A stretch of DNA of 30,331 nt, from positions 1-30,331 of the IMG/VR virus record IMGVR_UViG_3300020201_000077; one strand, 5' to 3'. This document shows positions 1-30,331 of the stretch, one piece after another. The translations under genes were made by a program, and so were the position numbers. Below the pieces are notes generated by a model. It saw nothing but the letters and a program-made list of their open reading frames with translations, was not told the origin of the DNA and ran no database searches. This stretch comes from a virus. Every line of letters starts with the position of its first letter. Position 1 is the stretch's first letter.

Positions 1-456
1 CTTCTTACAGTCTATGGTGGTGCTGGTGGTTCAGCCTCCACTGGAGGTGGAGGTGGAGGAACAAGTAGTGTTGGTATTGCTGGTGCAGGTGGGGGGTTTG
101 ATGGTGGAGCAGTAGGTAGTGGCTCTGTTGGTGGAAGTTCAGGATTTGGAGGTGGAGGTGGAGGGAATCTAAACTTTATAGGTGGTTCCGCTACTTTTGG
201 CGGAGGAGGCGGAGGAGGTGCTACTGGTGGCAATGGCTCTGGTGGTGGAAAATCATATTATGGCGGTGGCGGTGGTGGTGCTAATGGAGGCACTCCAACT
301 GGTGGTACTTCTGTTTTAGGGGGAGCTGGTGGAAATGGAAACGATACAGCCCCTACTGCTGGCGTACAGCCTGGAGGTGGAGGTGGAGGAACAGCCAACG
401 CAGCTACTTCAGGAGCAGGAGCAAAAGGTAAAATGGTAGTAACAACATTCTTTTAA
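1..456 (+). CDS. Glycine-rich tail protein, C-terminal part (5' end missing)
   Basis: Frame 1 is open from the first base to a TAA at 454-456 and gives about 151 residues dominated by runs of glycine with Ser, Thr and Ala. The end (AKGKMVVTTFF) and the early LLTVYGGAGG match the Gly-rich C-terminal domain seen on many phage tail proteins. This is very likely the back half of the gene that starts at 29853 and runs off the right edge. The two ends do not join in frame directly: the right end leaves two bases of a codon while this end begins on a codon, so 3n+1 bases are missing. Such Gly-rich tips usually sit at a fibre or tail-tip surface; the exact role here is unknown. Confidence 0.75.
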   Translation, partial: LLTVYGGAGGSASTGGGGGGTSSVGIAGAGGGFDGGAVGSGSVGGSSGFGGGGGGNLNFIGGSATFGGGGGGGATGGNGSGGGKSYYGGGGGGANGGTPTGGTSVLGGAGGNGNDTAPTAGVQPGGGGGGTANAATSGAGAKGKMVVTTFF

Positions 457-457
457 T

Positions 458-1954
458 ATGAAACAAGTAGAAATAAAACTAAATAACTTCTCAGGTGGAG
501 TCAGTGATGACCCTAGACAGAAAACTGATACAGGTTTTATAATCTCAAAGCATTTTGATATATTTTCTAATCCAAATCGTTTAACTCCTTATCGTTCACT
601 TGAAGCAGATACACATGACGGGGTTACAGCAACAGGAATGAAACAGTATTTTGTCAGAGACTTTCTATACGCTAGTGCTTCAGCCAAACTCTTTGGACTA
701 GGACAGACCGCAGGAGGGCTTACCAAGATAGTACAAAAGGCAGACGCTACAATGGGAAACTGGACACTTCCAGCCTCATCAGAGGGCAATGGAGCAGTAA
801 GAAACGGGTGTTTTGTAGAGTACAAGGACTCTCTGTTCGGTTTTCAAGGAACTAACCAAATATGGAAGTATAGTCTCCTCTCAGGAACTCCTACCATCTC
901 AAACAGTGCCTCATCAACAGGGGCAAATACAATCACATCAGTTGCTCAAGGTCTGATATTCAATGACTACCTATATTTGCCATATAACAACAGAATTTGG
1001 AGGGCAACAGACGCAACAACCTTTTCAGATGGATATTTAGTACTTCCAACAAACTTTAAAATAACTTCACTTACTCAGTTCGGTAAGTACATTGCTATTG
1101 CAGTAGCACCTATTTCAACATTCAATGGTGTATCAAAAGTATTTCTATGGGACGGCACAGCAACAGAAATTCAAGAGAGTATCGACTGGGGTGAGGGTGA
1201 ACTTAGAATACTTGAAACTATCGAAGGTATGCTTGTAGGTGTGACCGATAGATATTTAAATAATGCAGTAGGAGCAGGGCGAGGTTCAATGATTATACAA
1301 GTATATTCAGGAGGTATCCCACAGGTCATAAAGGAAGTATTCACAAAGAAGCTCACAGCCAAGACTATGCCACTATCAAAGGCAGTTAAAAACAATAGAC
1401 TCTTTTTCGCAGCAAAGATAATGACTAACGATGCAGGGACAGAATATGACGAAGGTATCTGGTCTTTTGGAAGAAAGAACGTCAACTACCCTTTTGCTCT
1501 AACTCTTGATGTGATAGACGAAAGCATAAACACTTCTGGTATTCAAGCTTTTGGTACAGCAGGTAACTTCTTCTTTATAGCTCACAGTGCAGATGGTTCA
1601 ATCGACAAGACAGATGACACCGCAGCGTACACATACTCAAGCATTCTAGAGTCTCAGATAATCGACTTTGGAGATGTAGACTCTGATAAGCGAATCGAAA
1701 TACTCAAAGTATCTTTCAGAAAACTTGTATCAGGAGAAACAGTGACTTTGAAATACAAAGTAGATGACGCAACAAGTTGGACCACAATAGGTTCAGTATC
1801 AACAGTAGGTGAAATATCGAGGTCATTCACAGGTATTGAAGCAACAGACGTTAACTTTGCTTCAGGTAGAGAGTATAAGTTTCAAGTAGTAAGCACTGGA
1901 GGAGCAGAAATCACTAGCCTCACATTAAGGGCTACAATTTTAAGTAATATATAA
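458..1954 (+). CDS. Phage tail or neck structural protein, beta-rich
   Basis: 498 residues, starting one base after the previous stop. The sequence is rich in short beta-strand blocks punctuated by aromatic and Gly-Asp motifs (FLYASASAKLFGLG, DYLYLPYNNRIWRATD, GKYIAIAVAP), which suggests a beta-propeller-like body. The C-terminal 100 residues look like a separate beta-sandwich (ILKVSFRKLVSGETVTLKYK onward). There is no signal peptide or membrane segment. It lies between the Gly-rich tail gene and virion genes, so a neck, stopper or tail-tube-associated role in the virion fits. No family is recognised with certainty. The ATG is preceded only by an AT-rich stretch, with no Shine-Dalgarno site, as at most genes here. 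Confidence 0.7.
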   Translation: MKQVEIKLNNFSGGVSDDPRQKTDTGFIISKHFDIFSNPNRLTPYRSLEADTHDGVTATGMKQYFVRDFLYASASAKLFGLGQTAGGLTKIVQKADATMGNWTLPASSEGNGAVRNGCFVEYKDSLFGFQGTNQIWKYSLLSGTPTISNSASSTGANTITSVAQGLIFNDYLYLPYNNRIWRATDATTFSDGYLVLPTNFKITSLTQFGKYIAIAVAPISTFNGVSKVFLWDGTATEIQESIDWGEGELRILETIEGMLVGVTDRYLNNAVGAGRGSMIIQVYSGGIPQVIKEVFTKKLTAKTMPLSKAVKNNRLFFAAKIMTNDAGTEYDEGIWSFGRKNVNYPFALTLDVIDESINTSGIQAFGTAGNFFFIAHSADGSIDKTDDTAAYTYSSILESQIIDFGDVDSDKRIEILKVSFRKLVSGETVTLKYKVDDATSWTTIGSVSTVGEISRSFTGIEATDVNFASGREYKFQVVSTGGAEITSLTLRATILSNI

Positions 1955-1955
1955 T

Positions 1956-2198
1956 ATGAACCCAGAACTACAAAAAGTAATACAAGATATTAAAGACCTC
2001 AACGATGAGATTTACAAAAACAACTTCTCAGCTTCACAGGACTTTACAAAGAAGTCACGATTTATTAACCGCTTACGAGTCCCTGTCTACTCAGCAGACC
2101 CCACAACAGGTGAAGTAGGAGAGCTGATTTGTGTAGCAGGCAAGTTAAAAATTTGTTCGTCAGCAAATACTTTTACAATTGTCGGGACACAATCTTAA
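1956..2198 (+). CDS. Small tail-associated protein
   Basis: 80 residues, beginning one base after the preceding stop. The N-terminal 30 residues are a charged helix; the C-terminal half (VYSADPTTGEVGELICVAG, then KLKICSSANTFTIVG) resembles the short beta-hairpin module often found in phage tail and fibre proteins next to a trimerising or capping domain. It is too small for an enzyme. Its position inside the structural cluster suggests a minor virion component or fibre accessory; this is inferred from context only. Confidence 0.6.
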   Translation: MNPELQKVIQDIKDLNDEIYKNNFSASQDFTKKSRFINRLRVPVYSADPTTGEVGELICVAGKLKICSSANTFTIVGTQS

Positions 2199-2201
2199 AA
2201 A

Positions 2202-2216
2202 TGATATAATTATAAT
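2202..2216 (+). promoter_or_regulatory. Extended -10 promoter for the 2223 gene
   Basis: TGaTATAAT (2202-2210) is an extended -10 element and a second TATAAT overlaps at 2211-2216. The ATG at 2223 follows by 12 or 6 bases, leaving little or no 5' leader and no ribosome site. A weak -35-like TTGTCG lies at 2179-2184 with a long spacer of 20. Confidence 0.5.
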
Positions 2217-2222
2217 AATAAA

Positions 2223-3665
2223 ATGCCAGTTACAAAACAAGGTACAAAAACAAAAGCAGGAATAGTAAACTTTAATCCAAACACTGGAGCTAAGCTTTCA
2301 CAAGGGCAATCTGTCACTGTGAAAACAGGTGGCAACACTTACGGGTCTAATGTTTCAAGAAGGTATGACTCTAAAAATGTATCAGGGGGTGCCCAAAGCA
2401 TAACAAGTGCAAATCTAGCATCATCAAATCCGATACAACTACCAACAAAAAAGGTAGGAGAAAACCAGATGGGTACTCTTATTGGTAACAATCAAGGGCT
2501 TGCTAACCCTTCAATGGGGCTTATAACGAATCCAACAGGAGGTCTTGAGTTTACACCGCCACAAGTAGAGAAAGGTGCTACAACAAACCCTGCTACAAGT
2601 AATTTTCAGTCATACCTCAATTCAATACAAGGGCTACAAAACAACAAACCAAGTGCCACTGATACATTCAACAGACTAGAAAGACAATCAGGCTTAAAAC
2701 AAGCAGAAAGAGAAGTACAAAACTACACAGCACAACTAAACACCATTACAAGTACTGCTCAAGCTCAGGCTTTATCTTTAGAAGGACAAGGCAGAGGGCA
2801 AACAGGCTCTTTTGTAGGCGGAGAACAGGCTCGTATCTCAAGAGAGGCAGCCATTCAAGCCTTACCTATCCAAGCTCAACTAGCAAACGCACAGGGCAAC
2901 AAAGAACTTGCACAAACACACTTGGACACAATGTTCAAACTACAAATGCAAGACGCTCAGTCACAATATGATTACCAGACTAAAGTACTGGGAGCAGTGT
3001 ATGAATTTGCGACAACTCAAGAAAAAGCAAGGCTCGATGAAATGAAACAAGAGAAAGCAAATGAATTTACTCTTAAACGAGATGAGGCTTCTTTTACTAG
3101 AGATAAGTTTTTGAAACAAATGGGAATAAACGCTGACATGGCTATGTTTAATGCAGAACAAAAGGCAGAATCATCACCCTTATATGGTGTTAGTGAAAAA
3201 ACTGTAGCAAAAATACAGTCATCCCCCGAAAACAAGACAATAAACGGAATACTACCAGCCCTTCAAGCATTAACAGCTTATAGAGATGCTATAAATAAAC
3301 ATGGAACGGGAGCGGTGTTTAGTGGTACAGCAAAAGGAGAACTTTCAGGAACTTATGGAAATGCTCTTTCCGCATGGAAAACACTAGCAGGTCTTGGTGC
3401 TCTTTCAGGAGCAGACTTCGTACTCGCAGAGAACGCAGTACCTGAAATTGGTGTTTTTAAAAGAAATTCTACATCTATCGCAAAGATAAATTCTTCAATA
3501 GACATTGCAGTAAACCAAGCGGATTCTTTAACAAGAAGACTTTCTAATAGCTATCCTGGTGCATCTCCTTTACTAGAAAAACAATTAGATGACATGAAAG
3601 TTATTGCCTATCCTGATAAGTTTACAAGAGGACCCGATGGATTGGTTTATGAAATAATTAAATAA
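2223..3665 (+). CDS. Putative internal or ejection-type virion protein
   Basis: 480 residues. Residues 1-100 are a low-complexity Gly, Ser, Thr, Asn and Lys region. About 140-315 is strongly helical and rich in Gln, Ala and charged residues, likely coiled coil, with repeats of TAQAQ and IQAQLANAQ type. The C-terminal 150 residues are mixed helical. No enzymatic motif is visible. Together with the next gene it forms a pair of long helical proteins placed after the neck gene, the usual place for internal or ejected proteins in short-tailed phages. That function is an inference; a tail-length or scaffolding role would also fit. Confidence 0.6.
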   Translation: MPVTKQGTKTKAGIVNFNPNTGAKLSQGQSVTVKTGGNTYGSNVSRRYDSKNVSGGAQSITSANLASSNPIQLPTKKVGENQMGTLIGNNQGLANPSMGLITNPTGGLEFTPPQVEKGATTNPATSNFQSYLNSIQGLQNNKPSATDTFNRLERQSGLKQAEREVQNYTAQLNTITSTAQAQALSLEGQGRGQTGSFVGGEQARISREAAIQALPIQAQLANAQGNKELAQTHLDTMFKLQMQDAQSQYDYQTKVLGAVYEFATTQEKARLDEMKQEKANEFTLKRDEASFTRDKFLKQMGINADMAMFNAEQKAESSPLYGVSEKTVAKIQSSPENKTINGILPALQALTAYRDAINKHGTGAVFSGTAKGELSGTYGNALSAWKTLAGLGALSGADFVLAENAVPEIGVFKRNSTSIAKINSSIDIAVNQADSLTRRLSNSYPGASPLLEKQLDDMKVIAYPDKFTRGPDGLVYEIIK

Positions 3666-3675
3666 TTAAATAACT

Positions 3676-5349
3676 ATGGCAATTAAAATAACAGCAGCAG
3701 AATATGAAAAGAGGTTCGGGCAGAGTGCTTTTTCTTCTCCTTCATCAAGACCTAGTTTTTTGGCAGATGCTTTTTCTGACGTTAAACAAATCGGTACAGA
3801 AATAGGAAGCTCTTATGGCTCAAGACAAGACAATATATCTACGAGCCTGTCCGCAGACCAAGGACTTGCATCAAGGACATTTCAAACACTAGGACAAGGG
3901 TTTGGTTTTGTTGGTGATATTGGAGGTAGTGTACTAAAAGGGGGGCTAAAAGCTGTACTTCCACAAGGGGGTGAAGATGCTATAAAAAACACCATTTCAT
4001 CGGTTGCTACTCCCATAGTAAACAGTGGAGCAGTACAATCACTAATGGAAAGGTATAACGCACTTCCACCAGAAGTAAAAAGAAACCTTGATTCTACCTT
4101 AAACATCGGAAGTTTGTTAACAGAAGCTTTTGGAGTAGGTACTGGTGCTAAAGTAGCAAAAACTGGTGTTAGAGTAGCAGGAAAAGGAATAGTTGGAGCT
4201 GGTGGAGCTGTAAAAAATACAACGTCAGGAATTGTTGATATAGCAAGACCCGCTATGAATGCTGTTAAGAATTTACCCTCAAACCTAAAAACAAACGCAG
4301 AATCAATGAAGTTGTTTGAGCAATCTGTAAAGAAACTACCACCAGCTGCACAAAACGCAGTTAGAAAGGGGGTAGACATCGAAGACCTTACAAAAACATT
4401 AAGTATGAACGCATCTCAAAAACCAGCCCTATCAAAACTCTACACAGGGGTTAAAGACTTTGCAGCAGGTAAAACTAAGAACAACCCTATAGAAGCCGTA
4501 GGAAAGCCAGTAGTAACAAGATTAAATATATTAAAAAATCAAACAAAAGGATTGGGAACGCAACTTGATGAAGTAGCAGGAGGTCTCAAAGGAAAAGTGG
4601 TTAAAGGAAGACAGTCTGTTGTGGACACAGTTGATGCGACTCTTGCTAAAATTGGAATATCAAAGACTGACGAAGGGCTTGATTTTGTGGGCTCAAACTT
4701 GGAGGGTCTAGGAGCAGATGAGAAGATAATTGGGAATATATACCGAAGACTACAAGAATCAACTGACGCTAACGACTTGCATCGTCTAAAAAAATACATA
4801 GACAACAATGTGAACTTCGGGAAGACATCAGGAGGCTTTACAGGTGAAGCAGAAAGTCTGATTAAAGGATGGAGAAAGACAATAGATGGACGGCTTGATT
4901 TAGAATTCCCTGCATACAACAAAGTGAACACAGAACTAGCTAACAGGCTAAAACCTATAAACGACCTTAAAAAGTACATGAAATCTGCTACTGGACTTGA
5001 TGAAGACTTAATGAATATGAGTGCTGGACAGTTGATGAGAAGGATAGCAAGTAATGTACGTTCTAACCCAGAAATACGACAAGTATTAAGAAACTTAGAC
5101 AACGCTACAAAAGTTAAAGGAAAAACATCAGGGAACATAGAATCTCTTGTAGACTTTTACGCTACTCTTGAGAAATACTTCCCAGAGATTGTAGGGAAGA
5201 ATACTTTTCAGGGTCAAATCAAAAACGCCCTAGATACATCAGGAGGCTTGATAGACAAAGCAACAGGTATATTGAAAAGTGTAGCAGGACAATCAGAGTC
5301 AGTGAAAAGAAAAGCCATCACAGACTTTCTTGACGATTTTTTCAAATAA
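3676..5349 (+). CDS. Putative ejection-type virion protein with Gly-rich amphipathic segments
   Basis: 557 residues, 10 bases after the previous stop. The first 70 residues are Ser-rich. Residues about 70-190 contain several Gly/Ala/Val stretches (FGFVGDIGGSVLKGGL, AFGVGTGAKVAKTGVRVAGK, GAGGAVKN) that resemble glycine-zipper, membrane-active helices. The rest is charged and helical with an Arg/Lys/Asp pattern. This layout is common in virion proteins ejected with DNA that must cross the cell envelope. No catalytic motif is visible. The functional call rests on composition and on the pairing with the 2223 gene. Confidence 0.55.
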   Translation: MAIKITAAEYEKRFGQSAFSSPSSRPSFLADAFSDVKQIGTEIGSSYGSRQDNISTSLSADQGLASRTFQTLGQGFGFVGDIGGSVLKGGLKAVLPQGGEDAIKNTISSVATPIVNSGAVQSLMERYNALPPEVKRNLDSTLNIGSLLTEAFGVGTGAKVAKTGVRVAGKGIVGAGGAVKNTTSGIVDIARPAMNAVKNLPSNLKTNAESMKLFEQSVKKLPPAAQNAVRKGVDIEDLTKTLSMNASQKPALSKLYTGVKDFAAGKTKNNPIEAVGKPVVTRLNILKNQTKGLGTQLDEVAGGLKGKVVKGRQSVVDTVDATLAKIGISKTDEGLDFVGSNLEGLGADEKIIGNIYRRLQESTDANDLHRLKKYIDNNVNFGKTSGGFTGEAESLIKGWRKTIDGRLDLEFPAYNKVNTELANRLKPINDLKKYMKSATGLDEDLMNMSAGQLMRRIASNVRSNPEIRQVLRNLDNATKVKGKTSGNIESLVDFYATLEKYFPEIVGKNTFQGQIKNALDTSGGLIDKATGILKSVAGQSESVKRKAITDFLDDFFK

Positions 5350-5374
5350 TCAATGAGTAATAGCGAATAAGAGC

Positions 5375-5491
5375 ATGAAAGATAAAACTAAAAACGCATA
5401 CAAAAAAGCTAAACCAGGGGAAAAGACGCAAAGCAATAAAAATATTCCAAGTGGTACCATTTCAGGAATATACAACAAAACAAAAAAATAG
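5375..5491 (+). CDS. Small basic hypothetical protein
   Basis: ATG to TAG, 38 residues, 11 of them lysine, beginning MKDKTKNAYKKAKPG. It fills the gap between the virion protein and the collagen-type fibre gene. There is no Shine-Dalgarno site, in keeping with the neighbours. It could be a chance ORF; its high Lys content and tight fit between genes are the only support. Confidence 0.35.
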   Translation: MKDKTKNAYKKAKPGEKTQSNKNIPSGTISGIYNKTKK

Positions 5492-5501
5492 TCAATTTAC
5501 T

Positions 5502-5510
5502 TTATCCACA
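5502..5510 (+). promoter_or_regulatory. Perfect DnaA box
   Basis: TTATCCACA, the consensus high-affinity DnaA 9-mer, lies in the intergenic region just upstream of the -10 for the 5538 gene. It overlaps the expected -35 position, so DnaA or its phage-induced titration could influence that promoter. It is one of three intergenic copies in the window. Confidence 0.45.
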
Positions 5511-5520
5511 TACACAAGAA

Positions 5521-5529
5521 TGTTATAAT
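5521..5529 (+). promoter_or_regulatory. Extended -10 promoter, near-leaderless
   Basis: TGtTATAAT, a full extended -10, ends eight bases before the ATG at 5538. Transcription should start at or within two bases of the start codon. TTTATC at 5501-5506 gives a 17-base spacer but is a weak -35. Confidence 0.6.
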
Positions 5530-5537
5530 CAAACAAA

Positions 5538-6176
5538 ATGCTAGACAATAAACAACTTAAAAAAATAGCACGACTCGCCAAAATAGCCGACAAAGGTGAA
5601 GTTGCCATAATTGAAGAATTAGATTCAATAGACGAGCAATTAGAGGCACTACAGGGCAAGGTAGAGAGTGCTCTATCTATCTCAAGCAAAGCAAAGAATG
5701 GCATACAAGGGGTACAGGGGGTGCAAGGAAAGAATGGAGAAAAAGGTAAAGATGGAGTAAACGGAAAGAATGGAGAAAACGGGGAAGATGGGCTTAACGG
5801 TGTGAATGGCGTTAACGGTGCTAATGGAAAAGCAGGTAAAGATGGAAAGAATGGCAGGTCTCCTCTGATAGGCTGGGGTGCTCATCCATTACGAGTAGAA
5901 CAAGCAGGTGTTATGAAAACAAAGGTTGCAAGAACTTTAAACTTTAAAGGTACAGGGGTTCCCACGATTACTCAAAATGCGAACGGAACAACAGAGCTAA
6001 ACTTCGCAGGCGGTACTGGGTTCAGTGGGGAATTACTTGATTCTACCTCTACAGCGATTGCGGTGGTTTTAAATGGGTTAATTATCAGCACTTACTTTAC
6101 TCCAGCAGCAGGTTTCCTATTACAAGAAGATGGATTTTTCATATTACAAGAAAATGGAGACAAAATTATATTATAA
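5538..6176 (+). CDS. Collagen-repeat tail fibre protein
   Basis: 212 residues. Residues 1-52 are a charged helix likely to trimerise. Residues 55-108 are 18 uninterrupted Gly-X-Y triplets (GKN, GEK, GKD, GVN), a collagen-like triple-helix stalk. Residues 109-165 form a beta-rich head and the C-terminus carries a short repeated motif, LLQEDGFFILQENGDKIIL. Helix, collagen stalk and small beta tip are typical of trimeric phage fibres that reach out to the host surface. It has its own near-leaderless promoter and precedes two more fibre-type genes. Confidence 0.8.
   Translation: MLDNKQLKKIARLAKIADKGEVAIIEELDSIDEQLEALQGKVESALSISSKAKNGIQGVQGVQGKNGEKGKDGVNGKNGENGEDGLNGVNGVNGANGKAGKDGKNGRSPLIGWGAHPLRVEQAGVMKTKVARTLNFKGTGVPTITQNANGTTELNFAGGTGFSGELLDSTSTAIAVVLNGLIISTYFTPAAGFLLQEDGFFILQENGDKIIL
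5700..5861 (+). repeat. Collagen-like 9-bp coding repeat
   Basis: Eighteen consecutive nine-base units, each encoding Gly-X-Y. Early units are near-identical (GGGGTACAG then GGGGTGCAA), which leaves room for length variation by slippage. Confidence 0.8.
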
Positions 6177-6190
6177 GATAAAAAAATAAA

Positions 6191-7201
6191 ATGGCAGATT
6201 CAAAAATAAGCACACTAACTAACTATACTACCCCAGCATCAACAGACGTTCTTGTTATTGTTGATATTGGTGGTGGGACAGTAACAAAGAAAATAACTTG
6301 GGGAAATCTTTTTACCTCTCCAACACTCATTACGCCCGCTCTCGGTACTCCAGTTTCAGGAGTGATGACAAACGTCACAGGACTACCAACAGCTGGACTT
6401 GTAAACAACGCTGTAACAAACGCTAAAGCAGCCCAGATGGCTACCAAGACATACAAGGGTCGCACCTCGGCTCTTACGGGTGATGCAGAAGATGTGGCTG
6501 TGGCAACTCTTAAAACAGACCTTGTACTAGTCAAAGGAGATGTAGGTCTAGGAAGTGTGGACAATACAACCGATGCGGGTAAGCCAGTATCAACCGCACA
6601 GCAGACAGCACTCGACCTCAAAGCTAACTTAGCTTCCCCTACTTTCACAGGCACAGTTGTTTTACCTAACTCCCAAGCTCTAGTAACTCCAGTATTAGGT
6701 ACACCTACATCAGTAACCCTTACAAACGCTACAGGGCTTCCTATAGCTGGTCTTGTAAACTCCACATCAGCAGCTCTTGGCTTGGGTACCATTGAGCTAG
6801 GACACGCTACAGATACAACAATCGCAAGAAGTTCGGCAGGAGTAGCCACTATCGAGGGAGTAAGAATAGACACTGTTGCCACAACAACCGAGGTATCAAA
6901 TGCCACTCCTGCCCCTGCAATAACAGCAACACGACACACGCACACTATCACTGCTTTGGCAGCGGCAGCAACCTTTGGTGTTCCAACTTCTTCTATAGCC
7001 CTTACAGACGACAACACCTTACTGATAAGAATAAAAGACAACGCAACGGCTAGAGCTTTGGTTTGGAACGCAATTTTTAGAGCGTCTTCTGATTTGGCTT
7101 TACCCTCAACTACAGTGGTTAGTAAAACGCTGTATTTGGGATTTAAATATAATGTTGCCGACACTAAATGGGACCTACTAAGTTTATTAAATAATATATA
7201 A
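6191..7201 (+). CDS. Tail fibre protein
   Basis: 336 residues. It contains tail-fibre signatures: LGSVDNTTDAGKPVSTAQQT at about 119-138, followed by ALDLKANLASPTFTGTVVLP, the repeat type found in many phage fibres. Two copies of a module ending TNVTGLPTAGLVN and TNATGLPIAGLVN (near residues 60 and 178) show internal duplication. The C-terminal 90 residues are a beta domain (TITALAAAATFG onward). The protein probably forms a trimeric fibre used in host recognition. Start ATG is in an AT-rich context without a Shine-Dalgarno site. Confidence 0.8.
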   Translation: MADSKISTLTNYTTPASTDVLVIVDIGGGTVTKKITWGNLFTSPTLITPALGTPVSGVMTNVTGLPTAGLVNNAVTNAKAAQMATKTYKGRTSALTGDAEDVAVATLKTDLVLVKGDVGLGSVDNTTDAGKPVSTAQQTALDLKANLASPTFTGTVVLPNSQALVTPVLGTPTSVTLTNATGLPIAGLVNSTSAALGLGTIELGHATDTTIARSSAGVATIEGVRIDTVATTTEVSNATPAPAITATRHTHTITALAAAATFGVPTSSIALTDDNTLLIRIKDNATARALVWNAIFRASSDLALPSTTVVSKTLYLGFKYNVADTKWDLLSLLNNI

Positions 7202-7205
7202 AATC

Positions 7206-7874
7206 ATGGATATACGAATTTGGATTAGCCCTTCCTTGTGTGGCTGTGAAATAGAAATAAACGCAATGTGGGCTGTCGAAGCCATCACTGACGAACAGGG
7301 TCGAAAGGTTTCGTACCAACACCCTGTGCCTTTTACAGTGCAAGGATTAGAAATTAAGAATGTTTGTGCCGACCATCAATCAATCTTATCCCAACCAATA
7401 GACGAGACACCTTTCCAAGATTTTAATACAGACGGAACATTAAGACCACAACAGCGGGGCTATCTCAAACTTCCTATTGCTGAACCAACCGATGCAGAAA
7501 AATTGTATGTCGGTATGTATTCTATCCGAGGGCAGAAATTTATCCCAGATACTTGCGAATGTGAAATCTACGAGATTGTAGAGAATGGAGTTATTCGAGC
7601 AGAAAAGCATCCAACCCAAACAAAGAAATGTGAATGCCACGAGGATGATGATGACCAACACACCGAAGTATATAAAGAAAATATAGAAAAGAGTAAAGCA
7701 ATTAACGCAGTTATGGAAGCTGAAACAAAGCTAAAAGCAGAGGATATCAGATTCTCATTTGACGAAGACAGAAATCTAACACTAATTATTAACGATACAG
7801 AAGTGCAGGATATAACTATATTACAAGATGCTGTAGACGATGAGCTAGGAATTAACAAGGTACGAATAATGTAA
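7206..7874 (+). CDS. Cys-rich protein of the fibre cluster, function unknown
   Basis: 222 residues, five bases after the fibre gene; its TAA shares a base with the next ATG (7874). It has three paired Cys motifs: CGCE near 12-15, CECE near 119-122 and CECHEDDDD near 142-150, plus one lone Cys. The last 60 residues are charged and helical then beta. The Cys pairs suggest bound metal or disulphides. The coupling to the next gene implies the products work together, perhaps as fibre connector and adhesin. No family is recognised. Confidence 0.65.
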   Translation: MDIRIWISPSLCGCEIEINAMWAVEAITDEQGRKVSYQHPVPFTVQGLEIKNVCADHQSILSQPIDETPFQDFNTDGTLRPQQRGYLKLPIAEPTDAEKLYVGMYSIRGQKFIPDTCECEIYEIVENGVIRAEKHPTQTKKCECHEDDDDQHTEVYKENIEKSKAINAVMEAETKLKAEDIRFSFDEDRNLTLIINDTEVQDITILQDAVDDELGINKVRIM

Positions 7875-9085
7875 TGGCTTTCCCGTACACCCAAACAGGA
7901 CAAAAGATAAGTACCGTAAGCCAGGGGGTAACCGTATATGGTTGTTTTGGGATGGGAGGACTCAACAATCCAAGTGCTACCGAGGCAAATGCTCAAAACA
8001 CAGTAAAATTTGGTTTTACTGCAACAAACTTTAGAGTCTTCTTGGCGGCCAATACTCTGTCTGGTAACCTGGACATCACTGTCAGAAGAAACACCGCTGC
8101 TGGAAACTGCACAGTGCGGTATCTAACAACTGTCACTGGAGAAAAAGAAGACCTAACAAATACCGATACGTTTGTTTCTAATGACATTTCAGCAATCGAA
8201 TATAAGGCTGCTGCTGGAACTGGAAGTAGCCAACCTCAAACTATTCAAACAGTCATAACTCCTGCCACTACTCAAGGAATTACCTATGTCTCTTCTCGCC
8301 CAGGAATTAGAGCTTTCTCCACAAATAATCTCGTAAACCCTATCCAGATTGGCGGTGGACTAGAGGTCGCCTTAACTGAAACTCTTACTCAACAGACTTT
8401 CAGAGTAGCTGGAACTATCGCTAACTATGCCGTCAGATGTAGTGCCAATACCAGAACTGCAAGTGATGTAACTTGTGGTATCAGAAAAGCTGGTGCGAAC
8501 GGAAACAGTCTAGTTACTTTTGCCACAGGAGCAGAGTACAAACAAGACACCACAAACACAGATACTATTACTAGCGGTGACTTGATAAACGGGCATACAA
8601 CCTTAGGTGCGAGCGGAGGAACCTTTAGCCAAACACTACAAACTTTCCAGTTTACAGCGACAAGCGGTACAGCCATTCAATATCTTGCAGGGGGTCAAAG
8701 TGCCTTTCCTGTGTCGACTACAAGATATGTAGCACTATCTGGTATTCCAACACAACAAGCGACCGAAGCAAACCAGCAATCAAAAATATATCAACCAGCT
8801 ACGTTTAATTTGATGAGAACCTTTGTGGGTACTAACACTCTTACAGCAACAAGTACAATAACTTTCAGAAAAAATAGTGTGAATGGTAATCAGACTTACA
8901 CCTATACCTCAGCAGAGGTGGGATTTAAAGAAGATACCACTAATACAGACACAGTAATTAGCGGGGATAAGGTTAACTTTCAAATAGCAACGGGTGGAAC
9001 GGGCACTTCTATAACTGTAGGAACTTGGGGAGTAAACGCCACTTATCCAGCTGGCGGCAATTCCAATTTCTTCTTTTTTCATTAA
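7874..9085 (+). CDS. Three-repeat beta protein, likely receptor-binding or fibre-tip
   Basis: 403 residues, start overlapping the previous stop by one base. The protein is three copies of a domain of about 130 residues; each has an FR or RKN block, a Gly-Asn pair and a diagnostic TNTDT motif at 95-99, 227-231 and 356-360, followed by SND or SGD. Composition is Thr, Asn, Gly and Ser rich with few charges and no membrane segment, as in surface-exposed phage adhesins. It ends with an aromatic NFFFFH tail. It is the last gene of the tail/fibre block before lysis genes, a usual place for receptor-binding proteins. The function is inferred from position and composition. Confidence 0.65.
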   Translation: MAFPYTQTGQKISTVSQGVTVYGCFGMGGLNNPSATEANAQNTVKFGFTATNFRVFLAANTLSGNLDITVRRNTAAGNCTVRYLTTVTGEKEDLTNTDTFVSNDISAIEYKAAAGTGSSQPQTIQTVITPATTQGITYVSSRPGIRAFSTNNLVNPIQIGGGLEVALTETLTQQTFRVAGTIANYAVRCSANTRTASDVTCGIRKAGANGNSLVTFATGAEYKQDTTNTDTITSGDLINGHTTLGASGGTFSQTLQTFQFTATSGTAIQYLAGGQSAFPVSTTRYVALSGIPTQQATEANQQSKIYQPATFNLMRTFVGTNTLTATSTITFRKNSVNGNQTYTYTSAEVGFKEDTTNTDTVISGDKVNFQIATGGTGTSITVGTWGVNATYPAGGNSNFFFFH

Positions 9086-9130
9086 TTAACAAAAAACATG
9101 GGATTGTATCGCGGTGGCTTAATGTAATCG

Positions 9131-9139
9131 TGGTATAAT
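9131..9139 (+). promoter_or_regulatory. Extended -10 promoter for the lysis block
   Basis: TGgTATAAT, followed nine bases later by the ATG at 9149. No good -35 is visible at 16-18 bases. The leader would be about two bases. The gap before it also holds a nine-codon ORF (9098-9127) that I do not call. Confidence 0.6.
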
Positions 9140-9148
9140 ATATACAAA

Positions 9149-9628
9149 ATGAACTTTATTACTAACAACCTCGAGACTTTAATTTTATTAGTCATTTCTT
9201 TAGTACTTGGAGCTGACAGACTCCGCATCGGAGGTGCTTCAACTCGCAAGCAAATCTCAGACGACTACAGAGAACGAAACGCACAGCTTGACGCACAAAT
9301 AACAGAGCTGAAAAAACTTCATTTAGAAAACGCAATAGAGCTAAGTGCAATCAAGGCAATGTTATTAGAAAAGGATAAGCATATCGAATCTTTAACAAAA
9401 CTAATTCAAGGCAAAAACCCAGAAATGGAAAAACTCCTCGAAAGAATCAGCGAGTCAAACAAAGCAATGATGCAATTTATGGAAAAGGTAAACGAAACTC
9501 TTGTAGTCAGTCATAGGGAAATGAAGTATCAAACAAACATGCTTGAAAACACAGCGAAAAGAAACAGTAAAATAGACGAAGCATCTTTGTCTCACGATGG
9601 AGAACCAGCACTTATCCCTAATGAGTAA
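9149..9628 (+). CDS. Membrane-anchored coiled-coil protein of the lysis block
   Basis: 159 residues. Residues 8-22 (LETLILLVISLVLGA) form a single N-terminal membrane segment. From about 35 to 125 the sequence is a long charged heptad-type helix (QLDAQITELKKLHLENAI). The tail is hydrophilic. It is first in a cluster with an amidase and a holin-like gene, so a role at the membrane in lysis (holin, antiholin or spanin-like) is possible. One membrane segment and a long coiled coil fit none of these families exactly. Confidence 0.6.
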   Translation: MNFITNNLETLILLVISLVLGADRLRIGGASTRKQISDDYRERNAQLDAQITELKKLHLENAIELSAIKAMLLEKDKHIESLTKLIQGKNPEMEKLLERISESNKAMMQFMEKVNETLVVSHREMKYQTNMLENTAKRNSKIDEASLSHDGEPALIPNE

Positions 9629-9637
9629 GTATCAACT

Positions 9638-9838
9638 ATGAAAAAACTACATTACATTCTTTGGACTCCTATCGTTGCAGACAGATGCCGTATGTCTTAC
9701 ACACACGACTTCGATGACTACCCGTGCAGAAAATGCAACATGAACGCCTATTCTTTTGGACAGACACTTATTCATAAAAATGTCGCTAGGTTATTAGTAG
9801 TAATATTATTGATTATTATGTGCTTAATTATATATTAA
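9638..9838 (+). CDS. Small tail-anchored membrane protein with CxxC
   Basis: 66 residues. The N-terminal 45 are soluble with three Cys (one lone, then CRKC). Residues 49-65 (ARLLVVILLIIMCLIIY) form a C-terminal membrane anchor. The stop lies two bases before the amidase ATG, so they are co-transcribed. The position suggests a lysis accessory such as a holin or antiholin; no family is recognised. Confidence 0.5.
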   Translation: MKKLHYILWTPIVADRCRMSYTHDFDDYPCRKCNMNAYSFGQTLIHKNVARLLVVILLIIMCLIIY

Positions 9839-9840
9839 AA

Positions 9841-10383
9841 ATGAACGAAACAAATACATATAAAAGACTAAAGAACAACTCTCGTACAAATGTACCCGAC
9901 AAATTGATAATTCATCACGGTGGTGGAACTGATTTGGAGCCACTTTTAGACACTTCAAATCATACAGCACAAACAATGGAAGCATGGCATTTGGCAAAGG
10001 GTTGGGACGGACTTGGGTATCAATATGTTATCCATAAAAACGGAGACATTTGGCGTGGGAGACCCGAACACATACAAGGTGCTCATGCCTTAGGTCAAAA
10101 CTCCGTTAGTATAGGTATTTGCTTATCAGGAAACTTTGATGCCACATTACCTACTAAAGAGCAGGAAAACGCACTGATAAAACTTATAACCGAAATACGA
10201 GGGCGTTATCCAGTGATAGGGGATAAGATATTCCCTCACAGAAAATACGCAGTCAAATCCTGTTTCGGCAGAAAACTATCAGATACTTGGGCGTTAGACT
10301 TAATGAAACAAAAGCCCACTTTAAATAAAGACACCATACTGAAAAAGGTCGAGGAATTAAAAACCTTAATAATAGAATTATAA
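9841..10383 (+). CDS. Endolysin: N-acetylmuramoyl-L-alanine amidase, T7-lysozyme type
   Basis: 180 residues from the ATG at 9841, which directly follows the previous stop; an in-frame extension to 9820 would cut into the preceding gene's membrane helix. The amidase_2/PGRP fold cuts the bond between muramic acid and L-alanine in peptidoglycan. Zinc ligands are visible: H25 in IIHHGGGT, H133 in FPHRKYAVKSC and C141. Lys139 sits six residues after H133 and two before C141, the spacing of T7 lysozyme H122, K128 and C130. Tyr60 or Tyr62 in GYQYVIHKNGDI matches the catalytic Tyr region. No signal peptide is present, so release needs a holin-type partner. Confidence 0.92.
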   Translation: MNETNTYKRLKNNSRTNVPDKLIIHHGGGTDLEPLLDTSNHTAQTMEAWHLAKGWDGLGYQYVIHKNGDIWRGRPEHIQGAHALGQNSVSIGICLSGNFDATLPTKEQENALIKLITEIRGRYPVIGDKIFPHRKYAVKSCFGRKLSDTWALDLMKQKPTLNKDTILKKVEELKTLIIEL

Positions 10384-10384
10384 T

Positions 10385-10612
10385 ATGTCAGACAAATTTG
10401 CATTTCTTACATCAGTTCGTTTTTGGAATCTTGCGATTGTAGCAATCGTGATTGTTCTTAAAAAGAATGGGGTGCTCATTGACGATTCTTTGGTCACTAC
10501 AATCAGTGAAATAATCGCTCTTACACTTGCAGGATCAACAGTAGTACGCACAGCAGATGTACAAGCAGATGCTAAAGTAAAAGCAGCTCGTGTATCTCGT
10601 GAAAATTATTAA
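10385..10612 (+). CDS. Holin-like small membrane protein
   Basis: 75 residues, one base after the endolysin stop. Residues 12-27 (RFWNLAIVAIVIVLKK) are strongly hydrophobic and 38-54 (VTTISEIIALTLAGSTVV) moderately so, giving one or two membrane spans, with a charged C-terminal tail. Size, topology and position next to the endolysin are those of class II holins, which open the inner membrane at lysis. The sequence alone does not prove this. Confidence 0.65.
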   Translation: MSDKFAFLTSVRFWNLAIVAIVIVLKKNGVLIDDSLVTTISEIIALTLAGSTVVRTADVQADAKVKAARVSRENY

Positions 10613-10622
10613 CTTAAATATA

Positions 10623-10707
10623 TGGTAAAATAATACTCAGTAGTTCCCATAACTCTATCCGCGGGGACATTATGGTTCTTTGTTTGGCTCCTTATCATAA
10701 TTTTTTT
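10623..10707 (+). promoter_or_regulatory. Attenuator-like leader with mutually exclusive hairpins
   Basis: An extended -10-like TGgTAAAAT (10623-10631) is followed by three competing stems. GTTCCC (10643-48) pairs with GGGGAC (10663-68). CCATAA (10647-52) pairs with TTATGG (10670-75). ATTATG (10669-74) pairs with CATAAT (10696-701) and is followed by a U-run (10702-707), an intrinsic terminator. The middle stem shares bases with both others, so it acts as an antiterminator. A 14-codon ORF (10672-10716) lies inside. No known riboswitch family is recognised. The rest of 10613-10833 holds no gene. Confidence 0.45.
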
Positions 10708-10747
10708 ACGCACTAATAATAATTTAATACCTAGATAGACAAGAATT

Positions 10748-10772
10748 CCACTATTCACATAGTGGTTTTTTT
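10748..10772 (+). terminator. Intrinsic terminator
   Basis: A perfect 7-bp stem, CCACTAT and ATAGTGG, with loop TCAC, followed by seven T. It ends transcription coming from the lysis block or from the preceding leader. Confidence 0.85.
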
Positions 10773-10783
10773 GTTGATAGTAG

Positions 10784-10789
10784 TATAAT
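10784..10789 (+). promoter_or_regulatory. Possible -10 element for the small-gene island
   Basis: TATAAT just after the terminator, without a TGn extension or clear -35. It would give a leader of about 40 bases before the ATG at 10834. Confidence 0.35.
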
Positions 10790-10833
10790 TATGTAAACAA
10801 GCCTGTACTTTTTACAATCTAACCCCCATTACG

Positions 10834-11028
10834 ATGAACATGCCACTCGAACCACAACGTGCTTGCTGCGATTCGTGTCATGAGTACCTCAGCTTTGCTG
10901 AGCCTCGTGAAGCCCACCATGGGCGAATCTATCACCCTGACTGCTGGAAAAAGCTCCGAGCTCGCCAGATGAAAGCTTTGCTCGTGGCGAACTCCTCAAG
11001 GCTCTCCACCCGATTCAAAGTGAGGTGA
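10834..11028 (+). CDS. Small zinc-ribbon or LIM-like protein
   Basis: 64 residues. The fold is suggested by paired ligands: CCDSCH at 11-16, then H28, H29, H34 and C37 in EAHHGRIYHPDCW, as in treble-clef or LIM-type zinc modules. The basic tail (RLSTRFKVR) could bind nucleic acid. The gene opens an island visibly richer in G+C than its neighbours, with C- and G-ending codons uncommon elsewhere in the window. There is no Shine-Dalgarno site at this first gene, though the next three have one. Function is unknown. Confidence 0.6.
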   Translation: MNMPLEPQRACCDSCHEYLSFAEPREAHHGRIYHPDCWKKLRARQMKALLVANSSRLSTRFKVR

Positions 11029-11031
11029 ACC

Positions 11032-11310
11032 GTGGACGCACCACTGTGGACTATCAGGAAGCACTACAAAGAACCTGAAACTACAGACGAGATGGTTTTT
11101 ACAAACGGTATTATATATATCGTTTGTAATGGTCATCGCGGAGGCTTTGATTATGTTCGCTACCTGTTGGTAGGTTTCATCTGGGTAGATAACCCAAAGT
11201 CTTCGGACTTCGACTCCGCTCGCCTCTGTTTTCCATTTGCACAAAATGTGTTCGTTGAAAGCAGGTGTCCACAATGCCTCTCCTACCATCGCCCAAGGAT
11301 CGCCGCATGA
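11032..11310 (+). CDS. Hypothetical protein, GTG start with Shine-Dalgarno
   Basis: 92 residues. The start is the GTG at 11032, five bases after an AGGTG that overlaps the previous stop; an internal ATG at 11092 is an alternative. The protein is aromatic and basic with Cys at about 52 and a late pair, CPQC. No family is recognised. The 3' end overlaps the next small ORF in another frame by 37 bases. Its codon use fits the island, not the phage around it. Confidence 0.45.
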   Translation: MDAPLWTIRKHYKEPETTDEMVFTNGIIYIVCNGHRGGFDYVRYLLVGFIWVDNPKSSDFDSARLCFPFAQNVFVESRCPQCLSYHRPRIAA

Positions 11311-11381
11311 AACGCAACAACGGCAGGCTCCGTACATTCCGCAGTCGTTATCGCTTCTCTCACCATGGTCGCAGATACTAG
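11274..11381 (+). CDS. Small Arg-rich protein
   Basis: 35 residues, about one third Arg or Lys (RRMKRNNGRLRTFRSRYRF), preceded by AGGTG seven bases upstream. It probably binds nucleic acid if real. Its TAG at 11379-11381 lies within the Shine-Dalgarno of the next ORF, so the two are arranged for coupled translation. A later in-frame ATG (11307) would leave 24 residues. Confidence 0.4.
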   Translation: MPLLPSPKDRRMKRNNGRLRTFRSRYRFSHHGRRY

Positions 11382-11389
11382 GAGGCATC

Positions 11390-11485
11390 ATGCGTCGCCT
11401 GAAAGACATGTTCTCGAATGCGATGTTGAAATTTGAACTTTGTATCATCTTCATACTCGTTGCATACGCTATCACTAGGAGGTGA
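11390..11485 (+). CDS. 31-residue membrane peptide with strong Shine-Dalgarno
   Basis: ATG to TGA. AGGAGG sits five bases before the ATG and overlaps the upstream stop. Residues 14-26 (KFELCIIFILVAYAI) form one membrane span flanked by Arg. The strong ribosome site is unlike the rest of this phage. The same frame is open upstream to 11237, but the ribosome site favours the short form. Confidence 0.45.
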   Translation: MRRLKDMFSNAMLKFELCIIFILVAYAITRR

Positions 11486-11500
11486 TACATTCTAAGAGTC

Positions 11501-11530
11501 AGAGCCATTTTTTGTTCTGGCTCTTTCTCT
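11501..11530 (+). terminator. Intrinsic terminator ending the island
   Basis: AGAGCCA (11501-507) pairs with TGGCTCT (11518-524), loop of ten bases, followed by a T-rich tract (TTCTCTTT). The loop and 3' arm overlap the promoter of the next gene. Confidence 0.7.
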
Positions 11531-11540
11531 TTGATATACT
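11512..11540 (+). promoter_or_regulatory. Leaderless promoter for rusA
   Basis: TTGTTC (11512-517), a 17-base spacer, then extended -10 TGaTATACT (11532-540). The ATG at 11547 follows after six bases, so the transcript should begin at the start codon. The -35 is inside the terminator hairpin loop. Confidence 0.65.
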
Positions 11541-11546
11541 TTAGTA

Positions 11547-11897
11547 ATGGAAATAACACTTAAGGGAAATCCGCAATCAACTAACCACATTTATAAGTCC
11601 GTTTGTCGTGGGAAATTTGCTTCAGTTTATATGTCACAGCCAGGAAAAACCCTAAAAGAGGATTATGGGTGGCAAATCAAGTCACAGTACAAGGGTAAAC
11701 CTCTCACAGGAAGCGTAGATTTGAGGCTAGAGCTGTTTTTTGGGGATAAGAGGATAAGAGACATAGATAATTATAACAAGCTTGTCCTAGACGCTTGTAG
11801 TGGCTTGCTTTGGATTGATGACAGCCAAATCGAAAGCCTTTTAATAATCAAAAACATAGATGTTAAAAACCCAAGAGTAGAGCTTGTAATAAATTAG
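11547..11897 (+). CDS. rusA: RusA-family Holliday junction resolvase
   Basis: 116 residues, close to the 120 of E. coli RusA. The family cuts four-way DNA junctions as a dimer and here would resolve recombination or replication intermediates before packaging. The catalytic block is present: RDIDNYNKLVLDA gives D72, D74 and K78, and WIDDSQ gives D91/D92, matching RusA D70, D72, K76 and D91. It starts the replication/recombination block and has its own leaderless promoter. The DNA right after its stop contains a DnaA box. Confidence 0.9.
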   Translation: MEITLKGNPQSTNHIYKSVCRGKFASVYMSQPGKTLKEDYGWQIKSQYKGKPLTGSVDLRLELFFGDKRIRDIDNYNKLVLDACSGLLWIDDSQIESLLIIKNIDVKNPRVELVIN

Positions 11898-11906
11898 TTA
11901 TCCACA
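11898..11906 (+). promoter_or_regulatory. Perfect DnaA box upstream of the initiator gene
   Basis: TTATCCACA, three bases after the rusA stop and about 140 bases before the initiator ATG. With the iterons at 12100-12424 it suggests a replication start region. Confidence 0.55.
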
Positions 11907-11913
11907 GTTTTAC

Positions 11914-11944
11914 TTGTGCAACTTTTATTCGTTTTCGGTATAAT
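11914..11944 (+). promoter_or_regulatory. Promoter for the initiator leader
   Basis: TATAAT at 11939-944, with TTGTGC at 11914-919 as a possible -35 (spacer 19). An ATG lies six bases after the -10 (11951), so the small leader ORF would be translated from the RNA 5' end. Confidence 0.55.
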
Positions 11945-11950
11945 AAAGAT

Positions 11951-12046
11951 ATGTTTCAAAGCCTTTGTAATATTAAAAATTTAAACGTCCCTACGAGTTC
12001 AACAAAGGCTCTCGCGGGGACTTTTGAGTTTTTAATTTATGGCTAA
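11951..12046 (+). CDS. Leader peptide overlapping the initiator start
   Basis: 31 codons from an ATG placed exactly at the expected transcription start. The stop at 12044-046 lies just inside the next gene (ATG 12039), so the two frames overlap by eight bases. The ORF spans a pseudoknot-forming segment, so ribosomes reading it would open that structure. The peptide itself resembles nothing known. The layout recalls leader peptides that control plasmid initiator genes; translation is not proven. Confidence 0.4.
   Translation: MFQSLCNIKNLNVPTSSTKALAGTFEFLIYG
11960..12021 (+). ncRNA. Predicted H-type pseudoknot in the initiator leader
   Basis: A hairpin formed by GTCCC (11987-991) with GGGAC (12017-021) and CGAG (11994-997) with CTCG (12011-014) has a 13-base loop. 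The loop bases ACAAAGGCT (12002-010) are an exact complement of AGCCTTTGT (11960-968), giving a 9-bp second helix that crosses the first. The structure ends 17 bases before the initiator ATG and is followed by TTTTGAGTTTTT. It could gate translation or terminate transcription. No catalogued RNA family is recognised. Confidence 0.5.
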
Positions 12047-12737
12047 TCCACAGAAAGAAAATGGATTTACGGCGATAGCCAATGAGATTTTAGAACAGTT
12101 AGTAAAGACACCTTTACTGGGTGCAGAGTTCCAAATACTATTGTTTATACTTAGAAAAACTTATGGCTATCACAAAAAACAAGACCGCATATCCTTTACT
12201 CAGTTTGAGAAAGGTACAGGTATTTCTAGGCAAACTATCAACAAAACCATTAAAAACCTCATTACAAAGGGAATGATAGTAAAGATATATTTACCAGAAG
12301 GCAATATCGGCTATACCTTTATAAAAGACCATGAAAAGTGGGTAGTAAAGACGCATTTACTAGTAAAGGGTAAGTGGTCTACTAGTAAAGACGTATTGAC
12401 CAAAACTAGTAAAGACGTATTGACACACAAAAGAAAGAAAGAAATAACAAAAGATATTGTCGCAAGCGACATTCCATTTTCTTTAAAGGAAGAAATTAAA
12501 AAACTAGAAGATAACCCTAGAAGGGACTTAAATATAGTCGCTTTATATTTGGACCACAGAAAACCCGACCTACAGAATACTGCACAATATGAGAAAGCAC
12601 TCAAACGACACCTAAAACCAGCTGGAGAATTAAAACCATTTACAGATAATCAGATATTAAAAGCCCTTGATTATGCTAAAAAAGAGTACAAAGATGTATA
12701 CACATTAGAAACATTGTTAAAGATACTAGTAAAATAA
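12039..12737 (+). CDS. Replication initiator, phage replication protein O family
   Basis: 232 residues. The N-terminal 100 residues are the winged-helix origin-binding domain of the family (NGFTAIANEILEQLVKTPL, AEFQILLFILRKTYGYHKK), with the recognition helix in EKGTGISRQTINKTIKNL. The middle (about 115-140) is a Lys/Ser/Thr linker encoded by the iterons. The C-terminal 60 residues are helical and could recruit host helicase machinery. No helicase, loader or polymerase is encoded in the window, so replication must use host enzymes. As in lambda O, the probable origin lies inside the gene. Confidence 0.85.
   Translation: MANPQKENGFTAIANEILEQLVKTPLLGAEFQILLFILRKTYGYHKKQDRISFTQFEKGTGISRQTINKTIKNLITKGMIVKIYLPEGNIGYTFIKDHEKWVVKTHLLVKGKWSTSKDVLTKTSKDVLTHKRKKEITKDIVASDIPFSLKEEIKKLEDNPRRDLNIVALYLDHRKPDLQNTAQYEKALKRHLKPAGELKPFTDNQILKALDYAKKEYKDVYTLETLLKILVK
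12100..12424 (+). repeat. Iteron array, probable phage replication origin
   Basis: Full 18-base copies of TAGTAAAGACGTATTGAC type occur at 12383-400 and 12407-424 (identical) and 12343-360 (TAGTAAAGACGCATTTAC), with diverged copies at 12100-117 and 12277-294 and a partial at 12361-368. Several have dyad symmetry, GTAAA-N6-TTTAC, as expected for an initiator dimer. The tight cluster 12343-12424 has spacings of 18, 22 and 24. All lie inside the gene for the presumed binding protein, as in lambda. Confidence 0.75.
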
Positions 12738-12738
12738 T

Positions 12739-13125
12739 ATGTCAAAAATAACAAAACAAGAAGAAGAAATTGAAGAATATAAATTTCCAGAATACACAAA
12801 TCAAGAGTTGTGGACACTAAACACACTGTTAGATGAAAAATATAATGGTGGAAATAAAATTGACGATATAACAAAATGGATGGCAGACGAGGGAGCGGTA
12901 AATAAATATGGAGCAGTTGTTGTTACAGGATTTTATTATAAGTGGATATACCCGAAAGGCGGTGGAGACAAATTTAGTTTCCCATACCACGACTACCCAA
13001 CTAAATATGCTTTACTCCAAGACAAATTAGAAAAGGCGAACAAACTCTTAGGACGTAAAGAGTTCGCCCAGAAGAAAGAATTGGAAGACTTAAATAAATT
13101 AGCAGAAAGTATGAAGCCTAACTAA
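12739..13125 (+). CDS. Hypothetical protein of the replication block
   Basis: 128 residues, one base after the initiator stop. The N-terminus is acidic and Lys-rich (KQEEEIEEYKFPEYT), the centre contains aromatic beta strands (GAVVVTGFYYKWIYPKGGG) and the C-terminal 35 residues are a charged helix. There are no cysteines or catalytic motifs. Position suggests an accessory to replication; function unknown. Confidence 0.65.
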   Translation: MSKITKQEEEIEEYKFPEYTNQELWTLNTLLDEKYNGGNKIDDITKWMADEGAVNKYGAVVVTGFYYKWIYPKGGGDKFSFPYHDYPTKYALLQDKLEKANKLLGRKEFAQKKELEDLNKLAESMKPN

Positions 13126-13134
13126 GTTAATAGT

Positions 13135-13143
13135 TATCCACAG
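13135..13143 (+). promoter_or_regulatory. Perfect DnaA box before a strong promoter
   Basis: TTATCCACA ends ten bases before the TTGACA at 13154. Two copies of AAAGGCGAC (13145-153 and 13163-171) flank and enter the promoter and may be a regulator site. Confidence 0.5.
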
Positions 13144-13153
13144 AAAGGCGACT

Positions 13154-13182
13154 TGACATCTAAAGGCGACAGGTATAGACTT
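13154..13182 (+). promoter_or_regulatory. Strong sigma-70-type promoter
   Basis: A perfect -35 TTGACA, a 17-base spacer and TAGACT as -10. This is the best -35 in the window and, unlike most promoters here, drives a transcript with a long leader (about 78 bases) before the ATG at 13267. Confidence 0.7.
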
Positions 13183-13185
13183 TAA

Positions 13186-13245
13186 ATATGGATAAGCGAG
13201 GGCGAGACAGTGACGACTTTCTCTACCCTTAGCAAATCCATATTA
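13186..13245 (+). ncRNA. Long hairpin at the 5' end of a leader RNA
   Basis: AATATGGAT (13186-194) pairs perfectly with ATCCATATT (13237-245). Inside, AGGG (13200-203) pairs with CCCT (13227-230) and GAGA (13205-208) with TCTC (13221-224) around a 12-base loop. The structure begins about at the predicted +1. No T-run follows, so it is not an intrinsic terminator; an mRNA-stabilising end, a control element or a small RNA are options. The surrounding 13126-13266 has no gene. Confidence 0.5.
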
Positions 13246-13266
13246 TAAACTAACCAAACAATTTTT

Positions 13267-13404
13267 ATGATAAACATTTCATACAAAGGCACAGCAAAAG
13301 GATTGATGAAGTACATCGCATCTTTGATTGAAGAAGAAGAGGGAGATAAAGGTTCGTGGACAGACAGGTCGGAATATGACAAAGACGGAATACCTAACGA
13401 ATAA
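13267..13404 (+). CDS. Small acidic hypothetical protein
   Basis: 45 residues from ATG at 13267 (MINISYKGTAKGLMKYIASL), then an acidic run (IEEEEGD) and a charged tail. It is the first ORF after the TTGACA promoter and structured leader. It is probably an early phage peptide; no family is recognised. Confidence 0.55.
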   Translation: MINISYKGTAKGLMKYIASLIEEEEGDKGSWTDRSEYDKDGIPNE

Positions 13405-13408
13405 TTTT

Positions 13409-13588
13409 ATGGATGAAAAACTAGAAGACTTGAAAGAAGAATTTGAAGACAGTAAAGAATCTTACCTAAATGCAACAGAAGAACTTCAGGCGGCAACAGA
13501 TTGGTTTGCAAAAAGAAAACAATATTTTGAAAAAGACTTAAAAGCATTAACAACATACGAATTAAAAAAAGAACATGAGAACAAATAA
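13409..13588 (+). CDS. Small coiled-coil protein
   Basis: 59 residues from the ATG at 13409, four bases after the previous stop; a longer in-frame extension upstream would overlap that gene and is less likely. The sequence (MDEKLEDLKEEFEDSKESYL onward) is a nearly continuous charged helix with heptad spacing. Probably a dimeric helper protein; function unknown. Confidence 0.6.
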   Translation: MDEKLEDLKEEFEDSKESYLNATEELQAATDWFAKRKQYFEKDLKALTTYELKKEHENK

Positions 13589-13661
13589 AGAAAATAGAGA
13601 CGCATTTTTTATCGGAGTATTCCTAGTTGTCGGACTAGGACTAGCACTTTTGTTTGGATAA
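13575..13661 (+). CDS. 28-residue membrane peptide
   Basis: ATG to TAA, overlapping the previous gene by 14 bases and ending one base before the ERF gene. A short charged N-terminus (MRTNKENRD) is followed by one membrane span (FFIGVFLVVGLGLALLFG). The clean topology and exact fit between genes support it. Confidence 0.5.
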   Translation: MRTNKENRDAFFIGVFLVVGLGLALLFG

Positions 13662-13662
13662 T

Positions 13663-14127
13663 ATGAAAAATATATACAAAGCACTCGCAAGGTTCCAACA
13701 AGCTGTCCCAGTAATCCACAAAGACACTCAAGGATTTAATTATAGCTATGCAGACTTACCAGCTATTTTTGGAATCATAAATCCATTGCTTGCCGAGAAT
13801 GGACTAGGGTTTTACCAAGCGGTAAACGACAACAAGATAAAAACAGTATTGTTCCACATAGAAAGTGGAGAAACTATAGAAAGTGAAACCAACATTCCTC
13901 AAGGAGTAGTCCTAAACAAGATGAACGACTTTCAGGTATTGGGTTCGTCAATTACTTACTTGAGACGCTACGCCCTCTCCTCAATGCTTGGGCTAGTTAC
14001 AGACAAAGACACTGACGCAAGCGGTGAACAAGCACCAAAGGTCGGCAAGACAGCAGCCTACAACGCCAAGAACAAAGCAGACCAAGAAAATGGTGTAGAC
14101 CCATTATCAGATGACTTAGACCTATAA
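13663..14127 (+). CDS. erf: ERF-family single-strand annealing protein
   Basis: 154 residues from the ATG at 13663. ERF proteins bind single-stranded DNA and anneal complementary strands in phage recombination. Family signatures are clear: KALARFQQAVPVIHKDTQ, YADLPAIFGIINPLLAENGL and the VLGSSITYLRRYALSSMLGL block, ending near a conserved DKDTDA. The C-terminus is a charged linker with an acidic tip (PLSDDLDL). With rusA and the SSB-like gene next door it forms a recombination set that could also circularise the genome. Confidence 0.92.
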   Translation: MKNIYKALARFQQAVPVIHKDTQGFNYSYADLPAIFGIINPLLAENGLGFYQAVNDNKIKTVLFHIESGETIESETNIPQGVVLNKMNDFQVLGSSITYLRRYALSSMLGLVTDKDTDASGEQAPKVGKTAAYNAKNKADQENGVDPLSDDLDL

Positions 14128-14131
14128 TTTT

Positions 14132-14392
14132 ATGGCAGAAAACATATTTGCAGAAGGAGTGAACTTTTATCGCCCAAATGAAAAAGCCCCAGACTTTATC
14201 AAAGGGCAGGTGGTGATAATAGTTTCAGACCTACTAAAGTTCCAAACAACCCACAGTTTGCCCGACAAAATACGCTTTGACTTAAAGAAATCAGCTAAAG
14301 GCAATTTGTACCTTTCTTTGAACACTTATAACCCGATGAAGAAAGAAGACGGAGAAACAGAGGTCGAAACGAAACCAGAGTCCCCTTTCTAG
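14132..14392 (+). CDS. Possible small single-strand DNA-binding protein
   Basis: 86 residues, four bases after erf. The body has alternating strands (KGQVVIIVSDLLKFQ, KGNLYLSLNTYNPM), as in a small OB fold, and the C-terminus is acidic and ends PESPF, recalling the acidic Pro-Phe tip by which bacterial SSB recruits partners. It is shorter than host SSB (about 160-180). Position beside an annealing protein supports this reading; a full family match cannot be shown by eye. Confidence 0.5.
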   Translation: MAENIFAEGVNFYRPNEKAPDFIKGQVVIIVSDLLKFQTTHSLPDKIRFDLKKSAKGNLYLSLNTYNPMKKEDGETEVETKPESPF

Positions 14393-14399
14393 CCCCAAA

Positions 14400-14762
14400 A
14401 TGCCCCCAGGTAAAGAAAAAACCGAAGAAAGCACCATTCACCCCAAACAGCGAACTGAACTCCAGAATAGGGCAATTCACCTTTACCTAACCCAAGTGGC
14501 TCATGAACTACAAAATCAGGGTCAAACAATGCAAGACGTAGTAAAGAAAATTAACAAGGTCGAAATTAAACCAACAATGCACAACTTGAAAGAACTTGTT
14601 TGGAGAGAAATTCAAAAAGTTCACCTGGGAAAAGAAAGTACAACATTCTTAACCAAGCACGAAGTCACCGAAATATACGACATCATGTCCATGTGGCTAT
14701 CCAAGAATTTTGAAATATCACTTCCCTTCCCAGATAGTAAAGAAGAAGCACCATTAAAATGA
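14400..14762 (+). CDS. Conserved phage protein of the recombination block
   Basis: 120 residues. Blocks typical of a phage family are visible: KQRTELQNRAIHLYLTQVAH, KELVWREIQKVHLGKESTTF and VTEIYDIMSMWLSKNF ending LPFP. The QNRxxHLY pattern resembles NinB-type recombination accessory proteins, which bind single-stranded DNA, but I cannot assign it firmly. The TGA stop overlaps the next start (ATGA), so translation is coupled. Confidence 0.6.
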   Translation: MPPGKEKTEESTIHPKQRTELQNRAIHLYLTQVAHELQNQGQTMQDVVKKINKVEIKPTMHNLKELVWREIQKVHLGKESTTFLTKHEVTEIYDIMSMWLSKNFEISLPFPDSKEEAPLK

Positions 14763-15022
14763 CAATCCTAGACTATTTAACAGCACAGCCACAGGCAAGA
14801 GAAAGAGCAAACAAGAATCGGTGCATAGGAAACTTAATCCAAATGAAATACTGGAAACTTGCAGAAGTAGACAAGGCTATGCTCGCAGACATTGTCGGTC
14901 AAGTTTTAACAATGGATAGGCAGTGGAGAAAGTGCCTAGAAGATAATCCCGAACTCAGGGGCAGTGACTACAAAGACAAAGACACATTATCGGAAGCTAA
15001 GAAAAAAGAACTCGGATATTAA
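14759..15022 (+). CDS. Hypothetical protein
   Basis: 87 residues, start overlapping the previous stop. Helical, basic N-terminal half (QARERANKNRCIGNLIQMKY) and a charged C-terminus. No motif identified. Part of the run of small early genes. Confidence 0.6.
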   Translation: MTILDYLTAQPQARERANKNRCIGNLIQMKYWKLAEVDKAMLADIVGQVLTMDRQWRKCLEDNPELRGSDYKDKDTLSEAKKKELGY

Positions 15023-15023
15023 A

Positions 15024-15173
15024 ATGAGAGCAAACATATACACAGAGAGAATAAACGTACGCTTTAGTAAACCTGAAATGGCATTAGTAAAAAAAGCCGC
15101 CAAGAAAAGAAAAGTAAAAATTAGTAAATTTATCAGGGAATCAGCATTAGTAATGGGAATAGAACACAAATGA
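15024..15173 (+). CDS. Ribbon-helix-helix (Arc/CopG-type) DNA-binding protein
   Basis: 49 residues. The pattern is that of a minimal RHH dimer: a beta strand INVRFS (10-15), helix 1 KPEMALVKKAAKKRKV and helix 2 KISKFIRESALVMGI. Such proteins bind the major groove through the paired strands and usually repress promoters. It is the only clear regulator-like protein in the window and could control early genes. The start at 15024 is chosen because it begins directly after the previous TAA. Confidence 0.7.
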   Translation: MRANIYTERINVRFSKPEMALVKKAAKKRKVKISKFIRESALVMGIEHK

Positions 15174-15382
15174 AACCAATATCACACGCAACATTATTAA
15201 GAAAATCACGCAACGCTCGCAACGAAGAGCAAATAATGAAACTGGCACAGAACGATAGCTTACAAGAATGGAGCAAAACAGAAACTGTCCCAAGCCCAGC
15301 CTTCGTAAAGCAACCAAAAGTAAAGTGGTCGGTCTTTATGTGGAATGTTAGCAAGAACGCACTTGACCAACTTAACCCTTAA
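15170..15382 (+). CDS. Hypothetical protein
   Basis: 70 residues, ATGA overlap with the RHH gene, so probably co-translated. Basic N-terminus (LLRKSRNARN), then mixed. The coupling could mean it works with the RHH protein, but nothing in the sequence shows a toxin or partner fold. Confidence 0.5.
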   Translation: MKPISHATLLRKSRNARNEEQIMKLAQNDSLQEWSKTETVPSPAFVKQPKVKWSVFMWNVSKNALDQLNP

Positions 15383-15428
15383 TTAAACATAATGGTAAAA
15401 GATATAAGCTAATTAAAGAATAAAATAT

Positions 15429-15590
15429 ATGTCAATAGAATATTGCAACAAGTGCGATAGCCACATAGATACAGATTTTAACGCTGAACATTTTGACGAA
15501 GAAGTAAATGGTTGTGAAGATTCTTTTGAAGCAGAAGAAACAAAGACATTTATCGGGGGATTATTAGGTAACAACTCGCAAGAGGAATAG
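15429..15590 (+). CDS. Small acidic protein with CxxC
   Basis: 53 residues from the ATG at 15429: CNKC at 6-9, a lone Cys at 29, and many Asp/Glu, so possibly a half zinc ribbon. Its 3' end (encoding TFIGGLLG) is part of a 22-base sequence repeated 319 bases downstream in non-coding DNA. Confidence 0.5.
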   Translation: MSIEYCNKCDSHIDTDFNAEHFDEEVNGCEDSFEAEETKTFIGGLLGNNSQEE

Positions 15591-15886
15591 ATATATGAAA
15601 CTACAAACACAAGAGGAAGCAAAAGCACACCTATTAGGTAAGATAGCAGGAATAAATGAAATTAGAATTGCATTTTGGGGTATTGGTTACGACAAAGATG
15701 AAACAGCATTGAAAGTAAGAAAAATTACAAACGATAAAATCTTTGAATTAAAAGAAATTCTCGAAATTGATTCTTTAGGTGAATCTATGTTTTCTGATGC
15801 TGTAAGTTTACTAAAAAAGATAACTAAGGACTAGCCACAAACTACCGATTGTTAAGTAATTAAAACATTTATCGGGGGATTGTTAG
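15546..15886 (+). repeat. 22-base direct repeat, coding and non-coding copies
   Basis: The segments 15546-15567 and 15865-15886 (ACATTTATCGGGGGATT core then A or G and TTAG) differ at one base. The first codes for the end of the 15429 protein; the second lies in the gap 15835-15905. A decayed duplicate of that gene end, or a shared site, would explain it. Confidence 0.6.
15595..15834 (+). CDS. Hypothetical protein
   Basis: 79 residues, four bases after the previous stop. It starts with a helix (KLQTQEEAKAHLLGKIAGI), then IRIAFWGIGYDKDE and a charged helical half with KEILEIDSLGESMFSDAVSL. No family is recognised. Confidence 0.5.
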   Translation: MKLQTQEEAKAHLLGKIAGINEIRIAFWGIGYDKDETALKVRKITNDKIFELKEILEIDSLGESMFSDAVSLLKKITKD

Positions 15887-15905
15887 ATAATTAAGGAATA
15901 TATAT

Positions 15906-16412
15906 ATGACAAAATGCAATTATTGTAAAGAAGAACATCAATTAAAAAACACAGGTTGCTACAACTCTGGCTACTACAACTCTGGCTACCGCAACTCTGG
16001 CAGCTACAACTCTGGCTACTACAACTCTGGCTGGTTTAATACTGATGAGCCAACGATGCGTTTCTTTAACAAGGAAAGCAGTATCAAGTATTCAGATTTT
16101 AATGTTCAAGTGTACCCAGACTTAAAAATTTGTGATTGGGTAGAACTAAACGCCTTACCAATAGACGAGCAAACAGAAAGTGCCAAGCAGATGGGTGGAC
16201 TTCTTAAAACTCTAACCTATAAAGAAGCTTGGGCTGAGTACTGGAATCGTGCAAGTGATAGTGATAAGAAATGGTTTCAAGAATTGCCGAACTTTGACGA
16301 AAAGATTTGGGAAGAAATAACGGGTATTAAACTAAACGCACCGCTTTCTCTTTCTGGTAAAGAAGTATCAGTAACTATAGATGGTAAAACTTACAAAGCC
16401 ATTATTAACTAA
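15906..16412 (+). CDS. Pentapeptide-like repeat protein
   Basis: 168 residues. An N-terminal CNYC pair is followed by five or more YNSGY-type repeats (residues 17-43: NTGCYNSGYYNSGYRNSG and on), then FNTDEPTMRFFNKES and a 110-residue globular part. Asn-Ser-Gly pentads form a right-handed beta helix in related proteins. Some bacterial pentapeptide proteins mimic DNA, but this stretch is short and no such role is shown. The type is frequent in phage accessory regions. Confidence 0.65.
   Translation: MTKCNYCKEEHQLKNTGCYNSGYYNSGYRNSGSYNSGYYNSGWFNTDEPTMRFFNKESSIKYSDFNVQVYPDLKICDWVELNALPIDEQTESAKQMGGLLKTLTYKEAWAEYWNRASDSDKKWFQELPNFDEKIWEEITGIKLNAPLSLSGKEVSVTIDGKTYKAIIN
15959..16033 (+). repeat. 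15-bp tandem repeat inside the pentapeptide gene
   Basis: About five units of the form TACAACTCTGGCTAC, near-identical at DNA level, encoding YNSGY. Recent expansion or slippage is likely. There are no spacers, so this is not a CRISPR array. Confidence 0.75.
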
Positions 16413-16423
16413 AAATTAAACCT

Positions 16424-16753
16424 ATGGAAAACAAAGACTGGAGAAAAGAATTCGATGACTTATTCGTATCTAAACACGTTTTTGGTATGGAATCTTTGAA
16501 CTATGGTGTTTCTCCAAACGAAATCAAAGACTTCCTCACCTCCAAAATCGCACAAGCCATAGCAGAAGATAGGGAGAGGGTGAGGGAGGAGATAAGCGCA
16601 CTAGACGGACACTACACGAACGTCACGAATGAAAAGGATGTTTACGAGCGAGGGTTCGCAGTAGGATACGACACTGGGTGGAATGATGTCCTTCTGAAAC
16701 TTCGCACAGCTCTTTTATCCCCACAACAAAGTAATCCGAACAAAAATATATGA
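16424..16753 (+). CDS. Shuffled-paralogue family member 1
   Basis: 109 residues. The central block IKDFLTSKIAQAIAEDRERVREEI (split here as IAQAIAEDRERVR) is shared with the genes at 17050, 17543 and 18056; the C-terminal ALLSPQQSNPNKNI resembles their ALSSLDKPLTDNK. It begins with its own charged N-terminus (MENKDWRKEFDDLF). The stop overlaps the next start (ATGA). Function unknown; the helices suggest a soluble coiled-coil protein. Confidence 0.55.
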   Translation: MENKDWRKEFDDLFVSKHVFGMESLNYGVSPNEIKDFLTSKIAQAIAEDRERVREEISALDGHYTNVTNEKDVYERGFAVGYDTGWNDVLLKLRTALLSPQQSNPNKNI

Positions 16754-17043
16754 AAATAAAACTATGGACAGCCGTATGGAACAAGCACGGCAGAGAAGAA
16801 ATGGGGATTGAAGATAAAGATTTAGACAATCCAATTATCTCTCAAGACCCAGAGTTACACGGATTGAAAATGAACGTATCAAAAAATAAGATAGGGCGAC
16901 CTAAAATGCGTGATGTGGAGATGTTCCCATTCTTTGAAACCAAAGAAGAAGCGGAAGTCTTCATTGACCTAAATGACCATTGGAGAGCCGTAAGTGTGAA
17001 TGTTGAAATACCAAACCTCATAAAAGTCGACAATAATAAATAA
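16750..17043 (+). CDS. Hypothetical protein
   Basis: 97 residues, start overlapping the previous stop. It contains KNKIGRPKMRDVEMFPFFET, where GRP is a weak AT-hook-like triplet, and EEAEVFIDLNDHWRAVSVNV. It is not a member of the flanking paralogue family. Function unknown. Confidence 0.5.
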   Translation: MKIKLWTAVWNKHGREEMGIEDKDLDNPIISQDPELHGLKMNVSKNKIGRPKMRDVEMFPFFETKEEAEVFIDLNDHWRAVSVNVEIPNLIKVDNNK

Positions 17044-17049
17044 AGATAT

Positions 17050-17352
17050 ATGACCAACACAGAAAAAAGATTAGAGGAGTTTGAGGAGACGAAGGCATAT
17101 CAATACTTAAAAGTAGCGGGGTTTTCTCTTGAGGTTAAATCCTTCCTCGCCGAATCAATCACACAAGCCATAGCAGAAGAAAGAGAGAGGGTGAGGGGGG
17201 AGATAAATATATTGGAATTGAAACCAGGAGACTATGTTGTATTTAATGGAGGGCTTCAAGTTAAAAACAACAGCACAACAAACGTACTAACAGTTGAATT
17301 ACCCAAAGAATACAAAATAGAACCATTACCAGAGAACAATAAAGATATATGA
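17050..17352 (+). CDS. Shuffled-paralogue family member 2
   Basis: 100 residues. The N-terminus MTNTEKRLEEFEETKAYQYL matches members 3 and 4, the centre carries the shared ESITQAIAEERERVRGEI block, and the second half is a unique small beta domain (KPGDYVVFNGGLQVKNNSTT). The shared and unique parts change abruptly, as in gene shuffling. ATGA overlap with the next gene. Confidence 0.55.
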   Translation: MTNTEKRLEEFEETKAYQYLKVAGFSLEVKSFLAESITQAIAEERERVRGEINILELKPGDYVVFNGGLQVKNNSTTNVLTVELPKEYKIEPLPENNKDI

Positions 17353-17546
17353 ATATAAAAAGAACACTAGACACAGTGAAAGCAACTTACGACATAACGG
17401 GACTTTCAAAAGAGCAGTTCGGACATCTGCTAGCTTGTTATGAAAAACAGTTTTATATTTACTGTAACAAATATCCTGAAAAAGGTGCAGATGAATTATT
17501 AGATAAACTTCGTGAAATGAAAGATAGCGACACTTTAATTATATGA
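17349..17546 (+). CDS. Hypothetical protein
   Basis: 65 residues, ATGA overlaps at both ends. It has a KATYDITGLSKEQFGHLLAC core and a helical C-terminus. The ITGLSKEQ stretch resembles small phage accessory proteins of unknown role; nothing firmer can be said. Confidence 0.5.
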   Translation: MNIKRTLDTVKATYDITGLSKEQFGHLLACYEKQFYIYCNKYPEKGADELLDKLREMKDSDTLII

Positions 17547-17893
17547 CCTACACAGAAAAAAGATTAGAGTTGTTTGATGTTTTTTTAAATAGACTTACAG
17601 ATGAGAAACCAGGATTGCATACTAAAAATTGCCGAGGGCATTTACACGACATAAATTGCCCAACGGTTAAAATTAAAAAAAACATTAAAGCCTTCCTCTC
17701 CGAATCAATCACACAAGCCGAGCAAGAGATGATGAAGAAGGTGGTGGAGATAGTGAACTTTATTGATTACGATTTTCTAGCAGACTTGTCCAATGAGGAA
17801 AAATATCCAGTGGAATATTCTATCAACTTTGAACGCAAAAGAATACGAACTGCCCTCTCCTCCCTAGACAAACCATTAACAGATAATAAATAA
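17543..17893 (+). CDS. Shuffled-paralogue family member 3
   Basis: 116 residues. N-terminus MTYTEKRLELFDVFLNRLTD and centre IKAFLSESITQAEQEMMKKV match the family; the C-terminus TALSSLDKPLTDNK is also shared. Unique is a CRGHLHDINC stretch near 30-39 with two Cys and two His, a possible metal site. At DNA level the first 28 bases differ from member 2 at one position only. Confidence 0.55.
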   Translation: MTYTEKRLELFDVFLNRLTDEKPGLHTKNCRGHLHDINCPTVKIKKNIKAFLSESITQAEQEMMKKVVEIVNFIDYDFLADLSNEEKYPVEYSINFERKRIRTALSSLDKPLTDNK

Positions 17894-17899
17894 ATATAT

Positions 17900-18043
17900 A
17901 TGAAAGAAGAAATAGAAAAAAGAATAGCTGAACTAAAAGCACAAAATTCCTCTAATTATTTTACTGGAAGTATTGAGTCTGATTTAGAACACGAAATGAA
18001 GATAAATAAATTAGTAGAATTACTATGGCTTTTTAATAATTAA
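17900..18043 (+). CDS. Small helical hypothetical protein
   Basis: 47 residues, from an ATG in an ATATATATG context, mostly charged helix (MKEEIEKRIAELKAQNSSNY) with an aromatic end (LLWLFNN). Fills the gap between two family members. Confidence 0.4.
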   Translation: MKEEIEKRIAELKAQNSSNYFTGSIESDLEHEMKINKLVELLWLFNN

Positions 18044-18055
18044 TAAAATAAATAT

Positions 18056-18592
18056 ATGACCAACACAGATAAAATCTTAGAATACACTATGTACGATTTG
18101 CGAGGTGAATGGGCTAGTGAAACAAATAAAAAGGAAATACTATCTCAACTAAATAAAAAGTTAAAAATTAAAATCGCACAAGCCCTAGCAGAAGAAAGAG
18201 TGAGTGTGGTGGAAAAGGGTGCTGGCGAGGTTGAGTGGAATAAAAAAGAAACTATGCAGATTATTATAAAAGACAACGGAACAGCACTGGCTACTACATG
18301 GGAAGGATATTATGCTACAGACGTAAAGTTGCCAACAATTGCTGCTGCTGCTGAGGGGGTCTTCTTTAACGAAGAACAAACCAAAGCAGTTAACGCCCTT
18401 GTCTCCACCTCAATCCAACAAGCCATAGCAGAAGATAGGGCGAGGGTGAAAAAAGCTTTTTTAGCTGGGTACGAACAAGGAGTAACAGTTCAAAAAAGTT
18501 ATGTAGATTTAATTGAGGAAGAAAAAGAAGATGTAGATATTGTTTTAGCTGACATCCTCTCCTCTCAAGACAAATTAACAGATAAAGAATAA
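18056..18592 (+). CDS. Shuffled-paralogue family member 4, fused double copy
   Basis: 178 residues. It begins MTNTDKILEYTMYDLRGEW like members 2 and 3 and carries the IAQALAEERVSV block at about 40-51 and again as IQQAIAEDRARV at about 120-131, then ends ILSSQDKLTDKE. It therefore looks like two family units joined, with an inserted beta segment (TMQIIIKDNGTALATTWEGY) between them. Confidence 0.55.
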   Translation: MTNTDKILEYTMYDLRGEWASETNKKEILSQLNKKLKIKIAQALAEERVSVVEKGAGEVEWNKKETMQIIIKDNGTALATTWEGYYATDVKLPTIAAAAEGVFFNEEQTKAVNALVSTSIQQAIAEDRARVKKAFLAGYEQGVTVQKSYVDLIEEEKEDVDIVLADILSSQDKLTDKE

Positions 18593-18607
18593 AGATATGA
18601 ACCTATA

Positions 18608-18796
18608 ATGAGACAAGAACCAAAGAAAAGGGATAAATGTTATTACTGTGAGAAATGTATTTTTAGCACTCAACCCAAGCACAGAATAAAAAGAGAGTAC
18701 GCTAATCATTATAAAGACCAGTTCGCTCACATAGGTTGTAACAAAGCTAATAGTATTGCTTTGCAAATAAAAAAATATGAAAATCATACACAATAA
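18608..18796 (+). CDS. Small Cys/His protein, probable zinc binder
   Basis: 62 residues. CYYCEKC at 11-17 and H37/H42 with C45 (FAHIGCNKANS) give a treble-clef-like ligand set resembling that of the 10834 protein. It is basic throughout. The last 20 bases overlap the GroEL gene. Possibly nucleic-acid binding; function unknown. Confidence 0.55.
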   Translation: MRQEPKKRDKCYYCEKCIFSTQPKHRIKREYANHYKDQFAHIGCNKANSIALQIKKYENHTQ

Positions 18797-20099
18797 TCCT
18801 AAGGAAGTTATCATGAACGCGGTGGATAAGTATTTAGACTTTATAGCCCCTACTTATGGACCAGCAGGTAAAACTATCTTAATAGGCTCAGACGGAGTAA
18901 AGGCAGTAGATGATGGAAAGATTGCCTCAGAACATTTTGAAGTAGAAGATGACTTTGAACAGGCGGTGATTGAGTACATAAAAGATACTACTCAAAAGAC
19001 TAACGAAAGAATCCAAGACGGTACAACTACATCAGCAATACTTATGTCCGCTCTTATCAAAGAGATTTTTAATACTAAAGGGCACAACAAAACAAATATT
19101 GTTGAAGTAAAGAAAGGATTGCAAGAAGCAAAAGCCTATATAATAAAGAAAGCTAAAACTGTAACAGGCAAAAAAGACCTCCAAGAGATCGCGTACAGTG
19201 CATACAATAACAAAGAAGTTGCAAAGATAATAGCAGAAGTAGTCTTTCAAGTAGGAGTAAATGGAATCATTCACATAGAGGATGGAGCAGAAATGACCAC
19301 TAGCTATGAACTAGCAGCAGGATTTGAAATACCAACAGGCTATGTGTCTACCCACTTAATCAATCGTGGGGATAGTGTATTTCTAGATAAACCCTATGTC
19401 ATCATAGTAAATGACGCACTTAACTCTATCCAACAGGTAATGCCTATCCTTGAGCTGGTGATGAAGTCTAACAAAAAAGAGTTTGTAATCATGGCGGACT
19501 CATTCGGAGACCAAGTACTAAGCTTAATCGCTGTGAACAAAGTCAATGGAGTATTTAAACCTTTATTGGTAAACAACGCAGGCTTTGGAGATGAGAAGTA
19601 TGAAACCTTAAAGAAAATATCAGAACTAACAGGAGCTAAGGTACACGACCTTAAACTAGGAGCTATAACAAAGGAAGACTTCGGGCAAGCTAAGTCAGTG
19701 AACGCTACAAAGAACACAACGTCTATTATAGGAAACAAAATCATAGAAGGTGGCAAATCTGCTGTTATTAAAGTAGGAGCACCAACAAAGAACGAGCAGC
19801 AGACAATCAGAGAGAAGATAGAAGACGCTGTGGGTGCAACTAAGATAGCACTATCATCAAAGTATGGTATAATAACAGGAGGAGGTATAACGTATAAGAA
19901 CATAAAAACATCGTCACCAATTTTAAACAAGGCACTAAAGAAACCAAGAGAGATACTAGAATCCAATGGTAAAGAATTCCTAAAGGAAGTATACGACCCA
20001 GCAGAATCTCTTATTGCATCACTTGAAACAGCAGTAAGTATAGCTTGTGGATTAGCAGAGATAGGAGGCATCTCAGTAGTTAAAAGAATTAAAGAATGA
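18777..20099 (+). CDS. groEL: Phage chaperonin GroEL (Hsp60), shortened
   Basis: 440 residues against about 548 in E. coli. GroEL rings fold proteins in an ATP-driven cycle. ATP-site motifs are kept: YGPAG (27-31), DGTTT (81-85), IEDAVGATK around D350 (GroEL D398) and GGG (368-370). The apical domain is recognisable (GYVSTHLINR, NNAGFGDEKYETLKKISELTGAKV, GQAKSV). Two in-frame losses are seen: about 40 residues after TTSIIGN, where GroEL has a long apical helix pair, and about 30 near the C-terminus where GroEL has its NAATEEYG segment. The Gly-Met tail is absent. It overlaps the upstream gene by 20 bases and abuts the SET gene. It probably folds capsid or tail proteins together with the GroES at 22651. 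Confidence 0.93.
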   Translation: MKIIHNNPKEVIMNAVDKYLDFIAPTYGPAGKTILIGSDGVKAVDDGKIASEHFEVEDDFEQAVIEYIKDTTQKTNERIQDGTTTSAILMSALIKEIFNTKGHNKTNIVEVKKGLQEAKAYIIKKAKTVTGKKDLQEIAYSAYNNKEVAKIIAEVVFQVGVNGIIHIEDGAEMTTSYELAAGFEIPTGYVSTHLINRGDSVFLDKPYVIIVNDALNSIQQVMPILELVMKSNKKEFVIMADSFGDQVLSLIAVNKVNGVFKPLLVNNAGFGDEKYETLKKISELTGAKVHDLKLGAITKEDFGQAKSVNATKNTTSIIGNKIIEGGKSAVIKVGAPTKNEQQTIREKIEDAVGATKIALSSKYGIITGGGITYKNIKTSSPILNKALKKPREILESNGKEFLKEVYDPAESLIASLETAVSIACGLAEIGGISVVKRIKE

Positions 20100-20100
20100 T

Positions 20101-20553
20101 ATGGAAGAAGAAACTGATATAGAAAATATAAACTATATAAATAGTACAGTATGGGCAACCCTGAAGAAATCTTCTATTCATGGTATAGGGGTATTTGCTA
20201 TAAGAGACATTCCTAAAGGGACTAAGTTATCAGACAACAACGTCACAGAACCTATTAATTTAAAACACTTTACATTTAATAAAAAACAATTACGTCTAAT
20301 AAGACCAGAAATACTTAATCTTATTTTAGACAGAACTATTTTCCCAAAAGGAATTGAAGAAGTTACTATTGTAAGCCCTAACAGTAATTATACGTTGACA
20401 GCTTTTTGTAATCACTCAAGCGAATCAAACTGTGACTCAATATATGCTATAAAGGACATAAAACAAGACGAAGAAATACTAACAGATTTTAATAGTTTTT
20501 ATCCTTTAGATGAATTAACGCTTAATCACATGGGGTTTTTAATAAAGACATAA
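20101..20553 (+). CDS. SET-domain protein (possible lysine methyltransferase)
   Basis: 150 residues, one base after groEL. Core SET motifs are present: HGIGVFAIRDIPKGTKL (28-43), which binds S-adenosylmethionine, and FCNHSSESNC (102-111), the NHS motif, followed by AIKDIKQDEEILTDF (116-130). SET enzymes methylate protein lysines. The Tyr usual in the last motif (GEELTxDY) is Phe130 here, so activity may be altered, with Tyr134 as a substitute. The target is unknown; placement between groEL and terminase suggests a phage chaperone or packaging protein, or a host factor. Confidence 0.8.
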   Translation: MEEETDIENINYINSTVWATLKKSSIHGIGVFAIRDIPKGTKLSDNNVTEPINLKHFTFNKKQLRLIRPEILNLILDRTIFPKGIEEVTIVSPNSNYTLTAFCNHSSESNCDSIYAIKDIKQDEEILTDFNSFYPLDELTLNHMGFLIKT

Positions 20554-20554
20554 T

Positions 20555-20929
20555 ATGGCATCATTAGACGCAGAAAACGTAGCGAAAGAGGTATTGGATA
20601 CTATTGGAAAAGGCAAGAAGGTTGTTTTAGGTGAAATCATAAGAAGAAATGGGTACGCAGATAACACAGCAGACACTCCACAATTAGTAACTGAAACAAA
20701 ATCATATCAAGGAGTTATTGCACCCTATGTAGAGAGACTAAAGAAAGAAAGGGATAGAGCATTTGAAGCAATGTCTATAAAAGACTTAGATGAAGTACAG
20801 TATGAGGACTTAGTGAGAGCAACGGACAGTCTTACAAAGAACATACAGCTACTAACAGGAGGAGAGACTGAAAGAATAAGAATGGTTATACTACCAAGCG
20901 AACTTATAAACAAAAATGATACTCCATGA
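20555..20929 (+). CDS. terS: Terminase small subunit (putative)
   Basis: 124 residues, directly before and overlapping the large subunit by 14 bases. An N-terminal helical, possibly DNA-binding half (NVAKEVLDTIGKGKKVVLGE, IIRRNGYADNTAD) precedes a coiled oligomerising part (YVERLKKERDRAFEAMSIKD). The LGEIIRRNGYA pattern is common in small terminases, which recognise the packaging site and load the motor. The call rests on this and on synteny. Confidence 0.8.
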   Translation: MASLDAENVAKEVLDTIGKGKKVVLGEIIRRNGYADNTADTPQLVTETKSYQGVIAPYVERLKKERDRAFEAMSIKDLDEVQYEDLVRATDSLTKNIQLLTGGETERIRMVILPSELINKNDTP

Positions 20930-22133
20930 AACTCAAAAGCTAGTAGCAATTGATACACACCGTTTTAGAGTAGTGAATTGCGGTAGACGATGGGGAAAGA
21001 CCACTCTTGCTATTCTTGAAATGGTTGCTAAAGCAATATACAAAGACGATGCAAGGGTTGTATACATAGCACCTACATATCAACAAGCTAGAGACATAGC
21101 ATGGAATGAATTAAAAAGAATATGTTTACCTATATCATCAGCAATTAACGAAGCACGTCTTGAGATTACAGTAAATACAAAGAACGGTGGCTCATCGCTT
21201 ATCTGGCTAAGAGGTTGGGAAAGTGTGGAAACACTACGAGGACAGAAGTTTGATTTTGTTGTAATAGATGAGATAGCTAGTATGAGAAACTTTTGGTTAA
21301 ACTGGCAAGAGGTATTGAGACCAACACTAACTGATAGAAAAGGTCATGCTTTGTTTATATCAACACCAAAAGGATTTAATCATTTCTATGATTTATATAA
21401 TTTTACAGACGAGGACTACAAGTCCTTTAATTTTACAACGTATGATAACCCTCATCTACCAGTAGAGGAGATTGAGAAAGCAAAGAAAGAGCTACCAGAG
21501 GATAGATTTGCTCAAGAGTACATGGCAGATTTCAGAAAGAGTGAGGGCTTAGTATATAAAGAGTTTCAAAGAACATTTCATGTATTTAAAAATGCTCCTG
21601 CTAAAGAATGGATAAAGACATTCGGAGGACATGACTTCGGTACTAACAACCCTTGTGCCTCAATAACTATTAAGAAAGATAGAGACTCAAACTATTATGT
21701 ATGGGACGAGTTCTATAAGTCAGGGCTAACAGACGCTCAACAAGCAGACTATGTAGCATCTCTTAAATGGGATGAGTGTTATCCTGACCCAGAAAGTGCA
21801 TCAGGCATATTAGAGTTTAAAAAGCGTGGTATCAATGTCCGAGAGGTTATAAAAAACAAAGACTCAGTTCGAAACGGTATCAATGTAGTTAAAGAACTAT
21901 TTAAGACAGGAAGACTACATATACACGAATCATGCAAAAATTTAATATATGAGCTAGAGACTTATGCATACCCTGAAAGAAGACCAGACCACAACGAGGA
22001 GGAGAACCCAATAAAAGAAAACGACCACGCTCTTGATGCTCTTAGGTACGCAATATCAATGCACAACACTCAAAGAGACTTGCCACCAGTCTACAAAAGA
22101 CCGCACGAACAAAGAAAGAATCCTGCTAGATAG
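20916..22133 (+). CDS. terL: Terminase large subunit
   Basis: 405 residues. This motor pumps DNA into the prohead and cuts it. Walker A is CGRRWGKTT (22-30), Walker B VVIDE (115-119), and the coupling motif STPKG (149-153). The nuclease domain shows D240 in GGHDFG, acidic residues near 286-294 (DECYPDPES) and D374 in NDHALDALRYA. Length is usual for the family. It overlaps the small subunit and is followed by a new promoter. The SET and chaperonin genes lie upstream in the same cluster. Confidence 0.96.
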   Translation: MILHETQKLVAIDTHRFRVVNCGRRWGKTTLAILEMVAKAIYKDDARVVYIAPTYQQARDIAWNELKRICLPISSAINEARLEITVNTKNGGSSLIWLRGWESVETLRGQKFDFVVIDEIASMRNFWLNWQEVLRPTLTDRKGHALFISTPKGFNHFYDLYNFTDEDYKSFNFTTYDNPHLPVEEIEKAKKELPEDRFAQEYMADFRKSEGLVYKEFQRTFHVFKNAPAKEWIKTFGGHDFGTNNPCASITIKKDRDSNYYVWDEFYKSGLTDAQQADYVASLKWDECYPDPESASGILEFKKRGINVREVIKNKDSVRNGINVVKELFKTGRLHIHESCKNLIYELETYAYPERRPDHNEEENPIKENDHALDALRYAISMHNTQRDLPPVYKRPHEQRKNPAR

Positions 22134-22149
22134 TTGTATTTATTATTTG

Positions 22150-22158
22150 TGGTATAAT
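22150..22158 (+). promoter_or_regulatory. Extended -10, leaderless promoter
   Basis: TGgTATAAT ends eight bases before the ATG at 22167. TTGTAT (22134-139) is too close for a standard -35 (13-base spacer). Likely drives the head-gene block. Confidence 0.6.
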
Positions 22159-22166
22159 ACATTTAA

Positions 22167-22424
22167 ATGAAAAAAACTAAACCAACCGTTTTCAATCTAA
22201 AAATCACACTCGCAGGGAAAACCCTAACAGGAGAAGGGGACACCGCTCTCGAAGCTCTTAAGTCAATCAATCCACCTCTTAAGATATTTACTAAGGCAGA
22301 CATTGAACTTACTCTTGGTAAAAAGAAGATGAAGCAAACATGGCAACCCAACAGAGTCAGACGGTTATTCTATCCACTATCACAGGGCATATTATCAAAG
22401 CAATTAGAATATTTATTGAAATGA
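22167..22424 (+). CDS. Small conserved head-block protein
   Basis: 85 residues. A beta-rich start (TVFNLKITLAGKTLTGEGDT), then ALEALKSINPPLKIFTKADI and a basic end (RVRRLFYPLSQGILSKQLEY). Similar small proteins lie between terminase and portal in other phages. Its TGA overlaps the next ATG. Role unknown. Confidence 0.6.
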   Translation: MKKTKPTVFNLKITLAGKTLTGEGDTALEALKSINPPLKIFTKADIELTLGKKKMKQTWQPNRVRRLFYPLSQGILSKQLEYLLK

Positions 22425-22606
22425 AGCCCAACTATGCGATAATGACTGAAAGAATCGTTGGCGATGTGAAAGTTGTTGAAGTAGACACAAGCAAAGCAAC
22501 ATATCAAGGGATAAGCTGGAGAACACTAGGTGATTTTGGAAAGAGAAAGCTAGAGAATATGCTTGTATTAGAACAAAGAGAAAGAGTTAAGATTTTATAT
22601 GTTTAA
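22421..22606 (+). CDS. Small hypothetical protein
   Basis: 61 residues from the ATG at 22421, chosen because it overlaps the previous stop as ATGA; a longer form from 22340 would overlap by 85 bases. It is a small alpha/beta protein (RIVGDVKVVEVDTSKATYQG), with a C-terminal RKLENMLVLEQRERVKILYV helix-strand. Confidence 0.55.
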   Translation: MKPNYAIMTERIVGDVKVVEVDTSKATYQGISWRTLGDFGKRKLENMLVLEQRERVKILYV

Positions 22607-22611
22607 ACCAT

Positions 22612-22650
22612 ATGCCTTATACAGACAAACAAAAGAATAAAATAATATAA
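22612..22650 (+). CDS. 12-codon ORF before groES
   Basis: MPYTDKQKNKII, ending exactly at the groES ATG. The start resembles the N-terminus of some HNH endonucleases (MPYKD...KQ), so it may be a remnant. It could also be a coupling ORF or chance. Confidence 0.2.
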   Translation: MPYTDKQKNKII

Positions 22651-22896
22651 ATGAAATTCACGCCATTAAACAACCGAATACTTGTAAAACCAGACGTTGT
22701 ACCAAATGAGACAAAGAGTGGTATCCTGCTTGGTAATGTAAGCGAGAAGCCAGCAACAGGAACAGTAATAGTTGGAGGACAGCTTGTAAAGGAGGGTGAC
22801 AGCATCCTTTTTTCTAAGTTTGGGTTTGATGAAACAGAGATAGACAAACAAATTTATTATGTGGTCGCAGAACATAACGTGTTAGGAATAAACTAA
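22651..22896 (+). CDS. groES: Phage co-chaperonin GroES
   Basis: 81 residues, shorter than the host's roughly 97. GroES forms a seven-subunit lid on GroEL. The N-terminal strand FTPLNNRILVKP is typical, the mobile loop (17-33) keeps a hydrophobic tripeptide (GILL at 24-27) matching the IVL that docks on the apical domain, and the C-terminal half (GTVIVGG, LVKEGDSILFSKFG, YYVVAEHNVLGI) matches the barrel. The roof loop is shortened. It lies 2.5 kb from groEL, separated by terminase genes, and overlaps the portal start by one base, so it is made together with head proteins. Confidence 0.9.
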   Translation: MKFTPLNNRILVKPDVVPNETKSGILLGNVSEKPATGTVIVGGQLVKEGDSILFSKFGFDETEIDKQIYYVVAEHNVLGIN

Positions 22897-24704
22897 TGGA
22901 AGACCAAGACAAAGACATTTTCAATTACATAGTGGCTCAAGAAGCTAACTATAAACAACCAATACCAATAAATGATGTATGGAATTGGTCAATGAAAGAC
23001 CACATCAAGACCAGTGACCTATACTTGAACTCACAGTTACTAACAGGCAAGAGTGATTTTAAGCCTGTAAAGAACATTACACGCCCTATTCTTAATCTTC
23101 AGCATAGAACAGAAGACTTGGAACTAAAGGATGTCCAAATCTATGTGGATAGCCCTGAGTTATATCACCTCTCCTTTCTTGTTAAGAAATACCACGATGA
23201 CATCTTCGTTCAAGAAAATGACCTTGATACATACTTTGATGAACTCAATGTCTCTAGGATAGACTTCGGGGGTGGACTATCAAAGAAAATGAGCAAAGCT
23301 AGACCAGAGCTAGTACCTTTGCAGTCTATTGCATTTTGTGACCAGACAGACATTCTTTCAGGTCCTATTGGTATCAGACATTATTTCTCACCAGACCAGT
23401 TAATGGATATGAAGAAAGTGGGCTGGGGTGATGAAAAGAATGGAGCAACCATAAGCGTAGAGGAACTGATTACATTATCTCGCTCAGAGAAGAAGAACGA
23501 CAACACCGATGGGCAAATAGCCAAGACTACAGGGCGGTACATTGAGATATTTGAAGTACATGGGAACCTGCCTAAAAGGTTTGCAGACCCCACAGATGAC
23601 TCAGGAGAATACGAAACCCAAATCTTTATAGTTGGTTTCTATCAAAAGAAAGGAAGTATGGATAAGCAAGGAGTCACACTATTTACAAAGGCAGAAAATA
23701 CAAGCCCATTCAAGTTTATTAAAAGAGACCCAGTGTATGGGCGAGCATTAGGCTTCGGAGGTGCAGAAGAACTGTTCGAGGCTCAAGTGTGGATAAACTA
23801 TGACATGATTCGTATGCAAGCTATGTTAGACGCTGCTTCGATAACAATCCTTAAAGCTATTGGTCCAAATAGTCAAAAGGTAGCAGGGCAAAAGCTAACA
23901 GACCTTGAAAACCTTGAAATATTAGATTTAGGAGAGGGTGGAGACTTGGGGCAAGTTGATACATTCCCAAGAAATATGCAGTTGTTTGATAACTCAGTCC
24001 AGCAATGGGAAGCACACGCACAACAAATGGGTGCAGCTAATGACGCTATTATGGGAAACAGCCCAGCATCAGGAACACCATTCAAGCTACAAGAGCTTGT
24101 TACATCAGAAGCACACGGACTGCACGAATACCGAAGAGGACAGTTTGCTAAGCACATCGAAGAAATATACAAAGACTGGATTGTCCCACATATCCAGAAG
24201 AAAATAACAGAAGGGTATAAATTCCTATCAGAGCTATCACTTGAGGAGTTGCAATATGTAGGAGAAATGCTCGCAAATAACGAAGCAAACAAAAGACTGA
24301 AAGACATGGTACTAGCAGGAGAAGAAGTTACACCAGATATTCAGAAAACTATGATGGAACTTATCATGTTGGACTTCAAGAAGAAAGGGAGTAAACACTT
24401 TATAGAGATACTCAAAGGAGAATTTAAGAAAGCAACATTGTCAGTGAAGGTATCAGTGAAAGGTAAGACAAAAGACTTAGCAGGAAGAACAGATAAGCTA
24501 GTCAATATCTTTAGAGAAATTATCGTTAATCCAGCAGTGCTAACAATCCCAGCAATCGCTAAGATATTCAACGACATCCTAGAGTCATCAGGACTAGACC
24601 CAGCAGACTTCTCAGGGATTACCAAAGAGCAATTACAAGCAACACAGCCTCAGCCAACTGAGCAACCTGTAACACAAAATACCGATGGACAAGTCAGCAT
24701 TTAA
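22896..24704 (+). CDS. Portal protein
   Basis: 602 residues, in portal size range, placed after terminase and before scaffold. Portals form a 12-subunit ring through which DNA passes. Features that fit are the N-terminal SDLYLNSQLLTGKSDF stretch, a beta-rich wing with EVHGNLP and QIFIVGFYQK, long C-terminal helices (YRRGQFAKHIEEIYKDWIVP; LQYVGEMLANNEANKRLKDM) and a Pro/Gln-rich tail. The call depends largely on position and architecture. The groES stop and this start share a base. Confidence 0.82.
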   Translation: MEDQDKDIFNYIVAQEANYKQPIPINDVWNWSMKDHIKTSDLYLNSQLLTGKSDFKPVKNITRPILNLQHRTEDLELKDVQIYVDSPELYHLSFLVKKYHDDIFVQENDLDTYFDELNVSRIDFGGGLSKKMSKARPELVPLQSIAFCDQTDILSGPIGIRHYFSPDQLMDMKKVGWGDEKNGATISVEELITLSRSEKKNDNTDGQIAKTTGRYIEIFEVHGNLPKRFADPTDDSGEYETQIFIVGFYQKKGSMDKQGVTLFTKAENTSPFKFIKRDPVYGRALGFGGAEELFEAQVWINYDMIRMQAMLDAASITILKAIGPNSQKVAGQKLTDLENLEILDLGEGGDLGQVDTFPRNMQLFDNSVQQWEAHAQQMGAANDAIMGNSPASGTPFKLQELVTSEAHGLHEYRRGQFAKHIEEIYKDWIVPHIQKKITEGYKFLSELSLEELQYVGEMLANNEANKRLKDMVLAGEEVTPDIQKTMMELIMLDFKKKGSKHFIEILKGEFKKATLSVKVSVKGKTKDLAGRTDKLVNIFREIIVNPAVLTIPAIAKIFNDILESSGLDPADFSGITKEQLQATQPQPTEQPVTQNTDGQVSI

Positions 24705-24924
24705 ACTAATAGCAGACAATAAAAACCTCTTTGACTTATTAAAGCTTGCGTTGCTTTCTAAGTTTGATATAATTACAACAACAGACACAAAAGATGACTT
24801 AATTCTCGGACAAATACTAAGGTCGAGTCTGACAGGTAAACAAAAAATAGAGGAGCTTTTTAAAGAAATAGAAGGCTACAAAACAAAAGCACCAGAAGAT
24901 ATAAAAATAAATCAAGCTAGATAA
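24685..24924 (+). CDS. Small hypothetical protein between portal and scaffold
   Basis: 79 residues, overlapping the portal end by 20 bases. Helical and charged (KNLFDLLKLALLSKFDIITT, KIEELFKEIEGYKTKAPED). Possibly a minor head protein; unknown. Confidence 0.5.
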   Translation: MDKSAFKLIADNKNLFDLLKLALLSKFDIITTTDTKDDLILGQILRSSLTGKQKIEELFKEIEGYKTKAPEDIKINQAR

Positions 24925-24995
24925 ACAAGGTTATTCTACCTTTCAAAAGGGAAACTTAATAATTATTCTTTTAATAAAGAAAACAAATAACAGTT

Positions 24996-25544
24996 ATGAA
25001 TACTGAAGAAAACAATCAAAACGAAGAAGTAGAGACACCAGAAGTAGAACTAGAGCTTGAAGTAGAGGAAGAAGAAAAAATAACCATGTCTAAGTCAGAA
25101 TGGGAAAAGTTTCAACAGACTCAAGGCTCACTCAAAAGGCAAGTCAAGGAACTGAGAAAATCCAGTGAACCTAACGAACCTAAAGAGACTTCATCAAACG
25201 AACTGAATGACACACAGCTCAATTATCTAGACGTGAAAGGTATATATGAGCCTGAAGACTTAAAAATTGTAGAGACCTTTGTTCAAAAGACAGGTAAAAA
25301 TGTCCGAGAAGCTCTCAAAGATGATTATGTCACAGCTAAACTTTCCTCTAATAAAACAGCCAGAGAAGTTCAAGAAGCAATGCCAAGCGGAAGTAAGCGA
25401 GGAGGTAACCAATCAGGAGACCTAGCCTCAGCAGTTGCGAAGTACGAAGCAACAGGAGTGTTACCAACAGACTTTAAAACAAGGTCAGAGGTTATCAACG
25501 CTTTTGTAAGCAAAGGACATAACAATAAACCAAGCTGGCAGTAG
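24996..25544 (+). CDS. Scaffold protein
   Basis: 182 residues with an extremely acidic first 30 (EEVETPEVELELEVEEEEK), a Lys-rich coiled segment (QGSLKRQVKELRKSSEPNEP) and a helical C-terminus. High charge, low complexity and location just before the major capsid gene are typical of scaffolds that guide prohead assembly. No protease gene is visible nearby. Confidence 0.7.
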   Translation: MNTEENNQNEEVETPEVELELEVEEEEKITMSKSEWEKFQQTQGSLKRQVKELRKSSEPNEPKETSSNELNDTQLNYLDVKGIYEPEDLKIVETFVQKTGKNVREALKDDYVTAKLSSNKTAREVQEAMPSGSKRGGNQSGDLASAVAKYEATGVLPTDFKTRSEVINAFVSKGHNNKPSWQ

Positions 25545-25610
25545 CCTCAAGTTCGTTTAATTATTAAGAATTAAACAAACAACAGCTCTTTAACAATTTA
25601 GGTTCATGGA

Positions 25611-25639
25611 TTGCTTTATGAAGCGGTATGGGATATAAT
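25611..25639 (+). promoter_or_regulatory. Leaderless promoter of the HNH gene
   Basis: TTGCTT, a 17-base spacer and a perfect TATAAT (25634-639). The ATG at 25646 follows after six bases. An 8-bp AT-rich hairpin (25555-562 with 25569-576) lies upstream. This lets the endonuclease be made apart from capsid transcription. Confidence 0.7.
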
Positions 25640-25645
25640 TATCTT

Positions 25646-26278
25646 ATGCCAAAAGGAATTTATCTTCACAAACCAGAAAACTATCCACCATCTCGCAAAG
25701 GCTCTAAGCTCTCAAAAGAACATTTAGAAGCCTTGAGAGTCGCAAACTTAGGGAATAAACATTCTCTAGGGAAAAAGGATTCAGAGGAAACTCGAAGACT
25801 TAAAAGCGTAAACTCAGCAAGACATTGGCTAGGTAAAAAAAGACCTTTAGTGTCTAACGAGACTAAGGACAAGATGAGTAAGTCTCTGAAAGGTCACAAG
25901 GTTTCTGAATACACACGACAACGAGTGAGCAGTCTTTCAAAAGGTAAGTTTGGGAGACAGCATCATTGTTGGGTAGAAGATAAAAAAAGACCGCTCCAGA
26001 AAGCAATCCGTGAAATCTTTAAGTATGTAGAATGGAGAAAGACCATATTCACAAGAGATAATTATACTTGCGTGTTATGTGGGACGACAGGATATGTAGA
26101 AGCAGACCATTGCCCGACTCGTTTTGTGGATATATTGAAACAGAATAAGATTGAAACTATAGACGAAGCAATAAAATGCGAACAACTATGGGATACAGGA
26201 AATGGAAGAACTTTATGCAAACCTTGCCATCTTAAGACTATTACTTGGGGACGAAAACCTAGATTGCAAAAGAAATAA
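25646..26278 (+). CDS. HNH homing endonuclease beside the capsid intron
   Basis: 210 residues from the ATG at 25646, chosen because it lies one expected step after the -10; an upstream ATG at 25628 is within the promoter. Residues 20-105 hold NUMOD3-type DNA-binding repeats (SKLSKEHLEALRVANLGNKH, SNETKDKMSKSLKGHK). The HNH zinc finger follows: C142/C145, D154-H155, N186 and C191/C194/H195. It cuts one DNA site to start gene conversion. It ends eight bases before the capsid ATG, outside the intron, rather than inside as in most mobile introns. Confidence 0.9.
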   Translation: MPKGIYLHKPENYPPSRKGSKLSKEHLEALRVANLGNKHSLGKKDSEETRRLKSVNSARHWLGKKRPLVSNETKDKMSKSLKGHKVSEYTRQRVSSLSKGKFGRQHHCWVEDKKRPLQKAIREIFKYVEWRKTIFTRDNYTCVLCGTTGYVEADHCPTRFVDILKQNKIETIDEAIKCEQLWDTGNGRTLCKPCHLKTITWGRKPRLQKK

Positions 26279-26286
26279 AAAACAAT

Positions 26287-27385
26287 ATGGCTTAACCTCA
26301 GGGTCATATAAAATCTTCTCTGATTGACTTGGAAGTCCAGAAGTGGACGACAGGGCGGAAGCGAAAGCACCGTGAACGACTAAGCGAGAAGACACTGAAA
26401 GGTGAAGCGATAGTCTGCTCTACGATATAACAAAAGAAGTCGTAGAAATGGATAGAAATAATCCATTCCCCGAAAGGGAGTAACAACAAGGAATACAATA
26501 ATCTATCAAGCACTTTGGGAAAACAAGCTCGCACAGCGACTTGACAGACCACAAAACTGGAAAGAGGTTAACGATGTAGTCTACTCAGACGCACAGACTT
26601 ACAACTTTCCTTTAGTTTCACAAGCAAACGAACCAGCAGTTGCAACTCTTACAAACACCGCAGCAGGACGTTCAACACTTTCTAACGTTATTCCTTTCAT
26701 TGACGTTACAGAGACAAACCAAACTCTATCAATCGTAACAGCTGAAATTGACTCAGTGTACCTAGACTACGCTGACCAAGCTCAATCTAACTACGCTAAG
26801 ATGGCAGAAATGGGTAATCTTCTAGGAAAGAAAATCGGAGAGCGAGCAGAAGCTATCTCACTTGGTAACCACGCAGCTTGGACTAACATCGGAGACGTAG
26901 GAGCAGGAGCAGTAGGACTTTCAACAACAACACTTACAGTAACAGCATCAAACGTTGACGACATCGTTCGAGGAATTATTGAACAAGTGTATGTAGCTAA
27001 CGGATTCAACCTTTACAAAGAAAAGGGTGGATTTATCACATGGAGACCAGCAGACTGGACTTTCATGACACAATTCATGCAAGCTAACGGATTCAATATG
27101 GCCGACTCATCTCTAAAGGATGGAGCATCTATTGGAGTTGATTATCTTGGATTGTACCACTACGTTTCAACAGCTCATACAGCACAGCACTTGTTTGCAG
27201 GTATACGAGGCGTACAAAAACTAGGTATTCTAAAGAGTACTTATGGTCGAACTTATGTAAATGAAATGCCAGCTTCTTCAACAGCAGGCTCACTTTCAGG
27301 TACACAAATCCACACACGTCTCGATTACGGACTACTTGTCCCAACTAACCTTCTTCCAACTATATTTGATGTAAATGTCGCATAA
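26287..27385 (+). CDS. Major capsid protein, interrupted by a group I intron
   Basis: Two exons: 26287-26292 (ATG GCT) and 26492-27385, giving 299 residues that begin MANTIIYQALWENKLAQRL. The MANT start and the following QNWKEVNDVVYSDAQTYNFP, then VIPFIDVTETNQTLSIVTAE, fit phage coat proteins of the HK97 fold, and position between scaffold and decoration genes supports this. In unspliced RNA the third codon is TAA, so no capsid is made. A shorter GTG start at 26756 would drop the first 92 residues and is rejected. Codons are rich in aac, gac and atc, as usual for highly expressed genes. Confidence 0.88.
26293..26491 (+). ncRNA. Compact self-splicing group I intron (199 bases)
   Basis: P1: exon and intron bases 26285-292 pair with 26302-309 through 8 bp with U-G at the splice site. 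P3: TCTTCTC (26314-320) with GAGAAGA (26386-392). A GNRA loop GCGAAAGC marks P5. P7: GACTA (26378-382) with TAGTC (26411-415) in the conserved R and S contexts (GAACGACTAA; GATAGTC). P8: CACT-GAAA-GGTG (26393-404). P9 to P9.2: CTACGA with TCGTAG (26420-425/440-445), ATGGAT with ATCCAT (26448-453/461-466), TCCC with GGGA (26467-470/476-479). The terminal G is 26491. There is no ORF inside. Confidence 0.92.
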
Positions 27386-27409
27386 TTTATTAACTAATCT
27401 ATAAAATAT

Positions 27410-27853
27410 ATGGCAACATCAAAATTCGCAGCAAGTTTAGAACGACAAACAGCAAGACTATCGCCAGAGTTCGGGTCATTGCAAGTAGCTAAAGCTATTT
27501 ACAACTTCGCAACAGACGGAGGAGCAGCCTCTCTTATTACTCCAAGAGTAACAACAGGGCTACCAAAAAACGCTATCATCGTAGGAGGAACAGTAAACTC
27601 TACAACAGCTTTTACTTCAGCAGGAGCAGCAACATTGTCAGTAGGAACCTCAGCAGGTTCTTCAGCTACATCTATACTCGGAGTTACAGCAAAAGGATCG
27701 CTTTCGCTTAACGCTGTTATAAATGCAGTACCAACGTTTGCAGGACCAGTAAAGCTGTCAGCAGCAGGTAACGTTACAGTTACTATCGGAACTACAACTG
27801 CAACAGCAGGAGTAGTAGAGATTACATTGTTTTACTTTGTAGCAAACGCTTAG
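27410..27853 (+). CDS. Capsid decoration or head-fibre protein
   Basis: 147 residues, rich in Ala, Gly, Thr and Ser with many beta strands (AIIVGGTVNSTTAFTSAGAA, KLSAAGNVTVTIGTTTATAG) and almost no charges after residue 40. It directly follows the major capsid gene. Such proteins stabilise or decorate the shell. Function inferred from position and composition. Confidence 0.68.
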   Translation: MATSKFAASLERQTARLSPEFGSLQVAKAIYNFATDGGAASLITPRVTTGLPKNAIIVGGTVNSTTAFTSAGAATLSVGTSAGSSATSILGVTAKGSLSLNAVINAVPTFAGPVKLSAAGNVTVTIGTTTATAGVVEITLFYFVANA

Positions 27854-27862
27854 TTTGTTCTC

Positions 27863-27891
27863 ATCCTCAGCCCTTTAAAGAGGGTTGGGAT
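27863..27891 (+). promoter_or_regulatory. Hairpin abutting a start codon
   Basis: ATCC (27863-866) pairs with GGAT (27888-891), C27868 with G87, and AGCCCT (27869-874) with AGGGTT (27881-886), loop of six, so 11 bp with one bulge. It ends inside the TATG at the glycosyltransferase start and has no U-run. It could lower that gene's translation relative to capsid. Confidence 0.45.
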
Positions 27892-28497
27892 ATGAAAAGA
27901 AACACAACACAACCCAAAATAATCATCGCAGTACCTTGTTCTGATTCAATGTCTATGAAGGCTATGACGGCTCATGCTATTGGTTGTACTATTCTCGGAG
28001 CTAAAGACCTCGTCACAGACTTTCTCCTCCGTATATCTTGCGACATAGTCTCATCTCGCACATGGCTAGTAAACGAAGCAATCAAGAACGGAGGTACACA
28101 TATCCTATTTGTAGATTCTGATATGCACTTCAACATGAGTACAGTTCACTCACTACTAGCACACAAAAAAGAAATTGTCGGCACTGAATACAATAAGAGA
28201 AAGTTTCCCCTAGAAGGAACATTTAAACCTATGACCGAAAGAAGTGAAACAGAGCTTTACGAGGCTAATTACGCAGGGATGGGCTGTATGTTGATAGACC
28301 TTTCTATCTTCGAGAAAGAGTGGGTAGATTCTGAAACAGGTAAAAAGCTACCGTGGTTTAACTTTGGGAGAGATTCACAAGGAAACTTGGCAATGGGTGA
28401 AGACGCATTTTTTTCTAACGCTGCAAGGGAGATGGGTATTAAAACCTACATTGACCCTACCATTAAGGTAAGACACCAAGGGGATTATTTTTTTTAG
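27892..28497 (+). CDS. Glycosyltransferase-like protein, GT-A type
   Basis: 201 residues. Features of nucleotide-sugar transferases: N-terminal IIIAVPCSDS strand, the DxD-like FVDSDM (74-78) that binds metal and nucleotide, AGMGCMLIDLSIF, MGEDAFFSNAAREMGI with an acidic catalytic pair (169-171) and a final H195 (VRHQG). It may sugar-modify a phage head protein or a host surface sugar. Its placement in the head module, between decoration and connector genes, favours virion glycosylation. The pattern fits but the substrate is unknown. Confidence 0.8.
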   Translation: MKRNTTQPKIIIAVPCSDSMSMKAMTAHAIGCTILGAKDLVTDFLLRISCDIVSSRTWLVNEAIKNGGTHILFVDSDMHFNMSTVHSLLAHKKEIVGTEYNKRKFPLEGTFKPMTERSETELYEANYAGMGCMLIDLSIFEKEWVDSETGKKLPWFNFGRDSQGNLAMGEDAFFSNAAREMGIKTYIDPTIKVRHQGDYFF

Positions 28498-28500
28498 AAG

Positions 28501-28506
28501 TATAAT
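28501..28506 (+). promoter_or_regulatory. -10 element of the second HNH gene
   Basis: TATAAT, with the ATG at 28515 eight bases after it, leaderless in style. No TGn or clear -35. Confidence 0.5.
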
Positions 28507-28514
28507 AAATATAT

Positions 28515-28937
28515 ATGAAAGGAAAAAAAGGATTTCAAAAAGGACATGGGTGCTTCTGGTCAGAAGAAACAAAGCTGGCATTTTCAATGAAGACAAAAGG
28601 GAAAGTCTTATCAGAAGAACACAAGAAGAATATTGCAGAAGGCAACAAAGACAACAAGTCTGGTTTAATAAATGGTGAGAAAACAAGATTTGGAAACTAC
28701 GGAAGAGTAGGACATAGCTGGACTGGCACAAAGAATGAGTACAGAAGTCTTCACAGGTGGGTGGAAAACATGTTAGGCAAACCTTGTGAGTGTTCACAGT
28801 GTGGTGTAGTGACTTATGGAAGACAAATACATTGGGCTAACAAAAGCAAAGAGTACAAAAAGGTTCTATCTGATTGGGTTAGACTTTGTGCAAAGTGCCA
28901 TTATCAGTATGACTTTTATAAACTAACAACAAATTAA
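28515..28937 (+). CDS. Free-standing HNH endonuclease
   Basis: 140 residues. NUMOD3-like repeats (SEETKLAFSMKTKGKVLSEE) cover 16-45; the HNH zinc module follows with C93/C96 (CECSQC), H106 and C125/C128/H129 (LCAKCH). It sits between the glycosyltransferase and connector genes, tightly packed one base before the latter. It has its own -10 and probably spread as a selfish element without an intron. Confidence 0.85.
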   Translation: MKGKKGFQKGHGCFWSEETKLAFSMKTKGKVLSEEHKKNIAEGNKDNKSGLINGEKTRFGNYGRVGHSWTGTKNEYRSLHRWVENMLGKPCECSQCGVVTYGRQIHWANKSKEYKKVLSDWVRLCAKCHYQYDFYKLTTN

Positions 28938-28938
28938 C

Positions 28939-29658
28939 ATGGCACTAGCATTTTCAGATAGTATAAACGGTTTAGGAATAGTACAGCAAGTACGAAGCTT
29001 TATGCGTGCAGACTCTAACCAGTGGACCACAGCAAAGATAGTGAACTCATGCAACAACTGGCTAGATACGCTCACAGGGTACGCTATAGGGGCGGATAGA
29101 CGCTTCCAATGGGACAACACGAACCACACAGCACTCCCAGAGGGCACTACAACCTTAACTATTGACCAGACAGACTATTCTTTCCTTACAGACCAGCAAG
29201 GCAACAACATCATCACCCTTACAGGTATTTCAATATTAAGAAATGGTATTTATGTACCACTTATGCCAGTAGATAGAAACGACCCTAGTATTGATGCTTC
29301 AACCTTTGGGGTAAATACTGGTGTGGTAACTTACTACGATAAAATTGCAGATAACGTCATCAGACTGGACGCTAAACCAGAGGCAACAGTATCGTTAGGA
29401 CTTAAATTCTTCTTTCAAAGAACCGCTCCTTCTTTTACAGCTTTGGACACAACCAGAACAACAGGATTCTCTCCTTTACTTGATAGAGGATTTGTTATTG
29501 CATCAGCGTATGAGGGGGCTATAACACTTGGGCTATCAAACATGCAAGCTCTTTCAGCAGAAATGCAAAAAGAAGAGAAGAAAATGATTCAATACTTCGA
29601 GGATAGAAACCAAGACGAAGAAAGAATATTGCGACCAATAGGGATAAGCTTTAGATAA
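28939..29658 (+). CDS. Head-tail connector (adaptor) protein
   Basis: 239 residues. An N-terminal helix bundle (LGIVQQVRSFMRADSNQWTT, KIVNSCNNWLDTLTGYAIGA) is followed by beta strands (EGTTTLTIDQTDYSFLTDQQ) and a C-terminal helix (MQKEEKKMIQYFEDRNQDEE). Such helical N-terminus plus beta body proteins bind under the portal. Position after capsid genes and before tail genes fits. Assigned by architecture and synteny. Confidence 0.68.
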   Translation: MALAFSDSINGLGIVQQVRSFMRADSNQWTTAKIVNSCNNWLDTLTGYAIGADRRFQWDNTNHTALPEGTTTLTIDQTDYSFLTDQQGNNIITLTGISILRNGIYVPLMPVDRNDPSIDASTFGVNTGVVTYYDKIADNVIRLDAKPEATVSLGLKFFFQRTAPSFTALDTTRTTGFSPLLDRGFVIASAYEGAITLGLSNMQALSAEMQKEEKKMIQYFEDRNQDEERILRPIGISFR

Positions 29659-29659
29659 T

Positions 29660-29851
29660 ATGTCAATCACAAACACCACAAAACCAAATTCTAGTATCGC
29701 TAACGCAACCAGAGTAGTTTCTTTTGAGACTTTTAATTCTAATACTACAACCTTTGATTCTGAAACTCGTACTTTTGACCAAATGGGAACAACAATGACG
29801 AATACAAGTCGGACATCGTCTACTATCACTAACACTATTAAACCAACATAA
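29660..29851 (+). CDS. Small Thr/Ser/Asn-rich repeat protein
   Basis: 63 residues, about half Thr, Ser or Asn, made of short repeats (NTTTFDSETRTFD). Similar low-complexity proteins occur between connector and tail genes. Probably a minor virion component; function unknown. Confidence 0.5.
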   Translation: MSITNTTKPNSSIANATRVVSFETFNSNTTTFDSETRTFDQMGTTMTNTSRTSSTITNTIKPT

Positions 29852-29852
29852 T

Positions 29853-30331
29853 ATGGCAGCAATTACACCATCAGTAGGTTCAGACGGAATCACAACAGCA
29901 AACTTCATGACGAAGAATAATACTAATCTTGCTAACTTAAACAGCGACAAGATAGAAACTTCTTTTATAGATACAGACACAACACTCGCAGCCAATTCAG
30001 ACGTTAAAATACCTTCACAGAAAGCAGTAAAAACATATATTGATACATCAGGAGGTGCAAACGCAAGTGAAACAGAAAGAGGTATCAACCAAGAAGCCAC
30101 AGACGCTCAAATGGTATCTGGTGCATCCACAGGTAGTACTGGAGCTAAACTCTTTGTAACACCTGCGAAGTTGGCGACGAGGATTGCAGTTGTAGCACCA
30201 GTAACAGATGTTCAAATATTTACTAATAGTGGAACTTACACGAAACCTACAAATGGTACAGCTAAAAAAATTCTAGTTCAAATGTGGGCGGCAGGAGGTT
30301 CAGGAGCATCTATTAATGGCACAGGTGGTGG
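29853..30331 (+). CDS. Glycine-rich tail protein, N-terminal part (3' end missing)
   Basis: ATG at 29853, open to the right edge, 159 residues so far. It contains a fibre-type block (DTDTTLAANSDVKIPSQKAV) and TGSTGAKLFVTPAKLATRIA, then begins the Gly-rich domain: VFTNSGTYTKPTNGTAKKI, VQMWAAGGSG. This matches the front of the same kind of protein whose tail end opens the window, so both are probably one gene. Confidence 0.8.
   Translation, partial: MAAITPSVGSDGITTANFMTKNNTNLANLNSDKIETSFIDTDTTLAANSDVKIPSQKAVKTYIDTSGGANASETERGINQEATDAQMVSGASTGSTGAKLFVTPAKLATRIAVVAPVTDVQIFTNSGTYTKPTNGTAKKILVQMWAAGGSGASINGTGG

Follow-up and report, generated by a model that had tools for sequence, protein, structure and literature searches.

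A reduced GroEL and a roofless GroES encoded in the packaging and head operon of a small uncultivated phage

Why does a phage of about 30 kb encode both GroEL and GroES homologues, and can a GroEL that has lost several internal segments still serve as a folding machine? The window analysed here is the whole record of an uncultivated phage (IMG/VR IMGVR_UViG_3300020201_000077, 30,331 nt), and all features discussed lie on its plus strand. The GroEL homologue (18777-20099; 440 aa, 47.8 kDa) and the GroES homologue (22651-22896; 81 aa) sit inside a terminase-portal-capsid operon devoted to packaging and the head. They are not adjacent, being separated by a SET-domain ORF (20101-20553; Pfam SET, 9.7e-9) that is missing from the related contigs L002, L003 and L006, a putative small terminase subunit (terS, 20555-20929), the large terminase subunit (terL, 20916-22133; Pfam Terminase_6N, 1.5e-20; PHROG 2, 4.5e-52) and two small ORFs. 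The terS ORF matched no Pfam or PHROG family and is named from its location upstream of, and overlapping, terL. The groES stop overlaps the start of the next gene (TAATG), which by position and length encodes a putative portal protein (22896-24704); this protein is 81-85% identical to those of the relatives, and matched no Pfam or PHROG family and no portal of deposited phages. Further downstream lies the major capsid protein (26489-27385), a candidate folding substrate, which is 93% identical to a 298-aa protein of L003 and whose L006 orthologue matches PHROG 267 (major head protein, 1.2e-5). The start codon of this gene is ambiguous owing to an upstream insertion, in which an Rfam search for a group I intron gave no match.

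The first-pass annotation had described the two genes as a phage-borne GroEL/GroES pair, and profile searches bear this out. The GroEL ORF matched Pfam Cpn60_TCP1 (PF00118; E = 2.6e-25, 89.5 bits against a cut-off of 34.3) and PHROG 5725 (groEL, 1.4e-50), although it missed the NCBIfam TIGR02348 GroEL equivalog cut-off (193.9 against 582.1 bits), and the GroES ORF matched Pfam Cpn10 (E = 2.8e-13, 50.1 bits against 21.1) and PHROG 3188. The same annotation had proposed an alignment to GroEL and a structure prediction; the former allowed the deletions to be mapped, and the latter (AF2, pLDDT 88.8) predicts a full-length equatorial-intermediate-apical three-domain fold, with whole-chain Foldseek matches to GroEL (TMq up to 0.86, 4ki8). 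A start at Met13, despite a better ribosome-binding-like sequence upstream of it, was rejected because M1, K2 and I3 are invariant in the relatives and Met13 is not.

As had been claimed from the sequence, residues of the ATP site are retained in the shortened protein. Alignment places Asp46 (18912-18914) at the position of E. coli GroEL Asp52 and Asp350 (19824-19826) at that of Asp398, both involved in hydrolysis, and Asp407 (19995-19997) at the nucleotide contact Asp495, while the phosphate-binding motif DGTTT (19017-19031; Asp81 = Asp87) is invariant in the relatives; the equivalents of D52, D87, GTTT, D398 and D495 are all kept in the window, L002, L003 and L006. Hydrophobic residues still predominate at the aligned apical groove positions (Y, H, L, M, L, L, A, V). 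In GroEL, the N-terminal strand, the stem-loop hairpin and the C-terminal strand pair between neighbours within the ring, and all three are present in the predicted model.

The phage GroEL is about a quarter identical to that of E. coli, with which it shares the three-domain fold, the catalytic aspartates and the apical groove, but it is 108 residues shorter. In frame, E. coli residues 330-376 (47 aa) are reduced to 14 at the first junction (19731-19760), with the loss of apical helices K and L (net 33 aa); residues 319-328 here form a variable linker, which AF2 models as part of a strand-loop-strand (E315-319, E328-333). At the second, equatorial junction (19962-19991), residues 459-494 (36 aa) are reduced to 8, again in frame, which takes away helix Q and the Asn479/Ala480 hairpin (net loss 28 aa). 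A further 12 or so residues around 427-437 are gone, as is the C-terminal GGM tail. These losses come close to the roughly 40 late-apical and 30 near-C-terminal residues that the sequence-only reading had put as absent in frame. Solved apical fragments ending before or near K/L exist (1dk7, 146 aa; 1jon, 155 aa). Since the adenine contacts Asn479 and Ala480 are absent, nucleotide affinity or specificity may differ; and because both sides of the apical intersubunit salt bridge R197-E386 are lost (replaced by T/S/A and K), the allosteric cycle cannot exactly match that of E. coli GroEL.

Are these deletions genuine? The GroELs of L002, L003 and L006 (81, 79 and 72% identical to that of the window) have the same length and the same gaps, with equal lengths at both junctions. 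As three diverged relatives share them, the deletions are fixed features, and frameshift, assembly error or chance can be set aside. Moreover, groEL and groES occur together in the window and these three contigs, the four family members that cover the region, and both are under purifying selection (dN/dS 0.11-0.15 for groEL; about 0.08-0.12 for groES where dS is unsaturated). These data bear on the idea that a recently captured host groEL is shedding pieces as a decaying passenger with no role for the phage. The long stem branch, together with the many lost residues, would fit such decay, but it is very hard to reconcile with junctions identical in four diverged phages, with the dN/dS values, with the location within the terminase-portal operon, and with the fully supported clustering of the window GroEL among other phage GroELs. 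The first-pass annotation had named close host homologues carrying these deletions as the sign of host capture; none was found with the family profile in pattern-limited scans of genome contigs that reach close relatives only, and no cellular homologue in them shows the deletions. One distant relative did turn up in these scans; it retains K/L, and the sugar-metabolism genes on its contig resemble the neighbours of groEL in the phage contig L116. A plasmid search gave, among the matches listed, only distant GroELs (<30% identity). We therefore consider host capture highly improbable.

How the deletions arose is suggested by a sister lineage (L030, L116, L117 and L118), whose GroELs (480-489 aa) are 39-43% identical to that of the window over the full length. 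These also miss the equatorial segment and are likewise followed by terS and terL (with sugar genes in between in L116) but, unlike the window protein, they keep helices K and L. Their portal genes show no detectable relation to that of the window. Since this lineage keeps K/L yet already lacks the equatorial piece, the segments were probably lost stepwise, the equatorial piece first and K/L later. The crAss-like phage cr108_1 presents a similar state, its GroEL (494 aa) retaining 13 of the 36 equatorial residues without Asn479/Ala480, but K/L are kept and the genome is 101 kb. Flavobacterium phage elemo (~60 kb) also carries a pair, but with adjacent genes and a 520-aa GroEL in which the K/L and equatorial segments are intact. 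Among 97 other GroELs (16 from annotated phages, 80 from viral contigs, and E. coli), K/L loss was found in no complete sequence. Phage-encoded GroEL/GroES is already known; by alignment, the form without K/L is new within the GroELs compared, and the window protein is the most reduced chaperone of its kind within that comparison.

Does the phage GroEL form one ring or two? Of the ring-ring residues, E434, E461, S463 and V464 have no counterpart in the phage protein, an E stands opposite R452 (uncertain by one column), and K105/A109 align with N/N. Changes at R452/E461/S463/V464 turn E. coli GroEL into a single ring (PMC5575113). As every ring-ring contact residue in the alignment is either lost or altered, the sequence suggests a single ring, and this is what counts against a double-ring chaperonin working like GroEL/GroES, in which the rings would stack through other contacts and the deletions would trim only the surface. 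In its favour, residual equatorial helices are present in the AF2 model, and the phage EL chaperonin, 22% identical to GroEL, makes double rings under some conditions (PMC7185714); we regard this arrangement as unlikely. The equatorial deletion alone is not the mark of a lidded single ring, because phages without a detected GroES have it too.

The GroES homologue, which the first-pass annotation had noted as short at 81 aa, lacks the roof hairpin of E. coli GroES (~15 aa; junction at 22771-22791), as does the 83-aa GroES of elemo. It shares the beta-barrel and mobile loop with the E. coli protein: its predicted model, of moderate confidence (67.9), gives Cpn10 matches in Foldseek, and the mobile-loop region (22702-22737), with low pLDDT at residues 20-29, reads SGILL for the GGIVL of E. 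coli, thus retaining an I-L-L motif. T4 gp31 is also a GroES-like lid without roof loops, thought to aid folding of a large capsid protein (PMC6318259), but its mobile loop is longer and it acts with host GroEL, T4 supplying the lid only. By analogy, the short GroEL might hold phage proteins unencapsulated while the phage GroES caps host GroEL. GroES alone is encoded by many phages (PMC7185714), and the giant-phage chaperonins of EL, OBP and AR9, also GroEL-like rings with known single-ring states, are reported to be co-chaperonin independent (PMC9598537); that of AR9 (562 aa in BFVD) has the K/L helices (PMC9598537). The window, unlike what is reported for them, carries a groES gene. Similarly, no GroES was detected by Pfam or a custom profile in the sister-lineage contigs, which may be incomplete. 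However, the kept catalytic residues, the strong selection on both genes and their joint presence in the four family members make such a division of labour rather improbable.

No terminal repeat of at least 10 bp was found in the 30,331-nt record in a search for circularity. Nevertheless, there is good evidence for a complete genome of some 30.3-30.5 kb, because both record ends fall inside a single Gly-rich tail gene and a relative, G001 (30,258 bp), has the same gene order, circularly permuted. A complete pair had been thought unusual at this size, which holds in that the chaperonin phages known best have far larger genomes, but it is not unique: one deposited phage of 38,956 bp has groEL and a 107-aa upstream neighbour resembling GroES, another of 42,941 bp carries groEL, and groEL is present in sister-clade contigs of up to 24-34 kb.

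Taken together, we favour, with a probability of roughly 0.6, a functional but reduced chaperonin of the group I type that is capped by GroES and serves phage proteins, probably as a single ring. This reading rests on the genes, their homology, the predicted fold, the deletions, the catalytic residues, selection and the operon; from these we infer ring number, ATPase activity, lid binding and substrates as follows. The GroEL would form a ring, assumed to be a heptamer from homology, and probably one of ~335 kDa rather than two stacked, the loss of helix Q and of the contact residues uncoupling the rings. Its apical groove, left untouched by a K/L loss that would trim the outer apical domain, would take up non-native phage proteins, ATP would be bound and hydrolysed via the conserved aspartates, and the roofless GroES would cap the ring through its SGILL loop, the cage enclosing a substrate of the same operon, be it a capsid, portal or tail protein. 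More tentatively, and short of an even chance, all parts may hold jointly: a minimal, lid-dependent, single-ring GroEL of ~440 residues without K/L and ring-ring signalling, with a roofless GroES, which arose stepwise in small phages, lost K/L in a lineage having GroES, and folds head proteins.

The phage GroEL amounts to a deletion experiment performed by nature on a molecular machine that is among the best studied. It also offers a model, open to testing, of a minimal and probably single-ring folding cage, and a phage of ~30 kb spends ~5% of its genome on this cage. The sister lineage and that of the window provide a before-and-after pair for GroEL reduction. It is a known problem that engineered single-ring GroEL traps GroES; if the phage protein is active, it would show how the lid could be released without a second ring, and that helices K/L, helix Q, the adenine hairpin and the R197-E386 bridge are dispensable in GroEL.

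The GroEL homologue (440 aa, 18777-20099, plus strand) and the GroES homologue (81 aa, 22651-22896, plus strand) proposed by the first-pass annotation were both recovered as ORFs with family matches: Pfam Cpn60_TCP1 (E = 2.6e-25, its only Pfam match) and PHROG 5725 'chaperonin groEL' (1.4e-50) for the former, Pfam Cpn10 (2.8e-13) and PHROG 3188 'GroES' for the latter. The interval between them holds a SET-domain ORF, a putative small terminase gene (terS), the large terminase gene and two short ORFs, and downstream of groES come a putative portal gene, a putative scaffold gene and the capsid gene, with the groES stop and portal start codons overlapping in TAATG. The two genes are therefore a pair within a head/packaging operon and do not form a groESL cassette of neighbouring genes. 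The SET-domain ORF (lysine methyltransferase-like, 20101-20553), located between groEL and terS, is missing from the related contigs L002, L003 and L006, where terS lies directly 3' of groEL. The large terminase is swapped in L003 (7681-8970) and in contig L009 (77-1366) for a distant relative (429 aa), which shows ~31% identity to that of the L006 contig in its C-terminal part only; the adjoining groEL, groES and portal remain similar.

The record is the entire IMG/VR virus entry (30,331 bases), and no terminal repeat was found in it. Its first and last ORFs are parts of one Gly-rich tail gene, which is extended beyond the window's end in L007, a contig with a near-identical portal and the same insertion in the capsid gene. 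The source contig of L006 (G001, 30,258 bp) has the same gene order with a different break point, the window neighbours 28515-28937 and 28939-29658 being at its opposite ends. From their near-equal sizes and different break points, we infer complete, circularly permuted genomes of ~30.3-30.5 kb. A complete pair in a genome of 30 kb had been considered unusual; such pairs are indeed rare in small phages, but there are precedents, as a 38,956-bp phage carries groEL with a 107-aa neighbour resembling GroES. A 42,941-bp phage also carries groEL, with no groES on the side of the genome that was searched. Phage GroELs are already known from EL, OBP and AR9 (PMC7185714, PMC9598537), as are environmental viral ones (PMC8390657).

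The capsid-gene insertion (~0.9 kb, 25545-26488, at the gene start) contains a NUMOD3/HNH endonuclease ORF (25628-26278) and is absent from L003 and L006. The capsid start lacks an obvious in-frame ATG, and an Rfam intron search of the insertion gave no match. An HNH-like ORF (140 aa, 28515-28937), with a counterpart at the equivalent place in L006, is possibly a second homing element. The window also encodes a collagen-repeat protein (5538-6176) and a pentapeptide-like/PHROG 14105 protein (15906-16412).

The alignment panel for the window GroEL comprised E. coli GroEL, 16 GroELs annotated in phages and 80 from viral contigs, these 80 being the top scorers among at least 557 candidates. Segment 330-376 (E. 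coli numbering; 47 residues, apical helices K and L) is reduced to 14 aa in the window family (the window, L002, L003 and L006), and spans 43-54 aa in all other complete panel sequences and 31 aa in one contig-edge fragment; given the best-80 panel, K/L may also have been lost elsewhere. Segment 459-494 (36 aa in E. coli; helix Q and the Asn479/Ala480 hairpin) is 8 aa in the window, 9 aa in phage contig L030, 13 aa in the crAss-like phage cr108_1 and 23-45 aa in the remaining complete sequences, which indicates that the equatorial loss extends beyond the window family. The adenine hairpin of the equatorial domain is likewise missing from the cr108_1 GroEL (L004:3944-5428), possibly through an event of its own; if so, the equatorial loss arose more than once.

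These segments account for the losses initially described as ~40 late-apical and ~30 near-C-terminal residues. In the relatives detected by scans (L002, 81% identity; L003, 79%; L006, 72-73%), GroELs are 438-440 aa long and both junctions have the same length as in the window. Pairwise dN/dS is 0.11-0.15 for groEL and 0.08-0.12 for groES where dS is unsaturated. The deletions are thus real and fixed. Host capture is disfavoured by the junctions common to diverged relatives and by the groEL dN/dS, and pattern-based scans, with a reach limited to near relatives, found no cellular homologue with the same deletions. A GroEL of the type found in phage contig L116 lies on L126 (MGOZ01000022.1), a contig of 6 kb assigned to a Coxiella metagenome-assembled genome, where the flanking aminotransferase and epimerase genes resemble those in L116; L126 is either a phage contig placed in the wrong bin or a pointer to a host.

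A search profile built from the window family and L030 found a sister set made up of L030 (23.8 kb), L116 (9.7 kb), L117 (33.6 kb) and L118 (29.7 kb), whose GroELs are 39-43% identical to the window family, have K/L and lack the equatorial segment. Both groups fall on one side of a fully supported branch with a long stem (1.98 changes per site), and neither Pfam nor a custom profile detected GroES in the sister contigs, which may be incomplete. Parsimony suggests that the equatorial deletion preceded the K/L deletion, which arose in the GroES-bearing lineage; with a single origin for each, no cause can be read from this order. The window clearly shares TerL with L030 (50% identity), and the small terminase of L006 shows ~50% identity to its counterparts in L030, L117 and L116, but the sister contigs hold no match to the window portal or to the L003 capsid protein; groEL therefore seems to have moved together with packaging genes among phages of differing head modules. 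L117, L118 and L030 have groEL and terminase in common with the window despite unrelated portal and capsid genes, the L117 portal being SU10-type. The L118 GroEL (8001-9443) has Asn for the catalytic Asp398 and a four-residue gap ahead of DGTTT, and may be impaired in hydrolysis.

In the window GroEL, ATP-site residues are kept, in line with the first proposal: the alignment retains equivalents of Asp52, Asp87, Asp398 and Asp495, the GTTT motif and the GGG turn. The apical groove is lined mostly by hydrophobic residues, Lys327 is retained, Asp83 is replaced by Glu, and the R197-E386 bridge is gone at both partners. The AlphaFold2 model (pLDDT 88.8, pTM 0.80, from 38 sequences) matches whole GroEL chains in Foldseek, with the best geometric fit to relaxed-state 4ki8 (TMq 0.86, rmsd 3.6); complete GroEL-type chaperonins matched among viral models have 511-609 aa. 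Solved apical fragments (1dk7 and 1jon, 146-155 aa) end before or near K/L, suggesting that an apical domain lacking them is stable. The protein scores below the NCBIfam GroEL equivalog threshold and so is best classed not as a canonical GroEL but as a divergent Cpn60-superfamily protein that most likely functions as GroEL does.

The aligned window GroES lacks ~15 residues at the roof hairpin; its model has moderate confidence (67.9), and nonetheless matches Cpn10 structures. T4 gp31 likewise has no roof loops, an absence believed to assist its folding of the large capsid protein gp23 (PMC6318259). The hairpin is missing too from the GroES (83 aa) of Flavobacterium elemo phages, whose partner is again a phage GroEL. 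K/L loss together with equatorial loss and a roofless lid was seen in nothing examined outside the window family.

Among the ring-ring contact residues of GroEL, E434, E461, S463 and V464 are deleted, R452 aligns to Glu (uncertain by one column) and K105/A109 align to Asn/Asn or Ala/Glu. In E. coli, the rings no longer stack once R452, E461, S463 and V464 are changed, and GroES becomes trapped on the single ring that remains (PMC5575113). A single ring is thus the favoured reading of the window sequence and, as an E. coli-type single ring traps its lid, the phage pair would need one that is weaker or differently timed.
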